Below are positions 1 through 64,000 of a stretch of 64,000 nucleotides of DNA, one piece after another. A program made the translations under genes and the position numbers. The DNA is taken from assembly GCA_017512725.1 (NCBI GenBank), contig JAFWEW010000022.1, positions 1 through 64,000 on the forward strand. The letters run 5' to 3'. The notes beneath the pieces were generated by a model. That model saw nothing but the letters and a program-made list of their open reading frames with translations, searched no databases and was not told where the DNA came from. The stretch's first letter is position 1. Each line of letters starts with the position of its first letter. Source of the DNA: Solobacterium sp. (GTDB lineage: Bacteria > Bacillota_I > Bacilli_A > Erysipelotrichales > Erysipelotrichaceae).

Positions 1-92
1 ATACTACATTATTACCTATATATTCGCTTTTTGAAGCCGTATATCATCAAATTCCTATACTACGCTCTTCTGGATTGGATGGGATTTCAAAT

Positions 93-130
93 AAAAAAAG
101 GCGTATTCCCATTCTATTTGGGTTTACGCC
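93..130 (-). terminator. Rho-independent terminator of feoAB
   Basis: GGCGTA at 100-105 pairs with TACGCC at 125-130, and CCCA at 108-111 pairs with TGGG at 119-122. On the minus strand the stem is followed by seven T (bases 99-93). It lies about 100 bases after the feoAB stop codon. Confidence 0.7.
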
Positions 131-135
131 ATTGA

Positions 136-157
136 CCGCAGACAATGCGGTTTTTTT
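136..157 (+). terminator. Rho-independent terminator of a transcript entering from the left
   Basis: CCGCA at 136-140 pairs with TGCGG at 146-150, followed by seven T. It would end a plus-strand transcript coming from outside the window. Confidence 0.65.
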
Positions 158-228
158 CGTTATATAAAAATCCGGCATTCAAACCGGATCTCATATGATT
201 TCGAACTGCAGTCTGCTTTCGGATCCGG

Positions 229-2625
229 CTAGATTCCAATCATGGTCAGGATCCCGCGCATCAGCAGAGCCGCGATCCACGCAACTGCACACTGGAAGAA
301 CACGACAGATACTGCCCACCTGGGTCCCATCTCCCTGCGGATCGAGGAGATTGCGGCAACGCACGGTGTGTAAAGGAGGCTGAATACGAGAAGACAGGAA
401 GCCTGAAGCGTAGTCAGCGCGGCACATACACCTTTTTCACCGCCAAATAAAACCTGCATCACGGAAACCATGCTTTCTTTTGCCATGAACCCCGATATCA
501 GAGAGGTGACAATTCTCCAGTCCCCAAGACCGATCGGACGAAACAGCGGAACCAGAAAGCTCGAGATCACCGCAAGAATACTGTTTTTTGAATCCTGAAC
601 CAGATGCAGTCCCGGATCAAAGCTCTTCAGGAACCAGACAACGATCGTAGCGATCAGGATCACAGAGAATGCACGCTGCAGGAAATCCTTTGCCTTTTCC
701 CATAACAGCTGAAGTACGTTATGAGGGCTTGGAAGACGATAATTGGGGAGTTCCATGACAAATGGAACTGCTTCTCCCTTGAAAAGCGTATTCCGGAACA
801 CGAACGCAGTCAGGATCCCAAACAGGATGCCGAGCAGGTACAGACCCGTCATAATGAATCCGCCTTTTTTCGGAAAGAATGCGTTCACAAAGAAAGCATA
901 GACCGGCAGTTTTGCGGTACAGCTCATAAACGGCGTCAGAAGGATCGTCATTTTCCGGTCCCGGTCACTGGGAAGCGTCCTGGTGGACATGACTGCCGGA
1001 ACCGTACATCCAAACCCGATCAGCATCGGAACGATACTGCGGCCGGACAGTCCGATCTTTCGCAGAATCTTATCCATAAAGAATGCGACTCTTGCGATAT
1101 ACCCGCTGTCTTCCAGCAGTGACAGGAAGAAGAACATGACAACAATGATCGGAAGGAAGCTGAGCACGCTGCCGACGCCTTCAAAGATTCCGTCAATGAC
1201 AAGACTGCGCAGAATGTCACTGACCCGATAGCTGATCATCAAAGCCTCTGCTGCGGCAGCCAGTGATCCGATCAGCTTATCAAGGATTTCCTGAAGAAAT
1301 GCGCCTATCACATTAAATGTCAGGAAGAACACACAGCCCATGATCAGAATGAATACCGGGATTGCGGTATACTTTCCGGTCAGGATCTCATCAACTTTCT
1401 GAGAACGGATGTGCTCCGCACTCTCCTTCGGCTTGATTACACATGCATCACATACTTTATGAATAAAGGAGAAGCGCATATCCGCAATCGCAGCACTGCG
1501 GTCAAGACCGCGCTCTTTTTCCATCTGCAGAACTATGTGTTCCAGTGTTTCGATTTCGTTCTGATCCAGCCGCAGCTGATCAAGGATCTGAATATCCCCT
1601 TCGATTACCTTATCTGCCGCAAACCGCGCCGGAATATCTGCCCGCTGCGCATGATCCTCAATCAGATGAATCACCGCATGAAGGCAGCGGTGAACCGCTC
1701 CGTTATGATCATTCTTGTCACAGAAATCCTGACGCATCGGTTTTTCCTGGTACCATGCGACATGGACCGCATGCCGGACCAGTTCGTCGATACCCTGATT
1801 CTTTGCGGCAGAAATCGGAACGACCGGAATCCCGAGCATCGCTTCCATGGCATTGATGTCGACCGAACCGCCATTGGCGTTGATCTCATCCATCATGTTG
1901 AGTGCCACAACCATCGGTACATCCATCTCCAGTAACTGCATCGTCAGATACAGGTTGCGTTCAATATTGGTAGTATCAATGATATTGATGATTCCGTTTG
2001 GTTTGTTCTTAAGTACAAAATCCCGGGATACCAGTTCTTCACTGGAGTACGGAGACATCGAATAAATACCCGGAAGGTCTGTGATCAGCGTATTTTCATG
2101 ACCGCGGATCACACCGTCCTTTCGGTCCACCGTAACTCCCGGAAAGTTTCCGACATGCTGGTTGGATCCGGTCAGCTGGTTAAACAGCGTCGTTTTGCCG
2201 CTGTTCTGATTTCCGACAAGCGCAAATGTGATCGTACTTCCTTCCGGAAGCGGATGTTCGCTTTTCCGCTCGTGATACTTTCCTTCTTCTCCAAGACCCG
2301 GATGTTCCACCGGTCTGCGCTTTTGGGGGGCAGCTGAGACTTCTTCATCCCCTTCTGCAGGTTCAATCATGATCTGTTCCGCATCCGCAAGCCGCAGTGT
2401 CAGCTCATACCCGTGCAGGCGCAGTTCCATCGGATCACCCAGCGGAGCATACTTTATCACCGTCACCCTGACGCCGGGAATCATTCCCATATCAAGAAAA
2501 TGCTGGCGAAGCGCCCCTTCGCCGCCGACTGTCGTTATTACACCGCTGTTTCCAGGTTTCAATTGTTTCAGGTTCACGATATCTACACTTTCCATATACC
2601 GCATTCTGTTGGCGGTATGTTCCAT
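229..2625 (-). CDS. feoB: FeoA-FeoB fusion, ferrous iron transporter
   Basis: GTP-driven Fe(II) uptake protein of the cytoplasmic membrane, about 798 residues. Residues about 12-89 form an SH3-like FeoA domain. After a charged linker comes the FeoB G domain with G1 GNQNSGKTT (about 138-146), DLPG (183-186) and NMMD. The C-terminal half is the polytopic permease with the Gate repeats. The open frame runs further upstream, but those codons are antisense to rarA. I chose the ATG at 2625 because a TATAAA box ends 7 bases upstream, which would make the mRNA leaderless. The ATG at 2595 is the alternative. Neither has a Shine-Dalgarno sequence. Fused FeoA-FeoB proteins occur in other Bacillota; the fusion is seen directly here. 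Confidence 0.93.
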   Translation of the reverse strand: MEHTANRMRYMESVDIVNLKQLKPGNSGVITTVGGEGALRQHFLDMGMIPGVRVTVIKYAPLGDPMELRLHGYELTLRLADAEQIMIEPAEGDEEVSAAPQKRRPVEHPGLGEEGKYHERKSEHPLPEGSTITFALVGNQNSGKTTLFNQLTGSNQHVGNFPGVTVDRKDGVIRGHENTLITDLPGIYSMSPYSSEELVSRDFVLKNKPNGIINIIDTTNIERNLYLTMQLLEMDVPMVVALNMMDEINANGGSVDINAMEAMLGIPVVPISAAKNQGIDELVRHAVHVAWYQEKPMRQDFCDKNDHNGAVHRCLHAVIHLIEDHAQRADIPARFAADKVIEGDIQILDQLRLDQNEIETLEHIVLQMEKERGLDRSAAIADMRFSFIHKVCDACVIKPKESAEHIRSQKVDEILTGKYTAIPVFILIMGCVFFLTFNVIGAFLQEILDKLIGSLAAAAEALMISYRVSDILRSLVIDGIFEGVGSVLSFLPIIVVMFFFLSLLEDSGYIARVAFFMDKILRKIGLSGRSIVPMLIGFGCTVPAVMSTRTLPSDRDRKMTILLTPFMSCTAKLPVYAFFVNAFFPKKGGFIMTGLYLLGILFGILTAFVFRNTLFKGEAVPFVMELPNYRLPSPHNVLQLLWEKAKDFLQRAFSVILIATIVVWFLKSFDPGLHLVQDSKNSILAVISSFLVPLFRPIGLGDWRIVTSLISGFMAKESMVSVMQVLFGGEKGVCAALTTLQASCLLVFSLLYTPCVAAISSIRREMGPRWAVSVVFFQCAVAWIAALLMRGILTMIGI

Positions 2626-2632
2626 TGAGTAT

Positions 2633-2640
2633 TTTATAAT
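2633..2640. promoter_or_regulatory. Overlapping divergent -10 boxes of feoAB and rarA
   Basis: TATAAT at 2635-2640 points to rarA, whose ATG begins 7 bases later at 2648. On the other strand TATAAA (2638-2633) ends 7 bases before the feoAB ATG at 2625. The two start codons are only 22 bases apart, so the promoters must overlap and polymerases would compete. No good -35 box is visible for either. Confidence 0.55.
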
Positions 2641-2647
2641 ATTAGAT

Positions 2648-3976
2648 ATGATGCAGGAATCCTTATTTGACAATCGAAGTGAAACGACACCGCTGGCGGA
2701 CCGCATGCGGCCGCAGACGCTGGATGAATACTGTGGGCAGAGCCACCTCATCGGAGAAGGAAAAGTACTCCGAAGAATGATTGAAAGTGATGAAGTGCAG
2801 TCAATGATCTTCTGGGGGCCTCCCGGAGTCGGCAAGACCACGCTTGCGCATATCATCGCAAATGCAACAGAAGCCCGTTTCATCAACTTTTCTGCTGTTA
2901 CTTCCGGAATCAAGGAGATCCGGGAAGTGATGAGCAAGGCGGAACAGAACCGTTCGATGGGAACCAAGACGATCCTGTTTGTGGATGAGATCCACCGGTT
3001 CAACAAAGCGCAGCAGGATGCGTTTCTCCCCTATGTGGAACGCGGTTCCATTATCCTGATCGGAGCGACAACCGAGAATCCCTCCTTTGAGATCAACTCC
3101 GCTCTGCTCTCCCGCTGCAAGGTCTTTGTGCTGAATGCCCTGAGTGCAGAAGACATTATTAATCTTCTGAAGCGTGCCGTCAGCAGCCCCTATGGATTTG
3201 GGGACTGGGAGGTTGAAATGGATGACTCCATGTACGGGATGATCGCCGCCTATTCCAACGGCGATGCCCGTACCGCACTCAATACGCTTGAAATGGTCAT
3301 CGTCAACAGTGAACGTGAAATCCGCAAAGCGGTCGTAACAAAAGAGATCCTGGAACAGTGCATCTCCCGCAAATCACTGCTCTATGACAAAAACGGGGAA
3401 GAACACTATAACCTGATCAGTGCCCTGCACAAATCAATGCGCAACAGTGATGCGGACGCAGCCGTCTACTGGCTGGCAAGAATGCTGGAAGCCGGAGAAG
3501 ACCCGCTGTATGTCGCGCGGAGAGTCGTACGGTTCGCCTCGGAAGATGTCGGCATGGCAGATTCAAGAGCACTTCAGATTGCCGTGGCCGCTTATCAGGC
3601 ATGTCAGTTTCTCGGGATGCCGGAATGCAATGTGCACCTGACGCACGCTGTTGTCTTCTGTTCCCTGGCTCCGAAGTCCAACTCCCTGGAAGTTGCCTAC
3701 CTGTCTGCCGCAGAGGATGCAAGAACCATGCTGGATGAGCCGGTCCCGCTGCAGATCCGGAACGCACCCACCAAACTGATGAGTGAACTCGGCTATGGAA
3801 AAGACTATATGTATGCACATGACTATGAAGGCCATATCACTGCCATGCAGTGTCTGCCGGAATCTCTGAAAGACCGGCATTACTACAACCCAAGTGATCA
3901 GGGCGTGGAAAAACGCGTAAAAGAACATAAAGATGCGATCGAGGCCTGGAAAAAACAGCATCGGAATAATCAGTAA
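2648..3976 (+). CDS. rarA: Replication-associated recombination protein A (RarA/MgsA) AAA+ ATPase
   Basis: DNA-dependent AAA+ ATPase related to clamp loaders and RuvB that acts at stalled replication forks; 442 residues, the usual length. Visible motifs are Walker A GPPGVGKTT near the N-terminus, Walker B LFVDEIHR, and sensor 1 GATTENPSFE. The C-terminal lid and tetramerisation region is typical (DPLYVARR, HAYDYEGH-like tail). The start is ATG 2648 (the next ATG, 2651, is equally possible). There is no Shine-Dalgarno sequence, and a TATAAT box ends at 2640, implying a leaderless message. The gene is monocistronic and ends at a bidirectional terminator. Confidence 0.93.
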   Translation: MMQESLFDNRSETTPLADRMRPQTLDEYCGQSHLIGEGKVLRRMIESDEVQSMIFWGPPGVGKTTLAHIIANATEARFINFSAVTSGIKEIREVMSKAEQNRSMGTKTILFVDEIHRFNKAQQDAFLPYVERGSIILIGATTENPSFEINSALLSRCKVFVLNALSAEDIINLLKRAVSSPYGFGDWEVEMDDSMYGMIAAYSNGDARTALNTLEMVIVNSEREIRKAVVTKEILEQCISRKSLLYDKNGEEHYNLISALHKSMRNSDADAAVYWLARMLEAGEDPLYVARRVVRFASEDVGMADSRALQIAVAAYQACQFLGMPECNVHLTHAVVFCSLAPKSNSLEVAYLSAAEDARTMLDEPVPLQIRNAPTKLMSELGYGKDYMYAHDYEGHITAMQCLPESLKDRHYYNPSDQGVEKRVKEHKDAIEAWKKQHRNNQ

Positions 3977-4030
3977 AAACCATTCACGCAGGTAAGCACG
4001 CATAGAAACACCTGTTATAAGAACATGTAA

Positions 4031-4072
4031 AAAAGACCCTCCTGACTGAAGGTATCAGCGGAAGGGTCTTTT
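4031..4072. terminator. Bidirectional terminator between rarA and scrA
   Basis: AAAAGACCCT at 4031-4040 pairs with AGGGTCTTTT at 4063-4072. The A and T runs allow it to end both the rarA transcript and the convergent sucrose operon. Confidence 0.8.
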
Positions 4073-4090
4073 GTTGAATCACTGTGCTGC

Positions 4091-5935
4091 TTATGCGGCG
4101 CGCTTTACATCCTTGAATTCAGCACCGTTCGTCAGTGCGACGATAACCGTATCCGGATGATTCGCTGCGGCGATCTTGGCACGGTCGAAGGACAGCAGTT
4201 TGTCGCCTGCCTTGACTTTGTCATCCTGCTTGACGAAGGATGCAAATCCGTCACCATCCATAGCAACGGTATCCACACCGACATGGATCAGAACTTCCAT
4301 ACCGCTGTCTGATTTCAGTCCGATTGCATGGTTGGTCGGGAAGATCATCATGACCTGACCGTCAAACGGTGCATAGACAATTCCTTCACTCGGCTGAATT
4401 CCTACGGAAGGACCCATGGTCTCTTCTGCGAATACCGGATCCGGAATCTCTTTTGCCGGAATGATGGTTCCGTTGACCGGAGACTTTACAACACCGGCTT
4501 CGGTTGTAAGAGCATCAGCAGTCGGAGCACCCAGCGCATGTTCTTCCTTCTTTGCCGGAGCAGCCTTGGCGCCTGCATCTTCTTCTTTCCAGATCATGTA
4601 GGTAACGACAAATGCGATGCCGCCGGAGATTGCGAGGAGGATCGTGTAAAGCAGAGGGTTATTGATGGTGAGGTAGCCCGGAATACCGGTAACACCGTAA
4701 GCGGATGCACCGATGCCTGTGAGCGCACCGAAGATCGAACCGACTGCACCGCCGATCATACCAGCGATAAACGGCTTGAAGTAACGCATGTTGACACCGA
4801 AGATTGCCGGTTCGGTAATACCGAGAGCTGCAGACATGGAAGACGGAATCGCAATCGATTTGGTCTTCATGTTCTTAGCTTTGATACCTACCGCAAGGCA
4901 GGCACCGAACTGTGCAAAGTTTGCGGCAGAAGCGATCGGCATCCAGGTATTGAGTCCGGATTCCGCCAGCATGCCGGCTTCGATGACGTTGTACATGTGA
5001 TGAAGACCCATGACGACTGTCCATGGATAAATCGCACCCATTGCGCATGCGCCGATCGGATTGCGTACGAGGATTTTCGCACCTGCAAGAACCATTGTTT
5101 CAAGATTTGCGAAGATCGGGCCAATGATTGTGAATGTAATGTAGGAAGTCAGAAGAACTGTGGTGAGCGGTGTGATGAACAGATCGAGCATTTCCGGCAC
5201 ATGCTTGTGCAGCCATTTCTCGATCTGACACATCAGGAACACCGCCAGCATTACTGGGATAACATGTCCCTGATAACCTACCTGTTCTACCGGGAATACA
5301 AAGATGTTCCAGGTCGGAATCGCGCCTTCATAGGAAGCGACAGACCATGCATTGACAAGGCTCGGATGAATCATCAGAAGACCGATGACTGCGCCGAGGA
5401 AGATGTTTCCGCCGAATACACGTGCTGCAGAGATTGCAACAATACCAGGCAGGAATACGAATGCTGCGTTGGCAACCATGTCAAGGAAGCTGTACCAGTC
5501 GGTACCGGCAAAGCCAGGAATTGCCTTACCAAGCGCCTCGACAAGACCCATCATGAGACCGGAAGCGACGATTGCCGGCAGGATCGGTACGAAGACATCA
5601 CCAATCGGCTTCAGAAGCTTTTTCCAGAGCGGCTGTTTTTCCGCCGCAGCAGCTTTGACATCATCCTTTGTCGCAGCTGTCATGCCGGTAATATCAAGGA
5701 ATTCGTCATAAACCTTATTGACAGTACCGGTGCCGATGATGAGCTGAAGCTGTCCGTTGGATTCGAACATTCCCTTAACACCTTCGACATTGTCCAGATA
5801 GTCTTTATCAACTTTTGAATTATCCTTGATGACAAGACGCAGACGTGTTGCGCAGTGCGCAGCTTGTGCAACATTATCGCGGCCGCCGATATGGTCAACG
5901 ATTTCCTGTGCACACTTACGATAATCAAGTGCCAT
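4091..5935 (-). CDS. scrA: Sucrose-type PTS permease, EIIBCA
   Basis: Phosphotransferase permease that imports and phosphorylates a disaccharide, 614 residues. The EIIB domain has the phosphocysteine in HCATRLR (Cys28). The EIIC domain spans roughly residues 100-460 and has the GITEPAIFG loop. A C-terminal EIIA(Glc)-type domain carries the phosphohistidine motif LIHVGVDTV, so no separate EIIA is needed. The domain order and EIIB sequence are typical of the sucrose/trehalose group; sucrose is inferred from the neighbouring fructokinase and amylosucrase. It is the last gene of the operon, 35 bases after the HAD gene, with an AGGAGGG ribosome binding site 12 bases before the ATG. Trehalose or another glucoside cannot be excluded. 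Confidence 0.88.
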   Translation of the reverse strand: MALDYRKCAQEIVDHIGGRDNVAQAAHCATRLRLVIKDNSKVDKDYLDNVEGVKGMFESNGQLQLIIGTGTVNKVYDEFLDITGMTAATKDDVKAAAAEKQPLWKKLLKPIGDVFVPILPAIVASGLMMGLVEALGKAIPGFAGTDWYSFLDMVANAAFVFLPGIVAISAARVFGGNIFLGAVIGLLMIHPSLVNAWSVASYEGAIPTWNIFVFPVEQVGYQGHVIPVMLAVFLMCQIEKWLHKHVPEMLDLFITPLTTVLLTSYITFTIIGPIFANLETMVLAGAKILVRNPIGACAMGAIYPWTVVMGLHHMYNVIEAGMLAESGLNTWMPIASAANFAQFGACLAVGIKAKNMKTKSIAIPSSMSAALGITEPAIFGVNMRYFKPFIAGMIGGAVGSIFGALTGIGASAYGVTGIPGYLTINNPLLYTILLAISGGIAFVVTYMIWKEEDAGAKAAPAKKEEHALGAPTADALTTEAGVVKSPVNGTIIPAKEIPDPVFAEETMGPSVGIQPSEGIVYAPFDGQVMMIFPTNHAIGLKSDSGMEVLIHVGVDTVAMDGDGFASFVKQDDKVKAGDKLLSFDRAKIAAANHPDTVIVALTNGAEFKDVKRAA

Positions 5936-5970
5936 GTGTAGTTATTTCCCTCCTTTTCACATGTAAATGA

Positions 5971-6792
5971 TCATATGAGTCCAAGCTGTTCAAACCCCTT
6001 AAACAGCCCTTCTTCCGTTACTGATGGTACGACGAGGTCGCTGATGGCCTTCAGTGCTTCCGCACCGTTCGCCATACAGACACTTACGCCTACCGTTTCG
6101 ATCATGGTCAGATCGTTCATCGAGTCTCCAAATCCATAGACATCCTCGATCGGAACATTCAGGGTTTCCGCGATCATGCGGATGCCTTTTCCCTTATTGA
6201 ATGCCCGGTTGATCAGCTCACCGTTCTGACAGTTCCCATGAGCGCTAACTTCCTGTATGCAGAAGTCATAATCCGTTTCAAACAGTTCTCTGGCCTCCGC
6301 AAGCTGTCCCGCCTCCTGGCACATAATAACGATTTTATATGCCGGGCGTCCGTCATAGTCTTTCATCGGAAGGATATGCAGGGTTTCAGACAGTGCTTTC
6401 CGCCACCGTTCAATCTCCGAGTTGTTTCCGGATGCCTGGGAAAGGAAATCGCCGAGGTTCTCATCCCCGTAGGTTGCGTCTTTGGTTTCAACCGTACAGA
6501 AGACTCCGTTTCGGTGCAGCACCTCCAGCGCCTTCTCAAGATCTTCCTGCGGCATCGGATGATCATAGATTACCTGATCCCGGATCGTTACATATCCTCC
6601 GGCAGATGCCACCATGCCGTCAAACCCATATTCCAGCAGCGGTTTCAGCATCGCATAATTCCGGCCGGTACACAGAAATACCAGATTTCCGTTTTCCTGT
6701 GTCTTCCGGATCGCCTTCAGCGCGCTTTCCGGCGGGACATTCGATCCCGGTTCGGTCAGCGTGCCGTCGATATCAAGAAAGATGAGTTTCAT
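5971..6792 (-). CDS. HAD-superfamily (Cof-type) sugar phosphatase
   Basis: Cytoplasmic phosphatase of the HAD IIB (Cof/YbiV-like) group, 273 residues. Motif I is DIDGT near the N-terminus with the nucleophile Asp. Motif II is FLCTGRN, a C2 cap occupies the middle, and the metal-binding motif is GFGDSMNDLTM near residue 220. The start codon overlaps the stop of the amylosucrase gene (ATGA), so the two are translationally coupled. In this operon it may remove phosphate from sucrose-6-phosphate delivered by the PTS, giving free sucrose for the amylosucrase. That substrate is inference; Cof phosphatases are often promiscuous. Confidence 0.85.
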   Translation of the reverse strand: MKLIFLDIDGTLTEPGSNVPPESALKAIRKTQENGNLVFLCTGRNYAMLKPLLEYGFDGMVASAGGYVTIRDQVIYDHPMPQEDLEKALEVLHRNGVFCTVETKDATYGDENLGDFLSQASGNNSEIERWRKALSETLHILPMKDYDGRPAYKIVIMCQEAGQLAEARELFETDYDFCIQEVSAHGNCQNGELINRAFNKGKGIRMIAETLNVPIEDVYGFGDSMNDLTMIETVGVSVCMANGAEALKAISDLVVPSVTEEGLFKGFEQLGLI

Positions 6793-8705
6793 TCCTTTTT
6801 CCTCTTCTTTCCAGAGGACTTCTTTTTCTGAGGGGCAGGTTTTTCCGGTTCCCCGTCACCATAGTCGAGAAACAGCCATCGGAAATCCCAGGAATCGATC
6901 TCCACCGTTTCGGCAGAAACAGTCTTTCCGCTCATGAGATCCATGTATGTTTCTGTTTCCTTCAGTGTTACCTGCTCTTTATGTTCCGAGAAATTGAACA
7001 GCGCGAGCAGTTTCTGACCGTTGTAGTAGCGTCCGATTCCAAGCACATGATCGCTGCCGGTTTCAATCAGCCATGTATCCGCCATACCGTTGAATACATC
7101 GTACTGTTTCCGGATCTCCGTCATCTTTTTGATTGCGAGGAACAGTTTCCCCTGCGGAGAAGACGGATCGTTGCGCTTTTCCGCAAGCTTCCAGTCAAAG
7201 TCTCCGCGGTGGAGATACCGGGAATCCTCTTTCTTGAACGGATCATCATGATAGGAATAATCGTTCAGCTGGCCGATCTCATCTCCGGAATACAGCACCG
7301 GAACACCGCTTTGCGTAAACAGGAACGCATGCAGCATGATATCCAGACGGAGCGACCACTCCAGCTTGGTACTGTCCTTTTCATAAAGTGCAGCCTCAAT
7401 GCCGCAGAGGGATGCGGTCGTCCCGCACAGTCTTGCGTCACCGAGTTTTGGATCATCGTTGTAGAGTTCTCCGCGGGAATCGCTTCCAGGCCATTTGCCG
7501 GTCAGATAATCATTCAGATATTTCTTATGCGGGATCTGTTTGAGACCGTCTGACTCCAGATAGTCGTAATCAAGACCCCATCCGATATCATCATGACAGC
7601 GGAGATAATTCAGGAATGTATAATCCTTCGGCAGTGCGAACACCGTCTCAAGCTGATGGGAAAGCAGCTTGACGCTGCGGCTGGCAAGCGTATGCCAGGT
7701 ACTGGCCATCGTTGTGACATTATAGAGCATCTGGCACTCGGGCTTCTCAACAGTTCCGAAGTACGGGACGACTTTGCTTGGTTCCATAACCACTTCCCCA
7801 AGCAGGAGTGTTCCCGGGCAGACAACATCTGCCGCCATATGCATCATCCGTACAAGGTTATGAACCTGCGGCAGATTGCGGCAGGTGGTTCCAAGTTCTT
7901 TCCAGATATACGGGACTGCATCCAGCCGTATGATATCCACGCCGTTATTGCACAGAAACAGCATGTTCGCCGTCATATCATTGAAGACGGTCGGATTGGC
8001 ATAGTTCAGGTCCCACTGGTACGGATAGAAGGTGGTCATCACGATCTTTCCGGTCTCTTCATTCCAGGAGAAGTTGCCCGGAGCCGTTGTCGGGAATACC
8101 TGCGGCACCGTTTTTTCAAATTCATTCGGAATGGTCCAGTCATCGTAGAAGAAATACCGGTTCTGACATTCGATATCTCCCTGCTTTGCCTTTACCGCCC
8201 ATTCATGGTCTTCACTGGTGTGGTTCATGACAAAGTCCAGGCAGACCGAAATACCGCGTTTATGACAATCGGCTGACAGTGCCGCCAGATCTTCAATCGT
8301 ACCGAGCGAAGGCTCCACTTTGCGGAAGTCGCTGACCGCATAACCGCCGTCACTTCTTCCTTCCGGAGATTCCAGCAGCGGCATGAGATGGAGATAATTG
8401 ATGCCGCATTCCTCGATATAATCCAGATGCCTGTGCACGCCGCTGATGTTTTTCGCAAACGCATTGGCATACATTACCATGCCAAGCATCTGATTGCCTT
8501 TATACCAGTCCTTTGCAGCGATGCGCTTCTCATCCCACTTTTTCAGTGGCTTTGAACGATCCGTATAGAACTGATACAGCATGTCTGTGAAATACTCAAA
8601 CGCATGTTCGTCCTGATACAGCTCCATATAGAGCCATTTCAGTTCATCAATACATTCGTCCAGACGTTTCACAAACACCGGATCACGTTTCTTTTCTGAT
8701 CTCAT
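6789..8705 (-). CDS. Amylosucrase-like glucosyltransferase, GH13 subfamily 4
   Basis: Transfers the glucosyl unit of sucrose onto an alpha-1,4-glucan and releases fructose. The protein has 638 residues, as usual for amylosucrases and longer than sucrose phosphorylases. Family-specific stretches include WYKGNQMLGMV (about 67-77), the nucleophile in RLDAVPYIWK (Asp262), the acid/base in LLGEVVMEP (Glu304) and CHDDIGWGL (Asp372). A helical N-terminal domain precedes the barrel, and the C-terminus ends in a Lys-rich tail. It sits between fructokinase and a HAD phosphatase in a PTS operon. No GH32 sucrose-6-phosphate hydrolase is present. Whether it accepts phosphorylated sucrose or only free sucrose cannot be read from the sequence. 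Confidence 0.87.
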   Translation of the reverse strand: MRSEKKRDPVFVKRLDECIDELKWLYMELYQDEHAFEYFTDMLYQFYTDRSKPLKKWDEKRIAAKDWYKGNQMLGMVMYANAFAKNISGVHRHLDYIEECGINYLHLMPLLESPEGRSDGGYAVSDFRKVEPSLGTIEDLAALSADCHKRGISVCLDFVMNHTSEDHEWAVKAKQGDIECQNRYFFYDDWTIPNEFEKTVPQVFPTTAPGNFSWNEETGKIVMTTFYPYQWDLNYANPTVFNDMTANMLFLCNNGVDIIRLDAVPYIWKELGTTCRNLPQVHNLVRMMHMAADVVCPGTLLLGEVVMEPSKVVPYFGTVEKPECQMLYNVTTMASTWHTLASRSVKLLSHQLETVFALPKDYTFLNYLRCHDDIGWGLDYDYLESDGLKQIPHKKYLNDYLTGKWPGSDSRGELYNDDPKLGDARLCGTTASLCGIEAALYEKDSTKLEWSLRLDIMLHAFLFTQSGVPVLYSGDEIGQLNDYSYHDDPFKKEDSRYLHRGDFDWKLAEKRNDPSSPQGKLFLAIKKMTEIRKQYDVFNGMADTWLIETGSDHVLGIGRYYNGQKLLALFNFSEHKEQVTLKETETYMDLMSGKTVSAETVEIDSWDFRWLFLDYGDGEPEKPAPQKKKSSGKKRKKE

Positions 8706-8717
8706 AAGAATTGCCGG

Positions 8718-9692
8718 TTATCCTTTGAAGGAAGCGATAAACGCTTCAACAGTCGCTCTGTCCGGCATTACGCGCAGAGCTCCTTTTTTGGTTGTGACAA
8801 TGGAAGCTGCCGCATTGGCAAATGTCAGGATCCGTGTCAGTTTTTCCGCATCGAGATTATCAATTCCTTCTTCCAGGACCCCGTCGATCACACAGGCGCC
8901 GAACGTATCGCCGGCTCCGGTCGTTTCAATGGTTTCTTTCTGCAGGAACGGCTTTACTTCCACTCGGACATCTTTGTAATAAGCACGGCTCCCGTCCGGT
9001 CCCAGAGACAGACAGATCAGCTTGATATCCGGATAGTTCTTCCGGAGATATGCGATGCCTTCATCATAGTCGTCAAGACCGGTGAACCAGGTAATTTCAT
9101 TATCGGAAATCTTCAGCACATCACAGTGCTGCAGGCCCCAGTCAACTTCCCGTTTCGCATCGTCCAGACTCTTCCAGAGCGGCGGACGCAGGTTGGGATC
9201 AAACGAACGCAGCAGACCTTCCGCTTCCGCAGTCGCAACCGCCTTATGCGTTGCGCTCTTGACCGGTTCATCGGTCAGGGAGAGCGTTCCGTAATGGAAG
9301 ATTTTCGCATCTTTGATCAGATCGGTCGGAAGCTCATTCTCGTTCAGATTCATATCCGCTCCCGGATTACGGTAGAATGAAAAATCCCGGTCACCGTCTG
9401 CCAGTGTATGAACCAGCGCAAGCGTAGTGTGAACTTCATCATCGTACAGAAGCCCCTCGGCATTGATGCCTACCTCTTTGATTGCTTCGGTAAGCTGCTT
9501 GCCGAACCCGTCATTTCCGACTTTACCGATAAATGCGGTCTTTCGGCCGAGGCGGGACAGCATGGACAGTACATTGCACGGAGCACCTCCCGGATTCGCC
9601 TCAAAAACAGGATTGCCCTGTTCCGACATCCCATTCTGGGTAAAATCAATCAGGAGTTCGCCAAGTGCAGTCACATCGAACCTTTTGGACAT
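8718..9692 (-). CDS. scrK: Fructokinase, PfkB family
   Basis: ATP-dependent sugar kinase of 324 residues that would turn the fructose released by the amylosucrase into fructose-6-phosphate. PfkB signatures are NPGGAPCNV in the N-terminal third and TTGAGDTFGA with the catalytic Asp near the C-terminus. The start at 9692 is chosen because AGAGGAG lies 11 bases upstream. The open frame continues further but has no other ribosome binding site. It is the first gene of the sucrose operon, with only 12 bases before the amylosucrase start. It could act on another ketose, but the context favours fructose. Confidence 0.87.
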   Translation of the reverse strand: MSKRFDVTALGELLIDFTQNGMSEQGNPVFEANPGGAPCNVLSMLSRLGRKTAFIGKVGNDGFGKQLTEAIKEVGINAEGLLYDDEVHTTLALVHTLADGDRDFSFYRNPGADMNLNENELPTDLIKDAKIFHYGTLSLTDEPVKSATHKAVATAEAEGLLRSFDPNLRPPLWKSLDDAKREVDWGLQHCDVLKISDNEITWFTGLDDYDEGIAYLRKNYPDIKLICLSLGPDGSRAYYKDVRVEVKPFLQKETIETTGAGDTFGACVIDGVLEEGIDNLDAEKLTRILTFANAAASIVTTKKGALRVMPDRATVEAFIASFKG

Positions 9693-9723
9693 AATTATAA
9701 GTTCTCCTCTTTTGAATGGTTTC

Positions 9724-9729
9724 ATTATA
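9724..9729 (-). promoter_or_regulatory. Candidate -10 box of the sucrose operon
   Basis: TATAAT on the minus strand, about 30 bases upstream of the fructokinase start. No clear -35 box and no recognisable operator were found next to it. Confidence 0.45.
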
Positions 9730-9754
9730 TAGGAAATTACCATCCAAATATATG

Positions 9755-9787
9755 AAAAAACAGATAATGACTCATGGTCACTATCTG
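9755..9787 (-). terminator. Terminator of the aromatic operon
   Basis: CAGATA (9761-9766) pairs with TATCTG (9782-9787) and TGAC (968-71 of 9700) pairs with GTCA (9777-9780). On the minus strand the stem is followed by six T. The stop codon of the Gx gene lies inside the stem. Confidence 0.75.
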
Positions 9788-10293
9788 CGTTTTTCGGTAA
9801 GAGGACGAATATGTTTCAGAACCAGATTCGCGGTTACGCCGATCGCAATACCGGTCGGTATGGAGCCCAGCAGAAGGTATGGAAGGATCGCCGTCATGCC
9901 GATCTGTTTATAGATAAAGGATACGATCAGCACCTGTCCAAGCGAATGTGCGATGGATCCGCATATGGAAGTAAACAGGACCGAGGCACCTGCCAAATCC
10001 AGCAGAACCATAACGGTACTGGAAAGCAGCACGCCGCCGGAACTGATCCAGAAAGTACTTCCGAAGATTGTACCTCTCAGAAGATTGCCAATCACGACAC
10101 GCATGACATTGACAATGACCATTTCTGTCCGGCTCATCAGCTTCAGTGCAAGCAATGCCGCGATATTGGCAAGGCCAAGACGCAGCACGCCGAAGATCGG
10201 CCCGATGTAAATCGACTCCAGCAGATTCAGAGCGATTGCCACCGCCGACAGCATCGCCAGGTAAGTGAACCGTCTGTTTCGCTCAATTCCCAT
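9781..10293 (-). CDS. Gx transporter family membrane protein
   Basis: Integral membrane protein of 170 residues with about five hydrophobic segments. It resembles the Gx/ECF-S-like family often annotated as heptaprenyl diphosphate synthase component I; the Gly-rich core GNLLRGTIFG and the GSIPTGIAIG segment near the end fit. Its substrate is unknown. It overlaps the upstream NusG-II gene by 11 bases, so the two are made together, and it is the last gene of the aromatic amino acid transcript. In other Bacillota this pair often stands near redox or isoprenoid genes, so its place behind aroQ may be only transcriptional. Confidence 0.75.
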   Translation of the reverse strand: MGIERNRRFTYLAMLSAVAIALNLLESIYIGPIFGVLRLGLANIAALLALKLMSRTEMVIVNVMRVVIGNLLRGTIFGSTFWISSGGVLLSSTVMVLLDLAGASVLFTSICGSIAHSLGQVLIVSFIYKQIGMTAILPYLLLGSIPTGIAIGVTANLVLKHIRPLTEKRR

Positions 10294-10636
10294 CCGGCGA
10301 CTCCTGCAGGAAGATCACAATATTGTTCGGAAGACAGGTGATTGGCATGAGATTATCTTCCATTCCCATCCATCCCATCTGCGCACAGACATGATTGGGG
10401 CACTGCTCGTTGATCACGTGCCACCGGCCGTCTTTGACCTCCACATCCAGTCCCCCGACATCGCCTTCAATGTGATACACCGCATCCACCATCGGATCAA
10501 ATTCCTTAACAATCGTCATCCGATGCTGAACGGCCACCACATATCCGCTGCCTTTCGGCTTCATTCGCATATACAGTATCGCCGCAATACTGGCAGCTGC
10601 CAGAACAGCGATTATGATCCATTCTTTCTTCTTCAT
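10283..10636 (-). CDS. NusG domain II-containing membrane-anchored protein
   Basis: Small protein of 117 residues with one N-terminal membrane anchor (residues about 6-24) and an outward domain of the NusG-II type. The characteristic segment is the Cys pair in NEQCPNHVCAQMGW followed by CLPNN, where the final Cys is conserved in the family. Its function is unknown. It lies 10 bases after aroQ and overlaps the Gx gene, a pairing that is common in Bacillota. Confidence 0.8.
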   Translation of the reverse strand: MKKKEWIIIAVLAAASIAAILYMRMKPKGSGYVVAVQHRMTIVKEFDPMVDAVYHIEGDVGGLDVEVKDGRWHVINEQCPNHVCAQMGWMGMEDNLMPITCLPNNIVIFLQESPDGN

Positions 10637-10646
10637 GGATTCTATC

Positions 10647-11093
10647 TTATTCCGCCTTTTTCAGATGTTCAATAATACAGTCAATGGCATCCACATAACC
10701 CTGCGGACCGCGGCCCTTGATCTGTGTGATGCAGTAAGGAGCTTCATAGGAGATATGCCGGAACTCTTCTCTCTGGCTGATGTCACTGATGTGCACTTCC
10801 ACAACCGGCAGCGGTTCGATCGCATGGACCGCATCCGCAAGGGCAATGCTCGTATGCGTATAGGCGCCCGGATTAATTACGATGCCGTCATAATGCTGGA
10901 AATATGCCTCCTGGATCCAGTCCACAAGATCTCCCTCATGATTGGACTGGCGGCAATCCGCTTCCACACCGCGTTTTTCAGCTTCCTCTTTGATCATGCG
11001 GATGATGCTTTCATAATTAACGGTTCCGTAGATATTCGTTTCACGGATTCCGACCATATTCAGGTTCGGTCCGTTGATGATCATGATCTTCAT
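10647..11093 (-). CDS. aroQ: 3-dehydroquinate dehydratase, type II
   Basis: Third step of the shikimate pathway, converting 3-dehydroquinate to 3-dehydroshikimate; 148 residues, a normal type II length. Motifs are GPNLNMVG at the start, the Tyr in NIYGT, NPGAYTHTSIA in the middle with the catalytic His, and VEVHISD. It starts one base before the tyrA stop codon ends, showing translational coupling. Confidence 0.96.
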   Translation of the reverse strand: MKIMIINGPNLNMVGIRETNIYGTVNYESIIRMIKEEAEKRGVEADCRQSNHEGDLVDWIQEAYFQHYDGIVINPGAYTHTSIALADAVHAIEPLPVVEVHISDISQREEFRHISYEAPYCITQIKGRGPQGYVDAIDCIIEHLKKAE

Positions 11094-11953
11094 TATTTCG
11101 TTCCCTCCCCGTCAAACATCTTTCGACGTTCAGTGGACAGGATCATCTTCTGTTTCATTCCATCCGTATCCCCGTTCTGAATCATCTCCCGGAAGGATTC
11201 CATCTCCCGGATAAAATCATCAATATCCTGTATCAGAAAATCTTTGTTCAGAACAAACAGTTCCGGCCACATATCTTCATTAATGCGGGCGATCCGGGTC
11301 AGGTCACGGAAGGAATCCCCCGTATATTCCGCAAGATTGGTATTGTCATTGGCATTCATCAGCGAAACTGCAATGACATGGGTAAGCTGGGACAGAAAAC
11401 TGATCATGCGGTCATGTTCTTCGGCACTGAGACAGGCAATTCGTCGGAACCCCATATCCTGTGCCAGCTGCCGCATTGTTTCGATCGCCTCCGGTGTGTT
11501 TTTATCCGTCGGTACGATAATAAAATTCGCATTCTGAAACCTTCCGGCATCGGCGAAGCGGATTCCCTTGGATTCCCGACCTGCCATCGGATGGCAGGCA
11601 ATAAACTCGGCGTTCTCCGGCAGTTCCTCTTCGATCTGATTCAGAACCGCCCGCTTGACTCCGGTCACATCCGTAATCAGTACACCATGTTTCAAGCTGT
11701 TACGATGTTCCCGGATCCACTTTACGAATACACCGGGATACAGACAGAAAATCAGAAGATCGCATTCCGAAGCCCGTTCCGGATCTCCGGTCCCTTCTTG
11801 TATCCATCCCTTTTCAAGCGCATACTGAAGCGCTTCGGAATCAATATCGAATCCGATAATGGATTCATAGCCGGCCGAACAAAGTGCCTGTGCATAACTT
11901 CCTCCAAGCACGCCAAGACCGACTATTCCGATCACAGACTGTTTTGTAATCAT
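11093..11953 (-). CDS. tyrA: Prephenate dehydrogenase
   Basis: NAD(P)-dependent oxidative decarboxylation of prephenate to 4-hydroxyphenylpyruvate for tyrosine; 286 residues. The Rossmann motif is GIVGLGVLGGSYA at the N-terminus. Family motifs are DVTGVK, the catalytic His region HPMAGRESKG, and SQLTHVIA. There is no chorismate mutase or C-terminal ACT domain, so it is the monofunctional short form. It overlaps aroA by 4 bases (ATGA) and aroQ by 1. Confidence 0.95.
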   Translation of the reverse strand: MITKQSVIGIVGLGVLGGSYAQALCSAGYESIIGFDIDSEALQYALEKGWIQEGTGDPERASECDLLIFCLYPGVFVKWIREHRNSLKHGVLITDVTGVKRAVLNQIEEELPENAEFIACHPMAGRESKGIRFADAGRFQNANFIIVPTDKNTPEAIETMRQLAQDMGFRRIACLSAEEHDRMISFLSQLTHVIAVSLMNANDNTNLAEYTGDSFRDLTRIARINEDMWPELFVLNKDFLIQDIDDFIREMESFREMIQNGDTDGMKQKMILSTERRKMFDGEGTK

Positions 11954-13215
11954 TCCGTTGTTACCTCCGATCCTGCCAGCTGAAGATCTTTAAAGAAATC
12001 CGGATAACTTTTGTTTACCGCTTCCGCGCCTTCAATAACCAGCGGTGCTTCACAGACTGGGGAAAGTGCGGAAAGCGCCATGACGATCCGATGATCATTG
12101 TGTCCCTGCACGGTTCCGCCCTTAAGCGGTGTACCGCCCCTGATAAACACGGTATCTTTTTCCGTACGGACAGACGCACCCAGCGTTTCCAGTTCCTGCC
12201 GCATCGCTTCGATCCGGTCACTCTCTTTGATGCGCAGCCGCTGGCACCCGGTAAACCGGCTTTCTTCCCCGCATGCCGCAGCCATCGCAAAGAGTGCCGG
12301 GCCAAGATCCGGGCAGTCCGAAAGATCTGCTTCAAAGCCGGTCTGATGCCCTGGTTCAAACCGGTATCCGTTTTCCACGGGAATACTGCGGCCTCCGGCT
12401 TTTTCAAACAGGGAAATGATCACATGATCCCCCTGCCTGCTGTTATGACGCATGCCGTGTACCGTAACCGGATTTCCGGAAGTCATTGCCAGTTCCGCAA
12501 AAAACGCCGCCTGAGAATCATCTCCGTCAATTTCCAGATTGATCGGCTGATAGGTATTCCCGCCTTCAACCGTTATCGTTTCTCCCTGATCCAGAAAGCG
12601 GATCCCGGCTTCTTCCAGAACATCTTCCGTAAGTCCAACATAGGACTTTGATTCATATGGAGGAAGGATCCGGATGTCGGAACGTCCGTTCAGGAGCGGC
12701 AGTGTAAACAAAAGACCGGTAATAAACTGGGAAGAGATATTTCCCGGTATTTCATAAGATCCGCTCTGAACCGGTCCTTTGATCCGCAGAAGATCCCCTT
12801 CTTTTTCAAACAGCAGTCCCTGTTTCCGGAACAGCTCCTCATATACGGTCTGCGGCCGGCTCATCAGTTTTCCGTGCCCGGTAAAGACAACTTCGTTTTC
12901 GCAAAGGGAAAACAGCGGTATCAGGAACCGGAGTGTACTTCCGGATTCGCTGCAGTCGACAATCGTTTTTCTGCACGATGACGGTCTGCCGACGCCGTGT
13001 ACGGTCAGTTCTCCGTTTTCCGTTTCTTCAAATTCCACTCCGATCGAACGAAGCGCCCGCATGGTCGCCTCTGTATCCTGGTTTTTCACAAGCCGCCGGA
13101 TCAGTGAGGTTCCTTCCGCAAGCGAAGCCGAAATCAGTGCCCTGTGAGACAGCGATTTGGAACTTGGAATGCGGACCGGCTGTCCTCCATAACGTTTTCC
13201 AATAACTGCTTTCAC
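11950..13215 (-). CDS. aroA: 3-phosphoshikimate 1-carboxyvinyltransferase (EPSP synthase)
   Basis: Transfers enolpyruvate from PEP to shikimate-3-phosphate; 421 residues. Recognised by PSSKSLSHR at the N-terminus, CSESGSTLRFL, the LRIKESDRIEAM segment and GHNDHRIVMAL near the end. The start codon overlaps the end of aroEK by 4 bases and the end overlaps tyrA by 4 bases. Confidence 0.96.
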   Translation of the reverse strand: MKAVIGKRYGGQPVRIPSSKSLSHRALISASLAEGTSLIRRLVKNQDTEATMRALRSIGVEFEETENGELTVHGVGRPSSCRKTIVDCSESGSTLRFLIPLFSLCENEVVFTGHGKLMSRPQTVYEELFRKQGLLFEKEGDLLRIKGPVQSGSYEIPGNISSQFITGLLFTLPLLNGRSDIRILPPYESKSYVGLTEDVLEEAGIRFLDQGETITVEGGNTYQPINLEIDGDDSQAAFFAELAMTSGNPVTVHGMRHNSRQGDHVIISLFEKAGGRSIPVENGYRFEPGHQTGFEADLSDCPDLGPALFAMAAACGEESRFTGCQRLRIKESDRIEAMRQELETLGASVRTEKDTVFIRGGTPLKGGTVQGHNDHRIVMALSALSPVCEAPLVIEGAEAVNKSYPDFFKDLQLAGSEVTTE

Positions 13216-14456
13216 GATTCCGATTCTCCTGTAAACCGGAGGATCTTGCGAACCGCTTCCTCCGGGGAACCGTTGTTTTCAATTCGGATATCACTGTAGC
13301 GGCGATACAGATCCTTTCGTACTTCATACAGCCGCAGAATGTCTTCCTTTGACTGAGAGAGCGGACGTGAAGCACTTCCGTACAAAAGGGAAGGATCCCG
13401 GTCGATCCAGAACACCAGTCCGTTGCGGGAAAGGTATTGCATATTATTCCGGTTTTTGACAACGCCTCCGCCGCAGGAGATTACTGCATTCCCGGATGTC
13501 AGCTCCTTGCAAAGTTCAGATTCTGCAGCCCGGAAAAAAGCTTCCCCTTTTTCCGCAAAACACTGGGAGATCGGCATGCCGAGCCGCTCTGTCAGGATCT
13601 CATCCATTTCTACAAGCGCTCTGCCCGTCTGCGCATGGATCTGTTCTGCAATTGTGCTCTTTCCGCTTGTCGGCATTCCAATCAGAACGATGGAACGCCG
13701 CTGTTTCAGAAGATGATTCATACACGGAACTGCAAGTGCTTCATCCATCGGATGTCCTGTGAACCACCGGTCTGCCGCAATTGCCTGACGGACCAGCATC
13801 TCAAAGCCGCCGCAGAACGGAATACCAAGTTCCTGTGCCTGAAAGCAGAGCGCTGTTCGAAGCGGATTGGCAATCGCATCTACGACAGCTTCCAGATTTG
13901 AAAACCGTGTCAGATCTGCAGGACTCTCCTCTTCTTTCGGGCTCATTCCTACCGGCGTCGCATTGATCACAACCGAATAGGCCGATTCATTCGCGTACAT
14001 CTGTTCATAGGTGATCGTATCTTCAGATGCCCTGCGGCTTACAATATCGTATGTTCCTTCCATAACGCCGACCGCTGCCCGGATCGCCTTTGAAACACCG
14101 CCGCTTCCAAGAATCGCTGCTCTGCGTCCCCTGATCTGGATCCCGTTTGCCTCCAGCATGCGGATAAACCCTTCATAATCCGTGTTGTATCCGATGAACT
14201 TCCCATCTCTGCGGACTACGGTATTGACCGCACCGATGCGTTCCGCCGCCGGATCGATCACATCAAGCAGCGGTATTACCGCCTGCTTGTGCGGGATCGT
14301 CACATTAAAACCATCCAGATCTGTCGTACGGAAAAACGTCTCCAGATCTTCCGGTCTGCATTCATGAAGCGTATAACAGTCTTCTCCGAGAAGAAACGCA
14401 TGTATTTCTTTTGACCAGCTGTGGCCAAGCGGATAACCGATCAGACCGATTTTCAT
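13212..14456 (-). CDS. aroEK: Shikimate dehydrogenase-shikimate kinase fusion
   Basis: Bifunctional enzyme of 414 residues performing two consecutive pathway steps. Residues about 1-258 are AroE: substrate motifs GHSWSK and NVTIPHK (Lys57), Asp93 in GYNTDYEGF, and NADP motif GSGGVSKA. Residues about 258-414 are AroK: P-loop GMPTSGKS (about 260-267), ISCGGGVV, and the lid region ASRPL. No stop or frameshift separates them. The start at 14456 follows GGAG by 10 bases and lies 4 bases after the aroC stop. Separate aroE and aroK genes are the usual arrangement; here the order dehydrogenase-kinase is fused and bracketed by aroC and aroA. Confidence 0.93.
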   Translation of the reverse strand: MKIGLIGYPLGHSWSKEIHAFLLGEDCYTLHECRPEDLETFFRTTDLDGFNVTIPHKQAVIPLLDVIDPAAERIGAVNTVVRRDGKFIGYNTDYEGFIRMLEANGIQIRGRRAAILGSGGVSKAIRAAVGVMEGTYDIVSRRASEDTITYEQMYANESAYSVVINATPVGMSPKEEESPADLTRFSNLEAVVDAIANPLRTALCFQAQELGIPFCGGFEMLVRQAIAADRWFTGHPMDEALAVPCMNHLLKQRRSIVLIGMPTSGKSTIAEQIHAQTGRALVEMDEILTERLGMPISQCFAEKGEAFFRAAESELCKELTSGNAVISCGGGVVKNRNNMQYLSRNGLVFWIDRDPSLLYGSASRPLSQSKEDILRLYEVRKDLYRRYSDIRIENNGSPEEAVRKILRFTGESES

Positions 14457-14460
14457 AGCA

Positions 14461-15558
14461 TCATTCTCCAAGCCACTGATTTCCGTGCGCCGTAGCCAGC
14501 ATATCCGCAAGTACGATCGCGGTCATGGAATCCACCACCACACGGGCACGGTGAATGATTGCCGGATCGTGTCTGCCTTTGATCGCAATCGTTGTATTTT
14601 CTCTCTTTTTGAAATCCACAGTTGTCTGTTCCAGACCGATGGACGGAGTCGGCTTGATGACCGTATTGAACCGGATCGTCATACCGTTGGTAATTCCGCC
14701 GTTGATACCGCCGTTATGATTGGTGATCGTCGCAATGCCCTTGTGCCATACCGTAAAGCGGTCATTGGCCTCTTTCCCGCTCATTGCCGCAAATCCAAAA
14801 CCGGCTCCGAAAGACACTCCTTTTACCGCAGGGATGGAAAACAGCGCGCTGCTCAGCCTGCTTTCGACCGAGTCAAAGATCGGTTCTCCGATTCCCGCTT
14901 CCATACCGATTACCGCAGTTTCCAGAATTCCGCCGAGGGAATTCTGTTCTTTCCGCGCTTCTTCAATTGCCTGTTTCATCTGTTCGCCGGTCGCATCATT
15001 GATTACCGCAAACTGCTTTGCGTTCAGGTTCCGAAGCGTTGTTTCGATCTCATGTTCAAGCAGAGGATCATCTTCGATCCCATGCAGGTTTTTGATGTGC
15101 GAACCAATCAGGATCCCTTTCTTCTCCAGCATCTGCCGCAGAATACTTCCGGCTGCCGTGATCGGCGCTGTCAGACGTCCGGAAAAGTGTCCGCCGCCGG
15201 AAGCGTCCTGAAATCCCTTATAGCGGATTTCTGCCGCATAGTCCGCATGGGACGGCCGGGCAAGATACCGCATCGCATCATAATCCTCCCGGCGCACATT
15301 GGTATTCCGGATCATGATCGCAACCGGTGTTCCTTCGGTCCTTCCATCTTTGATTCCGGAGAGAATCTCTGTTTCATCTGCTTCCTTCCGGCCGGTCGAA
15401 ATTGATCCGACTGCACGCCGCTGTTCCATGTCGTATGCGATCCGGTCCATATCAACCGGAAATCCGGAAGGCAGTCCGTCAATGACACAGCCGATGGCCG
15501 GTCCGTGGGATTCACCGAATACCGTGATCGTGATTTCATTGCCAAACGTATTTTTCAT
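14461..15558 (-). CDS. aroC: Chorismate synthase
   Basis: FMNH2-dependent conversion of EPSP to chorismate, 365 residues. The signature GESHGPAIGCVIDGLP is at the N-terminus. RRAVGSIST-like and SGGGHFSGRLTAPI segments and the C-terminal GRHDPAI are as expected. It begins directly after the aroB stop codon with no spacer. Confidence 0.96.
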   Translation of the reverse strand: MKNTFGNEITITVFGESHGPAIGCVIDGLPSGFPVDMDRIAYDMEQRRAVGSISTGRKEADETEILSGIKDGRTEGTPVAIMIRNTNVRREDYDAMRYLARPSHADYAAEIRYKGFQDASGGGHFSGRLTAPITAAGSILRQMLEKKGILIGSHIKNLHGIEDDPLLEHEIETTLRNLNAKQFAVINDATGEQMKQAIEEARKEQNSLGGILETAVIGMEAGIGEPIFDSVESRLSSALFSIPAVKGVSFGAGFGFAAMSGKEANDRFTVWHKGIATITNHNGGINGGITNGMTIRFNTVIKPTPSIGLEQTTVDFKKRENTTIAIKGRHDPAIIHRARVVVDSMTAIVLADMLATAHGNQWLGE

Positions 15559-16560
15559 TTAAAGTCCAATTCCTTTCCGGATCATTTCCGCATCCCAGTT
15601 TTCAAGCTTTCCCTTTCCAAGTTCATCCACCTGAACCATGGTCACGGTTCCGTGATCCGCTTTCTTGTCACTGTTCACCAGCTGACAGATCTTCTCCTTG
15701 TCCGCATCACAGCCGGTCGGCAGCTGCAGGCGGTTCAGTACTGTTTCAAGCCGTTTTTTCAGTTCCTGATTTTTCAGAACTGTCATCATTCCCATCGCAA
15801 CGCATTCTCCGTGAAGGTAACGGTTCAGTTCATAGTAGCTTTCATAGGCATGGCCATAGGTATGGCCAAAGTTCAGAAGCTTCCGCTCTCCGCTCTCCCG
15901 CTCATCCCGTTCAACCACGCCGCGCTTTACCAGAAGCGAGCGCTCAATGATCTCATCGATATGATTCAAATAATCTTCCCGTTCGAAGATTTCAAACAGT
16001 TCTGCGTCATGTGTCATTCCCATTTTGATTGATTCTGCCATTCCCTCATGAAGCAGTCTCGGATTCAATGTGCTCAGCACATCCGCATCCACCAGAACCA
16101 TCGATGGCTGCCAGAACGCACCGACACAGTTTTTTATGCCATGGAAATCAACCGCAGTTTTTCCTCCGATCGAAGAATCCACCATCGAGAGCATCGTGGA
16201 AGGAATATTGATATAACGGATCCCTCTCATATAGACCGCTGCGGCAAATCCGGCGAGATCTCCGACAACACCTCCGCCCAGTGCGATTACCGTATCCTTT
16301 CGGGACAGATGATGATCCAGCATATCGTTCAGCACATCCTGCAGGACTTCAAAACACTTTGAGCCTTCCCCCTGGGGGATCACATGCATGGGCGCATCCG
16401 GAAACTGCCACTGCAGGGCATTCCGCCACTGCTCCGGCACGCCGTCATCACTGATCAGAAATACATTTGTCCTTCCGACCAGCTCACCTGCCCGGTTCAG
16501 AATTCCCCGTTCCACATAAATCGGATACGTGCTGTTTTTGGTATGTACATCCAGTTTCAT
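15559..16560 (-). CDS. aroB: 3-dehydroquinate synthase
   Basis: NAD- and metal-dependent cyclisation of DAHP to 3-dehydroquinate, 333 residues. Visible signatures are the NAD-binding ALGGGVVGDLAGF, the IPSTMLSMVDSSIGGK active-site stretch and the metal ligands in NFGHTYGHAYE. It follows pheA by 12 bases. Confidence 0.96.
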   Translation of the reverse strand: MKLDVHTKNSTYPIYVERGILNRAGELVGRTNVFLISDDGVPEQWRNALQWQFPDAPMHVIPQGEGSKCFEVLQDVLNDMLDHHLSRKDTVIALGGGVVGDLAGFAAAVYMRGIRYINIPSTMLSMVDSSIGGKTAVDFHGIKNCVGAFWQPSMVLVDADVLSTLNPRLLHEGMAESIKMGMTHDAELFEIFEREDYLNHIDEIIERSLLVKRGVVERDERESGERKLLNFGHTYGHAYESYYELNRYLHGECVAMGMMTVLKNQELKKRLETVLNRLQLPTGCDADKEKICQLVNSDKKADHGTVTMVQVDELGKGKLENWDAEMIRKGIGL

Positions 16561-16572
16561 CGTTTACCTCAT

Positions 16573-17409
16573 TCATTCCTGTATGCTGGAAGCGGATTTA
16601 TAACAGCCCAGCACCCGGCATTCCGAACAGCGTTTGCGGATCTCGGTCATTGCCGAACGGACATTCTCGTCATGCAGGTGCCCGCTGAAATCCACATAGA
16701 AGCAGTATTCAAACAGCTGGCCCGGAATCGGACGTGATTCCAGCTTCAGCATATTCAGCTGATGATCCGCAAGCACGCCCAGTACGTGATACAGCGAGCC
16801 CGGTTCATGCGCTACCACAAAATACAGACTGATCTTATCCGCATCTGGTGCCACATAGTTCTGTTCACTGACGCACAGGAACCGCGTCATGTTCATATTG
16901 GAATCCTGAACGCTTCGGATCAGCACTTCAAGTTCATAGTATTCCGCAGCCCTTACCGACCCCAGCGCTGCGATTGAAGGATCATTCTGCAGTTTTACAT
17001 ATTCCGCAGCCTTCGCAGTATCCTGATAGGCGATTGCCCGAATGGACGGATGTTCGGCAAAGAACTCACTGCACTGGGAGATCGCCTCCGGGTGGGAATA
17101 GACCTCTCTGATGTCATCCAGTTTTGCGCCGGGCAGTACGATCAGGTTCTGCCGGATCGGTACATTGATTTCTCCGATCGCATGGATCCCGTAATTCCGG
17201 AACAGATCCACAGAACGGGTGATCACTCCGGTCGTTGTATTTTCCACCGGCAGCATTGCACAGTCCAGAATTCCGTTGTCACAGTCATTCAGAATATCAG
17301 TGAAGTTGCGGTAGCTGTGCGGTTCATAATCCTTCCCCTCAAAGTATTTCATGACCGCGATTTCACTGAATGTGCCATTGGTGCCCTGATATCCGACTTT
17401 AATACTCAT
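16573..17409 (-). CDS. pheA: Prephenate dehydratase
   Basis: Converts prephenate to phenylpyruvate for phenylalanine, 278 residues. GYQGTNGTFSE stands at the N-terminus, PVENTTTG and the catalytic MNMTRF follow, and a C-terminal ACT domain with ESRPIPG provides Phe feedback binding. There is no chorismate mutase domain. It is the first gene of the aromatic operon, and AGAGGT lies about 10 bases before its ATG. Only 33 bases separate it from the divergent membrane protein gene, so there is no room for a T-box leader. Confidence 0.95.
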   Translation of the reverse strand: MSIKVGYQGTNGTFSEIAVMKYFEGKDYEPHSYRNFTDILNDCDNGILDCAMLPVENTTTGVITRSVDLFRNYGIHAIGEINVPIRQNLIVLPGAKLDDIREVYSHPEAISQCSEFFAEHPSIRAIAYQDTAKAAEYVKLQNDPSIAALGSVRAAEYYELEVLIRSVQDSNMNMTRFLCVSEQNYVAPDADKISLYFVVAHEPGSLYHVLGVLADHQLNMLKLESRPIPGQLFEYCFYVDFSGHLHDENVRSAMTEIRKRCSECRVLGCYKSASSIQE

Positions 17410-17430
17410 GCGTTTACTACCTCTGCGTCT

Positions 17431-17436
17431 TATAAT
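17431..17436 (+). promoter_or_regulatory. -10 box of the divergent membrane protein gene
   Basis: TATAAT ends 6 bases before the ATG at 17443, so transcription should start at or next to the start codon. The complementary strand of the same A/T block must also hold the pheA operon promoter. Confidence 0.5.
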
Positions 17437-17442
17437 TTTAAT

Positions 17443-17976
17443 ATGCTAATTCTACCACGTGATGTTTCAAATAACGTGAAGGGGCTGACGGTCTGGGCGA
17501 TCTTCTCCATGGTGCTCGACGCCCTGCCGTTTTTCGTATTCGGCTCACTGAAAGAAAACTATACCGGCATTCTGAATCAGCATCCGCTTGCCCTGTGCTG
17601 CTGCCTTCTGCCGGTACTGGCATATATGTGCACGGCTTTTTATATGGCATATTCTGCTCATTATCCGAAAACAGCTGCACGGACGGAGGTGCTGTGGATG
17701 CTTGGGATCACAGCTGCGCTGATGATCACGCCCTATCATGCACAGGAGGATTTCTGGTCCGGCCTTCATGTACTCCTGGGCCTGGCGGCATTTCTGAATC
17801 TGAACCGTCTGCTGTTCAAACTGTTTGTCTTTCATCCAAAAGCCTTCCGCATCTATTGTGCAGGTACCGTTCCTGCTTTTCTGCTTGCGCTCAGCGCACT
17901 TTCCATCAGCGGTCCTTCGGAACTTGTCTACTCCGAGACAATCTGTCTTGCGCTGCTTTCCGCCAATCTTCAATAA
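17443..17976 (+). CDS. Unknown integral membrane protein
   Basis: Protein of 177 residues with about five hydrophobic segments, probably all membrane-spanning, and several Cys in the second one (LCCCLLPVLAY). I do not recognise the family. It is transcribed away from the aromatic operon from an overlapping promoter and appears leaderless: there is no Shine-Dalgarno sequence and TATAAT lies 6 bases before the ATG. It is convergent with the Lys/Ala-rich protein gene. Nothing in the sequence suggests a transported substrate. Confidence 0.7.
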   Translation: MLILPRDVSNNVKGLTVWAIFSMVLDALPFFVFGSLKENYTGILNQHPLALCCCLLPVLAYMCTAFYMAYSAHYPKTAARTEVLWMLGITAALMITPYHAQEDFWSGLHVLLGLAAFLNLNRLLFKLFVFHPKAFRIYCAGTVPAFLLALSALSISGPSELVYSETICLALLSANLQ

Positions 17977-17978
17977 TG

Positions 17979-18005
17979 AAAAAACGGGCCGCCTGAGACG
18001 GTCCG
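17979..18005 (-). terminator. Terminator of the Lys/Ala-rich protein gene
   Basis: CGGGCCG at 17985-17991 faces CGGTCCG at 17999-18005 with one imperfect pair. On the minus strand six T follow. Confidence 0.6.
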
Positions 18006-18025
18006 CAATTCATATAATGATCAAC

Positions 18026-18529
18026 TTAGCCGTTAACTTCGCTGTACTTTCTGCGCTCTTCACTGAGGTTATCGCAGTAGTAGCGAACCGTCAGCTTTGT
18101 GCTTGCCTTCTCGGACTCAACGATGAAGGTATCACCTTCCAGCATGGAATCGAGCATCGCTTCGGTAACAGTCTTGATGTTGTTGACTCCTGCTTCAAGC
18201 TCTGTCATGAGATCACCGGCATTAACTTCGATGTAGAGCCAGTTCATGTTGTGAGCTTCCCACTTCTTCCAGTTGATGACGTCCTTGTATTCCTGGACAC
18301 CCTTCTTGGCAACTGCCGGCTTCTTTGCGGCAGGCTTCTTCGCGGCAGCTTTCTTGACAGCTGTTGCAGCGACTGCCTTGGCAGCTTCTTTCTTTACTTC
18401 CTTTTTGACAGCAGCTTTTGCCTCAGCCTTTACTTCAGCTTTTTTCACTTCTGCTGCTTTTTTTACAACTGTCTTCTTGGCAGCTGTAACTTTCGGTTCT
18501 GCCTTTGCTGTTGCTTTCTTTGCGACCAT
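18026..18529 (-). CDS. Lys/Ala-rich, histone H1-like protein with a C-terminal unknown domain
   Basis: Protein of 167 residues in two parts. Residues 1 to about 76 consist almost only of Lys, Ala, Val and Glu in irregular KKA/AAK repeats like bacterial H1-type tails. The last 90 residues form a compact, non-repetitive domain with several aromatic residues (NWKKWEAHNMNWLYIEV, TVRYYCDNL) that I cannot assign. A strong AGGAGG lies 8 bases before the ATG and a good promoter is present, so high expression is likely. The tail suggests binding to DNA or RNA; this is inference. It is monocistronic with its own terminator. Confidence 0.75.
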   Translation of the reverse strand: MVAKKATAKAEPKVTAAKKTVVKKAAEVKKAEVKAEAKAAVKKEVKKEAAKAVAATAVKKAAAKKPAAKKPAVAKKGVQEYKDVINWKKWEAHNMNWLYIEVNAGDLMTELEAGVNNIKTVTEAMLDSMLEGDTFIVESEKASTKLTVRYYCDNLSEERRKYSEVNG

Positions 18530-18574
18530 GTTTCTTTCCTCCTAAATCAAATCTATCCTTTTCAAACATTAGTG

Positions 18575-18601
18575 ATTATAGCACTTTTTAACGCATGTTA
18601 A
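18575..18601 (-). promoter_or_regulatory. Promoter of the Lys/Ala-rich protein gene
   Basis: On the minus strand TTAACA (18601-18596), a 15-base spacer and TATAAT (18580-18575). The transcript would begin about 40 bases before the start codon. Confidence 0.55.
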
Positions 18602-18723
18602 GCCTATTTATGCCTTTTTTATGCGGTTTTTTGAAAATGACAGCGCATACATTTCCGGTTTTCGCACTTCTTTTTACGGAAACGGTGTTTTCACGTATAC
18701 TACTCATAGAACAGTTTGTTCCT

Positions 18724-20190
18724 ATGATTACAGACAAAAACGGAATGAAACAGATTGAAGAGGAATCTGGCATACCGGTAACCGATCTGATGGAACAGGT
18801 CGGAGAAGCGATTGCGGCACAGCTGCGCGCGGCTCTTGAACCGGGCTCTAAGATCCTCATTCTGTGCGGAAAAGGAAATAATGGCGGTGATGGATTTGTC
18901 GTATGCCGTCTGCTGGCAAAAGCATATCAATGCCGCGTTTTTCTGTGCGACGGCAAACCGGTCTCAAAGGAAGCACGGCACGCATACCGCAGACTGCCGA
19001 AAAAGGCTGCCCTGGACGCAGACAGCCTTCCGGAGGTATTGAAAGAGGCCGATCTCGTACTGGACTGTGTTTATGGTTTTGGATTCCACGGAAGTCTGGA
19101 TCCGGAAATGAAATCCCTGTTTTCCATGGTGAACCGCTGTGCGAAAACGATCTGGAGCGTGGATATCAACAGCGGCTGTGAATGTGACAGTGCCGCCTGT
19201 GATTCGGATGCGATCCAGTCGGATGTCACGCTTGCCATCGACTGTTTCAAACCATTCCATATGCTGCGGAAAGAACATGGGAAATTCCGCAAAGTTGTCC
19301 TTCTTGATCTGCACCTCCCCCATCCGGAAACCAGCCGGTTCCGGGAGATGAACGAAGATCTCTTTTTCGCTTCCTTTCCAAAGAAAGCAGAAAATGCCTA
19401 CAAGGGAACCTTTGGCAAGACTCTGCTCGTCGGAGGATGCTATGGGATGGCCGGAGCACTTGGACTGAATCTGCTCGGTGCCCGCACCGTCGGGGCTCCA
19501 TACATTCAGGCAGCGGTGCCGGAAGAAGTCTATCAGGTCGTCGCTTCCTACTGCATGACACCGGTATTTCATCCGTTTGGATCTCATACCTGGTATGAAG
19601 TAATCGAACCGCTGATCAATACTTCCCAGGCAATCGGATTCGGCAGCGGCGCTGCCTACATGCATCACAAAGAAGATATCCTCGATCTGATTCTGCAGGA
19701 AGCCCGGGTCCCTGTCGTTCTGGATGCCGAAGCACTGCGTCTGCTGCGCCAGAACATGTATGTTCTCCGGTTCGCAAAGGCACCGGTCGTCATTACCCCG
19801 CATATCAGTGAATTCTCGGCGATCTCCGGTCTGCCGGTATCCGTGATCCGTGATCAGAAGATCAATTCCGCTTCTGCATTTGCAAGGGATTATAAGGTAA
19901 TCGTTGTTCTCAAAGGGCCGAATACCGTCATTGCCTTCCCCAACGGAGAGTTCTATATCAACCAGACCGGCAATCAGGCACTTGCTCAGGCCGGTGCCGG
20001 CGATCTTCTGGCAGGCATCCTGACCGGTCTGCTCACAATGACCTGTGATGTGTATACAGCTGTGTGCATGGGCGTATGGCTCCATGGTCATCTTGCCGAT
20101 CTTGGCATCCGGAAACAGTCGGTTCAGGGGTTCCGGCTGGAAACTTATCCGGAACTGATGGATGAACTGTTCAAAAAACATGGACTGTAA
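18724..20190 (+). CDS. nnr: Bifunctional NAD(P)H-hydrate epimerase/dehydratase
   Basis: Metabolite repair enzyme of 488 residues that restores damaged NAD(P)H hydrates. The N-terminal YjeF_N epimerase domain (about 1-210) has the GKGNNGGDGFV loop. The C-terminal ribokinase-like ADP-dependent dehydratase domain (about 225-488) has the catalytic AGAGDLLAG motif. The start at 18724 gives the normal N-terminus (MITDKNGMKQIEEESGIP). Open codons upstream are ignored. There is no Shine-Dalgarno sequence, and TATACT lies at 18696-18701, so the 5' leader would be only about 16 bases. It is followed by a very strong terminator. Confidence 0.92.
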   Translation: MITDKNGMKQIEEESGIPVTDLMEQVGEAIAAQLRAALEPGSKILILCGKGNNGGDGFVVCRLLAKAYQCRVFLCDGKPVSKEARHAYRRLPKKAALDADSLPEVLKEADLVLDCVYGFGFHGSLDPEMKSLFSMVNRCAKTIWSVDINSGCECDSAACDSDAIQSDVTLAIDCFKPFHMLRKEHGKFRKVVLLDLHLPHPETSRFREMNEDLFFASFPKKAENAYKGTFGKTLLVGGCYGMAGALGLNLLGARTVGAPYIQAAVPEEVYQVVASYCMTPVFHPFGSHTWYEVIEPLINTSQAIGFGSGAAYMHHKEDILDLILQEARVPVVLDAEALRLLRQNMYVLRFAKAPVVITPHISEFSAISGLPVSVIRDQKINSASAFARDYKVIVVLKGPNTVIAFPNGEFYINQTGNQALAQAGAGDLLAGILTGLLTMTCDVYTAVCMGVWLHGHLADLGIRKQSVQGFRLETYPELMDELFKKHGL

Positions 20191-20220
20191 GTGTTCTTTC
20201 CACCAATAACCAAAAAATCT

Positions 20221-20286
20221 AAAAGGTGCTGTAGGAATCCAATGATCTGAACGGTTCAGATCATTGGAGGAGTTACAGCACCTTTT
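20221..20286. terminator. Long bidirectional terminator between nnr and tRNA-Leu
   Basis: The outer stem AAAAGGTGCTGTA (20221-20233) pairs with TACAGCACCTTTT (20274-20286). The inner stem of 15 bases at 20238-20252 pairs with 20254-20268. It ends both nnr and the convergent tRNA-Leu transcript. Confidence 0.85.
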
Positions 20287-20298
20287 ACATAGATATCG

Positions 20299-20382
20299 TG
20301 CCCCAGGCCGGACTCGAACCGGCACGGCATCGCTGCCGGGGGATTTTGAGTCCCCTACGTCTACCAATTCCATCACTAGGGC
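20299..20382 (-). tRNA. tRNA-Leu(CAA)
   Basis: An 84-base class II tRNA. The acceptor stem GCCCTAG pairs with CTGGGGC with one G-U pair. The anticodon loop is CTCAAAA with anticodon CAA, the long variable arm is CGGC/GCCG, and the T arm is GCCGG-TTCGAGT-CCGGC. The discriminator is A and the CCA end is not encoded. It decodes UUG. Confidence 0.95.
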
Positions 20383-20582
20383 GCAAGCGCGATTCTTATT
20401 TTAGTATGCAGAAGTTCGGTTTGCAATAATCACCGGGAGGAAGCCGGTGTGTCTCTGCCGCACAGTCTGGATCATTTTCCAAAAAAAGTACAGATAGTTG
20501 TACAAGCTTGAAAAAACTAACCTTAAATAAGTGTTAAGATATATATAACTTTGAGTTTTAAAATTCCGGGGGTTCATCATAT

Positions 20583-21758
20583 ATGCTGAAGGAAATCATT
20601 AAGCACCTGAAAAATACACAGTGTTTTGCGAAATACAAACTGAAAGTATCGGAGTATAACGCCGATGCGCTTGGTATTTTTCTTATCATGGGTCTGTTTG
20701 TTTCCGTACTGGCTGTCATTCTTGAACTTGTGCTTCTGCGGACACCGGATTTCTTGTTTGTCATCCTTCTGGCGGTCTATTTCTTTATTGCATATCTGAT
20801 CTACCGCAAGAATATTCATGACGCAGTCGACTCCTCCGTCATCTGGCTGTACGTTGCCCAGGCTCCGGTTATGATCCTTGGAATCATCATGGGAACAGCG
20901 ATCAATCCGGATGTGAAAGCTTTTTCCATTATCCTGTTTTTGCTGTCTCTTCCGCTCTTTATTCTCGATAAGCCGAAACGCGTATTGCTATATATCGCAG
21001 CGGTTGCCGTGTGCTTCATTATCGTCGATACGCGGTACAAAACCGGTGAGCTTCTGTTCCATGATATCCTGCATATTGTTCTTGCCGCCTTTGTCTCTTC
21101 TGCATCCGTAATATTTGTTCTGAATGACCGCATTGAAAACGTCGAGAAATCACAGATGTTCCTGACGGACAGCGAGCACGATCCGCTTACCGGAATCTAC
21201 AATCGCCGCGGCGGAGAAGAAAAAATCCGCGAATGCATTGATGAAGGTATCGGCGGCACACTGATCCTGATCGACATTGATGACTTCAAGCATGTCAACG
21301 ATACTTACGGGCATACGATGGGCGATGAAGTTCTGAGTGCGGTGTCCATGACCCTTTCCAGTTCGTTCCGTTCAAGCGATGTTGTTATGCGGATCGGCGG
21401 TGACGAATTTGTAGTCTATGCGCCGGGTCTTCTGAATTACTTCTTCATCGACGGAAAGCTTCAGCAGCTCAACGCAAAAATGCGGGAAATCACCTGCTCT
21501 GCCGGCAAGGACAACATTACCGTCAGTATGGGTGCGGTCATCAATGACGGTTCCTATCCGGATTATGAATCCATGTTCAACGAAGCCGATGCTCTGCTGT
21601 ATGAAATGAAACGAAACGGGAAAAACGGGTTCCGTCTTCAGGACCGCAGCTATACCGAAATACAGGCAAAAGCACAGAAACGGCTGGATGAAGCCGCAAA
21701 GGCAAGAGAGGAACGGGAAGCCGCATCCGAAGCCGAAGAAGCAAAATACAAGCACTGA
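20583..21758 (+). CDS. Membrane-bound diguanylate cyclase (GGDEF)
   Basis: Protein of 391 residues. About six hydrophobic segments occupy residues 28-185, followed by a GGDEF domain with DPLTGIYNRRG, DIDDFKHVND and the intact active site RIGGDEFVVY, so c-di-GMP synthesis from two GTP is expected. A charged, Ala/Glu-rich helical tail follows the domain. There is no EAL domain and no second c-di-GMP gene in the window, so the effector is unknown. GGGGG stands about 13 bases before the ATG, and the preceding 200 bases up to the tRNA hold A/T-rich promoter-like sequence. It has its own terminator. Confidence 0.9.
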   Translation: MLKEIIKHLKNTQCFAKYKLKVSEYNADALGIFLIMGLFVSVLAVILELVLLRTPDFLFVILLAVYFFIAYLIYRKNIHDAVDSSVIWLYVAQAPVMILGIIMGTAINPDVKAFSIILFLLSLPLFILDKPKRVLLYIAAVAVCFIIVDTRYKTGELLFHDILHIVLAAFVSSASVIFVLNDRIENVEKSQMFLTDSEHDPLTGIYNRRGGEEKIRECIDEGIGGTLILIDIDDFKHVNDTYGHTMGDEVLSAVSMTLSSSFRSSDVVMRIGGDEFVVYAPGLLNYFFIDGKLQQLNAKMREITCSAGKDNITVSMGAVINDGSYPDYESMFNEADALLYEMKRNGKNGFRLQDRSYTEIQAKAQKRLDEAAKAREEREAASEAEEAKYKH

Positions 21759-21786
21759 AGAGCTGAATCTGCAGCTCTTTTTTCAT
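21758..21786 (+). terminator. Terminator of the diguanylate cyclase gene
   Basis: AAGAGCTG (21758-21765) pairs with CAGCTCTT (21772-21779), followed by a run of T. It overlaps the end of the convergent ArdC-like gene. Confidence 0.8.
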
Positions 21787-22625
21787 GCCCAAAGTGTCCG
21801 ATCCTCAAACCGGTCCGTTTTTGTTTCAAAACGCCGGAGAATGTCGAGGTCCCGAATCATGTCGGAGCTGGCACGATGGATCCGTTCCATGGATCCCCGC
21901 AGTTCCTTCAGTTCCGCAGAGGATGAAAAACCGGCAAGATACCCAAAGGAATAGGAACTGGTGTCGAGACCGTAATGACTGCAGATAATGTATGCAGTAC
22001 TTTCGGCTTCGATTTCTTTCTGGGCACGGGAAAGAGCTGCCGGTTCTTCTGTTTCACTGTGCAGCTTTGCATGAGCTACCTCATGGGCCAATGTTTTTAC
22101 GGTCTGAAGCTGTGTCATATCGGTGCGGAGAACGATTTCCTGTTTCTTCTTTGAGTAATAACCATGTGCATTCCCTTTGATCGCATCAAACCGGACCGGA
22201 ACCGGGGATATCTGTTCCAGCTGTTCAATAAATTCCTCATAATCTTCTACCGTCCCTTCCAGCCGGTCATCCATGTAGGACGGAAGCGGTTTGCCGATTG
22301 TCTGACTTACATCAAATACACTGATCATCCGGAAGCCAACCGATTGCGGTTCTTCCTCCTCTTCCTTCTTCTTTTTTCTTCGGATCGGAGCCAGTATCCG
22401 GATCCCCCGTTCCCCTTTTCGGACACTTCGTTCAAAGTTCCTGCGCCATGCCTGATAGCCGGCTACCAGTGTCGCATCCGGTCTCTGCTGATAAATCAGG
22501 ATACAGTTATTGAGACTGTAGCTGGGAAACCTGGACATTGTTTTCAGATAGTTCTGGTAGCGGTCCGACTGATAAACATCTCTGATTCCGTCTTCAATGG
22601 ACTGGTATATCTCGTAAAAGTTCAT
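21783..22625 (-). CDS. ArdC-like ssDNA-binding domain plus zincin metalloprotease
   Basis: Protein of 280 residues. The N-terminal third resembles the ArdC/LtrC N-terminal domain (LNNCILIYQQRPDATLVAGY, W.R..RKGERGI), known as an ssDNA-binding module of plasmids and conjugative elements. A Lys/Glu-rich hinge (RRKKKKEEEEEP) follows. The C-terminal part has the zinc motif TLAHEVAHAKLH with a downstream Glu-rich helix (EIEAESTAYI) as in ImmA/IrrE-type peptidases. ATG 22625 follows AGGAGGG by 7 bases. The usual mobile-element partners (relaxase, integrase, single-strand binding protein) are absent nearby, so it appears to be an orphan or domesticated copy. Confidence 0.82.
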   Translation of the reverse strand: MNFYEIYQSIEDGIRDVYQSDRYQNYLKTMSRFPSYSLNNCILIYQQRPDATLVAGYQAWRRNFERSVRKGERGIRILAPIRRKKKKEEEEEPQSVGFRMISVFDVSQTIGKPLPSYMDDRLEGTVEDYEEFIEQLEQISPVPVRFDAIKGNAHGYYSKKKQEIVLRTDMTQLQTVKTLAHEVAHAKLHSETEEPAALSRAQKEIEAESTAYIICSHYGLDTSSYSFGYLAGFSSSAELKELRGSMERIHRASSDMIRDLDILRRFETKTDRFEDRTLWA

Positions 22626-22697
22626 ATTGGAACCCTCCTGATATACTCTTAGTGTCCAAATCGAATATTCCTCCAAAATATACGAAACCGTTAAACG

Positions 22698-22706
22698 TGT
22701 TATAAT
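22698..22706 (+). promoter_or_regulatory. Extended -10 promoter of the FakA C-terminal-like gene
   Basis: TGT directly precedes TATAAT (22701-22706), an extended -10. The start codon follows 27 bases later with AAAGGAG in between. Confidence 0.55.
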
Positions 22707-22733
22707 CCAATCGGCTGAAAGGAGATTCCATCT

Positions 22734-22991
22734 ATGGAACAGTTAGAATTCAAATTTGATACCCAGCTTCTGATCGACGGTCACGATCTCGATGAAGATG
22801 TGATCCACGATTATATTCTTGAGCATTTCAAGGGCGACTGTCTGCTGGTAGTCGGAGATGACACTCTGATCAAGATTCACTTTCACACCAATGAACCGTG
22901 GCAGATCCTCGAATACGGTCAGTCGATCGGTGATATCTATGATGTTGTCGTAGAAAACATGCAGAGACAGGAAGAAGGCTTAAAAGGTTAA
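22734..22991 (+). CDS. Small protein resembling the C-terminal domain of FakA/DAK2 kinases
   Basis: Protein of 85 residues with a good ribosome binding site (GGAG about 9 bases upstream). The stretch LLVVGDDTLIKIHFHTNEP followed by ILEYGQSIGDI and VVVENMQRQ matches the conserved end of fatty-acid kinase FakA-type proteins, where the core is GDSLVVVGDD..KVHVHT. Here it stands alone, without the N-terminal DAK2 kinase domain, from its own promoter to its own terminator. It could be a regulatory or lipid-carrier-binding subunit for a kinase encoded elsewhere; that is inference. The family assignment is from motif recall only. Confidence 0.65.
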   Translation: MEQLEFKFDTQLLIDGHDLDEDVIHDYILEHFKGDCLLVVGDDTLIKIHFHTNEPWQILEYGQSIGDIYDVVVENMQRQEEGLKG

Positions 22992-23050
22992 TATTTGATT
23001 CACCTTTCTGTCTGCTGATAAAACGAGCAGAAACTCTACTGAAGCGAAAT

Positions 23051-23094
23051 ACAGAGAATGACTCCGATTAAATCGGACAGCGTTCTCTGTTTTT
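23051..23094 (+). terminator. Terminator of the FakA C-terminal-like gene
   Basis: ACAGAGAA (23051-23058) pairs with TTCTCTGT (23083-23090) and CCGATT (23064-23069) with AATCGG (23071-23076). T-rich sequence follows. Confidence 0.8.
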
Positions 23095-23181
23095 CTTTTG
23101 CTCAGTACCAGAATGACAGGCAGGCATTACAAAGCACGGGACGGAATGATTCTTTACCACTGGAAACACCGCTTACAAAGG

Positions 23182-23226
23182 AAAAGACCTTCCGCAGTCA
23201 CATCGTTTGCAGAAGGCCTCGTCTTT
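23182..23226 (-). terminator. Terminator of the NRPS gene
   Basis: On the minus strand GCCTTC and GAAGG form the core stem and the structure is followed by TCTTTTCC, directly after the NRPS stop codon. The stem is interrupted, so efficiency is uncertain. Confidence 0.55.
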
Positions 23227-23237
23227 CAATTCATCGG

Positions 23238-26084
23238 TTATTCCGGAACCCGTTCCTCGAGCAGTTCATTGGCGGTGTGTTCCATCAAGGAAACAAACTG
23301 TTCTGCATGTTCTACCGTCAGATGTTTCATATCGTACTGGAACATGAAGACCATATTACCCTTTTCATGCGTGATTCTCAGATAAAGAATCGGTCTTGCT
23401 TTGCTGTGCTTGGTAAACTGATTTTCAAGTTCAATTTCTTTTCCAAGCTTGAGACCTTTTGAATCGGAATCAAACCAGTCTGAAATATAAGAAACCAGGA
23501 AGCTCGAATAATCATCCTCAATCGGATTCCGCTCGGGGAAGTTGTAATAGGCATAACGGATCATAGAGTACTGCTGATCGTTCATATCCTGGAAGAGTTC
23601 TTTCAGTTCGCGGCTCTTGGTGGTAATACCAATTGCGCCGATACTCATCCGCATTCCGGCAGGATTCTCATTTGGAGAACGGTTCTCCAGGAACGGGCAG
23701 ATAAAGGAAGATTTGCCATTGTACGATTCCTGCGCGAGACTCACGGCAAGATGGATGAAGCCCGCATAAGTGGAATCATATTTGGAAACCAGTGATTCAA
23801 TCTTACTGAGCGGAACAGCAAACTTCCGTGCATTCCCCAGTCCGATTTTATCAGTTTGATCTTTAAGAAGATTACGATTCCTGTTTTTTGGATCCAGTTT
23901 CTTTCGGTAATACTCGGATGCTTCATAGATTTTTTCGTCCGAAACAGGTACTGACTGATCAAGCAGATATGCAAAGTAGTAAGAAGGTCTGATCGTTCCG
24001 CCATTATAAAGGGTTTCAATATCCTGAACCAGAAGCGCCATACCGGCTCCGTCTGACAGTAAATGCGACATCTGGAAGAACAGATACTTATTGAACGTCG
24101 TCTTGATGAGACGGATTCGGATCAGAGGTTCTCCGTATTCAAACGGACGGATAAATGTCTTCTGAAGTTCCTTTACTTCCTCTTCCGACATTTTTTCAAT
24201 ATCTACAACTGGTGTGTTGGGATTGTATGTCTGAACAGGCCCTTCTTCGTCATTCTGCATGACTACATTAAATGTCGAATTACTGCGGATATACGCATTG
24301 AGGGTATCCTTCAGTTTGTCAATACTGATGAGCGGAGAGAGCTGATACGCCGCATTAAAATCGTGGGTGCCATTGTTAAGGCCAAACCATATTCTCTTCT
24401 GCTGGAAATCCAGAGGGAAGCGTTTGGTTTTCCCGATCTCCTCTTTTTCTTCGTCACTGAGACCGGAAGCGGATTCCGCTGTAAACAGATCCGAAATCTT
24501 CTCTGTTGTGCGGCCAATGTATATATGGCTGATATTCAGACCTGTAATGTCCAGTTTCGACAAGAGTTCCATTGCTTTCATGGAATTACCGCCAAGGTCA
24601 AAGAAATCATCTTTGATTCCAACACGTTCCAGTTTAAGAACCTGTGCCATGGCTTCGGTCAGTTTTTCTTCAAGTTCATTTCTTGGTGCAGCATATTCCG
24701 CAAAACGAACTGTTTCCGGAAGCTTGAAAACATTTCGATTCACTTTGCCGGTCGCAGAAATCGGTGCTTTCTCAATATGAATGAAATAAGAAGGAATCAT
24801 ATAGTACGGAAGAACATGTTTGAGTTTTTCACGTGCTTCCTCTTCGTCAATGGTGATCGGATCCGTATAGTAAAGAGCGACCACCCCTTCTTTCTCAAAT
24901 CCTTTGGCAGCACACCAGGAAAGTCCAAGTTCCTTTCTGCAGACGGTTTCAATTTCAGTCGGTTCAATTCGGTTGCCATTGATATTAAACATATCATCCA
25001 GACGCCCGACGATTGTGTAAAAACCAGCTTCATCCCTTCTTGCGATATCTCCGGTATGAACATACCCATCACGGAATATTTTGGATGCTTCTTCGGGGAG
25101 ATTGATATAACCTCTTACAAAGAAATTCTTAAAACAGATCTCTCCTTCTCCGGGTCCTTCAATCCGATTCCCTTCTTCATCTTCCAGATGCAAATCAATA
25201 CCCGGTACGACAGGCTTACCAGCCGGAGTACGATCATAGCGTTTTGTTACAGGCATTACCAGTAACGGGAATCCTGCTTCTGTCATGGAGTAATAATTCA
25301 GAAGTGAAGGTTTGCCGCCTTCATAATAAATGCCGTCTGCGTGTTCTCCACCCATAAGAACTTCTCTCAGGAATGGACTTGGATTGGTATACACACGGAT
25401 AAACGAAGGCGGAAGGAAGGTATCAACTATCTCATGTTCAATCAGGAACTTGTGCATCCCGCGGAGATCACGAAGCAGCCGCTCTGAAACAATATAGGTT
25501 GTACGTGCGACGCACATGCAGTTCAGTGCAAGCAGAATTGAGGCAACCGTATAAAACGGTGCTGTGAAACAGGTATGCAGTTCCTCATATTCATCCTGCG
25601 GAGGATAAAGAGATAAGCAGAAGTCGATGTTGCCCATTTCATGGAGAACACCTTTCGGTCTGCCGGTCGATCCGGAAGTATAAACAACAAATGCCGCATC
25701 ATGCGGATCCGGTTCGATGTATCCATCATATGGCTGCTGTTCCGCCTGAATCGTTTTGTAAGTTTCTTCATCGATCTCACACTTCTGATTCAGTTCACTG
25801 CGGATAAACGCGATTCTCTCCGGCGGATAAGAACTGTCGATGTTGCAGAAAGCACATCCGGCTCTTAATACACCCAGAATGGAAGCCATGGAAGAAACGC
25901 TTCTGGGAAGCACGATCAGACAGATATCATCTTTTCCATACCCCTCGGCTTTCAGCCAGGATGTAATCCTGCCGGACTCCTCCCATAATTCTCTGTATGT
26001 CAGTGCACGATTATCATCCTGAAACGCAATTCGGTCGGGATACTTTATGCAGTTGTTGCTGATACGATCTAATAACTGGCTCAT
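23238..26084 (-). CDS. Single-module nonribosomal peptide synthetase, A-T-C order
   Basis: Protein of 948 residues. The adenylation domain (about 1-455) has A3 YTSGSTGRPKG (135-145), A5 NYYSMTEAG, A7 YVHTGD, A8 GRLDDMFNINGNRIE and the A10 Lys in ISATGKVNR. The carrier domain has FFDLGGNSMKAM with the pantetheinyl Ser at about 501. The condensation domain (about 555-948) has SHLLSDG: the catalytic second His of HHxxxDG is kept (about 674) and the first is Ser. There is no thioesterase, reductase, epimerase or second module. At the usual position of Asp235 the alignment suggests Thr (CFTAPFYT), so the substrate may not be a normal alpha-amino acid. ATG 26084 has an AAGGGA site. No phosphopantetheinyl transferase is in the window. 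The product is unknown. Confidence 0.85.
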   Translation of the reverse strand: MSQLLDRISNNCIKYPDRIAFQDDNRALTYRELWEESGRITSWLKAEGYGKDDICLIVLPRSVSSMASILGVLRAGCAFCNIDSSYPPERIAFIRSELNQKCEIDEETYKTIQAEQQPYDGYIEPDPHDAAFVVYTSGSTGRPKGVLHEMGNIDFCLSLYPPQDEYEELHTCFTAPFYTVASILLALNCMCVARTTYIVSERLLRDLRGMHKFLIEHEIVDTFLPPSFIRVYTNPSPFLREVLMGGEHADGIYYEGGKPSLLNYYSMTEAGFPLLVMPVTKRYDRTPAGKPVVPGIDLHLEDEEGNRIEGPGEGEICFKNFFVRGYINLPEEASKIFRDGYVHTGDIARRDEAGFYTIVGRLDDMFNINGNRIEPTEIETVCRKELGLSWCAAKGFEKEGVVALYYTDPITIDEEEAREKLKHVLPYYMIPSYFIHIEKAPISATGKVNRNVFKLPETVRFAEYAAPRNELEEKLTEAMAQVLKLERVGIKDDFFDLGGNSMKAMELLSKLDITGLNISHIYIGRTTEKISDLFTAESASGLSDEEKEEIGKTKRFPLDFQQKRIWFGLNNGTHDFNAAYQLSPLISIDKLKDTLNAYIRSNSTFNVVMQNDEEGPVQTYNPNTPVVDIEKMSEEEVKELQKTFIRPFEYGEPLIRIRLIKTTFNKYLFFQMSHLLSDGAGMALLVQDIETLYNGGTIRPSYYFAYLLDQSVPVSDEKIYEASEYYRKKLDPKNRNRNLLKDQTDKIGLGNARKFAVPLSKIESLVSKYDSTYAGFIHLAVSLAQESYNGKSSFICPFLENRSPNENPAGMRMSIGAIGITTKSRELKELFQDMNDQQYSMIRYAYYNFPERNPIEDDYSSFLVSYISDWFDSDSKGLKLGKEIELENQFTKHSKARPILYLRITHEKGNMVFMFQYDMKHLTVEHAEQFVSLMEHTANELLEERVPE

Positions 26085-26164
26085 GTACTTCCCTTTCTTC
26101 AAAACATTTGGAAAAAATTCTATTTGATTATACCTTGAAATATTATTGATCTATAACAACCTGA

Positions 26165-26177
26165 CAACGTAACGTTG
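26165..26177. promoter_or_regulatory. Palindrome upstream of the NRPS gene
   Basis: CAACGTAACGTTG is a perfect 6-base inverted repeat around one A, about 80 bases upstream of the NRPS start. It could be an operator. The minus strand between it and the gene contains TATAAT within GGTATAATCAA. Confidence 0.35.
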
Positions 26178-26279
26178 ACAATACCGTGAATATGCTCTCT
26201 AAAACACGTAACCAGTTAATACGTTTAGTGGTTTTTGTATCTGTTTTTGACATCATATATCATGCGTTCATGAATTCAT

Positions 26280-26319
26280 AAAAAAGGCCGCAGACCACTT
26301 AATGAAGCAGACTGCAGCC
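26280..26319 (-). terminator. Terminator of the CPBP gene
   Basis: GGCCGCAG (26286-26293) pairs with CTGCAGCC (26312-26319) including one G-U pair. On the minus strand a run of T follows. The remaining intergenic DNA up to the NRPS promoter holds no other recognisable element. Confidence 0.75.
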
Positions 26320-26366
26320 ATTATCAGTATCTTGAGCTGTCAACGATGGGATGAAGCTCCGATGAT

Positions 26367-27296
26367 TTAGAGTTGCAGGGACAGCACGACGTTGACAATA
26401 AAGATCACGATACAGATAACAATTGAGAACGAAGTCAGCAGGATTTTCCAGAGTTTCGGGTCCGTTGCGCCATAACGCACCATTCCGGTATCGACCCGTT
26501 TCTGGAAGATAAACAGACCTGCGAATATATAAATCAGAACAATAAACAATGTAATCAGCCAGAGATAATTTCCCGGGATGACATTAAGTCCCCACAGGAA
26601 CAGCGACAGTGCGATATGAACAACAATAGCCGGCTGAATCGAATGATAACGCAGTGTAATCAGTGACAGATACCATCCAACGACAAATGCGGGCAGTGCA
26701 TCCACCAGATTGGCCTGGGCGATCGCATACAGGAATGCAGAACCGATTACACCGAAGTAACGGCCGTAATGTCCAAGCTGACGCTGTATGATGCCACGGA
26801 AGATATATTCATCACAGATCGGCTTGATGATTACAAAGTACGCGACATATACAAGATTCTTCAGAATTGTCTCATTGGTTGAAAAATCACCGAGGTAAGG
26901 ATATTCCGCTGCCTGGGTATGGAAAAAAAAGTAAAAGAGCGTTGATACGGACGTAACCAGAAGATTCAGGCCGATCCCGATACAGATCAGGGCAAGCACC
27001 CGGTCGATCCGCAGTCTTGGATTCTTCAGATAATCGCGGATATCAAGATGTAAGAACAGCGAAGAGATCGTAAACGGCACAAGCGTCACAAACAACAGCA
27101 AAATGATGGATGCGTAAAGACTGGCCAGTTCCGTATCCATCCCGTTCAGCACATTCGGGAAATAACGCTCTGTATAGATCAGAGCGTACTTAACTGCGAC
27201 ACTGAGTAATACGTATATCAGCAGCGATCTCCCAAAGTGATTGATCTGCTTTTTCGCCTGTCTGGTCGTAATGACAACAGGCGTACTTGTGCTCAT
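26367..27296 (-). CDS. CPBP (Abi)-family intramembrane protein with altered catalytic motifs
   Basis: Polytopic membrane protein of 309 residues with about eight hydrophobic segments. The CPBP core is recognisable by ICDEYIFRGIIQRQ, where the usual EExxxR reads DExxxR, and by SAFLYAIAQAN, where the usual FxxxH motif has Gln in place of His. The third motif AIVVHIALS keeps its His, but the usual Asn is replaced by Ser. Two of the glutamate/histidine pairs of active family members are therefore changed, and proteolysis is doubtful. The family includes CAAX proteases and bacteriocin self-immunity proteins. It lies next to the NRPS gene but is transcribed separately. Confidence 0.8.
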   Translation of the reverse strand: MSTSTPVVITTRQAKKQINHFGRSLLIYVLLSVAVKYALIYTERYFPNVLNGMDTELASLYASIILLLFVTLVPFTISSLFLHLDIRDYLKNPRLRIDRVLALICIGIGLNLLVTSVSTLFYFFFHTQAAEYPYLGDFSTNETILKNLVYVAYFVIIKPICDEYIFRGIIQRQLGHYGRYFGVIGSAFLYAIAQANLVDALPAFVVGWYLSLITLRYHSIQPAIVVHIALSLFLWGLNVIPGNYLWLITLFIVLIYIFAGLFIFQKRVDTGMVRYGATDPKLWKILLTSFSIVICIVIFIVNVVLSLQL

Positions 27297-27354
27297 CGTT
27301 TAAAACCCTTACTTAAAAACAGGACTATTATAGTACAACTGTCATCAATTTTTA

Positions 27355-27379
27355 AAGGGAGAGACACGGTCTCTCCCTT
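27355..27379 (-). terminator. Terminator of the ankyrin/EF-G2 operon
   Basis: AAGGGAGAGAC (27355-27365) pairs perfectly with GTCTCTCCCTT (27369-27379). On the minus strand TTTAAAAATT follows. Confidence 0.75.
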
Positions 27380-27407
27380 CTGTTCGTTTTGCCGGATGTG
27401 ATGCGGA

Positions 27408-29480
27408 TTACGCTTCTGCTTTTGCTTTTGCGGCAGCGATCACCTTGTCCGCAACTTCCTTCGGAGCCGGCTGGTAGCGGTCAAATTCAACCACGTACTT
27501 GCCGCGTCCCTGTGTCATGGAACGAAGATCGTTCGCATAGGTCAGGATTTCGGACATCGGAGCCTCTGCTACGATCACCTGCTCATTGTCCTCATTCATC
27601 TGCATATCAAGGATGAGGCCTCTGCGCTTGGTAACATCACCCATCAGTGTACCGGTATATTCTTCCGGTGCGACGATCGTGATCTTTCCGATCGGTTCAA
27701 GCAGAACCGGATTTGCCTTCGGCATCGCTGCATTGTAGGCAAGACGTGCTGCTTCTTTGAACGCAACTTCTTTGGAGTCAACCGGATGGTAGGATCCATC
27801 GAACAGTGTCGCCTTGACACCGACGACCTTGAAGCCGGCGAGGACACCCTTGTTCATGCAGTCACGCAGACCCTGCTCTGTCGGCGGGAAGTACTGTTTC
27901 GGAACCGCACCGCCGAAGACTTCTTCCGCAAAGACCATGTCTTCGCTTTCCGTCGGCTCAAAGCGAACCCAGACGTCACCATACTGACCGGCACCGCCGT
28001 TCTGCTTCTTATACTTACCCTGGGCTTCTGCCTTGCCGCGGATCGTCTCACGATACTGAACGGTAGGAACCGATGTGGTCACTTCGACCTTGTATTTGCT
28101 CTTGAGCTTGGAAAGGATCAGATCGGTATGCTGATCGCCGAGGGAATACAGAACCTGCTCATGCGTCTCAGAGTTCTTGTCGAGGCGGATCGTATGATCT
28201 TCTTCACACATGTTCTTGATACCGACCGACATCTTGTCTTCATCTGCCTTGGTCTTCGGCCAGATTGCATATCCGAGCATCGGCTTCGGGAAGTCGATCG
28301 GCGGATAGTGCACGACCTTTGCAGAGGTGCAGAGGGTATCGTTGGTCTGTGTGTTCTGCAGTTTTACAACCGCACCGATGTCACCGGTAAACAGTTTGCC
28401 GACACCATTCTGGAACTTGCCGGTAATGACATAGACCTGAGAGATCTTTTCATTGGCATCCTTGAGGCTGTTAAGTACCTGAGAATCTGAGTTCAAAACA
28501 CCGGACATGACCTTCAGATAAGAAATCTTTCCAACGAACGGGTCAATCACGGTCTTGAAGACAAATGCAGACATCGCTTCGTTTTCGTTGGTTTCCATAT
28601 CGATCAGATCGCCCTTGGCATTGATTGCCTGAACACGGCCCTTCTCGGCATAGCTCGGGAAGTATTCTGTGATCAGATCCATAATGCGTTCGATACCGAT
28701 CTGTTCAATTGCTGTTCCGCAGTATACCGGACGGATCTCACCGGAACGGACACCGATACGGAGTCCTTTTGCGACTTCGTGCATATCGAATTCTTCGCCT
28801 GCGAAGAATTTTTCCATCAGGTCATCATCTGTGCTGGCGATTGCCTCTGCAATCTCCGCATAGTATTCTTCCACCTGATCCTGAAGTTCAGCCGGAACAT
28901 CCTGCGCTTCCTTGCGGTTGTCATGGTACCAGGCCTTCTTGCGGAGAATGTTGACGGAACCGATCGACTTGCCGTCCTTAACGATCGGCATTTCAAACGG
29001 AATAACGGTCTTTCCGAATTTCTCACGGAGTTCACCAAGCGCTTCATCAAAGTGCGCATTCGGATCATCCATCTTGTTGATAAAGAAGATGGTCGGCAGT
29101 TTACGCTTGGAAACCGCTTCTTTCCAGGCACGCTCCGTACCTGCTTCAACACCTTCCTTGCCGTCCACAACGATCAGTGCGTTGTCACCAACAGTAAGAC
29201 CGGTGATTTCTTCTCCTTCATAATCCATATAGCCCGGAGTATCGATGAAGTTGATCTTCATGCCCTTCCATTCAACCGGTGCCAGATGGCAATAGCAGGA
29301 GAGTCCGCGCTTTCCTTCTTCCGCATCGAAGTTCAGATAGGTTGTGCCGTCATTGTTTTTTCCAAATTTATCGATCTGCTTGTTGAAATGCATGCAGGCT
29401 TCGATCAGTGTGCTCTTTCCAGCTCCGGAATGACCCAATACTGTTACATTTCGAACCTGATTCGCAAGATAATCTTTCAT
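27408..29480 (-). CDS. EF-G2-type translational GTPase
   Basis: Paralogue of elongation factor G, 690 residues. The G1 loop is GHSGAGKST (about 16-24), the hallmark of the EF-G2/FusA2 group, instead of AHIDAGKTT of the main EF-G. DTPGYMDY and NKMD complete the G domain. Domain IV has GGAGQYGDVWVRFEP, followed by EPIGKITIV and GDVTKRRG of domain V. EF-G2 proteins are known in many bacteria, but their role is poorly defined. It is the second gene of an operon with an ankyrin protein (13-base gap containing GGGGG). The housekeeping fusA, usually with rpsL/rpsG, is elsewhere. Confidence 0.9.
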   Translation of the reverse strand: MKDYLANQVRNVTVLGHSGAGKSTLIEACMHFNKQIDKFGKNNDGTTYLNFDAEEGKRGLSCYCHLAPVEWKGMKINFIDTPGYMDYEGEEITGLTVGDNALIVVDGKEGVEAGTERAWKEAVSKRKLPTIFFINKMDDPNAHFDEALGELREKFGKTVIPFEMPIVKDGKSIGSVNILRKKAWYHDNRKEAQDVPAELQDQVEEYYAEIAEAIASTDDDLMEKFFAGEEFDMHEVAKGLRIGVRSGEIRPVYCGTAIEQIGIERIMDLITEYFPSYAEKGRVQAINAKGDLIDMETNENEAMSAFVFKTVIDPFVGKISYLKVMSGVLNSDSQVLNSLKDANEKISQVYVITGKFQNGVGKLFTGDIGAVVKLQNTQTNDTLCTSAKVVHYPPIDFPKPMLGYAIWPKTKADEDKMSVGIKNMCEEDHTIRLDKNSETHEQVLYSLGDQHTDLILSKLKSKYKVEVTTSVPTVQYRETIRGKAEAQGKYKKQNGGAGQYGDVWVRFEPTESEDMVFAEEVFGGAVPKQYFPPTEQGLRDCMNKGVLAGFKVVGVKATLFDGSYHPVDSKEVAFKEAARLAYNAAMPKANPVLLEPIGKITIVAPEEYTGTLMGDVTKRRGLILDMQMNEDNEQVIVAEAPMSEILTYANDLRSMTQGRGKYVVEFDRYQPAPKEVADKVIAAAKAKAEA

Positions 29481-29493
29481 CGTTCATTCCCCC

Positions 29494-30162
29494 TTATTTC
29501 AGAATATCCTTAAGATCCGCGAGGCATTCCTTGCGGACATAATGTATTGCCATGTTTCCGTCGTAGTCTGTCTTTTCTTTATCTGCGCCATTTTCGAGCA
29601 GGAATTTTACCAGCTCCGGATATCCGCTGTATGCGGCACGCATCAGCGCGGTGCAGCCCTTGTTGTCAGAAGCGTTGATATCTGCGCCTGCATCAACAAG
29701 TGATTTGATGACATCTGCCTTATATGCATTTACCGCTTCCATCAGTGCGGTGCGGCCCTGTTCATCACGGGCATTGACATCTGCGCCTTTGGAAATCAGG
29801 TAATCAACAACTTCAAGCTCACCAAGCAGAGCTGCTCTCATGAGAGATGTACGGCCCCGGTTATCATGGGAATTCACATCTGCACCGGCATGTTCCAGCA
29901 TCTTGCAGATTGCGAGATGTCCCTTCTTGGCTGCGCCCATCATTGCAGTTTTGTTGTTTTTGTCTCTTGCACGGGTATCTGCTCCGTTGTCCAGAAGATA
30001 GCGAACGATATCTTCATAGCCGCGCTTTGCACTGCGCATCAGTGCGGTACGGCCGTCTCCGTTGGCAACATTGACATTTGCGCCTTTGGAAACCATCGAG
30101 CAGACTTTTTCAAAATCTCCTCTTCCCGCTGCATCAAAGAATTCCTGATTGATCTGATCCAT
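29494..30162 (-). CDS. Ankyrin-repeat protein
   Basis: Cytoplasmic protein of 222 residues built almost wholly of six to seven ankyrin repeats of about 33 residues, each with the signature G.TALM.A...G..E.V..LL..GAD.N. The final repeat is degenerate (NMAIHYVRKECLADLKDILK). There is no signal peptide or other domain, so it is probably a binding scaffold. It is directly upstream of the EF-G2 gene and has AAGGAGG 8 bases before the ATG. The binding partner is unknown; EF-G2 is the obvious candidate to test. Confidence 0.9.
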   Translation of the reverse strand: MDQINQEFFDAAGRGDFEKVCSMVSKGANVNVANGDGRTALMRSAKRGYEDIVRYLLDNGADTRARDKNNKTAMMGAAKKGHLAICKMLEHAGADVNSHDNRGRTSLMRAALLGELEVVDYLISKGADVNARDEQGRTALMEAVNAYKADVIKSLVDAGADINASDNKGCTALMRAAYSGYPELVKFLLENGADKEKTDYDGNMAIHYVRKECLADLKDILK

Positions 30163-30200
30163 TATTTAATCCTCCTTAATATTCTTTGAAACGGTAGAAC

Positions 30201-30229
30201 AAAAAAGATGGACACACACGTTCCATCTT
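30201..30229 (-). terminator. Terminator or attenuator before the ankyrin/EF-G2 operon
   Basis: AAGATGGA (30229-30222) pairs with TCCATCTT (30212-30205), followed by six T (30206-30201). It lies only 39 bases before the ankyrin start codon and after the stop of a 33-codon reading frame. It may end the mscS transcript or act as an attenuator. Confidence 0.65.
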
Positions 30230-30329
30230 AAAAAACACTGCTTGTTACTATCACAATCCCGGCGAAAAGAACTGCCCCTTCACCTTTGTGCTGTGCATAA
30301 AAAGGTATTTCTTTCCTACAAAAAATCAT
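30228..30329 (-). CDS. Possible leader peptide upstream of the ankyrin/EF-G2 operon
   Basis: ATG 30329 opens a 33-codon frame whose TAA (30230-30228) touches the first base of the terminator stem. CGGAG lies 10 bases upstream. The peptide starts MIFCRKEIPF and ends IVIVTSSVF, a basic then hydrophobic composition. A stalled or trailing ribosome at the stop codon would cover the hairpin. No homologue is known to me, and short frames occur by chance. Confidence 0.3.
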   Translation of the reverse strand: MIFCRKEIPFYAQHKGEGAVLFAGIVIVTSSVF

Positions 30330-30370
30330 GATGGTAATACTCCGTTCTAAACCGAAATGCTTCTACCAAT

Positions 30371-30398
30371 ATTGTACCGAAACCGTTAAATTCTTCAA
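30371..30398 (-). promoter_or_regulatory. Candidate promoter of the ankyrin/EF-G2 leader
   Basis: TTGAAG (30398-30393), a 16-base spacer and TACAAT (30376-30371) on the minus strand. The transcript would start near 30365 and read through the leader frame and the hairpin. Confidence 0.45.
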
Positions 30399-30459
30399 TC
30401 GAATTCCGGTACATTTTATGAAAGAAATGTGAAAATAACGCAAAGTTATGAAACTTTTT

Positions 30460-31320
30460 TCATTTGATGACTTCGACCGTCCGAACCGGATACGGGATCC
30501 GTATTCCGTTCTCACGGAACGCCTTCAGCACTGCTTCCCGTACCTTTCCGCCAAACTCATAGGCTTCCGCTGCCGTCCGTGTATAGACACGGAACCGCAG
30601 TTCAATTCCGGAATCCAGAAAGTCTGACACAACGACATTTACCGGAGGTTTGCCGCTCTCACGGTCTTCATCGGTACGGGGGTCAATAAAGGCTTTCATG
30701 CCCGCAACCGCATCGGTAATGACTTTCCTTGCATGGTCAATATCCGTATCATAGGCAACCGAAACAATGATCTGACGGGAAAACAGATTGTTCTCCGTCC
30801 GCTTGTTTTCTACGATCGCCGAATTCATCTGCGCGTTCGGAATGACCACCCGCGTACCGTCAAACGTACGGATCACCGTATGGCGGAGGGACAGTTCTTC
30901 CACGGTACCGGTGAGGTCTTTTTCACTCAGCTTGACCAGATCCCCCAGCCGAAACGGCTGATACATCGCCAGGAAAAAGCCGGCAATCAGATTTCCAAAA
31001 GCCTCCTGTGCCGCAAGACCGACAATGACTGCGATGACGGATGTTGCGCCGAGCACTGCCCTTCCAACCGTAGAAAGCGGTTTGATGCCGCTGAGGATCA
31101 GAAATGCCGCAATGCTGCGGACGACCGTGACGATCACGTTGCCAAAAAACTTGAGCGGTGTCCGTGTCGATTCACTTCGTGCCGTTTCTTCCCGCTTCAT
31201 GGACCGCTGGATCATCTTTACGACCGCCTCACTGACAATCCAGATCAGCAGAGCACGCACCGCAAAAAAGATCAGTCCATCCTCAAAAATATTTTCTCCA
31301 AATCCCAAAAACTGTTCCAT
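30460..31320 (-). CDS. Small-conductance mechanosensitive channel (MscS family)
   Basis: Homomeric membrane channel that opens on hypo-osmotic shock, 286 residues. Three N-terminal membrane helices end with a pore helix rich in Gly/Ala (VIVGLAAQEAFGNLIAGFF), followed by the beta domain with YQPFRLGD and VEELSLRHTVIRTFDGTRVVIPNAQ and the alpha-beta C-terminal domain. It is the last gene of the GH2-ROK-YgjP-mscS operon, 5 bases after the metalloprotease gene. Confidence 0.92.
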   Translation of the reverse strand: MEQFLGFGENIFEDGLIFFAVRALLIWIVSEAVVKMIQRSMKREETARSESTRTPLKFFGNVIVTVVRSIAAFLILSGIKPLSTVGRAVLGATSVIAVIVGLAAQEAFGNLIAGFFLAMYQPFRLGDLVKLSEKDLTGTVEELSLRHTVIRTFDGTRVVIPNAQMNSAIVENKRTENNLFSRQIIVSVAYDTDIDHARKVITDAVAGMKAFIDPRTDEDRESGKPPVNVVVSDFLDSGIELRFRVYTRTAAEAYEFGGKVREAVLKAFRENGIRIPYPVRTVEVIK

Positions 31321-31325
31321 ATTCG

Positions 31326-32009
31326 TTACCGAAGCCTTTTTCTTCGTTCTTTATAATCCGGCATATACCGTTCGATTACCGCATAGAATGCCCGGGAATG
31401 ATTCGGCACCAGAAAGTGCGCATATTCATGCAGAAGCACGTATTCCAGGCATTCCAATGGATAATGGATCAGCCGGGTGCTGAGTGTAATCCGGTTCTTT
31501 CGCGGATAGCAGACACCCCATCGGCTGGTCATATACCGGGTTGTGATTGCCGGACGAAGGATGCCCGCGGCATCGCAGATCTCCCGGTCCCACACTTCCC
31601 GCTGTTCTTCCGCAAGATGCAGGATTTCTCCTGCGGCAGCTTTGCGGAACGCCGCCTGGATCCGATCTTCCGTTTCTTCCTTCAGATAAAAGGTCAGCTC
31701 ATCCCCGTTCACAGTCACGGAATCCCGTTTTGCCGGAACCCTGCATACCTGTTTCTTTTCTCCAAGCCACCAGATTTCGCTGCCGTTTACGCCTTCCCGG
31801 TTCATCTCATTTTCCCGGCTGCGTTTCAGCTGCTGATCCAGGATCCAGGCTTCATTGAAGGTGATCAGGTTCTGAATCTCCCATTGCATGGCACACTTCG
31901 GGCAGGTAATCAGAATTTCACCGGTTTTCGAAACCCGCAGGGTAATGTTCTTCACCTTCCTGCGGGTGATCTTTACCGGCTGCCGGATTCCGCCGATCAG
32001 TACTTCCAT
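31326..32009 (-). CDS. YgjP-like metal-dependent hydrolase (M48/SprT-like)
   Basis: Protein of 227 residues of the YgjP/DUF45 family. The N-terminal beta part contains RRKVKNITLRVSKTG. The active site is LLHEYAHFLVPNHSRAFYAV with HExxH and a downstream acidic ligand region (IERYMPDYKERRK). TSRWGVCYPRKNRITLSTRL is the second typical block, where Cys replaces the more usual GSC context. The molecular substrate is unknown. The gap to the ROK gene is only 3 bases, so it is co-translated with the sugar operon. Confidence 0.88.
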   Translation of the reverse strand: MEVLIGGIRQPVKITRRKVKNITLRVSKTGEILITCPKCAMQWEIQNLITFNEAWILDQQLKRSRENEMNREGVNGSEIWWLGEKKQVCRVPAKRDSVTVNGDELTFYLKEETEDRIQAAFRKAAAGEILHLAEEQREVWDREICDAAGILRPAITTRYMTSRWGVCYPRKNRITLSTRLIHYPLECLEYVLLHEYAHFLVPNHSRAFYAVIERYMPDYKERRKRLR

Positions 32010-32012
32010 TTG

Positions 32013-32933
32013 CTATTTCTCCCACGTTCCATACAGATGATGATACAGTGCGCCAATCAGGTTGGCATCGTTATGATACCTGCATGCGACGACTTCCGCC
32101 ATAGGCAGATGTCCGTTCTCCGGACCAAACGGCAGTTCGCTCTGAAAGCGGCGGATACTGTCATGAAGGTAATCCATGAGCAGCGGATCTTCTGAAAGAC
32201 CGCCTCCGACCGCCACCCGTTCGAGATCCAGCAGGATGCTCAGATTATAAATCTGAACAGCATATCCATAGGTAAAATCCTTCAGCGCTTCCGCTGCGTC
32301 GGGATCGTTGTTCCGGATCCTGCGGAAGATTTCAATACCGTTCAGGCTGTGATAATCTTCTCCGGTACGTTCTGCCAGCATTTTGGAAAGACCGACATGT
32401 CCATACCGGCACCAGTATCCGTTATCCAGATCATTCCGCTTTTCATTCACCATGACAAAGCTGAATTCTCCGGCAGAATAGTCCTTTCCGACCAGCAGCT
32501 GATCATTCAGGATAATGCCGCCGCCGATTCCGGTTCCGATAATCACAACCGCACAGTTCCTGCACCCTTTCAGACTGCCTTTCCAATGTTCCGCAAGCGC
32601 TGCGGCTTTTCCGTCATTTTCAATCGATACCGGAAGTCCGTACCGCTCCTTCATCTCTTTACCGACATTGCAGCCGAGAAAAAACTTCAGGGCACCGCTG
32701 GTTTTCGCATAACCGGTCCGATCATCCAGCATCCCCGGCATGGAAACTGCGATTCCTGCTATCCGGTCGCGGTACTGTTCAACAATCGGGGTAATGCGGG
32801 AAAACAGATCTTCTTTGTCCGAATCCGAAGAAGGAGCTTTGATCTTGTTTTTTTCGAGTATCTCCGTCGCCTCATTCATGACGGCATATTTCAAAAAGGT
32901 TCCGCCCCAGTCAAACACCAGATACTGGTTCAT
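32013..32933 (-). CDS. ROK-family sugar kinase
   Basis: Sugar or aminosugar kinase of 306 residues without a DNA-binding domain. The ATP motif DWGGTFLKYAV is at the N-terminus. SMPGMLDDRTG, ENDGKAAALAEHWKG with the catalytic Asp, and GTGIGGGIIL follow. The ROK zinc site (usually CxCGxxGC) is replaced by NGYWCRYGHVGLSK, keeping only part of the ligands. ATGA overlap with the GH2 gene suggests it phosphorylates the sugar released by that enzyme. Confidence 0.88.
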   Translation of the reverse strand: MNQYLVFDWGGTFLKYAVMNEATEILEKNKIKAPSSDSDKEDLFSRITPIVEQYRDRIAGIAVSMPGMLDDRTGYAKTSGALKFFLGCNVGKEMKERYGLPVSIENDGKAAALAEHWKGSLKGCRNCAVVIIGTGIGGGIILNDQLLVGKDYSAGEFSFVMVNEKRNDLDNGYWCRYGHVGLSKMLAERTGEDYHSLNGIEIFRRIRNNDPDAAEALKDFTYGYAVQIYNLSILLDLERVAVGGGLSEDPLLMDYLHDSIRRFQSELPFGPENGHLPMAEVVACRYHNDANLIGALYHHLYGTWEK

Positions 32934-35569
32934 TCTTCATTCCTCCTCAGGCTCTCTGCCACCCGGTCAACACAGGATTTCTCCTGCGGCATTTGTTTTA
33001 CTTCAATAACTGCTTCTGCGGACGGCAGCCCTTCTGCCGATGCCCGGACCTTGATAATCCCCTCGCTCTGTGTGCTTTTTACAATTACAACCGCTTTGCC
33101 ATGGAACGTATCACGCGTCCGTCTGGTCTCTGTGCCGTCCTGATATCCCTGCAGATCCGCCGGGTTCCCGTTATCCGAGGCAATCAGCTCGCCGTTTCCT
33201 TCCAGCTCAAACGTTACTGTTCTGTCTTCATCGCTTACCACATTCCCGAATCGGTCCTTCAGAGTAACCGTCAGGTAAGCAAGATCCCGGCCGTCTGCAG
33301 AGAGCTCCGTGCGGTCACACTCCAGAATCAGCCTGGAAGCCTGCATGCTGGTACTTGCGGCAGACCGTCCGGACGTTTCTGTAATCACTTCGCCACTTTC
33401 ATCATAGGCCACCGCTTTGAGCTCCCCTGTCTTATAGCGGACCTTCCACTCTGCTGACAGTGTTCCCTCATAGGTGCGATAGGTCTCTCCTGCGGCTGTT
33501 TCATGAATCTCTGCGTTCTTTTTTCCTAGAGATTTCCCGTTGAGGAACAGCTCTACCGATGCGGCATTGGTATATACACTTACCGGAACATATCCCAGAA
33601 AGCTTTTATTGATATTTGTCTGGTTCCAGTCCGGAAGGACATGAAGCACCGTAAGATCCTCCCGCCACTGGCTCTGGTAAAAATAATAGGTGTCTTTGGG
33701 AATACCGGCAGTATCAATAATTCCAAAGTAAGAACTGTGCGGGATCGGATCCGTTCCGGTCACTGAACCAGGTTCCAGACCATTCCACGGCTCCGGTTCG
33801 CCGATATAGTCAAAGCCGGTCCAAACGAATTCCCCGGCAATATAGTCTCTTGTGACCGCATCCAGCCACGCCTGTCTTGCGGTCGTTCCCCACTCAACCG
33901 ACTCTGTGTCATAGGCGCTTACCTGAAGCGACTTTGAATCGATTCCCTTTGCCCGGTATTCTCCTCTTGATCCATAGGCGCTGACCGTCTCACTTCCAAA
34001 CAGCGGCCAGTCCGGATGGTTCTTATGCATGGCATCCATGGATTCCGCTGTCGCATAGTTCAGACCGATCACTCCCCCTGCTTCAAAGACTGCCTGATCC
34101 ATCGCTTCCTGAACTTCATTTTCCTTCAGGGTCATATTATCTGCGATTGTGACCGGAACCGATGTCCCGGTTTCTTTGATCCATTCGCACAGCTGTGCAG
34201 CTATGGCAGGATACTCCGATATATCTCCTCCGATATTGCCGAGAATCTCGTTGCCGATGGAATACAGCAGGATACATGGCTCATTCATGGATTCCCGGAC
34301 CATTTCCTTTACATCATATTCTGCCCAGCACATTCCGGCTTCCGCATTCAGAAGTTCATTGTCCGCTGTTACGGTTTCCTGAAAGATACTGCTGTAGTCA
34401 TTAAAATTATGGTTTTTCGCATTCGTCCAGGTATCGAACGCTTCTTCAATCACAAGAATGCCGCGTCGGCTGCAGGATTCCAGAAAATACCGGTCCGCAG
34501 GATTATGAGCCGTCCGTACGGCATTGATTCCCATTTCCTGCAGAAGATCCAGCTGGCGTTCCATTGCCCGGGGATAGGAAGCAGCACCGAGCGCACCCTG
34601 ATCATGATGAAGGCAGACCCCTTTCAGCTTGACCGGTTCCCCATTCAGCAGAAATCCCTTATCTGCGTCAAAACAAATCGTACGGTACCCAAATCTGCTG
34701 TCCAGGGAATCCAGAACCGTTCCGTCTTCCCCGATCAGTTCGGTCCGGCAGACATACTGCACCGGATCGGAAACGGACCAGCGTTTTGGAGAATCAATTA
34801 CCAGAGATTCCCGGACCGTGGTTTCCGCATTTCCGGAAAGGACTACTGTCTGTTCGGTGCTTCCGGCTTCCTCTCCCGCATTATCAAGGATCGATGTATG
34901 AAGCAGCACCGTTTTCCTATCCGGTTCCGCATTCCCCAGTGTCACCGATATTTCCGTTTCCGCTTCCGATGATGTCAGATCCTGCGGAGTGAAAACCTGT
35001 ATGCCGTTTTCTGAGAAGTACTGTTTCTTTGTGACCGTCAGATATACATCACGGTAGATTCCGCTTCCGGAATACCAGCGGCTGCTGGGCACTTCATGGG
35101 AAACGCTAACCTCAATCACATTCTCTGTTTTTCCATCCAGAACCAGATCATCGGTAAGATCAAACGCAAATCCGGTGTAGCCATATGGATGGCTTCCGAG
35201 CAGACGTCCGTTCACCGCTACCTCGGCATTCATATATACTCCGCCGAAGCTTATGACAATTCTCGAATCCTTCAGTTCTTCCGGAAAGATCAGTGTCTTT
35301 CGGTATACCGCTTTCCCGCCGGGAAGAAATCCGCTTTCTGCTTCATATTCCGTGCTGTAGGATTCCTGTATCGACCAGTCATGCGGCAGCGAGACAGTTT
35401 CGGCGGAGGAGTTCTCCTGATCCGTTCGCGCAAACGTCCAGTTATCGGAAATCCGGGTACTGCGGCCTTCCATCACAAAAACATCCGCAGGTTCTTCTGC
35501 TTTTACAACAGTTGGCAACATCCCTGCCAGCATCACTGCCGCAGTCATTATTTTCAGGAATCGCTTCAC
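32930..35569 (-). CDS. Secreted GH2 glycoside hydrolase (beta-galactosidase type)
   Basis: Exported glycosidase of 879 residues. GTG 35569 gives a clean signal peptide (MKRFLKIMTAAVMLAG, cleavage after VVKA). The GH2 sugar-binding, Ig-like and TIM-barrel domains follow. The acid/base is in YSIGNEILG and the nucleophile Glu in LFGSETVSAYGSRGEY. A DUF4982-like segment and a Big-1/invasin-type Ig domain (TELSADGRDLAYLTVTLKD) form the C-terminus. No LPXTG or membrane anchor is visible. TACAAT ends 7 bases before the GTG, so the message may be leaderless. The substrate could be a beta-galactoside or beta-glucuronide of plant or mucin glycans. Confidence 0.88.
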   Translation of the reverse strand: MKRFLKIMTAAVMLAGMLPTVVKAEEPADVFVMEGRSTRISDNWTFARTDQENSSAETVSLPHDWSIQESYSTEYEAESGFLPGGKAVYRKTLIFPEELKDSRIVISFGGVYMNAEVAVNGRLLGSHPYGYTGFAFDLTDDLVLDGKTENVIEVSVSHEVPSSRWYSGSGIYRDVYLTVTKKQYFSENGIQVFTPQDLTSSEAETEISVTLGNAEPDRKTVLLHTSILDNAGEEAGSTEQTVVLSGNAETTVRESLVIDSPKRWSVSDPVQYVCRTELIGEDGTVLDSLDSRFGYRTICFDADKGFLLNGEPVKLKGVCLHHDQGALGAASYPRAMERQLDLLQEMGINAVRTAHNPADRYFLESCSRRGILVIEEAFDTWTNAKNHNFNDYSSIFQETVTADNELLNAEAGMCWAEYDVKEMVRESMNEPCILLYSIGNEILGNIGGDISEYPAIAAQLCEWIKETGTSVPVTIADNMTLKENEVQEAMDQAVFEAGGVIGLNYATAESMDAMHKNHPDWPLFGSETVSAYGSRGEYRAKGIDSKSLQVSAYDTESVEWGTTARQAWLDAVTRDYIAGEFVWTGFDYIGEPEPWNGLEPGSVTGTDPIPHSSYFGIIDTAGIPKDTYYFYQSQWREDLTVLHVLPDWNQTNINKSFLGYVPVSVYTNAASVELFLNGKSLGKKNAEIHETAAGETYRTYEGTLSAEWKVRYKTGELKAVAYDESGEVITETSGRSAASTSMQASRLILECDRTELSADGRDLAYLTVTLKDRFGNVVSDEDRTVTFELEGNGELIASDNGNPADLQGYQDGTETRRTRDTFHGKAVVIVKSTQSEGIIKVRASAEGLPSAEAVIEVKQMPQEKSCVDRVAESLRRNEE

Positions 35570-35576
35570 AACCAAT

Positions 35577-35582
35577 ATTGTA
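35577..35582 (-). promoter_or_regulatory. -10 box of the GH2 operon
   Basis: TACAAT on the minus strand, 7 bases before the GTG start, again implying a leaderless transcript. No convincing -35 hexamer at 17 bases. Confidence 0.4.
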
Positions 35583-35616
35583 TCAGATGGTCCCCGGATG
35601 CTTTTTTGCAAAACAA

Positions 35617-35649
35617 AAAGACAAGGAACAATTTGGTTCCCTGCCCTTT
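35617..35649 (-). terminator. Terminator of the heptad-repeat protein gene
   Basis: AAAGACAAGGAAC (35617-35629) pairs with GTTCCCTGCCCTTT (35636-35649) with three G-U pairs. On the minus strand CTTTTTG follows. Confidence 0.7.
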
Positions 35650-35659
35650 GATAGGAGTG

Positions 35660-38305
35660 TTATTCCGCTTTCACGGATTCGGTCTTGAAGATGAATTTCA
35701 CACTGTCATTTTCACTGCCGGAAGCGCCTGCGAAGTTTTTATAGGAGGTTCCCGCATCGTTCAGTGCCGTGAGACGGTCGATCATGTCCGTGAGTTTGTT
35801 TCCAAAGACATCTGCGAGTTTTTCCATGCCTTCTGTTTCAAACTGTGACATTCCTTCCATCAGTTCCAAAGCACCGTCATCCAGTGCAACTGTTCCATCT
35901 GCCAGTTTTACGACACCGTCACGGAGTTCACCGGCACCATTATCCAGTTTTACCGCACCTTCTGCCAGATCACTGGCACCGTCTTTCAGCTGACCGGATC
36001 CATTGCTGAGTTCCTTTGTACCGTCACTTAATTCAGATGTTCCGTTCGCCAGCGTTTTGGTGCCTTCCGCAAGCGCCTTGTTGCCATTGTCCAGTTTTGC
36101 AGAACCCTGCGCCAGTGCTTCCATACCTGCCGACAGCTGATCCGCACCTGCTTTCAAAGCCGCAATACCGCCGACCGGGTTGCCGTTTTCGTCTGTTCCT
36201 GTAAGCTCAGCCATACCTGCATCCAGCTGATCCGCACCGGTTTCAAGAGAACGGGCTCCGTCGAGAATTCCGGACTGCTGCGGAACGCCATACATACCTG
36301 CATAGAGTTTATTTACACCGCCCTGCAGGAGACCCAGACTTTCAATCGACTGACCAAGTACCTCTGCAGTTGTTCCGTGGATCGCAGCGTTTTTTACGGT
36401 TTCCGCAAATGCGCCGACTGCCGCTGCCAGCTCTGTTTCTTCGTTTGAAGGTTCCTCAGTGCCAAGCATCACAATATGCATTCCAGCTTCATCCGCATTG
36501 ATTACTGCAGCAGTCTGTGTCGGCTCCTCTGCCGGTGTATCTTCAATGACGGCCGGTGTTTCCGCTGCCTGCGGTTCTTCCCTGGTTACTGCCTCTTCTC
36601 CTGCCGGTACGCTTTCCGGAATTACAGGTGTTTCTTCCTGCGGTGCTGCTTCGAGTGGTGCCGCCGGAGCTTTTGCAGCAGCCGGGGCAGTCTGAACCGG
36701 CGCTTCCTGAACCGGCGCTGCCGGTGTTTGTGCAGAGGCGTTTTTCAGCTGTTCAATCTCTGCCTTCAGATCGGCGATTTCGTTGTCTTTTGCGGCAGAC
36801 TCTTCCTGCAGGGAAGTGATTCTCTGCCGGAACTGATTCAGCAGCTCGCCGTCGGTTCCATCCTGAAGTCCCTTGGCATACGCTTCTTTCGCTTTCTGTT
36901 CGACCAGGGCATTTACCGCACTGATCAGATTTGCCTTTGCCTGTTCTACCGCAGCCGCATCCCCCGCAGCTGCACCTTCCGCTGTTTCCTTTGTTTTCTG
37001 GGCATTGTTCACAGCCGCATCGACACTTGTTTTCAGTGTTTTAAGCCCTTCTGCTTCCTGATACAGTCCGCCGTAAAGGTTCTCTGTTCCTGCTTTCAGT
37101 TTTGCAGTTCCTGCTTTTAATTCTGAAGCACCTGTCTGCAGCCGGGTCATGCCGGCATCCAGTGTTTTTGCGCCTTCCGCCAGAGTTGCCGCACCTTTTG
37201 AGAGATCCGATGCACCGGCGGATGCACTGTCTGCGCCTGCCTTCAGAGTCTGTGCTCCGGCATTCAGTTTTTCTGCTCCGTCTTTCACGGCACTCACGCC
37301 GTCATCCAGTTTTCCAGCGCCGTCCTTTAATGCGGATGCACCGTCTTTCAGCTGGGAAGTTCCGTCTTTCAGGGTATTTGTACCATCAACCAGCTGTCCT
37401 GCACCGTCTCGGAGTTCGGCGGTTCCATCTTTCAGAGCCTTTGTACCGTCTTCCAGCTGTTTCGAGGCATCGATGAGCTGATTCATTTTATCGGTCAGTT
37501 CCGAAACCTGTCCGTCGGTATTCAGATCAAGATTCTTGAGCAGGTTATTTCCCGCAACCGTCATTGTCATTCCCAGTTCAAATCCGGTCGTATCCGCTTC
37601 GATCTCCACATATTCCGGAATATCCGCTTCCAGCAGATCGGAACCCGTATCCAGACAGTCACTCAGTCCCGGAAATGCCATACCGACTACGAAACTCGTC
37701 TTTCCTTCGGAAATAACCTTTCCGTTGGTGACTTTAATATCTGAGAATTTCTCCTGATTGATCTGTACTCCCGTAATCATCGCAAACGGCACTTTAACGG
37801 TTTCTTCTTTTCCATTTACGGTTACGGTATCTTCCGTATGATTGATGTAATCAAAGTGAATGATTACATGTCCTTTCTTTCCGGCAAGTTCTTCTGCCGT
37901 AATGTCTCTGCCATCCAGTTTATAGGAAATCTTCACTTCTACCGGAAGTTCCTTATCAGTCGTTCCCTGATAGTAGATATCGTTTCCGCCCGCATTCCAG
38001 GTGATGGTTCCGTCTGTGTTTTTCGTAAAGGATTCATTTCCCGCAACATTTTCAATGTCGCTCAAAAGGGATTCGTCCTTCAGTGTCATCGACCCGTTCG
38101 TGTTCTTCAGCCAGTCACTGACAATGACCTCCTGTCTGGAACCCGATTCATCGGTGATGACATATACCGTCTCATCTTTGCCGCTTTGATCTGCGTTTCC
38201 GCTGTCATTCTTTTTCCCTTCTGCGTGTACATCTGCAAATCCAAGGGATAAGGCTGTTACCGCAGCCAGGGTTGTTTTTGTAAATCGATTCAGGAATCTG
38301 CTCAT
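35660..38305 (-). CDS. Secreted protein with Leu/Gly heptad repeats (YhgE-like)
   Basis: Exported protein of 881 residues with a signal peptide (MSRFLNRFTKTTLAAVTALSLG, cut after VHA). A beta-rich N-terminal region (30-260) precedes two long blocks of heptads xxLxxGx (KALKDGTAELRDGAGQL type), about residues 280-410 and 680-815. They are separated by a coiled coil and a Pro/Ala/Glu-rich linker. Such repeats occur in YhgE/Pip-type proteins beside MMPL exporters. No C-terminal membrane segment is seen here. It lies 21 bases after the MMPL gene in the same operon and has AGGAGGG before the ATG. It probably forms an extracellular rod or periplasm-like adaptor of the exporter; this is inference. 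Confidence 0.82.
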   Translation of the reverse strand: MSRFLNRFTKTTLAAVTALSLGFADVHAEGKKNDSGNADQSGKDETVYVITDESGSRQEVIVSDWLKNTNGSMTLKDESLLSDIENVAGNESFTKNTDGTITWNAGGNDIYYQGTTDKELPVEVKISYKLDGRDITAEELAGKKGHVIIHFDYINHTEDTVTVNGKEETVKVPFAMITGVQINQEKFSDIKVTNGKVISEGKTSFVVGMAFPGLSDCLDTGSDLLEADIPEYVEIEADTTGFELGMTMTVAGNNLLKNLDLNTDGQVSELTDKMNQLIDASKQLEDGTKALKDGTAELRDGAGQLVDGTNTLKDGTSQLKDGASALKDGAGKLDDGVSAVKDGAEKLNAGAQTLKAGADSASAGASDLSKGAATLAEGAKTLDAGMTRLQTGASELKAGTAKLKAGTENLYGGLYQEAEGLKTLKTSVDAAVNNAQKTKETAEGAAAGDAAAVEQAKANLISAVNALVEQKAKEAYAKGLQDGTDGELLNQFRQRITSLQEESAAKDNEIADLKAEIEQLKNASAQTPAAPVQEAPVQTAPAAAKAPAAPLEAAPQEETPVIPESVPAGEEAVTREEPQAAETPAVIEDTPAEEPTQTAAVINADEAGMHIVMLGTEEPSNEETELAAAVGAFAETVKNAAIHGTTAEVLGQSIESLGLLQGGVNKLYAGMYGVPQQSGILDGARSLETGADQLDAGMAELTGTDENGNPVGGIAALKAGADQLSAGMEALAQGSAKLDNGNKALAEGTKTLANGTSELSDGTKELSNGSGQLKDGASDLAEGAVKLDNGAGELRDGVVKLADGTVALDDGALELMEGMSQFETEGMEKLADVFGNKLTDMIDRLTALNDAGTSYKNFAGASGSENDSVKFIFKTESVKAE

Positions 38306-38326
38306 ATTGTTTCCCTCCTATTCTGT

Positions 38327-40390
38327 TCAGCCTCTCTGAGGCATTGTTGTTTTATTGATCAGTCCGTCAAATATCAGAAGCAGTGACGGGAGCAGGAAGA
38401 TGACGCATACCATGGAGATCAGTGCACCTCTGGACATCAGTACGCACAGGGAACTGATCATATCGATATTGGAATACAGCCCTACTCCGAATGTTGCGGC
38501 AAAGAAGGACAGTGCTGATACCATAATGGATTTGGCACTGGTTTCAACCGCATCGCTGACTGCCTCTTTCTTTTCCATGCCTGCTGTACGGTTTCTGCGG
38601 AACCGTGTTGTCATCAGGATCGCATAGTCGACGGTCGCACCAAGCTGAATCGTACCGATAACAATGTTGGCAACAAACGGAAGTCTTGTTCCGGTATAGT
38701 ACGGGATCCCCATGTTCAGCATGATGCCGAATTCGATAACCGATACCAGAATCACCGGCAGTGAGATCGATTTGAATACGATTGCGATGATCAGGAAGAT
38801 AATGCCGATGGATGCCGTACTGACGGCATTGAAGTCGTGACTGCTGATCTGAATCAGATCCTTTGTACAGGGTGCTTCCCCGATCAGGAAGGATGTACTG
38901 TCATAGTTCTTGGCAATCGTCTTGAGATCATCGACCTGCCGGTTCACTTCATCACTTGCGACTTTGTATTCCGAACCAATCAGCAGGATCTGATAGTTGT
39001 CTGTTATCAATGAGCTCTGCAGCTTTTCCGGAATCATTTCTCTTGGGATAGAGGGCCCGACGATCGTATTCAGGCCAAGTACCCATTTCACACCCGGTTC
39101 CTGTTTCATTTCATCTGCCATCTGCCGGACATCTTTGTTTTCGACCCCGGCATCCATGATCAGGATATGTGTTGCGTTCATATGATATTCCGCTTCGAGT
39201 TTTTCATTCGCAATGACGGAAGGAAGTGTTTCTGGAAGCGAACTGTCGAGATTGAAGTATACCGGAACCCGCCGGTACCCATGTACAATCGGGAACAGCA
39301 GGACCAGTGCCAGAATCAGAAATTTATAGCAGTGTCTGGAAACAAAGGATCCGATTCCCCTGAAATCCGGAAGGATCGCTTTATGCCGGGATTTCTGAAG
39401 CAGTGTGTCGAATGCCAGAATCAATGACGGCAGGATTGTGATACAGGAGATGACCCCGAAGACCACACCCTTTGCCATGACAATGCCGATATCCAGTCCA
39501 AGCGTGAAACTCATGAAGCACAATGCGATAAATCCGGCCACCGTTGTAACCGAAGATCCCACGATCGAGGTAAAGGTCTCAGCGATCGCAGCTGCCATCG
39601 CTTCATCCCGCGGTTTCCCCTGGCTCAGCTCAGATTCATAGCTGTGCCACAGGAAGATCGAGTAATCCATTGTTACGCCGAGCTGCAGCACTGCTGCCAG
39701 GGCTTTTGTCAGATACGAGATTGAGCCAAGGAACAGGTTGGAACCCAGGTTGTACAGGATTGCCATGCCGATGCTTGCCAGAAACAGGAACGGCACCAGC
39801 CAGGAATCCATTGACAGCATCAATACCAGAATCGACAGCGCAACTGCCATTACCACATAGATCGGCGCTTCGGATTCGGAAAGATCCTGTGTGTCGACCA
39901 GAACTGCGCTCATCCCGGTTAGGAAACACTGTTCATTACAGAGCGAGCGGATATCCCGCACTGCCTGAATCGTACTGTCTGCACTGGTTGTGTCGCTGAA
40001 GATGATGAACATCAGCGTACTGTCATCCGAATTGAACGCCTCCCGGATGTTGTCCGGCAGCATTTCCATCGGAACACTGATGTCAAGGACGGAGTCATAC
40101 CAGATGACATCCTTCACTCCGTCAACTTTCATGATCTTTTCTTTCAGAGCTGCTGTATCTTTCTCGGGCATCCCTTCACAGATCAGGGTTGAGAAGCCTC
40201 CGCTTCCCATCTCCTCTTTCAGAATGTCCTGTCCGATCATCGTTTCAATATCCTTTGGAAGATATGTCAGAAGATCGTAATTTACTCTGGTGTTGATATA
40301 ACCGATTGCAGAAGGTATCAGCAGTACCAGCGCGGCTGTCAGGATGATCTTTCGGAACCGGACAACCCATTCTCCAAGCTTTCTTGCCAT
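38327..40390 (-). CDS. MMPL/RND-type membrane exporter
   Basis: Transporter of 687 residues with two halves, each with one helix, a large external loop and a bundle of five helices. Conserved stretches are GVTMDYSIFLWHSY and GATVDYAILMTTRFRR, where the Asp-Tyr pairs match the proton-relay motif of MMPL proteins. The family exports lipids or hydrophobic compounds. The start at 40390 follows GAGG, and the open codons upstream are ignored. The gene is preceded by two TetR-type operators, so induction by a small molecule is likely. The regulator gene itself is not in the window. Confidence 0.9.
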   Translation of the reverse strand: MARKLGEWVVRFRKIILTAALVLLIPSAIGYINTRVNYDLLTYLPKDIETMIGQDILKEEMGSGGFSTLICEGMPEKDTAALKEKIMKVDGVKDVIWYDSVLDISVPMEMLPDNIREAFNSDDSTLMFIIFSDTTSADSTIQAVRDIRSLCNEQCFLTGMSAVLVDTQDLSESEAPIYVVMAVALSILVLMLSMDSWLVPFLFLASIGMAILYNLGSNLFLGSISYLTKALAAVLQLGVTMDYSIFLWHSYESELSQGKPRDEAMAAAIAETFTSIVGSSVTTVAGFIALCFMSFTLGLDIGIVMAKGVVFGVISCITILPSLILAFDTLLQKSRHKAILPDFRGIGSFVSRHCYKFLILALVLLFPIVHGYRRVPVYFNLDSSLPETLPSVIANEKLEAEYHMNATHILIMDAGVENKDVRQMADEMKQEPGVKWVLGLNTIVGPSIPREMIPEKLQSSLITDNYQILLIGSEYKVASDEVNRQVDDLKTIAKNYDSTSFLIGEAPCTKDLIQISSHDFNAVSTASIGIIFLIIAIVFKSISLPVILVSVIEFGIMLNMGIPYYTGTRLPFVANIVIGTIQLGATVDYAILMTTRFRRNRTAGMEKKEAVSDAVETSAKSIMVSALSFFAATFGVGLYSNIDMISSLCVLMSRGALISMVCVIFLLPSLLLIFDGLINKTTMPQRG

Positions 40391-40417
40391 AGAAACCTCA
40401 CTTTTCCAAGTAATCAC

Positions 40418-40430
40418 TGACCAGCGGTCA
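40418..40430. promoter_or_regulatory. TetR-type operator 1
   Basis: TGACCAGCGGTCA, a palindrome TGACC-N3-GGTCA, located in the 5' leader of the MMPL operon. Its centre is 42 bases from operator 2, four helical turns. Confidence 0.65.
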
Positions 40431-40445
40431 TTTATTACATTGTCC

Positions 40446-40473
40446 GTTATAGCACTTTCTGACCGGCGGTCAA
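40446..40473 (-). promoter_or_regulatory. MMPL operon promoter with TetR-type operator 2
   Basis: TTGACC (40473-40468), a 16-base spacer and TATAAC (40451-40446) on the minus strand. Operator TGACCGGCGGTCA (40460-40472) covers the -35 box, so a bound repressor would block polymerase. Confidence 0.65.
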
Positions 40474-40478
40474 TATTA

Positions 40479-40501
40479 AAAACAGCCGCTCGGGCTGTTT
40501 T
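40479..40501 (-). terminator. Terminator of the phosphodiester glycosidase gene
   Basis: AAAACAGCC (40479-40487) pairs with GGCTGTTTT (40493-40501). On the minus strand TTTTTAATA follows. Confidence 0.8.
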
Positions 40502-40512
40502 AGACAAATCCA

Positions 40513-41487
40513 TTATTTTGTCAAAATCAGAGATTCTGCACGCCGTTTCTGAACTGCTTCCTTTTCAAACAGCGGAGTATCCAGAGGCAGTGCCGGTATC
40601 GGATCATATTCCAGATTGACCAGTTCATCATCATAGATCATCTGGCATGAACCTCCTCCGTCCAGCCGGATCGCATCGGTCACATGATTGTCCCTCAGAA
40701 ACTGCCGCACATACGAATCACTGATGGTTCCATAGAACTCCAGCAGAAGAAACTGCTGGTTCTCATCCTGTGCCAGAATGGTGAGTGCCCTGCCATAGCG
40801 ATGATAATTAATTCCGCTGACTTCCCCAAGAGTCAGATCTGCTTCCTTTCCATCCGCAAAATAAGTATAGGATCCGGAGATTCCGTTCTCTGCGTCGATC
40901 AGGTAACCGGTCCACCAGGACCAGATATGATCTCCCAACCACCGGCCGTTCTTCCATCCGTGATAACGGATCTTCATATCATAGGTATTAAAATAGGCTG
41001 TCGCATACCCGCTCCCATAAGCAGGCGTATTCAGATGACCGTGCCAGCTGGTCCATTCGTTTCCGACCCGTACCGCCCCGACCGGTCTTCCATATTCCTG
41101 CGTTCCATTGGAGAAATAGCCGGCATTGATTCCGCCAACCCGGACATAACCCTGCTTTGTCAGCGCATCGTCATACAGCGTATCAAGATACTCCGGTGAC
41201 TCCGCATAATCCACTTTGATAAACGTGTCTTGGCTTGGATCCACCCTTAAAACATCATATTCGATTCCTGCCAGTACCCCTGTCTCATGTTTTACGCGGG
41301 GCGTCGTTCCTTCTTTGGAATAGATATTGATTGCCGTGGAAAGCTTCCGGCGCAGATAATGTGCTTTTCTGGTCTCATCCCAGCAGTTGATCACCTCTTT
41401 GGCCTGAACCGTCCAGAGCGGATGAAAAACCGTCACAGCCATCACGCCGAGCGACAGCAGAAGATTTTGAAGGCACTTCTTTTTCAT
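40513..41487 (-). CDS. Secreted phosphodiester glycosidase family protein (NAGPA-like domain)
   Basis: Exported protein of 324 residues with a signal peptide (MKKKCLQNLLLSLG, cut near VQA). The C-terminal half carries the NAGPA-domain marks GGINAGYF and AIRLDGGGSCQMIYDD, known from enzymes that remove GlcNAc-1-phosphodiester groups and from phage or cell-wall enzymes. A likely role is trimming of glycosyl-phosphate in cell-wall polymers or host glycans. The start at 41487 was chosen because the preceding ATG is inside the terminator of the upstream gene. It is monocistronic. Confidence 0.8.
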   Translation of the reverse strand: MKKKCLQNLLLSLGVMAVTVFHPLWTVQAKEVINCWDETRKAHYLRRKLSTAINIYSKEGTTPRVKHETGVLAGIEYDVLRVDPSQDTFIKVDYAESPEYLDTLYDDALTKQGYVRVGGINAGYFSNGTQEYGRPVGAVRVGNEWTSWHGHLNTPAYGSGYATAYFNTYDMKIRYHGWKNGRWLGDHIWSWWTGYLIDAENGISGSYTYFADGKEADLTLGEVSGINYHRYGRALTILAQDENQQFLLLEFYGTISDSYVRQFLRDNHVTDAIRLDGGGSCQMIYDDELVNLEYDPIPALPLDTPLFEKEAVQKRRAESLILTK

Positions 41488-41514
41488 CCCTATTATTTTA
41501 GCGCCGAGCCGAAA

Positions 41515-41535
41515 GAAAAACAGCATTCGCTGTTT
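41515..41535 (-). terminator. Terminator of the DUF362 gene
   Basis: AAACAGC pairs with GCTGTTT around a four-base loop. On the minus strand TTTTTC follows. Confidence 0.65.
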
Positions 41536-41541
41536 CTCAGA

Positions 41542-42525
41542 TCAGATCAGTTTGAACGGCTTTACCCCTTCTACTGCTTTCTTTGCATCAATCACCGCAT
41601 CGTCATGATCAATGTCGATCAGTTTATACCGGTCATTCCCCATGCCAAGTTCTTTCATATAGGAAAGCTGTCTCAGACCGTGTCTTGTTTCAATGCGTTC
41701 GACCATAGCTTTATGATCTTCTTCACACATCGCATAGATCATATCGACCGAAGCCTGATCTGCCGACAGAATATCAAGACTTGCAAGAATTCCGACATTC
41801 GGTGTCACAACCGGTTCTGCGGCAGTTCCTTCGCAGTCACAGGAAACAGACATATTGCGGAGAACATTGATATAGCTGACCTGCGGGCCAAAGTGATCAA
41901 TTGTCGCCTTGGTGGATTCACTGATACGCTCCATCAGTTCATCTTCACGAATCGACCACAGGTCATCCGATCCCTTCCGGGTATGAATCATCCCTTTGCC
42001 GATCCTGCCGTCTGCACACCCGATGCCGATATTCTTATTGGAACCGCCAAAGCCGCCCTGTACGTGTCCTTTGAAGTGTGTCAGTGCCAAAAGAGAATCA
42101 TAGTTTTTCATGTGATCTCCCACCGACATCTCCGTGAACCACTTTCCGCCTTTGACCGGATACATCTCGGTTCCATCTTCATCCATAATATCGACCGGGC
42201 AGAACGTCCATCCGTTGACCTCCAGGGTTTTCCGATGCAGTGCCGTAGTGTAGCGGTCCCCTTCGTAATAGGTATTGGTTTCAACAATGGTCGCATCCGG
42301 AATCTCACTTTCCAGGAACTCCTTTACCCAGACAGGAGGAATGATATTCGGGCCGTACTGTTCACCGGTATGAAGCTTGACTGCGATTTTTCCGTTCAGA
42401 TTTCCGTTTACTCTGCGATAGATCTTTTTCAGCCCTTCCGGAGAAAGGTCCCTGGTAAAATAAACGATCGATTCACTTCCGGTTCGTTCTTCAAACGGAA
42501 TGTAGCTGTTGTTCTTCTCAGTCAT
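41542..42525 (-). CDS. DUF362 domain protein
   Basis: Cytoplasmic protein of 327 residues of the DUF362 family. Typical segments are KLHTGE, the middle part LLALTHFKGHVQGGFGGSNKNIGIG, and MSVSCDCEG with a Cys pair. The C-terminal 4Fe-4S ferredoxin module found in longer members is missing. Biochemical function is not established. A good AAGGAG site lies upstream. It may be transcribed with the small acidic protein gene 32 bases before it. Confidence 0.85.
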   Translation of the reverse strand: MTEKNNSYIPFEERTGSESIVYFTRDLSPEGLKKIYRRVNGNLNGKIAVKLHTGEQYGPNIIPPVWVKEFLESEIPDATIVETNTYYEGDRYTTALHRKTLEVNGWTFCPVDIMDEDGTEMYPVKGGKWFTEMSVGDHMKNYDSLLALTHFKGHVQGGFGGSNKNIGIGCADGRIGKGMIHTRKGSDDLWSIREDELMERISESTKATIDHFGPQVSYINVLRNMSVSCDCEGTAAEPVVTPNVGILASLDILSADQASVDMIYAMCEEDHKAMVERIETRHGLRQLSYMKELGMGNDRYKLIDIDHDDAVIDAKKAVEGVKPFKLI

Positions 42526-42557
42526 AATCCTCTTCTCCTTTTCTTCCTCTGATTGTC

Positions 42558-42878
42558 TCAGGAAAACAGTTTTCCATTCGGATGCTTATCGCCGAATCCA
42601 AACGAAATATCAAAACCCATTTCACTGCGCAGCTGTTCCCGAAGACTTTCCACCGTTTTATCCATCGCAGCAGAAAGATTGGGATTGACTGCCTCAAACT
42701 GGGTCACCACCATTTTCAAAGCCAGAAGCCGCGGCATGATCCGGTTCTCAATATCCTCTTCCGAATTGTCATCACAGCCGTCAAACACCGATTTCAGCAT
42801 ATCAAAATAGTAGCTGAAAAACTCTGCCTCAGCCTCATTCAGTTCCTGATTGGGAATATCATCATGAATATTGCTCAT
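42558..42878 (-). CDS. Small acidic protein of unknown function
   Basis: Protein of 106 residues, strongly acidic in the first half (NEAEAEFFSYYFDMLKSVFDGCDDNSEEDIE) and predicted mostly helical, with a Gly/Phe-rich end (GFDISFGFGDKHPNG). I do not recognise a family. The start at 42878 has no Shine-Dalgarno sequence, and a TATAAA box ends 7 bases upstream, so the message may be leaderless. It is probably co-transcribed with the DUF362 gene. Confidence 0.6.
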   Translation of the reverse strand: MSNIHDDIPNQELNEAEAEFFSYYFDMLKSVFDGCDDNSEEDIENRIMPRLLALKMVVTQFEAVNPNLSAAMDKTVESLREQLRSEMGFDISFGFGDKHPNGKLFS

Positions 42879-42885
42879 CAGCTTC

Positions 42886-42891
42886 TTTATA
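42886..42891 (-). promoter_or_regulatory. Extended -10 box of the small acidic protein gene
   Basis: TGT precedes TATAAA on the minus strand, giving an extended -10. The start codon follows after 7 bases. Confidence 0.45.
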
Positions 42892-42965
42892 ACATAAAAA
42901 CGGACGGTTCCATCGAAATATGCTCATGCTTACCGAAAAAAGCCCAAAACCATACAAAACCGTAG

Positions 42966-42971
42966 TACAAT
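42966..42971 (+). promoter_or_regulatory. -10 box of tRNA-Ala
   Basis: TACAAT ends 10 bases before the mature 5' end of the tRNA. The -35 region is not clear. Confidence 0.45.
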
Positions 42972-42981
42972 AGATGCACAT

Positions 42982-43054
42982 GGGGTCGTAGCTCACCTGG
43001 GAGAGCGCATCGCTGGCAGCGATGAGGTAGCGAGTTCGAGTCTCGTCGTCTCCA
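42982..43054 (+). tRNA. tRNA-Ala(GGC)
   Basis: A 73-base tRNA. The acceptor stem GGGGTCG pairs with CGTCTCC, including the alanine identity pair G3-U70. The anticodon loop is CTGGCAG with anticodon GGC, D arm GCTC/GAGC, T arm GCGAG-TTCGAGT-CTCGT, discriminator A. CCA is not encoded, and a run of T follows at once and serves as terminator. Position 5-68 is a U-U mismatch. Confidence 0.93.
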
Positions 43055-43101
43055 CTTTTTTTTTACGCGAACAGCGGTTCCGCTCCTGCGGGGCATTTGA
43101 A

Positions 43102-43150
43102 AAACAGAACTCCTGATGCGGTTCTTCCAGACCGTCTGTGAGTTCTGTTT
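43102..43150. terminator. Bidirectional terminator after coaX
   Basis: AAACAGAACTC (43102-43112) pairs perfectly with GAGTTCTGTTT (43140-43150). The loop holds a further palindrome CAGACCGTCTG. It would end the coaX transcript and any read-through from tRNA-Ala. Confidence 0.75.
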
Positions 43151-43154
43151 GTTT

Positions 43155-43955
43155 TCAGTTTGCCTGTTCTGTCTGTGTTTTTTCCTTGTTCCGCCGGTAA
43201 ATAATAGCCATGCCTTTTCCAGCCAGATCCGGTTCATAGATATCGATGAGTTTTGTCTCATCTGCGATCACCCTTCCAAGACCTCCGGTCGCAATGACCA
43301 GAGCGTCCTCATCCTTCAGTTCTTTTTTCATGCGGGTGATGATATATTCCACTAATCCGATATATCCGTATACCACCCCTGCCTGCATGCCTGCAATCGT
43401 ATTCTTTACCAGAATGCTTTCCGGCTTGCGGATCTCGATTTCCGGAAGTTTCGCGGTCTGTGAGGTCAGAGCCGTTGCGGCTGTCTCAAGACCCGGAGCG
43501 ATAACCGTGTACTGGAACACGCCTTCATCCGATACGTAATCGAATGTGGTTGCCGTTCCGAAATCCACAATAATACAGGACCTGTGATAGGTATAGAACG
43601 CAGCTGCACAGTCTACGATCCGGTCCGCTCCCACTTCCTTCGGGTTATCCGTACGGATCGAAATGCCGGTTCGGATGCCCGGGCCGATAATGATGGGTTC
43701 CTTCGACAGGTACTTCACAATACTGGAAGTAAGCGAATACATGATCTTCGGTACGACCGAGGAGATAATTACGTCCTCGATATCCTCTTTCTTCAGACTA
43801 TTGGCTTCCAGGAACTCCCGGATGCAGAGACCGAACTCATCACTGGTTCTTGGTGTCTTGGTCGTCAGCCGGAAACCGGGAATCTTTTTGTCTTCTTCGG
43901 AAACAAGATTCATCTTGATATGCGTATTTCCAACGTCGATGGTCAGCAGGTACAT
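43155..43955 (-). CDS. coaX: Type III pantothenate kinase
   Basis: First step of coenzyme A synthesis, phosphorylating pantothenate; 266 residues. The ASKHA-fold marks are TIDVGNTHIKM at the N-terminus, GADRIVDCAAA, IIVDFGTATTFD and ATGGLGRVI. It overlaps coaBC by 13 bases, so translation is coupled. The gene order panT-coaBC-coaX links uptake of the vitamin with its use. Confidence 0.95.
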   Translation of the reverse strand: MYLLTIDVGNTHIKMNLVSEEDKKIPGFRLTTKTPRTSDEFGLCIREFLEANSLKKEDIEDVIISSVVPKIMYSLTSSIVKYLSKEPIIIGPGIRTGISIRTDNPKEVGADRIVDCAAAFYTYHRSCIIVDFGTATTFDYVSDEGVFQYTVIAPGLETAATALTSQTAKLPEIEIRKPESILVKNTIAGMQAGVVYGYIGLVEYIITRMKKELKDEDALVIATGGLGRVIADETKLIDIYEPDLAGKGMAIIYRRNKEKTQTEQAN

Positions 43956-45145
43956 GATTTCTCCCTTCTTGAAACCGTCTTCAGAATCTTACAGGCTGTA
44001 TCGTATTTTGACAGCAGTCCCAGTTCCTCCATTTCTCTCTTCGAGATAATTGTCACGATATTGGTATCTCCGCCAAAGCCGGCACCTTCCTGACGCAGAC
44101 TGTTGGCAATGATATAGTCACAGTTCTTGGAATCCAGTTTCCGAAGCGAATTCTCCACCAGATTCTCAGTTTCCATGGAGAAGCCGACAAGGATCTGGCC
44201 CGGACGCTTCTTCTGACCGAGGGTCTTCAGGATATCGGTCGTGCGTTCCAGTTCCAGCTGCATTCCGCCTTCCGCCTTGTGGATCTTTTCTTCTGCAGTG
44301 GTTGCCGGCGTATAGTCTGCCACAGCAGCAGAAAGAATCAGGATATCCATTTCCTGCTGCAGCGGCAGTACCGCTTCCGCCATCTCGTTTGCCGAAACAA
44401 CCGGAATCATGCGTACGCCCCGGATGGGTGAAAGTGCGGTCTTCCCGCTTACAAGCGTTACCTCTGCCCCGGCATTGCGGGCTGCTTCTGCGAGGGCATA
44501 GCCCATCTTGCCGGTGGAGTGATTTGTGATATAGCGTACGGGATCAATTGCCTCACAGGTCGGGCCGGCAGTGATCAGCACCTTTTTCCCCGCAAGATAT
44601 TTTTCTTTCTGAAGAATTTCTTTGATTGCATCTTCAATCTCTTCCGCCTCCGGCATTCTTCCCTTACCGGTGGTTCCGCAGGCAAGATAGCCTTCATTGC
44701 TTTCGAGAATATGCATACCGTAATCACGGCACTTCTGAATGTTATCCTGCGTGACCGGGTTCTCCAGCATATGCGTATTCATGGCCGGTACGATCAGCTT
44801 GTCACAGGTGCAGGCAAGAAAGGTCGATGTCAGCATGTCATCGGCGATTCCGTTGGCAACCTTCGCAATGATATTTGCAGTTGCAGGAGCGATCACAAAC
44901 AGATCTGCTTTCTCCGCCATGGAAATATGGTGTACTTCCGGAGAATCCAGTGAAAAGATATCCCGGATCACCGGATTGCCGGAGAGCGTCTGAAGGACCA
45001 GAGGCGTCACAAACTGTTCTGCCTCTCTGGTCATCAGAACATGCACGTCATACTCCTGTTTTTTCAGGGACGAGACCAGCGTACAGATTTTATAGGCAGC
45101 TATGCCTCCAGTGATGCCAATGATGACATTAGGCTTCCCGCTCAT
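43943..45145 (-). CDS. coaBC: Bifunctional phosphopantothenoylcysteine decarboxylase/synthetase
   Basis: Protein of 400 residues. The N-terminal CoaC flavoprotein domain has GITGGIAAYK, PATANIIAKVANGIADD, PAMNTHM and the catalytic Cys in GYLACGTTGKGRM. The C-terminal CoaB domain has ITAGPTCEAIDPVRYITNHSTG and the AAVADYTP and NxLxQ-like end. The start at 45145 lies inside the end of panT (17-base overlap). An AAAGGA site precedes it. Confidence 0.95.
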   Translation of the reverse strand: MSGKPNVIIGITGGIAAYKICTLVSSLKKQEYDVHVLMTREAEQFVTPLVLQTLSGNPVIRDIFSLDSPEVHHISMAEKADLFVIAPATANIIAKVANGIADDMLTSTFLACTCDKLIVPAMNTHMLENPVTQDNIQKCRDYGMHILESNEGYLACGTTGKGRMPEAEEIEDAIKEILQKEKYLAGKKVLITAGPTCEAIDPVRYITNHSTGKMGYALAEAARNAGAEVTLVSGKTALSPIRGVRMIPVVSANEMAEAVLPLQQEMDILILSAAVADYTPATTAEEKIHKAEGGMQLELERTTDILKTLGQKKRPGQILVGFSMETENLVENSLRKLDSKNCDYIIANSLRQEGAGFGGDTNIVTIISKREMEELGLLSKYDTACKILKTVSRREKSCTC

Positions 45146-45764
45146 AGAATCCCATCCTTTCAAGGGTCGGCTTCAGTGCCCGTACCAGAGCCGGAATCAC
45201 AATGGATGCCAGTATGATCTCAAGAATACCGTTGGAAGTCAGCACAGTCAGAATAACGGCACCGACACCGATTCCTGCCGCATTAGCATACTGCTGTCCA
45301 AAGAACACCCAGATCGAGCCCATGACAAACAGTGTATGGATCAGCGTATTCGCCGCCGCCGACACTGCCGAAGCAGTCACGCGGGACCGTTTCATACGGC
45401 GCATCGCAAGATAGATGTAGAACGACAGTATGCCCAGCGTCATGCGCGGAACAAAAGCGATAAACAGACTCGCGAAATTGCCGTGCACCCCGCCTACCGT
45501 TATGAACGGGCTGAAGCAGAAACTGGTGATATTCGGCGCAAAGGTTGCCTTGAGCATACTGGTCAGGCCGAAGACAAATCCCATCAGCATTCCGTATGCC
45601 GGACCAAGAATGATGCCGGAAAGAATCACCGGCAGGTGCATGGTTGTAATATTGATGGCACCGACGGGGATATAACCGATCGGCGTGATCGCCATGAGGA
45701 TCTCAATGGCAACAAAAAAAGCCGCAAGTGTCAGCTTCTGTAAACGAATCTTTTTTCTGTTCAT
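45129..45764 (-). CDS. panT: ECF transporter S component, probably pantothenate (PanT)
   Basis: Substrate-binding membrane subunit of an energy-coupling-factor transporter, 211 residues with about six helices. The family block LTLAAFFVAIEILMAITPIG is at the start, and TTMHLPVILSGIILGPAYG binds the shared T component. The pantothenate substrate is inferred from the coupled coaBC-coaX genes. The general EcfAA'T module is not in the window. ATG 45764 has AGGAGG 9 bases upstream. A leader of about 100 bases precedes the gene. Confidence 0.85.
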   Translation of the reverse strand: MNRKKIRLQKLTLAAFFVAIEILMAITPIGYIPVGAINITTMHLPVILSGIILGPAYGMLMGFVFGLTSMLKATFAPNITSFCFSPFITVGGVHGNFASLFIAFVPRMTLGILSFYIYLAMRRMKRSRVTASAVSAAANTLIHTLFVMGSIWVFFGQQYANAAGIGVGAVILTVLTSNGILEIILASIVIPALVRALKPTLERMGFYEREA

Positions 45765-45871
45765 ACTCTTTACCTCCTGCCGCTCCCGATGGATGCAGCG
45801 AAAACAGAAACAACTGGAAGACGAATCGCTATGAGAATCCATGCAGTGTCACAGTTCTCTTCGTCATTTTT

Positions 45872-45900
45872 ACTATAGAGATTTCTCTCCCGGTTTACAA
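45872..45900 (-). promoter_or_regulatory. Promoter of panT-coaBC-coaX
   Basis: TTGTAA (45900-45895), a 17-base spacer and TATAGT (45877-45872) on the minus strand. The transcript should start near 45865 and has a roughly 100-base untranslated leader in which no known riboswitch is recognisable. Confidence 0.6.
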
Positions 45901-45930
45901 GAGGCCTGTGTATTGGGATCCGTCTTCCAG

Positions 45931-45962
45931 TCAAAAAACCGGCCAGTCTGTGCCAGCCGGTT
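45931..45962 (-). terminator. Terminator of ldh
   Basis: AACCGGC pairs with GCCGGTT. On the minus strand TTTTTTG follows, just after the ldh stop codon. Confidence 0.75.
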
Positions 45963-45968
45963 CATTCA

Positions 45969-46934
45969 TCAGTCGTTTACTGTAAAGTCAATACCGCTCA
46001 TGTTCTCTTTGAGAACAGATGCGGAACGATCCAGTGCATCGCGTTCTTCTTCACTCATGGAAATCGGCACAAGATCCTCAATTCCGTTGTGACCGACAAT
46101 TGCCGGTACGGAAACGGAACAGCCGTTGATGCCATATTCGCCATGGAGAACAACGGAAACCGGCAGTACCGATTTTTCATCTTTGACCACTGCACGGCAG
46201 ATACGGACAACGGACATGCCGATGCCATAGTAGGTTGCATTCTTCTTGGCAATGATCTCATACGCACTGTTCTTGACGTCATTGCTGATCTCGTTCATCG
46301 TTGCGACAAGGTCAATATCCCCCATGCCCCGCAGTGCGAAGAAATCCGGAAGCGGAACACCGGAAACATTGGCATTGCTCCAGCATACAATCTCACTGTC
46401 ACCGTGCTCGCCGATAATATATGCGTGAATGCTGCGGCTGTCGACATCGAGCTTGGAACCAAGCAGCGTACGCAGACGGGAAGTATCCAGAACCGTACCG
46501 GAACCAAATACACGCTTTTCACCCATGCCGCTGGTCTTTGCGGCATAGTAGGTCAGAATATCGACCGGGTTGGCAACCACCAGCATGATGCCTTCCGGAC
46601 TGCGCTGACGGATTTCCTTCATAATGCCTGAGAAAATGGAAACATTCTTATGGATCAGGTCCAGACGGGTCTCACCCGGTTTCTGGGCAGCTCCGGCAGT
46701 AACAACGATGACCGCTGCATCTGCAATGTCATCATAGTCTCCTGCATAGATACGCATAGGATGGGTAAGCGCAGTGCCATGGCTGATGTCCATTGCCTCG
46801 CCTTCTGCTTTATCATGATTCACATCCAGCAGTACCATCTCTGAAAACAGTCCGCTCTGCATGAGAGCAAACGCACTTGTAGCTCCGACAAAACCGCAGC
46901 CGATCACGGCTACCTTCCGATGATTGACACTCAT
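45969..46934 (-). CDS. ldh: L-lactate dehydrogenase
   Basis: Reduces pyruvate to L-lactate with NADH, 321 residues. The Rossmann motif is GCGFVGATSA, the substrate Arg lies in GAAQKPGETRLDL, LDTSRLR follows, and the catalytic His is in YIIGEHGDSE. An AAGGAG site precedes the ATG, and TATAAT lies at 46978-46973. It is monocistronic with terminators on both sides and indicates a homolactic or mixed fermentative metabolism. Confidence 0.95.
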   Translation of the reverse strand: MSVNHRKVAVIGCGFVGATSAFALMQSGLFSEMVLLDVNHDKAEGEAMDISHGTALTHPMRIYAGDYDDIADAAVIVVTAGAAQKPGETRLDLIHKNVSIFSGIMKEIRQRSPEGIMLVVANPVDILTYYAAKTSGMGEKRVFGSGTVLDTSRLRTLLGSKLDVDSRSIHAYIIGEHGDSEIVCWSNANVSGVPLPDFFALRGMGDIDLVATMNEISNDVKNSAYEIIAKKNATYYGIGMSVVRICRAVVKDEKSVLPVSVVLHGEYGINGCSVSVPAIVGHNGIEDLVPISMSEEERDALDRSASVLKENMSGIDFTVND

Positions 46935-47002
46935 ATGATAATGATCTCCTTCCGTAAACTGTTTATAGCTTTATTATAAAGGATTTCCACGCGTTAAGCC
47001 GT

Positions 47003-47036
47003 AAAAAAAGCAACTGTTTGAAACAGCTGCTTTTTT
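47003..47036. terminator. Bidirectional terminator after the MsmK-type ATPase gene
   Basis: AAAAAAGCA-CTGTTT pairs with AAACAG-TGCTTTTTT around a very short loop. Confidence 0.8.
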
Positions 47037-47049
47037 GTACAATCCGGTA

Positions 47050-48237
47050 TTACTCCTGAACGGTATCGTTGGAGAACTCGAGATTCTTGCCGGATTCCTT
47101 TGCGAAGACGTGTGCAACATCGCCGCCGAATGTAAATTCAATCGGGGAACCCATTGTGAATGTCTTGTTGCCCTTGAGATCCAGTGTCGGAACAATGATG
47201 ACACCATCCTTGCCGCAGGCATTGATGTGCAGATGTACGGAGGAACCCATCAGCTCAGAAACGTCAACGGTTCCCTTGATCATCTTGCCCGGAACTTCCT
47301 TGAGCGTGATGTGCTCCGGACGGACACCGACGGTAACTGCCTGTTCAGGAACCTTGTGATCTGTGAGGTTCTTCTGCTTTTCAGCGGAGAGCTCAATCTC
47401 TGCGCCGTCAACAACGACCGAATACTTGCCGGAAGCGGACTTGATCAGGTTGCCATCATAGAAGTTCATCTGCGGAACGCCGATGAAGCCGGCTACGAAC
47501 ATGTTGACCGGGCTGTCATAAACTTCCTGCGGAGTACCGATCTGCTGGATGACACCGTCTTTCATAATGACGATACGATCACCGAGCGTCATAGCTTCAG
47601 TCTGGTCGTGTGTGACATAGATAAATGTCGCATGAATTCTCTGACGCAGCTTGATGATCTCTGCACGCATCTGGTTGCGGAGTTTTGCGTCGAGGTTGGA
47701 GAGCGGTTCGTCCATAAGGAGAACCTTCGGTTCACGAACGATCGCGCGGCCGATCGCTACACGCTGTCTCTGACCACCGGAGAGAGCCTTCGGTTTCCGG
47801 TCGAGATACTGTGTGATACCCAGGACTTCGGCAGCCTGATCGACTGCACGGTCAATTTCATCCTTCGGTACCTTGCGGAGCTTCAGCGGGAATTCCATGT
47901 TCTGACGGACTGTCATGTGCGGATACAGTGCGTAGTTCTGGAATACCATCGCAATGTCTCTGTCTTTCGGAGCGACATCATTCATCAGCTTGTCGTCGAT
48001 GTAGAGTTCGCCTTTGGAAATCTCTTCGAGACCTGCGACCATTCGCAGTGTTGTGGACTTACCACAGCCGGAAGGGCCTACCAGAACGATGAATTCCTGA
48101 TCGGCGATCTCCAGGTTGAAGTCCTGTACGGCAAGTACGCCTTCTTCCGTAACTTTGAGGTTGGTGATCTTGTGCTTCTTTGTCTCACCGCTGTTGGGAT
48201 AAATCTTTACGATGTGTCTAAGTGAAACTGTTGCCAT
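47050..48237 (-). CDS. msmK: Sugar ABC transporter ATPase (MsmK/UgpC type)
   Basis: Cytoplasmic ATPase of 395 residues energising CUT1-family sugar importers. Walker A GPSGCGKST, Q loop FQNYALYPHMTV, signature LSGGQRQRVAIGRA, Walker B VLLMDEPLSNLD and H loop VTHDQ are all intact. The C-terminal TOBE/regulatory domain (about 250-395) is typical. MsmK proteins often serve several importers. Here the gene follows the LacI regulator, with its own promoter between them. An insertion of about ten residues (NSGETKKHKITNL) near the N-terminus is unusual. Confidence 0.92.
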   Translation of the reverse strand: MATVSLRHIVKIYPNSGETKKHKITNLKVTEEGVLAVQDFNLEIADQEFIVLVGPSGCGKSTTLRMVAGLEEISKGELYIDDKLMNDVAPKDRDIAMVFQNYALYPHMTVRQNMEFPLKLRKVPKDEIDRAVDQAAEVLGITQYLDRKPKALSGGQRQRVAIGRAIVREPKVLLMDEPLSNLDAKLRNQMRAEIIKLRQRIHATFIYVTHDQTEAMTLGDRIVIMKDGVIQQIGTPQEVYDSPVNMFVAGFIGVPQMNFYDGNLIKSASGKYSVVVDGAEIELSAEKQKNLTDHKVPEQAVTVGVRPEHITLKEVPGKMIKGTVDVSELMGSSVHLHINACGKDGVIIVPTLDLKGNKTFTMGSPIEFTFGGDVAHVFAKESGKNLEFSNDTVQE

Positions 48238-48404
48238 GTCTTTCTCTTTGCCCCTTTCTCTATATAGTAGTTAGAAAGAATTCTGAAGTCCCCGCGTCGA
48301 TGAACCCGCGACCGTCGTTCGCTGTGTTCCGCATCCACAGCAGAATCCCGATCGGTTTCACCCAGCTGCAAGACTTTCTGGCAAGAGTCCTGATCACGCT
48401 GTTT

Positions 48405-48418
48405 TGGCAGCGCTTTCA
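48405..48418. promoter_or_regulatory. cre/LacI-type operator in the msmK leader
   Basis: Read on the minus strand TGAAAGCGCTGCCA fits the CcpA cre consensus at 13 of 14 positions. It is about 20 bases downstream of the msmK -10 box. A second AGCGCT core stands at 48467-48472. Confidence 0.55.
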
Positions 48419-48436
48419 ATGGCTCTTTCTGGATGT

Positions 48437-48472
48437 ATTATACATCATTTGAATCGGCAGAAAACAAGCGCT
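48437..48472 (-). promoter_or_regulatory. msmK promoter and upstream AGCGCT site
   Basis: TATAAT (48442-48437) with TTTTCT 16 bases upstream on the minus strand. The AGCGCT core at 48467-48472 lies just upstream. The message would have a leader of about 190 bases, in which I see no ORF or known riboswitch. Confidence 0.5.
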
Positions 48473-48480
48473 TTTCCGGT

Positions 48481-49509
48481 TTACTGTTTTTTCTTCAGTT
48501 TCGCAACCGATTCCCCTTCAATCATATGAAACGGAATGCTTTCGTTCGTTACTGCGTGGTTGTAATTGATCCGCAGCAGGATATCTTCCACACCTTTTTT
48601 TGCGAGTGCTTCCGTATCCTGACGGATCGTCGTAAGCCGCGGGATCGTATATCGGGCAGATTCAATGCCGTCATAGCCGATCACAGAAATATCTTCCGGA
48701 ACGCTGTACCCCATATCCTTGATGGCCCGCATTGCTCCGATCGCAATCGTGTCACCGATCGCAAAGATCGCAGTGATATCGGGGGTTTTGCGGATCAGCT
48801 TCTGGGCACTTTCATAGCCGCCTGACATGGAGAAACGGGAAGGTTCATACTGCTTTTCCTCATCAAACCTGATCCCGTTTTCATCAAACGCTTTCTGACA
48901 GCCCATCATCCGCCGGAAGCCGATCTGTGAGCCAATCTGGCTGGCGCTTCCTCCGATAATTCCGATCCGGGTATGGCCGCACTTTGCCAGATAGTCAATG
49001 ACTTCATATCCAGCCTCCGCATCATCTGTTGAAAAGCTGGAAAGATTGCTGAAACCAAGTTCTTCCGCCGTATTGGTCAGAAGCACGCTCGGAACATCGA
49101 TCTTCTCAAAATCCTGCCGGAAAAACTCCAGATTGCCGCCAAGGAATATAAACCCCTTGGGCTTCCTTGCGGCACTGAGCTGAATCGCAGTCTGCACTTC
49201 ATTGGCATATTCATCCAGAAATGCGACTGCCGCCTCTTCTCCGGAATCCCGGAGCATTGCCTGAACACGTTCGAGAATGCTTTCAAAGAACATGTTCTCA
49301 TAGCCTTTGACAATAATCGTAATCGCGGAGTTGGACTGCTGTTTCAATTGTTTGGCATTGGAATTCGGCTGAAAGTTCTGTTCCCGTATGATCTGTTCAA
49401 CCTTCATTCTTGCTTCTTCGCTTACATCCGGGTGATTGTTGATGACACGGGAAACCGTGCCGATGCTGTATCCGGATAATTTAGCGATATCTTTTATTGT
49501 CTTTGCCAT
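48481..49509 (-). CDS. LacI-family transcription regulator
   Basis: Repressor of 342 residues. The helix-turn-helix TIKDIAKLSGYSIGTVSRVINNHPDVSEEARMKV begins at residue 4, and the hinge helix NSNAKQLK and a periplasmic-binding-like effector domain follow. It is encoded between the permease genes and msmK, so it most likely controls the transporter and binds its sugar. Candidate operators are clustered before the binding-protein gene and around the msmK promoter. Confidence 0.92.
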   Translation of the reverse strand: MAKTIKDIAKLSGYSIGTVSRVINNHPDVSEEARMKVEQIIREQNFQPNSNAKQLKQQSNSAITIIVKGYENMFFESILERVQAMLRDSGEEAAVAFLDEYANEVQTAIQLSAARKPKGFIFLGGNLEFFRQDFEKIDVPSVLLTNTAEELGFSNLSSFSTDDAEAGYEVIDYLAKCGHTRIGIIGGSASQIGSQIGFRRMMGCQKAFDENGIRFDEEKQYEPSRFSMSGGYESAQKLIRKTPDITAIFAIGDTIAIGAMRAIKDMGYSVPEDISVIGYDGIESARYTIPRLTTIRQDTEALAKKGVEDILLRINYNHAVTNESIPFHMIEGESVAKLKKKQ

Positions 49510-49592
49510 ACGTTTATCTCTTTCTTCGTAAATTTCTGCTGATTGATACTAATCGTCCTGATGCAATCCGGTCCGATTCACAGGGAACGGTA

Positions 49593-50435
49593 TCATCCCT
49601 TGACTGCGCCGGCCGCAACACCCTTGATGATGTGCTTCTGGCAGAGCAGATAGAATACGATGACCGGAATGATGCTGAGCAGGATCAGTGCCATGGTAGC
49701 ACCGAGGTCGACGGTTCCGTAGCTTCCCTTCAGGAACTGAATATGGATCGGAATCGTCATATACTTTGTACGGTCGAGAACAAGATACGGGAGCAGATAG
49801 TCATTCCATACCCACATGATTTCAAGAATACCGACCGAAATCAGAGTCGGCTTCAGCATCGGAAGCACAACCAGGAAGAAGGTCTTTACCGGGCCTGCAC
49901 CGTCGATGGCAGCTGCTTCTTCAATCTCCAGCGGAATCGATTTGACGAAACCGACAAACATGAAGATTGCAAGACCTGCGCCAAATCCGAGATAGACAAC
50001 CGGAATCGTCCACGGAGTATTGAGCTTCAGCGTATCGGCCGTCTTGGACAGGGTGAACATGACCATCTGGAACGGCACGACCATTGAGAAGACGCACAGA
50101 TAGTAAACAATGCGGCTGACCTTGTCATCCACACGGGCAATGAACCATGCGGCCATAGAGGTAAACAGCAGGATCAGAGCAGTCGAAACGACGGTGATCA
50201 GAACGCTGTATCCGGCAGAAGCGGCAAACGGATAGTTGCCGAACGTCATGCCTTTGGTGAAGTTCGAGAATCCCGCCCACATCTCGCCGGTCGGAATTGC
50301 GAAGGTATCGGTCTTAACGTAAGTATTGAGCTTGAAGGAATTGAGTACGACCACAACCATCGGAAGTACATAGATGATACAGATAATGCCAAGAACAACG
50401 GAAAGCGTTGTTTTGGAACGCTGACTGGATTTCAT
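49593..50435 (-). CDS. Sugar ABC transporter permease (MalG/MsmG type)
   Basis: Inner-membrane permease of 280 residues with six helices. The coupling EAA motif is EEAAAIDGAGPVKTFFLVVLPMLKP. It overlaps the upstream permease stop by one base (TAATG) with GGGAGG upstream. It forms a heterodimer with the following permease for CUT1-type uptake. Confidence 0.92.
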   Translation of the reverse strand: MKSSQRSKTTLSVVLGIICIIYVLPMVVVVLNSFKLNTYVKTDTFAIPTGEMWAGFSNFTKGMTFGNYPFAASAGYSVLITVVSTALILLFTSMAAWFIARVDDKVSRIVYYLCVFSMVVPFQMVMFTLSKTADTLKLNTPWTIPVVYLGFGAGLAIFMFVGFVKSIPLEIEEAAAIDGAGPVKTFFLVVLPMLKPTLISVGILEIMWVWNDYLLPYLVLDRTKYMTIPIHIQFLKGSYGTVDLGATMALILLSIIPVIVFYLLCQKHIIKGVAAGAVKG

Positions 50436-51352
50436 TACTGCTGCACCTCCCTCTTTCTTGTGAACTGAAGCTGAACAAGACCAATCGCCGCAACCAGAAT
50501 GAAGAACAGCACTGCCTTTGCCTGTGCGGTTCCGCGGGATGCCGCATTCGAGTTATAGAACGTGTTGAAGATGTTCAGAGCGAGCATTTCAGTCGTCTTG
50601 ATTGTTGTGCCGTCCGGATTCATGATGAACGGCTGACCTGCAGTAAGTGCGAGGTTCTGGTCAAAGAGCTTGAAGCCGTTGGTGATGCTCAGGAACATAC
50701 AGATGGTGATCGAAGGCATGACATTGGGGATGATGACCCTGAATAATGTCTGTGCTTTTGTGGCACCATCGATCTCGGCAGCCTCAAGCATATCGGTCGG
50801 AATCGCCTGAAGACCAGCGATATAGATGATCATCATATATCCGATCTGCTGCCAGCAGATGAGAATAATGAGGCCCCAGAAACCGTAGGTGCTGTTCAGC
50901 AGGATCGAGGTATTGTAATGCGAAAGAATACCGTCAAAGATCATGGACCAGATATAGCCAAGAACGATACCGCCGATCAGATTCGGCATGAAGAAGACCG
51001 TACGGTACAGATTGGAAAATTTGATATCCTGCGTCAGCGCATATGCCACCGCGAATGCCGGAATATTAATGAAGATCAGCGAGGTGACCGCAAACAGTGC
51101 GGAATACCAGAATGAGTGAACAAACGTCGGATCGGAAAGTGCGCGTCCGTAATTCCCAAAACCGATCAGTGTGGCATCGGAAGTTGTCTTAAAAGAACAG
51201 AACGACAGATAGATGCCCTGAATAAACGGCCAGACAAATCCAATCAAAAAGGCTGCAACTACCGGCAGAAGAAACAGCCACCACCACTGACGAATCTGAG
51301 CTTTCAGATTACTGGCATTGGATTTCCCCTGCTTATGCTTGTATTTAGACAT
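50435..51352 (-). CDS. Sugar ABC transporter permease (MalF/MsmF type)
   Basis: Inner-membrane permease of 305 residues with six to seven helices. The EAA motif is LEAAEIDGATKAQTLFRVIIPNVMP, and a basic N-terminal tail precedes helix 1. It is preceded by a stem-loop after the binding-protein gene, which would reduce permease expression relative to the binding protein. Confidence 0.92.
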   Translation of the reverse strand: MSKYKHKQGKSNASNLKAQIRQWWWLFLLPVVAAFLIGFVWPFIQGIYLSFCSFKTTSDATLIGFGNYGRALSDPTFVHSFWYSALFAVTSLIFINIPAFAVAYALTQDIKFSNLYRTVFFMPNLIGGIVLGYIWSMIFDGILSHYNTSILLNSTYGFWGLIILICWQQIGYMMIIYIAGLQAIPTDMLEAAEIDGATKAQTLFRVIIPNVMPSITICMFLSITNGFKLFDQNLALTAGQPFIMNPDGTTIKTTEMLALNIFNTFYNSNAASRGTAQAKAVLFFILVAAIGLVQLQFTRKREVQQ

Positions 51353-51394
51353 TATGGAATTTCCTTTCTTGTCGTGTTTGGAAGTGAATACAAA

Positions 51395-51421
51395 ACGGGG
51401 CAGACCATCCGCCCGCCCCGT
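51395..51421 (-). terminator. Partial terminator within the sugar transport operon
   Basis: ACGGGGC (51395-51401) pairs with GCCCCGT (51415-51421). On the minus strand only TTTTG follows, so read-through into the permeases is expected. Confidence 0.6.
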
Positions 51422-51460
51422 CTTGAATTACCTGATTAAGCTGTTTTTTTGAAACACAGA

Positions 51461-52768
51461 TCAGTTGTTGACTGCTGCGTACTGAGTAGCCCAGCCCTGT
51501 ACAAATGCAGTTTCAACATTTGCCCAGTTCGCATCACTCTGATCCGCATTGTACTGGTTCAGAGCAGCAACAAGACCTGCACGGTACTCATCAACATTCG
51601 GCTGATAGTTGGTTGCCCAGTCCATGACATAGCAGCCATCTTCGGTGTACTTCGCAGCGTCTGCGAGGAAGCCGTTCTTGGATTCCGGTGCATTCTTGTA
51701 CGGGAGAACACCAAGCTGTTCAACCATCTGACCAGCTGCTTCCGGATCGGAAACGAGCCATACCATGAAGTCGATTGTAGCCTTCTGATCTGCTTCGGAA
51801 ACCTTGGAGTTGACTGCCCAGCAGTTTTCAGTACCGCAGTTGAGACCTGCTTTTTCTTCGCCTTCAACACCGCAGTAGTAAGGGATCATACGTGCATTCG
51901 GAACGGTTTCGCTGACTGCCGCATATTCCCAGGAGCCGTTTACGAAGAACGCTGCCTGTCCGGTCTTGAATTCGTTTTCTGCATCGTGTCCGCCGGTAGC
52001 GAGATCCTTCGGATCGGTCAGAGAGTTGTTGATGATGAGATCATAGAGGTTCTTGTAGTTGCCTACGAATTCGCCAGTGAGTTCTGCCGGGCACTCTGTC
52101 CATGTCTTGCCTGCTGCCTTTTCTTCATAGAAGTATTCCAGGTTTGCAAGATGGCCTGTGAAACGCCAGGAAGAGCTGCTGTCCATGTCAGAAGAAGAGA
52201 ATGCGTCGAATCCGAGTTCTGCTGCACGGCTGTGGATGTCTTCAACAACTGTCTTCAGAGTTTCGAAGTTCTTGATTTCATCCAGGCTGTGTCCTGCCTT
52301 TTCAAGAAGATCCGGGTTAACGATGATGCCGTAGCACTCGAAGCAGTAACCGATGGAAACGAGCTTTCCGCTTTCGTCATACAGGTTGTAAGCATCTGTG
52401 TTGAGTTCGTTTGCGATTTCTGTGCCAGTGAGATCGATTGCATAGTCGCTCCACTCCTTGACACCGGCCTGGTTGCCGATGATGAAGAGTGTCGGCTTCG
52501 TGGACTTGTCCATCTCAGCGGTGAGCGTCTGGCTGTATGTGCCGGAAGCTGCTGTGACGACCTTTACATCAACACCGGTCTTTTCGGTGTAGGTCTTTGC
52601 AAGGCCCTGAAGTGTTTCATCGAGCTCAGGCTTGAAGTTCAGGAAGTAAACCTTACCTTCTGAATCGCCGCCTTCTGTCGTTGTGCCGGCTGTTCCGCCA
52701 GTGGAAGCACCGCATCCAACGAGCATCGCTGCTGTGAGTAATGAAGCGAATACCTTTTTGAAATTCAT
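51461..52768 (-). CDS. Sugar-binding lipoprotein of an ABC transporter
   Basis: Extracellular family 1 solute-binding protein of 435 residues. The lipobox is MLVGC with lipidated Cys near residue 19, followed by a Gly/Thr/Ser linker and the two-lobe fold (TGQAAFFVNGSWEYAAV and WAVNSK stretches). There is no glycoside hydrolase in the operon, so the sugar cannot be deduced. It is the first gene, behind TTGACA and a cluster of LacI-type sites, with AGGAGGG before the ATG. Confidence 0.9.
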   Translation of the reverse strand: MNFKKVFASLLTAAMLVGCGASTGGTAGTTTEGGDSEGKVYFLNFKPELDETLQGLAKTYTEKTGVDVKVVTAASGTYSQTLTAEMDKSTKPTLFIIGNQAGVKEWSDYAIDLTGTEIANELNTDAYNLYDESGKLVSIGYCFECYGIIVNPDLLEKAGHSLDEIKNFETLKTVVEDIHSRAAELGFDAFSSSDMDSSSSWRFTGHLANLEYFYEEKAAGKTWTECPAELTGEFVGNYKNLYDLIINNSLTDPKDLATGGHDAENEFKTGQAAFFVNGSWEYAAVSETVPNARMIPYYCGVEGEEKAGLNCGTENCWAVNSKVSEADQKATIDFMVWLVSDPEAAGQMVEQLGVLPYKNAPESKNGFLADAAKYTEDGCYVMDWATNYQPNVDEYRAGLVAALNQYNADQSDANWANVETAFVQGWATQYAAVNN

Positions 52769-52812
52769 TTTCCTTTCCCTCCTAGGTACTGATTCCGAAT
52801 ATTAATTTTCTA

Positions 52813-52864
52813 CTGTAAACGTTATCGGAATCGTTCCCGTTATCGTTACCGGGAACGTTTACAG
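52813..52864. promoter_or_regulatory. Operator cluster before the sugar-binding protein gene
   Basis: CTGTAAACGTT (52813-52823) and AACGTTTACAG (52854-52864) form a perfect 11-base inverted repeat with centres 41 bases apart. Between them GGAATCGTTCC (52827-52837) is a near-perfect palindrome and GTTATCGTTAC adds a further AACG half site. All carry the AACG/CGTT core of LacI-family operators. They lie downstream of the transcription start. Confidence 0.65.
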
Positions 52865-52875
52865 CTGATAGTTAC

Positions 52876-52904
52876 AGTTTACGAATGCGCTTACATCCTG
52901 TCAA
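52876..52904 (-). promoter_or_regulatory. Promoter of the sugar transport operon with a cre-like spacer
   Basis: TTGACA (52904-52899), a 17-base spacer and TAAACT (52881-52876) on the minus strand. The spacer holds TGTAAGCGCATTCG, which fits the CcpA cre consensus at about 12 of 14 positions. Confidence 0.55.
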
Positions 52905-52934
52905 GACCAATTTTGAAAAAAAACGCTGACAGTT

Positions 52935-52946
52935 TTGGTATACCAA
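52935..52946. promoter_or_regulatory. Perfect 12-base palindrome TTGGTATACCAA
   Basis: Lies about 30 bases upstream of the -35 box of the sugar transport operon and just beyond the hisE terminator. The form resembles GntR-family operators. Confidence 0.4.
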
Positions 52947-52950
52947 TACA

Positions 52951-52977
52951 AAAGCAGTACCGGCGATCCGATACTGC
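52951..52977 (-). terminator. Terminator of the histidine operon
   Basis: GCAGTACCGG (52954-52963) pairs with CCGATACTGC (52968-52977) with one G-U pair. On the minus strand TTTTGTATT follows. Confidence 0.75.
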
Positions 52978-53039
52978 CTGTTTCTGCCTGCTGAATCCAG
53001 TACGCCCTTCCGATCCTTTGGGACCGTCATCCCTGCTTT

Positions 53040-53390
53040 TCAGGATCCGGATGCGGCATCCTGATCACTGGCCATCTTCTCCTGCTTGACCTTGTGATCA
53101 ATCACGTGCCGGCTTTCCAGCTCTTCCTTGATATCTTCAACACGAATGCCGGCCTCTACCATCAGCACCAGCACATGATAGGTCAGATCTGCAATCTCAT
53201 AGATCGTTTCTTTGCGGTCCTGGTCTTTTGCGGCAATAATCACTTCCGTACATTCTTCACCGACTTTTTTCAGAATCTTGTCCAGTCCCTTCTGGAACAG
53301 ATACGTCGTATAAGAACCTTCCGGCAGATCTCTCTTTCTTCCTTCCAGAAGTTCATAAAGCGTATTCAGGTCAAATGTTTTTTCACGCAT
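53040..53390 (-). CDS. hisE: Phosphoribosyl-ATP diphosphatase
   Basis: Second step of histidine synthesis, hydrolysing PR-ATP to PR-AMP; 116 residues. The MazG-like helical core has [24 protein letters not shown] and [14 protein letters not shown] with the metal-binding acidic residues. The start at 53390 is preferred over the ATG two codons earlier because GGAGG is then 8 bases away. It overlaps hisI by 8 bases. HisI and HisE are separate proteins here, not fused. The C-terminal extension after KVKQEK is not conserved. Confidence 0.93.
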
Positions 53391-53730
53391 GTTCATTTCC
53401 TCCGAAGTCGATCTTCAAATCGGTATCAAAGCAGCTGTCGTTTCCAAGATGGCATGCCGGGCCGTCCTTTCGGACCTGCACCAGCAGCGCATCCGCATCA
53501 CAGTCCGCTTCCATCGTGACAATGTGCTGATAATTCCCGGATGTCTCTCCCTTCAGCCAGAGCTCCTTCCGGCTCCTGGACCAGAAACAGGTCCGTCCTT
53601 TTTCAACGGAGATCCGGAAGCTGTCCCGGTTCATATAAGCAAGGGTCAGCACCCGTTTGGTTTCATAATCCTGTACGATACAGGGCACCAGCCCCTTCTC
53701 ATCCCAGCGGATATCTTCTTCCCGGATCAT
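53383..53730 (-). CDS. hisI: Phosphoribosyl-AMP cyclohydrolase
   Basis: Third step, opening the adenine ring of PR-AMP; 115 residues. Marks are [27 protein letters not shown], and the metal-binding Cys-rich parts [11 protein letters not shown] and CHLGNDSCF. It overlaps hisF by 4 bases (ATGA). Confidence 0.95.
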
Positions 53731-54485
53731 AGGCGTACCGCGATTCCTTCCTTTTGCAGCAGTTCTTTCAGCTCTTTAATCGATACTTCCCCATAATGGA
53801 AGATCGAAGCTGCAAGTCCTGCACTGATGCCAGGCAGTGTTTTGAACAGCGTTACAAAATCTTCCGCGCTTCCGGCACCGCCGGAGGCAATGACTGGCAC
53901 CTTTACGATCCGGTTAACGGCTTCCAGCATCTCGAGATCAAACCCCTGCTTCACGCCGTCGGTATCGATCGAATTCAGTACGATCTCCCCGGCGCCGTGT
54001 TCCACGCCGTAACGGATCCACTCCAGCGCATCCATGCCGGTATCGATTCTTCCGCCGTTTCGGAATACGTGATAGCTGCCGTCAACCCGTTTGGCATCAA
54101 CCGACAGCACAACACACTGGCTGCCGTATTTGTTTGCCGCATCCGGAATCAGCTGCGGATCGCGGATCGCACCGCTGTTGACACTGACCTTGTCTGCACC
54201 GCAGCCAAGCACCCGTTCAAAATCCGCAACGGTATTGATGCCGCCGCCGACCGTCAGCGGGATGAAGATCTTTGATGCTGTAGATACCAGAATATCGGTA
54301 AACAGTTTTCTTCCTTCATGTGAAGCAGTGATGTCATAGAAAACCAGTTCATCCGCTCCGCAGGAAGAATAATACCCGGCAAGTTCCACAGGATCATTCA
54401 CATCCTTCAGGCCTTCAAAGTTGGTTCCCTTGACGACCCGTCCATTTTTCACATCCAGACAGGGAATAATACGCTTGGTGATCAT
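53727..54485 (-). CDS. hisF: Imidazole glycerol phosphate synthase, cyclase subunit
   Basis: Beta/alpha barrel of 252 residues that makes imidazole glycerol phosphate and AICAR with ammonia from HisH. RIIPCLDVKNGRVVKG carries the catalytic Asp at residue 11. LTVGGGI, SVNSGAI, and SIDTDGVKQGFD with the second Asp are present, and VIASGGAG closes the phosphate site. It overlaps both neighbours by 4 bases. Confidence 0.96.
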   Translation of the reverse strand: MITKRIIPCLDVKNGRVVKGTNFEGLKDVNDPVELAGYYSSCGADELVFYDITASHEGRKLFTDILVSTASKIFIPLTVGGGINTVADFERVLGCGADKVSVNSGAIRDPQLIPDAANKYGSQCVVLSVDAKRVDGSYHVFRNGGRIDTGMDALEWIRYGVEHGAGEIVLNSIDTDGVKQGFDLEMLEAVNRIVKVPVIASGGAGSAEDFVTLFKTLPGISAGLAASIFHYGEVSIKELKELLQKEGIAVRL

Positions 54486-55201
54486 AGGCTCTCCTTTGCG
54501 GCACGGATCCCTTCGCTGAGATCCACTGCTCCGGTATACATCGCCTTCCCCAGGATCGCACCGTAAACGCCGATCTCTTTCAGGGCGCGGATATCTTCCA
54601 GAGAGGAAACCCCTCCGCTTGCGATGATATTGATATCGATCTGTTTCAGACGGCGGTAAAAATCCAGATTGGTTCCCTTCATTGCACCATCCCGGCTGAT
54701 GTCCGTCGCAATTACCGTCGCAGTGCCAAGTTCTTTCAGATGCGCCGTGAATTCCTCCGCATTGATATCACTGACCGACAGCCAGCCATGCGTTGCGACT
54801 TTCCCGTCTTTGGCATCAACACCAACTGCGACCGCATCGTTCCAGCGGGCAAGCGCTTCTTTCAGGAACGCTTCATCTTCCAGTGCCTTCGTGCCAAGGA
54901 TCACCCGTTTCACACCGGCATTGAGATAGGTCTCAATCGTTTCAAAGGAACGGATCCCGCCGCCGCACTCCACCGACAGCGATGTATTCTGTACAATCGA
55001 ACGGATAATATCGATATTGGCAGTCGTTCCATCCCGTGCGCCCTCCAGATCCACGACATGGAGCCAGGAGGCTCCCTTTGATTCGATCTCGTCTGCCAGA
55101 GCTGCCGGATCCTCCGAATAAACGGTCATCTCTTCGTAACGCCCTTTGTAAAGACGCACCGCCTTCTTTTCATATAAATCAATTGCCGGAATCAGAATCA
55201 T
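54482..55201 (-). CDS. hisA: ProFAR isomerase
   Basis: Amadori isomerase of 239 residues, fourth step of the pathway, a beta/alpha barrel like HisF. ILIPAIDLYEKKAVRLYKG bears the catalytic Asp at residue 8, VDLEGA, ECGGGIRS and ATDISRDGAMKGTN follow. ATGA overlap with hisH. Confidence 0.96.
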   Translation of the reverse strand: MILIPAIDLYEKKAVRLYKGRYEEMTVYSEDPAALADEIESKGASWLHVVDLEGARDGTTANIDIIRSIVQNTSLSVECGGGIRSFETIETYLNAGVKRVILGTKALEDEAFLKEALARWNDAVAVGVDAKDGKVATHGWLSVSDINAEEFTAHLKELGTATVIATDISRDGAMKGTNLDFYRRLKQIDINIIASGGVSSLEDIRALKEIGVYGAILGKAMYTGAVDLSEGIRAAKESL

Positions 55202-55821
55202 AACGGTTCCTCTTTCAGCGCACAGAAACTGCGAAGGATCGAAAGCCCGATATCGCCGCTTTTTTCCGGATGAAACTGCGTACCAAACACATTCCCCTTC
55301 TGCACTGCAGCAGTCAGAGGTGCTCCGTATTCACTTACCGCAACCGTATCTTCCTCACAGTCCACTGCAGAGTAGGAATGCACAAAGTATACAAAGGAAC
55401 CTTCCGGAATATCCGTAAACAGCGGGGAGGGTTTTACATACGAAAGACTGTTCCAGCCCATATGGGGAATATCGAGATCCTGCGGGATCCGCTTTTCAAT
55501 CGCATCAACGGTTCCGTGAATCAGTCCGAGTCCTTCATGTTCGCCAAATTCAAGACTCCAATCAAACAGCAGCTGCATTCCGACACAGATGCCAAGCATT
55601 GGCTTTCCGGACTGCGCTTCCTGCTTCACCAGATCAAACATGCCGGTTTCCCGAAGCTTCTTCACCGCATCGCCGAATGCGCCTACCCCGGGCAGGATCA
55701 GATGGTCCGCTTCATGAATCACTCCCGCATCTCTGGTAATGCATGCATCCGCACCGATCGCTGTAAGCGAGCATTTCAGGGAAAAGAGATTTCCGACTCC
55801 GTAATCAATGACTGCAATCAT
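55198..55821 (-). CDS. hisH: Imidazole glycerol phosphate synthase, glutaminase subunit
   Basis: Class I glutamine amidotransferase of 207 residues that feeds ammonia to HisF. The Cys nucleophile lies in LGICVGMQLLF and the His-Glu pair in GTQFHPEKSGD. ATG 55821 has AAGGAG six bases upstream and lies within the end of hisD (17-base overlap). Confidence 0.95.
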   Translation of the reverse strand: MIAVIDYGVGNLFSLKCSLTAIGADACITRDAGVIHEADHLILPGVGAFGDAVKKLRETGMFDLVKQEAQSGKPMLGICVGMQLLFDWSLEFGEHEGLGLIHGTVDAIEKRIPQDLDIPHMGWNSLSYVKPSPLFTDIPEGSFVYFVHSYSAVDCEEDTVAVSEYGAPLTAAVQKGNVFGTQFHPEKSGDIGLSILRSFCALKEEPL

Positions 55822-57100
55822 CCTCTTCTCCTTCAAAACGGATCTCTACCGCTCTTGCATGGGCGGTCAGGCCTTCCGTACGCGCAAACAGACTGACTTT
55901 CGGATAGTCTTCTTTCAGCGCATCTTTCGTAAAGTAGCTGAACTGCATTTTCTTTACAAATTCATCAACGGAAAGCGGACTGTAGAAGCGTGCTGTTCCC
56001 ATGGTCGGAAGCGTATGATTCGGACCGGCAAAGTAATCTCCGAGCGGTTCCGGATTATACCGGCCAAGGAAAACCGAACCGGCATTGCGGATGCCGCTCA
56101 GCCAGTCAAACGGGTTGTCCAGGCAAAGTTCCAGATGTTCCGGAGCGATCCGGTTGGAGGTTTCGACTGCTTCCTTCAGATCCTTTACGACAATGATCTT
56201 GCCGTTGTTGTCGATCGATGTACGGGCAATCTCTTCCCGTTCCAGTGTCTTCAGCTGCTGTTCGATCTCATCGCGTACTGCTTCTGCAAGTTCCATGGAA
56301 TCGGTTACCAGCACGGCAGAAGCCATGCGGTCATGTTCTGCCTGAGAGAGCAGATCAGCCGCGACAAATGCCGGATTGGAGGCTCCGTCTGCGATAATCA
56401 GCACTTCACTCGGACCGGCAACCATATCGATTCCGACCTGACCGAATACCTGTTTCTTTGCCTCTGTGACGTAGGCATTTCCAGGTCCCACGATTTTATC
56501 GACTACAGGGATGGACTCTGTCCCGTATGCCAGCGCCGCAACTGCCTGCGCACCGCCGATCTTGAAGATCTTTGTGACGCCCGCAACATAGGCTGCCGCA
56601 AGAATATTCGGGTTGATGTTTCCGTTTCGGTCCGGCGGGGTAACCATGATGATCTCTTCCACTCCTGCAATGCGGGCCGGGATCGTATCCATCAGTACCG
56701 TACTGGGATAGGCTGCCGTTCCTCCCGGAACATAGATGCCGACCCGGGCCAGAGGAAGGATCTTCTGTCCCAGGATGATGCCCTCCCGGTCGGTCAGTGT
56801 GTAATCCCTGCGGACCTGCTGTTCATGGTAATGTGCGATATTTTCCGAAGCTTCCATCAGCACCGCGATCAAAGCGGGATCCACTTCTTTTACCGCATTC
56901 TCGAGTTCCTTTTCACTTACTTCAAGGTTCTCGATCTTCGCATGATCAAACTTCTCCGTAAATGCCTTCAGTGCGGTATCCCCGTTCTTTCGGACTTCTT
57001 CGATGATCTCCGTTACCGCAGGCGCAACATCTTTCTGTTCATTGCTGCGGGCAAAAATCTCTTCATCTTTTACCGTACCGGTTTCATAGATCCGTATCAT
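55805..57100 (-). CDS. hisD: Histidinol dehydrogenase
   Basis: Zinc enzyme of 431 residues catalysing the last two oxidations to histidine. Marks are YVPGGTAAYPSTVLM, the IVGPGNAYVTEAKK loop, DMVAGPSEVLIIAD, LLSQAEHD and the conserved FAGPNHTLPT with the active-site His. It follows hisG after 15 bases. Confidence 0.96.
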   Translation of the reverse strand: MIRIYETGTVKDEEIFARSNEQKDVAPAVTEIIEEVRKNGDTALKAFTEKFDHAKIENLEVSEKELENAVKEVDPALIAVLMEASENIAHYHEQQVRRDYTLTDREGIILGQKILPLARVGIYVPGGTAAYPSTVLMDTIPARIAGVEEIIMVTPPDRNGNINPNILAAAYVAGVTKIFKIGGAQAVAALAYGTESIPVVDKIVGPGNAYVTEAKKQVFGQVGIDMVAGPSEVLIIADGASNPAFVAADLLSQAEHDRMASAVLVTDSMELAEAVRDEIEQQLKTLEREEIARTSIDNNGKIIVVKDLKEAVETSNRIAPEHLELCLDNPFDWLSGIRNAGSVFLGRYNPEPLGDYFAGPNHTLPTMGTARFYSPLSVDEFVKKMQFSYFTKDALKEDYPKVSLFARTEGLTAHARAVEIRFEGEEDDCSH

Positions 57101-57115
57101 TTTTCAAATCCTCCG

Positions 57116-57730
57116 TTACTGTTCCAGTGCCTTCCGCATCGCCATGATCTCATCATGCTTAAACTGCCATGCAATCCGGTTGGCTATGAAACGGGCACTG
57201 ATCGGCACGATTTCCTCCAGTACCACAAGATTGTTTTCACGCAATGTGCTTCCGGTCTCAACGATGTCACAGATCACATCCGAAAGATCGAGAATCGGTG
57301 CCAGTTCGATCGAACCGTGAAGCTTGATGATATCGATGTCTCTTCCTTTTTCTTCATAATATGCTCGGGCAATATGAGGAAACTTTGTCGCAACCCGGAT
57401 CGGCCGGTCGGTATCATCATAGAAATCCGCAAACCCGGCGACGCACATCCTGCATTTGCCGATCCCAAGATCCAGCAGTTCGTAGACATCCGGTTCATAT
57501 TCCAGCAGAATATCCTTTCCGGCAATCCCGACATCCGCGGCGCCGCGTTCCACATACACCGCGACATCGGTCGGCTTGACACAGAAATAGCGGACTCCCA
57601 TCTCCCGGTTCTCGAACACCAGTTTCCGCGATTTTTTATCCAGTATTTCCGGGCATTCATAACCGGCTTTTTCCAGTATGGAATAAACCTGATCACCCAG
57701 TCTTCCCTTCGGAAGTGCCACGTTTATCAT
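57116..57730 (-). CDS. hisG: ATP phosphoribosyltransferase, short catalytic subunit
   Basis: First committed step, joining ATP and PRPP; 204 residues, the short form lacking the C-terminal regulatory domain and therefore dependent on HisZ. Marks are ALPKGRL at the start, GAADVGIAGKDILLE, and DLSDVICDIVETGSTLRENN for PRPP binding. ATGA overlap with hisZ fits obligate complex formation. Confidence 0.96.
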   Translation of the reverse strand: MINVALPKGRLGDQVYSILEKAGYECPEILDKKSRKLVFENREMGVRYFCVKPTDVAVYVERGAADVGIAGKDILLEYEPDVYELLDLGIGKCRMCVAGFADFYDDTDRPIRVATKFPHIARAYYEEKGRDIDIIKLHGSIELAPILDLSDVICDIVETGSTLRENNLVVLEEIVPISARFIANRIAWQFKHDEIMAMRKALEQ

Positions 57731-58800
57731 AAGCCGGCCTCCTCTTTCGCTTCCTTCAGCGTCATCACCCTGCGCCAGCGATTCTCGTCGGCAGCGTTTT
57801 CTTCACTGACTGCACTGACAATACTGCCCTGTCTGCGCAGTGCCTCAACTGTTTTTGAGACTGCAGAAGGTCTGTCACTGCTGCGGTAAACAATCAGAAT
57901 ATCACCATCAAAGTTCTTCCGGCTGTGACGGCGGTTTTCCACGATATCCATATAAACTGCAAATCCGACGGCACCAAACGGCTTTCCCATCTTTTCCGGC
58001 AGCCGGTCATAACGGCCCCCCGAAAGCACGGTAAACGGAATGCCCGCAAGTGCACCCTGGAAAATCAGTCCGTTGTAGTAATCCATGGAGTTAGCCAGAG
58101 AGAAATCCAGATAGATCCGGTCCTGAATCCCAAATCCGGAAAGCACTCCGGCAATCTCCTGCAGATGGTCCAGCATCTTCACGCATTCCGGCGCATCGAC
58201 CAGTTTCCGGACTTCCTTTACGCCTTTTGAAAGCGGCAGATACAGGTCTGCAAGGCGGACAAGCACTTCCTCCAGAGATTTGTTCAGGGTTCCCTTTGCG
58301 GCAAGCGAGCGGATATAGTCCGCATTCTTGCGGTCCATCGCATCCACAATAAATGTCTGATACGTTTCTTCCACGCCGCACGCAGAAAGATACGCCTTCA
58401 GAAATCCGACATCGGAAATCCGAAGAATATAATCCCTGTCGATCTTCTCCAGTGATTTCGCAGCCAGAGCGATCACTTCCGCTTCGAGATAGGAATCGAT
58501 CGTCCCGATGCATTCAACCCCTGCCTGCGGAATCTCCCGATAGTGATGGTCCTTCGGACGATAGACGTTCTCGTTGTAATAAACCTTGCGCGGAGAATTG
58601 GTGCTCCGGATGATCGACAGTGTGATATCCGGCTTGAGTGCCAGAAGGCTTCCATCCAGATCCGTAAAAGTGATCAGCTGGCTGCTGGTCAGAAAATCCT
58701 TGTTTGACGCATACAGATCGTATTCCTCAAACTTGGACATCCTGAACTTCTGATAGCCGAAGCTTTCAAACAGCCGGTTCAGCTTATCCTTAAGGCTCAT
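57727..58800 (-). CDS. hisZ: ATP phosphoribosyltransferase regulatory subunit
   Basis: Histidyl-tRNA synthetase-like paralogue of 357 residues that activates the short HisG and mediates histidine feedback. Motif-2-like [11 protein letters not shown] and [10 protein letters not shown], and [11 protein letters not shown] and [17 protein letters not shown] follow the class II fold. The anticodon-binding domain is missing apart from a short tail. Overlaps hisB and hisG by 4 bases each. Confidence 0.93.
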
Positions 58801-59387
58801 AAAACCCCCTTGGTGGAAGGGATCCGGTCGGCTTCCCGCGGATCCTCCGATATGGCCTGCCGGAGCGCTCTGCCAAGCCCCTTGAATGCCGCTTCACTGA
58901 TGTGGTGGCTGTTATGCCCCGCAAGCTTCTGCAGGTGCAGGGTAAAACCGGCATTCTGGGCAAATGCATGCATGAATTCCTCCACAAGTTCGGTATCAAA
59001 CGTACCGATCTTCTCCGTCAGAAACGGCACGTCATAATAGAGTCCGCCCCGTCCGGAGATATCCAGTGCACACAGTACCAGTTCCTCATCCATCGGCAGT
59101 GCAATGCTCGCATATCTGCGGATCCCTTTTTTGTCGCCCAGTGCTTCCTGCATCGCTTTGCCAAGCGCGATCCCGATATCCTCCGTACTGTGATGATCAT
59201 CCACTTCGGTGTCACCTTTGCACAAAACCGTCATCTCAATGGCAGCGTGGCGTGACAGCAGTGTCAGCATGTGATCCAGAAATCCGATTCCCGAATCGAT
59301 CACCGATTTTGCGGCATCTCCGTCAAGATTCACCCGGATCTCAATATCCGTTTCTGCCGTTTTGCGTTTTACTTCAGCCGTTCTCAT
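58797..59387 (-). CDS. hisB: Imidazoleglycerol-phosphate dehydratase
   Basis: Manganese enzyme of 196 residues, sixth step. The two metal-binding repeats are [14 protein letters not shown] and [19 protein letters not shown]. It is monofunctional, without the histidinol-phosphatase domain of the enterobacterial HisB. The start is ATG 59387; a GTG directly before it is the alternative. GGAG lies 7 bases upstream. It overlaps hisC by 14 bases. Confidence 0.95.
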
Positions 59388-60435
59388 CACAGATCTCCTT
59401 CAGCGCTTTTATCAGCGACTCCATATCTTCTCTGGTGCCAATCGTGATCCGGTTATAATCCCGGATCCGTTCATGATCAAACCAGCGCACCAGAATCCCC
59501 TTTTCCTTCAGTTTTTTCTGTATCATTTCACCGGGAATCGTTTCATGTTTCACAAACACAAAATTCGTCTGGCTGTCGGTACCGGAAAAACCCAGCTCCT
59601 TCAGCTGCTGCTTGGTCCATTCCCGGATCTCCACGGTCTTTTCACAGGTGGAACGATAATACTCGGAATCTTCAATAGCCCGTACTCCCACCAGCTGAGA
59701 AATCCGCGTTACATCATACGGGTTTCTGGAATTGCGGAGCTTCTCGAGATCCTGGATCAGCTCTTCGTTTCCGGCCGCGAACCCGATCCGGGCACCGGCA
59801 AGATTGCGGGACTTTGAATAGGTCTGAATGACCAGCAGATTATCATATTGACTGATCAGAGGAATCATGGATTCATTCCCGAAATCAACATAGGCCTCAT
59901 CCACGATCACCACATGATCCGGATTGGAACGAAGGATTTTCTCAACCTGCGCCTTGTTCAGATACAGCCCGGTCGGCGCATTGGGGTTGGCAAGTATGAT
60001 CGCACAGCCAAGATTTTCATAATCCTCCGGATCAATGGACAGATCTTCTTTCAGCGGGATAAGCCTGACCGGTATCTCATGAAGATCCGTCAATACACGG
60101 TAAAAACCATAGGTTTCATCCGGATAGGCGATCCCGTCTGCACAGTATGCCATCATGGCCAGCTCAAGCGTTTCGTCGCTTCCGCCGGTGGTCATCACAT
60201 TTTCAGGCCGGATATGATGGTATCCCGCAATCGCACGGTTCAGCTGCCGGTTCGCCGGATCTCCGTACAGCCGCAGCGTTTCCGCATTTTCCGGGGTAAA
60301 GCAGCCGCATACCCCTTTGCTGGGAGGATAAGGCGATTCATTTGTATTCAGCTTGATGGTATCCGGATCCTGCGGGATCTCCCCCGGAACATACGGTTTC
60401 AGCGCATCATAACAGTGGTTCATATAACGGGACAT
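59374..60435 (-). CDS. hisC: Histidinol-phosphate aminotransferase
   Basis: PLP enzyme of 353 residues, seventh step. [40 protein letters not shown] and the PLP Lys in [14 protein letters not shown] are typical. It is the first gene of the operon with GGGAGG 9 bases before the ATG. TATGAT lies about 25 bases upstream, leaving no space for a T-box or peptide attenuator. Confidence 0.95.
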
Positions 60436-60526
60436 CTGCGTTTCCTCCCATTTCTGTGCATTATCATAACATGAGTTTGAAAATTATTACTCCTGTTATT
60501 TCTGAAAAATGTTTCAAGGACAGGTA

Positions 60527-60555
60527 AAAAAAACAGCCTAGTTCTCACAGGCTGC
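60527..60555 (-). terminator. Terminator of alr
   Basis: CAGCCT (60535-60540) pairs with AGGCTG (60550-60555). Eight T follow on the minus strand. The alr stop codon is within the loop. Confidence 0.75.
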
Positions 60556-61647
60556 TTCATTCATCCGTCCATTGGATTCGGCTACTTTCGTTCCGCCCCG
60601 CTTATAGATCCGCGTGACCCGGTCCGAAACCAGGCACAGGATCTCATAGGGGATCGTTTCGAGTTCCTCTGCCATCCGGGAGAGGGAACAGTGCGGGCCG
60701 AAGATCTCTGCCTTTGTGCCCTCTGCAATATCAGGGGATACCCGGATCATGGTCTGATCCATGCAGACGCGGCCGACAATCTCCGCCTCCCGATCCTTTA
60801 CAAATACCTTTCTGCCCTGGTTCTTCCGCACAAATCCATCCGCATAGCCGATCGGAATCGTACCGATCCATTCATCTTCCTCTGCCGTATAGGTAGCGCC
60901 GTAGCCGATTGTTTCTCCCTGCCGGACCTGCTTGATCAGAAAGATCCTGGAATAAAGAGAAACAGGCTGTTTCAGATCCGGCACGGCATTCGATATGCCA
61001 TACATGGAGATTCCGATACGGCAGGCGTTGGAAAGATCTTCTTTCATCCACAGGGTCGCTTCCGAGTTCGCACAGTGGATCCACGCAAACGGATAATTCA
61101 GAGCCTCCACAACCTTCCGGAACCGTTCAAACTGCTGCAGTGTATATTCCCGGTCGCTGTCGGAACAGGAGAAATGCGTAAAGATGCCTTCGGTCTTCGC
61201 TCCCGCTTCCTGTAATAATGCCAGTGCCTCCTGTGCCTCTTCGATGGTTCGAAAACCGATCCGGTTCATGCCGGTATCGATTTTCAGATGTACCTTCAGA
61301 CCTTCACATCCGGCTTCAACTGCCTTTCTGACCCAGTTCAGGGAATAGGCCGGAACCGAAACATTGTTTTTGCGCATGTCATCGAGATCATCCGCATCCG
61401 TATGTCCCAGAATCAGCAGTTCGCCGTCATACCCCTTCTGACGGAGAATCAGCGCTTCATCCGAGGAAGACACCGCCATCATTGCGGCACCGGCCCGTTT
61501 TGCGGCTTCGGTAATCTGAATATCGCCGCAGCCATAGCCATCTGCCTTTACGACCGCGATCATCCGCTTCCCGCAGATCGATCCGATCCGTCTGATATTG
61601 TCTTCGACCGCATCCAGGTCGATTTCCATCCATGTATTTCGATGCAT
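60538..61647 (-). CDS. alr: Alanine racemase
   Basis: PLP enzyme making D-alanine for the cell wall, 369 residues. The cofactor Lys is in VVKADGYGCG (about residue 34), the other catalytic Tyr in GYGATYTAEE, and KIDTGMNRIGF and GRVCMDQTMI are typical. The usual VKADAYGHG reads KADGYGCG, a tolerated variation. The start overlaps the stop of the metallophosphoesterase gene by one base, so the two are coupled. Confidence 0.94.
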   Translation of the reverse strand: MHRNTWMEIDLDAVEDNIRRIGSICGKRMIAVVKADGYGCGDIQITEAAKRAGAAMMAVSSSDEALILRQKGYDGELLILGHTDADDLDDMRKNNVSVPAYSLNWVRKAVEAGCEGLKVHLKIDTGMNRIGFRTIEEAQEALALLQEAGAKTEGIFTHFSCSDSDREYTLQQFERFRKVVEALNYPFAWIHCANSEATLWMKEDLSNACRIGISMYGISNAVPDLKQPVSLYSRIFLIKQVRQGETIGYGATYTAEEDEWIGTIPIGYADGFVRKNQGRKVFVKDREAEIVGRVCMDQTMIRVSPDIAEGTKAEIFGPHCSLSRMAEELETIPYEILCLVSDRVTRIYKRGGTKVAESNGRMNEAACEN

Positions 61648-62327
61648 CAGGATTCTCCTCTGAGTTTTTCAAAAAAAGTCAATCTTCGAATCCGTCTGCG
61701 TGTCTGCAGACTGGGTTCTTTGACCAGATCATCCGGAATATCGATGATCTGATAGCCATAGCAGTTGATGATTTCAGTGCCGCTTTCATGCGTACGCCGC
61801 ACAATAAAGTCACTGCCGTATTCTTTATGCACATGCCCGTGCAGCATATAGGCCGGTTTATACTGGTTCAGAAACGCATTAAAACACTGAAACCCCTGGT
61901 GCGGCAGATCTTCGAGATCGCCATATCCGGAAGCCGGCGCATGCGTTACCAGTATATCAATTCCTTCATAAACTTTCAGTTTTCTTCCTGCCCGTCGGAT
62001 CCGCCGTTCCATCTCCCGCTCTGTATACATGTAGGGGCTGTTGTTATAGCGTCTGGAACCTCCCAGACCAAAGAACCGCAGTCCGTTGTACACAAAGACC
62101 TTATCTTCAATGCAGATACATCCCTCGGGCGGTTCGGTCTGATACTGACTGTCATGATTTCCGCGGACATAGATCAGAGGCCGGTTTACGACCGTCGTCA
62201 GAAACTCCAGATACTTCGCTTTCAGATCACCGCAGGAGATAATGAGATCCACGCCCTTTGTCCGCTGTGGATTGTAGTATTCATATAAGTATGGAAGCTC
62301 TGTGTCCGCAACTGCCAGAATTTTCAT
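61647..62327 (-). CDS. Metallophosphoesterase family protein
   Basis: Cytoplasmic calcineurin-like phosphoesterase of 226 residues. The metal ligands are visible in order: VADTE (the usual DxH has Glu in place of His), ISCGDLK, VRGNHDS, VTHAPASGYG and HGHVHKEYG. The DxE variant is known to me from related Bacillota proteins, so it may still be active. The substrate is unknown. ATGA overlap with the ParB/BMP gene upstream and one-base overlap with alr downstream. Confidence 0.85.
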   Translation of the reverse strand: MKILAVADTELPYLYEYYNPQRTKGVDLIISCGDLKAKYLEFLTTVVNRPLIYVRGNHDSQYQTEPPEGCICIEDKVFVYNGLRFFGLGGSRRYNNSPYMYTEREMERRIRRAGRKLKVYEGIDILVTHAPASGYGDLEDLPHQGFQCFNAFLNQYKPAYMLHGHVHKEYGSDFIVRRTHESGTEIINCYGYQIIDIPDDLVKEPSLQTRRRIRRLTFFEKLRGES

Positions 62328-64000
62328 TCCGCTACTACCTTCGACGCTTTCTTCAGGCTGTTGGTTACACCGCTGACCGCCGCTACATCCTTGGCTGTAC
62401 TGCTGAGTTCCTCCGAAGAAGGAATGTGACCTATGACATTGTCATTCAGCCAGTCCATACGGATGATCGCATCATCCGTCAGGAACGGTGCGCCCTTTTC
62501 CTGGATCACGCCGTTCTGCCCATGAATTTCTCCGGAGAACGGTTCTACCGTACCGTTGATCAGTCCCTTCTTGAGGATCGCAACCAGCTTGCGGGTGTAA
62601 TAGGATACCGGTCCCTGAACATACACATCGATTACGCCGGAAGACAGGCCAAACCAGTAGTTGGTCGCCTGGTTTTTCTGCGTACTCGGATCGTCATCAT
62701 AAGTCCCGTCAAGTACCGTCCGGAAAATCAGCTCATAGTATTTGCCCCAGATAAACAGCGAAGTGGCAAGATTGGTGATCGAGCCGTCTTTTTCAATCCG
62801 GTAAACACCCTGTTCGGTGCTGTCCGATTCCAGAAGAGGATAATCCGGACCGGAGATCACATCGATTTCCTCTTTCCGGAATTCTTCTCTCCAGTTCCGC
62901 CCTTCGATCGTTGACCATTCCAGATAAACCTTACAGGAAGGATCCACAAGTGCTGCACCGGTCGCAAACGCATTGATGTTTGCGATATCACCATAGATCG
63001 GGTTTTCCGCAAGATATCCGATCTTGTGGTTGGAACTGTTGAGCGCTGCTACAACGCCCATCAGGAACTTCGCTTCATACATCCGTGCATAATAAGTACG
63101 AACCGTACGGTGTGAAAGATTCAGCGACTTGTTCAGGAAACGGATCTTGTCAAAGTGAATGGATGCGCGCAGCGTACGCGGCATCATCGCAGGTGAAGTT
63201 GTAACGATCATGTGACTGCCCTTTTCCGCAGCAGTGTTTATAGCCGAGGCAATCCCCTCATCCCCTTCACAGTTGAACAGCGCATCCGTTACGATCCTTC
63301 CGCTGAAGCAGTGATTGAGATAAATACGGCCGATCTCTTCATCCGCCACTTCGGAATGATCCGGACCGCCGGTATACAGGAAGGACACCTTGAGCGGATG
63401 ACTTTCGGTATAAGCCGGAGGCGTGCTGAACAGCGATGAGAAGAAACCCTTATTCTTTTCCGCAGCGGCAGTAGCCTGAGGATTCTTCTGCAGCGCAATA
63501 TTATCTTCGTTGATTTCAGACTGGAACTCTTCCGAAAGACGGCGGATGCGGTCTTCCACAACCGTACGCGTCTGATCGATCAGACTCTGCAGTGTGTAGA
63601 ACGAGAGATACACCAGCAGCGCATCCGCAGGAGTCATTCCTTCGATCCCGCTGGGATTGACTGCTTTATAGGCACGCAGGAAACGGTAATACGCCGCTTC
63701 CGTCATTTTCACGGTTTCACCGGGCCATGGCTCATCCATGGAAAGGCCGAGCAGTTCCACGAATTCCTTGTATTCACCCGGTCTTGTAAAGTTGATTTCA
63801 TAGGCTGGGCAGACCCGGTAGAAATCAACAAACTCGTAGTAAGTTATGACTTCCGGATCATCCGTGCGTTTGGGAAGAATGCGGATCACTTCGGCTTCGA
63901 TCGACGGAACATCCAGGTACTTCAGTACGGATACCCGCTTATTGCCTTCCAGAACATAGAACCGCTTCATGTATTCATAGCACTTGATCGGGTCACTGAT
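62324..64000 (-). CDS. ParB-like domain fused to a BMP-family substrate-binding domain, 5' end missing
   Basis: At least 558 residues; the frame runs off the right edge, and the first Met inside the window (63970) is not at a domain border. The visible N-terminal part has YVLEGNKRVSVLKYLDVPSI, which resembles the ParB/Srx core. A helical stretch follows to about residue 180. Then comes a periplasmic-binding fold of the basic membrane protein (BMP/PnrA) type: KVSFLYTGGPDHSEV, MYEAKFLMGVVAALNS, KIGYLAENPIYGDIANINAFATGA and YWFGLSSGVIDVYV. BMP proteins normally are secreted lipoproteins binding nucleosides. Here a signal peptide between the parts is absent, so the protein appears cytoplasmic, perhaps a sensor. 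It heads the alr operon. Confidence 0.72.
   Translation of the reverse strand: MSDPIKCYEYMKRFYVLEGNKRVSVLKYLDVPSIEAEVIRILPKRTDDPEVITYYEFVDFYRVCPAYEINFTRPGEYKEFVELLGLSMDEPWPGETVKMTEAAYYRFLRAYKAVNPSGIEGMTPADALLVYLSFYTLQSLIDQTRTVVEDRIRRLSEEFQSEINEDNIALQKNPQATAAAEKNKGFFSSLFSTPPAYTESHPLKVSFLYTGGPDHSEVADEEIGRIYLNHCFSGRIVTDALFNCEGDEGIASAINTAAEKGSHMIVTTSPAMMPRTLRASIHFDKIRFLNKSLNLSHRTVRTYYARMYEAKFLMGVVAALNSSNHKIGYLAENPIYGDIANINAFATGAALVDPSCKVYLEWSTIEGRNWREEFRKEEIDVISGPDYPLLESDSTEQGVYRIEKDGSITNLATSLFIWGKYYELIFRTVLDGTYDDDPSTQKNQATNYWFGLSSGVIDVYVQGPVSYYTRKLVAILKKGLINGTVEPFSGEIHGQNGVIQEKGAPFLTDDAIIRMDWLNDNVIGHIPSSEELSSTAKDVAAVSGVTNSLKKASKVVAE

Follow-up and report, generated by a model that had tools for sequence, protein, structure and literature searches.

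A PTS-linked operon with an amylosucrase-type enzyme and a HAD phosphatase in place of sucrose-6-phosphate hydrolase: a candidate glucan-storing sucrose route in gut Bacillota

A sucrose PTS delivers sucrose with a phosphate on the glucose unit, and the textbook metabolism of this product runs via GH32, whereas amylosucrase polymerises glucose from free sucrose; a dedicated phosphatase would bridge these two otherwise incompatible steps. The Cof-type HAD family is notorious for unknown substrates. For maltose, a route with a maltose 6'-phosphate phosphatase, MapP, is described in Enterococcus faecalis (Mokhtari et al. 2013, according to PMC3737437), and for the cluster FAEPRAA2165_02761-02769 of Faecalibacterium prausnitzii the recombinant amylosucrase was found to degrade sucrose (PMC8894670). 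A description of the combination of PTS, phosphatase, and amylosucrase was not found in the open-licence PMC literature.

The window (the whole stretch of 64,000 nucleotides that was analysed) carries on its minus strand a self-contained operon (4036-9730) with, in the order of transcription, genes for a PfkB fructokinase, an amylosucrase-type GH13 enzyme, a Cof-type HAD phosphatase, and a sucrose-type EIIBCA, followed by a terminator (Table 1). All four genes lie at the positions and on the strand given in an earlier note on this DNA, and the coupling claimed there agrees with the short gaps (12 bp between the fructokinase and GH13 genes, 35 bp between the HAD and EIIBCA genes), the ATGA overlap of the GH13 and HAD genes, and the hairpins bounding both ends. 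The fructokinase start at 9692, likewise taken from the note, is preceded by the Shine-Dalgarno sequence AGAGGAG (9710-9704), the mechanically derived open reading frame beginning at 9743. The TATAAT motif has no good -35 element and is absent from the output of a consensus promoter scan. The best NCBIfam model of the first gene product is the fructokinase NF006957 (191 bits, under the cut-off of 450). According to the comparison of gene order, the identical gene set occurs in dozens of genomes with varying flanking genes, a recurrence which is far beyond chance.

Table 1. Features of the operon and its boundaries (positions in the window).
Feature	Position	Strand	Basis
PfkB-family fructokinase, first gene	8718..9692	-	PF00294; NF006957; Shine-Dalgarno
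GH13 amylosucrase-type enzyme (GH13_4 by similarity)	6789..8705	-	PF00128; PDB matches; conserved active site
Cof-type HAD-IIB phosphatase, proposed sucrose-6-phosphate phosphatase	5971..6792	-	PF08282, TIGR00099
Sucrose-type PTS EIIBCA, one chain	4091..5935	-	PF00367, PF02378, PF00358; TIGR01996
Terminator-like hairpin and T run, 3' of EIIBCA	4036..4053	-	sequence
Terminator-like hairpin and T run, between heptaprenyl diphosphate synthase-like upstream gene and operon	9760..9788	-	sequence
TATAAT, possible -10 of operon promoter, weak	9724..9729	-	read from sequence

Concerning the PTS, EIIB, EIIC, and EIIA form a single chain, for which the best curated model is that of sucrose IIBC (TIGR01996; 526 bits, the cut-off of 559 not being reached), followed by the beta-glucoside (518 bits, cut-off 615) and trehalose (397 bits, cut-off 592) models. 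EIIBCA proteins of the same subfamily (66-69% identical) are found in four relatives (G016, G031, G004, G027) in the arrangement LacI-GH32-EIIBCA, without an adjoining HAD ortholog and without amylosucrase, such that beside the same EIIBCA subfamily the GH32 gene is exchanged in the recurring set for the HAD and GH13 genes, which occupy its place in the operon. The GH32 proteins of G016 and G004 score 420 and 425 bits, above the scrB_fam cut-off of 356. Since close EIIBCA relatives paired with ScrB also remain under the TIGR01996 cut-off (505 bits), this threshold seems too strict for the clade. The GH32 partners in the relatives tie the subfamily to sucrose, which is thus probably the sugar taken up, as the earlier note had supposed.

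The earlier note had named a sucrose-induced GH32 gene elsewhere in the genome, or a PTS for some sugar other than sucrose, as evidence against its reading; at the level of sequence neither check refuted it. No GH32 gene was found in the operon or in its own genome (97% complete). The only match of a genome-wide PF00251 search is partial (25.8 bits) and belongs to a 419-aa lipoprotein-like ORF, which gives no sign of a hidden GH32 gene. The nearest carriers of the operon (G010, G022, G028) show no GH32 beyond partial matches of at most 26 bits, and many carriers outside the nearest clade also possess GH32. Sucrose phosphorylase gave no match at E <= 1e-25 in the own genome. A full glycogen pathway is present there (pgm-glgB-glgP-pullulanase plus glgC-glgD-glgA), including the glycogen phosphorylase gene glgP. 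In G007, the operon is situated directly 3' of glgC-glgD-glgA, and at three other loci (L097, L098, L126) a glucan phosphorylase is encoded near the GH13 gene.

The GH13 protein has 638 aa and ends in a Lys-rich tail. Its 18 best sequence matches in the PDB are amylosucrases or a related sucrose hydrolase, led by the amylosucrases 7esh, 9isa/3ucq, and NpAS 1g5a (residues 11-611 aligned, E 1e-145). The catalytic residues D262, E304, and D372 are conserved, and the -1 subsite (D119, Y122, H162, F226, R260, D262, E304, H371, D372, R496) does not vary among the 98 aligned GH13 sequences. D119 and R496, invariant in this alignment, are the equivalents of D144 and R509, the pair by which the amylosucrase pocket is shaped; H162 corresponds to H187, at O6 of the glucose in the -1 pocket. 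The glucose-binding subsite is the same in PTS-fed and ABC-fed enzymes and agrees with known amylosucrases, and among the 98 sequences no alignment position separates the PTS- and HAD-linked from the ABC-linked enzymes. The acceptor side differs from NpAS (Y227/P228 versus N251/S252, N416/D418 versus Q437/N439), which leaves the product type uncertain. By homology and active site, the protein appears to be of the amylosucrase type, and synthesis of alpha-1,4-glucan is a plausible prediction.

The HAD protein is a Cof-type HAD-IIB member (TIGR00099, 146 bits, above the cut-off of 137), in which D7, D9, K200, D223, and D227 (motifs DIDGT and GDSMND) are invariant among 21 homologs. Of the two SPP models, PF05116 aligns with no more than residues 195-246 (29.7 bits, cut-off 20.3), and TIGR01482 yields 65 bits at a cut-off of 107, which points to a shared HAD-IIB motif more than to membership in the SPP family. 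Among 294 genomes of the order, an ortholog is present in 31 of the 34 with this GH13 type (at least 63% identity) versus 3 of the remaining 260, and as these three, without the GH13 type, possess HAD-EIIBCA or FK-HAD-EIIBCA arrangements (FK, fructokinase), the HAD gene tracks the PTS. In a set of 97 GH13 loci, 37 of the 42 PTS-linked GH13 copies have an ortholog nearby, as against 5 of the 55 PTS-unlinked copies (28 of 31 versus 1 of 31 where 3 kb of flank is available on each side); Fisher p-values for such counts are raw, ignore relatedness, and serve for description only, and the phylogenetically independent pairs on supported branches, only three in number, point in the expected direction without being significant. 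ABC-fed relatives are nearly always without HAD, e.g., G224, whose GH13 protein is 65% identical, and the operons L194-L196 with the gene order SBP-permease-permease-FK-GH13 (GH13 about 40% identical), which are similar to the F. prausnitzii cluster. There are exceptions to the pattern: at least two PTS-fed genomes, G055 and G030, have FK-GH13-EIIBCA, and no HAD ortholog was found anywhere in them, which may be explained by their GH32 genes elsewhere; L067 and L119 have a PTS and no HAD nearby, and in L120 the HAD gene adjoins an ABC transporter. Overall, the distribution supports the HAD protein as a dedicated partner of the PTS, presumably acting on the PTS product.

In G245, G255, and G260 (HAD-EIIBCA, no GH13_4), a GH13_18 gene was noticed whose nearest structure is 6s9u, a putative sucrose phosphorylase; it was set aside as supporting evidence, its genomic context being unrelated. 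Concerning distribution, the operon set is kept in many related gut bacteria, the host being itself a gut-type bacterium, and the route genes were also observed on Spirochaetota-labelled MAG contigs. Cultured carriers include Clostridium vitabionis YH-T4B42 (L055) and the Lachnospiraceae isolate from which L060 derives.

From these genes we infer a route with sucrose as substrate and glucan as chief product. During import, EIIBCA would phosphorylate sucrose on its glucose unit, giving sucrose-6-phosphate, from which the HAD phosphatase would regenerate free sucrose within the cell. Free sucrose would serve the amylosucrase as glucosyl donor for the extension of an alpha-glucan, and the fructose set free would be phosphorylated by the fructokinase. 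Glycogen phosphorylase and phosphoglucomutase would feed the glucan back into glycolysis. The phosphatase would forfeit the phosphate drawn from PEP, but phosphorolysis would make up for this by taking in free phosphate. The route could therefore be as economical as the classical pathway, and the glucose half would meanwhile be stored as glucan. The steps via free sucrose, the first of two readings in the earlier note, gain support from the exchange of partners, from the phyletic co-occurrence, and from the conserved active site; the storage of glucose as alpha-glucan, also claimed there, is plausible from the glg context and less well supported against simple hydrolysis. A glucan-storing operon for sucrose use, consisting of PTS, phosphatase, amylosucrase, and fructokinase, is the probable interpretation. 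With somewhat less assurance, though still on the favourable side, we regard this as a widespread route of gut Bacillota, in which a dedicated HAD enzyme frees PTS-made sucrose-6-phosphate and amylosucrase stores a glycogen-like glucan without ADP-glucose, wholly replacing sucrose-6-phosphate hydrolase.

Simple hydrolysis is an unlikely alternative, yet the least unlikely of those considered: the GH13 enzyme would mainly hydrolyse free sucrose (or form isomers or short oligosaccharides), and glucokinase would phosphorylate the glucose, without glucan storage. It would fit the unusual acceptor side, the name sucrose hydrolase in the PDB for the related Xanthomonas enzyme 3cze, and the own glgC-glgD-glgA, which makes glycogen without need of an amylosucrase, whereas the invariant D119 and R496, the glg genes immediately before the operon in G007, and the phosphorylase genes at the three further loci argue for glucan; moreover, dephosphorylation, hydrolysis, and rephosphorylation of glucose would lose one ATP compared with GH32.

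The second reading of the earlier note, that the GH13 enzyme acts on sucrose-6-phosphate itself, would release fructose along with either glucose-6-phosphate or a 6-phosphoglucosyl product, and would leave the HAD protein as a detoxifying sugar phosphatase. The one-for-one exchange with GH32 and the HAD-less GH13-EIIBCA combinations (the four exceptions with a PTS above) speak for it, but the C6 phosphate would have to fit a closed -1 pocket that, H162 included, has the same residues as in the ABC-fed enzymes, and a search for residues distinguishing PTS-linked from ABC-linked enzymes was fruitless. Furthermore, a general detoxifier would explain neither the HAD orthologs remaining with EIIBCA where GH13 is missing nor their absence from the examined EIIBCA-GH32 loci, and we consider direct action improbable. 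Still more remote is the import of another glucoside (e.g., trehalose or a beta-glucoside), sucrose being suggested by the GH13 type only by chance: EIIBCA does score under the sucrose cut-off and almost equally on the beta-glucoside IIABC model, but its subfamily is partnered by ScrB-type GH32 in four relatives, the own trehalose PTS is a separate gene (35% identical) adjoining a phosphotrehalase-like GH13 gene, and fructokinase and amylosucrase each indicate sucrose.

If the route via free sucrose is true, the HAD protein would be the first known enzyme to dephosphorylate sucrose that carries its phosphate on C6 of the glucose unit, which offers a testable function for a clade of Cof-type HAD proteins. 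By extension from this operon, many bacteria of the gut and rumen are predicted to turn dietary sucrose directly into storage glucan; absence of GH32 would then not equal inability to use sucrose, and such amylosucrases, commonly annotated as extracellular, would have their annotation corrected.

Compared with the classical scr operon (ScrA PTS, ScrB GH32, ScrK fructokinase), a sucrose-type EII and a fructokinase are common to both, whereas GH32 is replaced here by HAD phosphatase and amylosucrase. The amylosucrases of Neisseria polysaccharea (1g5a) and Deinococcus (3ucq) are homologous over almost the whole chain, with an identical -1 subsite and different acceptor-side residues; we know of no PTS or HAD partner for them. 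In the ABC-fed clusters (F. prausnitzii FAEPRAA2165_02761-02769, L194-L196), amylosucrase and fructokinase are adjacent and serve imported sucrose as here, but sucrose enters unphosphorylated and HAD is missing. The spsA-sppA-frkA-amsA operon of Synechococcus PCC7002 also leads to glucan from sucrose, as proposed here, whereas its phosphatase belongs to sucrose synthesis, with sucrose-6F-phosphate of internal origin as substrate, and no PTS is involved (PMC11046441). The HAD protein of the present operon is Cof-type and probably not SPP. In the MapP route of E. faecalis, a PTS-phosphorylated disaccharide is freed by a phosphatase encoded beside the EII, as proposed here. An enzyme for the free sugar reportedly follows the phosphatase there. 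It differs in the sugar (maltose), in the phosphatase (endonuclease/exonuclease/phosphatase family, not HAD), and in the use of maltose phosphorylase instead of amylosucrase. Here, too, the phosphatase gene is co-conserved with the PTS, and its activity on the PTS product is predicted; the operon would thus be the second case of PTS plus phosphatase after MapP, a route that appears to resemble the maltose one, with unrelated enzymes from different protein families.

The operon described in the earlier note is confirmed: family searches matched its genes to a PfkB fructokinase (FK), an amylosucrase-type GH13 enzyme, a Cof-type phosphatase (HAD) and a sucrose-type PTS transporter (EIIBCA), in agreement with the note, with junctions of 12 bp, an overlap (ATGA) and 35 bp. 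Since terminator-like hairpins lie on both sides, it constitutes a separate unit; its neighbours are the next gene on one side and, on the other, a gene resembling heptaprenyl diphosphate synthase, past which lie genes for aromatic amino acids. Elsewhere in the window, FeoA and FeoB domains are fused into a single 839-aa protein.

Positions of features in the window
Feature	Position	Strand
Terminator-like hairpin before the operon	9788-9760	
Operon FK, GH13, HAD, EIIBCA, in that order	9692-4091	minus
C-terminal tail of GH13	6789-6854	
Terminator-like hairpin after the operon	4053-4036	
FeoA-FeoB fusion protein	229-2748	

The note's first reading, that HAD would free sucrose from sucrose-6-phosphate, amylosucrase build glucan and FK recover fructose, gains support from independent comparative arguments based on sequence. 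In a set of 97 GH13 loci, drawn from many Bacillota genomes plus a small number of other genomes, HAD is situated near GH13 in 37 of the 42 PTS-linked but only 5 of the 55 unlinked copies (28/31 versus 1/31 for loci with at least 3 kb on both flanks). Contig ends interrupt four of the five loci with HAD but without PTS; the fifth, L120 (ABC and HAD), is a genuine exception, apart from which the ABC-fed relatives lack HAD. As HAD accompanies PTS-linked copies and is mostly missing from ABC-fed loci, the phosphatase tracks phosphorylated import, not amylosucrase as such. Some ABC-fed loci adjoin alpha-galactosidase GH36 genes, which would release sucrose from raffinose. Of 98 loci, 19 (among them L047, L048, L055, L083, L122) have a PTS Enzyme I gene (ptsI) adjoining their amylosucrase genes.

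Across 294 genomes of the order, HAD orthologs (at least 58% identity) and operon-type GH13 (at least 63%) are each found in 34, 31 being common to both. The three HAD-only genomes possess HAD-EIIBCA without GH13 (L186 in G245, L187 in G255) or FK-HAD-EIIBCA (L188 in G260); neither amylosucrase nor GH32 was found in these genomes, and a GH13_18 phosphorylase-like gene is sited elsewhere in them. Concerning the GH13-only genomes, G224 exhibits an ABC-type context and a GH32 gene; G055 (L043) and G030 (L046) carry FK-GH13-EIIBCA with HAD missing, and no HAD ortholog was found elsewhere in either genome.

If GH13 acted directly on sucrose-6-phosphate, the alternative, the phosphate at glucose C6 would need room in the same closed pocket. 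The residues that hold the glucosyl unit in Neisseria amylosucrase (D144, Y147, H187, F250, R284, D286, E328, H392, D393, R509) are all present in the window GH13 and do not vary across the aligned copies, whether PTS-linked, ABC-linked or otherwise; between PTS+HAD and ABC-linked GH13, the alignment showed no position with disjoint residues. The simplest reading is that GH13 would use free sucrose in every context. A recombinant amylosucrase of Faecalibacterium, whose cluster is ABC-fed, breaks down sucrose (PMC8894670). Lys-rich or Lys/Ala/Glu-rich C-terminal tails are common among the amylosucrases compared (e.g., L038, L039, L040, L041, L088), comprising 22 residues in the window GH13 (DGEPEKPAPQKKKSSGKKRKKE) and as many as around 160, with histone-H1-like repeats, in relatives; glucan, membranes or nucleic acids are candidate binding partners of these tails.

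Concerning the sugar imported, the curated sucrose model gives EIIBCA its top score without the cut-off being reached. Homologues 66-69% identical to it occur in LacI-GH32-EIIBCA operons (L170-L173) of relatives without the amylosucrase operon; both GH32 proteins tested from these exceed the sucrose-6-phosphate hydrolase cut-off, and their tested EIIBCA partner likewise stays below the sucrose-model cut-off. Judged from such data, genomic context settles the question of a sucrose PTS better than the model score. This single PTS subfamily thus occurs with either of two partner sets, one being GH32 and the other HAD+GH13. The trehalose-type PTS of the own genome is a distinct gene (35% identical).

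The genome-wide GH32 check proposed earlier, a PF00251 profile search of the whole own genome (2.72 Mb, 97% complete), found no sucrose-6-phosphate hydrolase (ScrB); the sole match is partial (25.8 bits), in a 419-aa lipoprotein-like ORF (L001, G000:C13:125609-125893). As weak matches of this kind turn up in numerous relatives, this ORF is a separate conserved secreted protein. Sucrose phosphorylase gave no match there at E <= 1e-25. No real GH32 was found in the nearest operon carriers (G010, G022, G028); most other relatives possess one or several. In G028, a 3,020-base contig (C114, L050) carries parts of FK and GH13 that match the window at 100% protein identity, in addition to the copy belonging to G028 itself (80% identical), such that this MAG is probably mixed.

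The fate favoured for glucose would be glucan synthesis, since pgm-glgB-glgP-pullulanase and glgC-glgD-glgA are present in the own genome, in G007 glgC-glgD-glgA directly precedes the FK-GH13-HAD-EIIBCA operon, and a glucan phosphorylase is near GH13 in three further loci. The acceptor-side residues of GH13 deviate from those of classical amylosucrases, such that hydrolysis of sucrose, or short products instead of glucan, is possible.

No report of the present combination of PTS, phosphatase and amylosucrase was found in the open-licence PMC literature, and the operon is of interest to microbial carbohydrate physiology. In the maltose route of MapP (maltose 6'-phosphate phosphatase), an enzyme for the free sugar reportedly follows the phosphatase. 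This route exhibits the same logic, PTS then phosphatase (PMC3737437), whereas the sugar differs and the enzymes are unrelated. The cyanobacterial sps-spp-frk-ams operon has a similar parts list, but its phosphatase serves a purpose opposite to that proposed for HAD (PMC11046441).

Follow-up and report, generated by a model that had tools for sequence, protein, structure and literature searches.

The window examined here, a 64,000-nucleotide stretch of a Solobacterium sp. contig (JAFWEW010000022.1, positions 1 to 64,000), contains a gene that reads as a nonribosomal peptide synthetase with one adenylation (A), one carrier (T) and one condensation (C) domain. An intriguing question is whether such a gene is a fragment of a larger synthetase or an enzyme in its own right and, if the latter, which acid it activates, which acceptor it uses and how its product is released.

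A single A-T-C gene and its genomic site

The gene and its domains were located as follows.

23238..26084, minus strand: solo A-T-C synthetase gene, 948 aa plus stop (open reading frame and translation, Pfam, sister ortholog)
24723..26084, minus strand: adenylation domain, aa 1-454 (core motif YTSGSTGRPKG, Lys447, pocket code VALFLGYFPK)
24468..24686, minus strand: carrier (T) domain, aa 467-539 (attachment Ser501 in LGGNS; Pfam; the model helix begins at 501)
23241..24437, minus strand: condensation domain, aa 550-948 (SHLLSDG, His674, Asp678; Pfam, AlphaFold, Foldseek)

The ORF list and translation showed an intact reading frame running from 26084 to 23238. Its ATG lies at 26084 and is preceded by AAAGGGAAG, while an in-frame TTG 18 nt upstream of the ATG is a possible alternative start. 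Pfam assigned AMP-binding to residues 11-321 (E 2e-45), PP-binding to 473-511 (8e-07) and Condensation to 555-851 (3e-16), and returned no domain after the last of these; thioesterase and reductase were both absent, and the ORF stops at that point. The first-pass annotation, which had described a single-gene A-T-C synthetase without a release domain, was therefore correct on this point. It had also called the arrangement the reverse of a normal module. The order itself was confirmed, but to call it a reversal goes too far: shifting the point at which C-A-T is cut gives A-T-C, which is termed a module in the fungal literature (PMC2823734). The unusual feature of this synthetase is that it stands alone, rather than its domain order.

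It was noted that the core motifs of the A domain are all intact (YTSGSTGRPKG, HTGD, GRLDD and the C-terminal Lys447) and that the carrier serine is present as Ser501 in GGNS. The C-terminal C domain carries S673-H674-LLS-D678-G679, the SHLLSDG previously reported in place of HHxxxDG, with the catalytic second His and the Asp both present. This domain is compact (399 aa) but has a complete C fold, with Foldseek TM scores of 0.59-0.74 to solved C, Cy and E domains and a probability of 1.00 to C domains. Each domain was modelled confidently by AlphaFold (mean pLDDT 80 for the whole protein, 81 for the C domain alone), and the relative placement of the domains is without confidence (pTM 0.47). 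No membrane part was seen in the domain models.

The gene is the only one in an insert between two conserved neighbours.

22989..26366, no strand: insert of about 3.3 kb holding only this gene (empty-site comparison)
26367..27296, minus strand: CPBP (Rce1-like) membrane protease (core synteny; found in relatives lacking the synthetase)
22734..22988, plus strand: 85-aa free-standing FakA-like middle domain (core synteny)

The same site measures only 50 to 98 nt in three relatives (G207, G204, G182) and is occupied by unrelated genes instead in two others (G164, G186). The GC content of the synthetase is 0.444 compared to 0.503 +/- 0.019, the lowest among the 45 window ORFs of at least 200 aa, and its GC3 is likewise lower (0.453 compared to 0.559 +/- 0.039 for the same ORFs). 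The AT-richness that had been suspected from sampled lines is thus borne out, and so is the hint of transfer drawn from it: the gene was probably acquired, given its AT-richness and the relatives whose sites lack it. Within the genus 2 of 70 genomes carry it, which fits a gain, although loss elsewhere may be the alternative. Transposase genes adjoin the G266 copy described below; around the insert in the window, neither insertion-sequence ends nor long repeats were present. Promoter and terminator scans gave matches no commoner than in shuffled sequence, and an Rfam scan detected tRNA only.

Two features of the downstream side were also recorded. The 85-aa FakA-like domain is 90-99% identical in five relatives and lacks an attached kinase part. 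Further on, the conserved gene at 21783-22634 (minus strand) matches an ArdC N-terminal domain plus an IrrE-like metallopeptidase and, next to a diguanylate cyclase gene, is part of the core synteny.

Homologues, selection and the adenylation pocket

We searched 316 genomes of the order Erysipelotrichales with profiles; scoring in the order, class and phylum searches was limited to two candidates per genome, and the genomes are mostly drafts. Stand-alone A-T-C orthologs with unchanged ends were found in three genera and two families of the order. Those in another genus of the family are 70% (G266) and 42% (G274) identical to the window protein, and one from a different family (G239) is 30% identical. 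A sister MAG (G153, locus L035, Solobacterium-like) carries an ortholog that is 94% identical over 757 aa, where a contig end cuts it, behind the same upstream neighbours as the window gene; a single scan of the genome contigs found no further copies beyond this one. No further solo A-T-C genes were encountered in the class and phylum searches, at two or fewer scored candidates per genome.

From the comparison with the sister genome, the synthetase is under purifying selection, with a dN/dS of 0.067 overall (0.035 in A, 0.13 in T, 0.068 in C); the values for neighbouring genes were 0.026 (EF-G-like) and 0.046 (CPBP). Third-position divergence between the two genes (window 23241-26084, L035:5769-8039) is near 0.15 in the A domain and reaches about 0.5 in the C domain, a gradient that suggests either recombination, with a possible exchange of the C part, or divergence that is uneven over the length of the gene.

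It had been proposed that homologues might reveal the gene to be a fragment of a larger synthetase. The search returned stand-alone copies, and we reject a fragment on the grounds that the ends are the same in three genera and that core DNA is conserved directly downstream. A related reading takes the gene for what is left, inactive and in decay, of a larger synthetase. C-A-T-C-A-T enzymes of the class do include an A-T-C internally, from the same superfamily, so the core is common to both, and one relative, the 58% identical copy of G284 (L118:7420-10260, minus strand), is decaying, having lost the A-domain loop (YTSGYAG) and the catalytic His of the C motif (SSLLSDD). The window gene differs in its low dN/dS, intact signatures, shared ends and a pocket identical to those of its relatives, and the conserved core DNA that begins downstream at 22988 holds no lost module; we regard decay as very improbable here. 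In the L118 copy the ORF is still open despite the lost His, and a CPBP protease gene lies directly downstream.

We then assessed the A-domain pocket, for which one residue is central.

25545..25547, minus strand: Val180, equivalent of Asp235 of gramicidin synthetase (38-row alignment; alignment to LgrA)

The first-pass annotation had read Thr at this position. The loss of Asp stands but the residue does not: in the 38-row alignment Thr179 aligns with the Phe of the F-D motif and Val180 with its Asp, and the alignment to LgrA agrees on Val180. No Asp or Glu occurs anywhere in this stretch, so the alignment, which had been set beforehand as a refuting test, did not restore Asp235. Its rows comprise the window domain and 37 others; of the 38, 28 are from multimodular synthetases of the order and class and 10, the window domain included, are solo. 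Asp occupies position 235 in 28/28 multimodular A domains compared to 0/10 solo A-T-C enzymes, which have Val, Ala or Cys there. Because the solo A domains group together on one side of a tree branch (support 95/98), the ten losses are not independent events; in this tree the L064 copy and the copy on contig C16 sit on long branches.

The pocket code VALFLGYFPK is identical in the window, G266 and the far more diverged G274 protein, and G239 has VAMFIGLFIK. The window code residues are hydrophobic except for Tyr, and a hydrophobic pocket without Asp argues for an acid lacking an alpha-amine; from Val180 we infer that alpha-amine recognition has been lost. Val is usual at position 235 in A domains for alpha-keto acids (PMC5238615), and the aliphatic residue there that characterizes them (PMC5238615, PMC10949194) is present as Val180. 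CesA, CesB and PksJ (PMC5238615) share with the window enzyme this Val, Gly at 301 and the C-terminal Lys. Their remaining code, VGMWNG-x-S-x-K, is not matched by VALFLGYFPK, and the synthetase here has no ketoreductase domain. An alpha-keto acid as the definite substrate was accordingly not accepted, since agreement with their code is limited to the first position and two more.

Condensation domains and the proposed reaction

We examined where condensation domains occur across the genomes. In four genomes that are 87 to 95% complete (G193, G274, G239, G135) the solo A-T-C is the only condensation domain found, and the genome of the window itself (G000) has three, each within a solo A-T-C gene; these three genes lie on separate contigs and differ in pocket code. 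Since solo A-T-C genes hold all the condensation domains found in these genomes, there is no assembly line for them to feed or follow, and no condensing partner was found for the orthologs of G274 and G239 in those genomes. G266 and G284 each have one extra condensation gene, free-standing and of 454 and 473 residues, and G184 carries a C-A-T-C-A-T-R enzyme. The free-standing genes (G266:C167:10157-11488 and G284:C48:1424-2746), the first of which shares its contig with an Sfp-sized transferase, are possible OaaC-type fatty-acid-amide enzymes.

We lean towards the synthetase being a self-contained amide (or ester) synthetase that couples a hydrophobic acid, one lacking an alpha-amine, to an unbound small molecule as acceptor. 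The A domain would adenylate a hydrophobic carboxylic acid lacking the alpha-amino group, with alpha-keto, alpha-hydroxy, branched-chain and aryl-alkanoic acids as candidate classes. Once the acyl group had been loaded onto the phosphopantetheine of the T domain at Ser501, the C domain would join it from this thioester to an acceptor that diffuses freely, a small molecule and most likely an amine. The product, an amide or ester, would be freed by the condensation itself, so that a thioesterase would not be needed. The substrate class, the free acceptor and release by condensation are all what we infer. A free acceptor is the simplest route to turnover for a partnerless A-T-C, although the acceptor may instead be held by a separate carrier protein.

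Priming of the T domain is not assured, because the only phosphopantetheinyl transferase found in G000 is AcpS-sized. The same holds for G239, and an Sfp-type transferase gene adjoins the A-T-C copy in G274. Either AcpS primes the T domains or another transferase was missed.

The acceptor may also vary among the relatives. The C-domain tree puts the window copy on a branch that is long and isolated, separate from the C domains of L119 and L120, its relatives by A domain; the reactions may therefore not be the same. The window, G266 and G284 C domains lie together on a long branch apart from those of G274 and G239, and the two sets of enzymes may use different acceptors. The solo C domains may or may not share a single origin (AU p 0.21).

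We weighed three other reactions. One would make the protein a detached loading unit working in trans, whose acyl group is condensed with an aminoacyl partner carried by a separate T domain or by a paralogous A-T-C. AmbB sets a precedent, as it loads its own T domain and condenses with the carrier of another protein, AmbE (PMC8968710); G000 has its three solo genes with different codes, and the nearest named NCBIfam model is the dimodular synthetase AusA, though the score is far under its cut-off. However, the G274 and G239 relatives reside in genomes without any other condensation domain, and the search showed no close counterparts of the other two G000 genes in G266, G274 and G284, so the three do not travel together by inheritance. 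The Asp is missing from all three G000 pockets, and therefore none should load an ordinary acceptor amino acid. We consider an in-trans role unlikely.

In a second, the recipient of the acyl group would be large, for example a wall polymer, teichoic acid, lipid or tRNA, and not a diffusible amine. DltA-type systems load wall polymers through a carrier, and the DltA family model does hit the A domain here (E 3e-37), with a score far short of its cut-off. Against this reading, the modelled domains include no membrane part, the ortholog neighbourhoods have no wall or lipid genes in common, and a general wall role is excluded by the absence of the gene from nearly all relatives in the genus; this seems slightly less probable again than action in trans. 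The third would have the enzyme polymerise or dimerise its own substrate, with a loaded acid that bears a distal amine or hydroxyl and plays donor as well as acceptor, in the manner of epsilon-poly-lysine synthase. The A-T plus C-like order recalls that enzyme, whose structure 7wew was among those matched by sequence, and the loss of Asp235 would suit a distal rather than an alpha amine. The synthetase nevertheless has only one C domain and no membrane part, and its code offers nothing obvious for a distal charged group, being hydrophobic save for Tyr, which makes self-condensation improbable. A freely diffusing, soluble acceptor is favoured, by analogy with the systems compared below and from the lack of a membrane part.

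On a broader scale, and more tentatively, the solo genes might form a one-protein, cluster-free synthetase family in gut Erysipelotrichales that makes N-acyl amides from hydrophobic acids lacking the alpha-amine, with different pockets for different acids. The solo A-T-C genes of G239 and G135 overlap alpha/beta-hydrolase genes, and overlap with such genes or with a MATE exporter gene hints at small diffusible products; the window gene has no overlapping partner of this kind and no co-inherited partner gene.

Several other synthetase genes were recorded. On contig C16 of the window's own genome, L052:7909-11085 (minus strand) is a solo A-T-T-C gene that overlaps a MATE exporter gene, and its tandem carriers are nearly identical, reflecting either a recent duplication or an assembly artefact. 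Another solo A-T-C lineage, comprising L051:7937-11269 (minus strand) and L054:3794-6943 (plus strand), is extended at the N-terminus (by about 150 aa in L051) with sequence matching no Pfam family, and has a C motif of HHIIFDH or HHIITDA; each is divergently paired with a small P-loop kinase-like gene. Four loci of one genus (L058, L059, L062, L063) contain large dimodular synthetase genes followed by the same three genes, of about 624, 512 and 553 aa, the middle one resembling a response regulator.

Comparison with known systems

A close likeness in logic is to OaaA/OaaACP/OaaC, which make fatty acid amides in gut Clostridia (Coprococcus eutactus) with three separate proteins (PMC13142362). 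There the acid is activated and held on a carrier, and a C domain joins it to a free small amine without a thioesterase, as is predicted here, and both systems occur in gut Firmicutes. The known system has a free-standing C domain with separate A and ACP genes, whereas the window gene encodes one polypeptide. The motif of OaaC is (D/H)HxxxD(S/A/G) (PMC13142362) and that of the window enzyme is SHxxxDG, which retains the second His and the Asp and has Ser673 in place of the Asp/His before the catalytic His. The A domain also scores best as an amino-acid type, unlike OaaA, and its bulky code residues suggest a short acid. We did not accept membership of the OaaC class, as both motif and architecture differ.

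VibH, SchH and the C13 domain of glidonin are C domains that use free amines (PMC10587159). In VibE/VibB/VibH, SchH and the terminal C domain of glidonin, this use frees the product (PMC10587159), as is proposed here. VibH and SchH are free-standing, however, and the glidonin domain ends a long multimodular line, whereas here the donor A-T is fused and no line exists. AmbB of Pseudomonas (PMC8968710) likewise has A, T and C domains, and its C domain acts on the group that its own protein loads, but it loads L-Ala and passes it to the AmbE carrier within a cluster; the window enzyme has lost Asp235, and a partner synthetase was not found.

The C-A-T-C-A-T dimodular synthetases (L056, L143-L146, L149) contain the internal A-T-C of the same superfamily. 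They retain Asp235, possess a second module and have A domains that branch outside the solo group (95/98), and L056 ends in a reductase-type domain. AusA-type dipeptide aldehyde synthetases have a second A-T module and a terminal reductase, both absent here, where the ORF ends after the C domain. Epsilon-poly-lysine synthase has a membrane part and several C-like domains, compared to one C domain and no modelled membrane part in the window enzyme.

If the favoured reading is true, a complete small molecule would come from one gene, and the product could be found by expressing just this gene in a laboratory E. coli strain with an Sfp-type transferase. Gut fatty acid amides acting on host receptors are already known through the three-protein version; with a version that is fused and needs no cluster, the search for such amides would become wider and gain a new, genetically minimal source of them in the microbiome. 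The family would have been missed because a lone A-T-C gene resembles a fragment, and the loss of Asp235 (10/10 solo, 0/28 multimodular) offers a simple rule for finding more. On our best reading, by analogy, the logic would be that already known from the separate proteins of OaaA/ACP/OaaC and VibE/B/H, and what would be new is its fused, stand-alone form.
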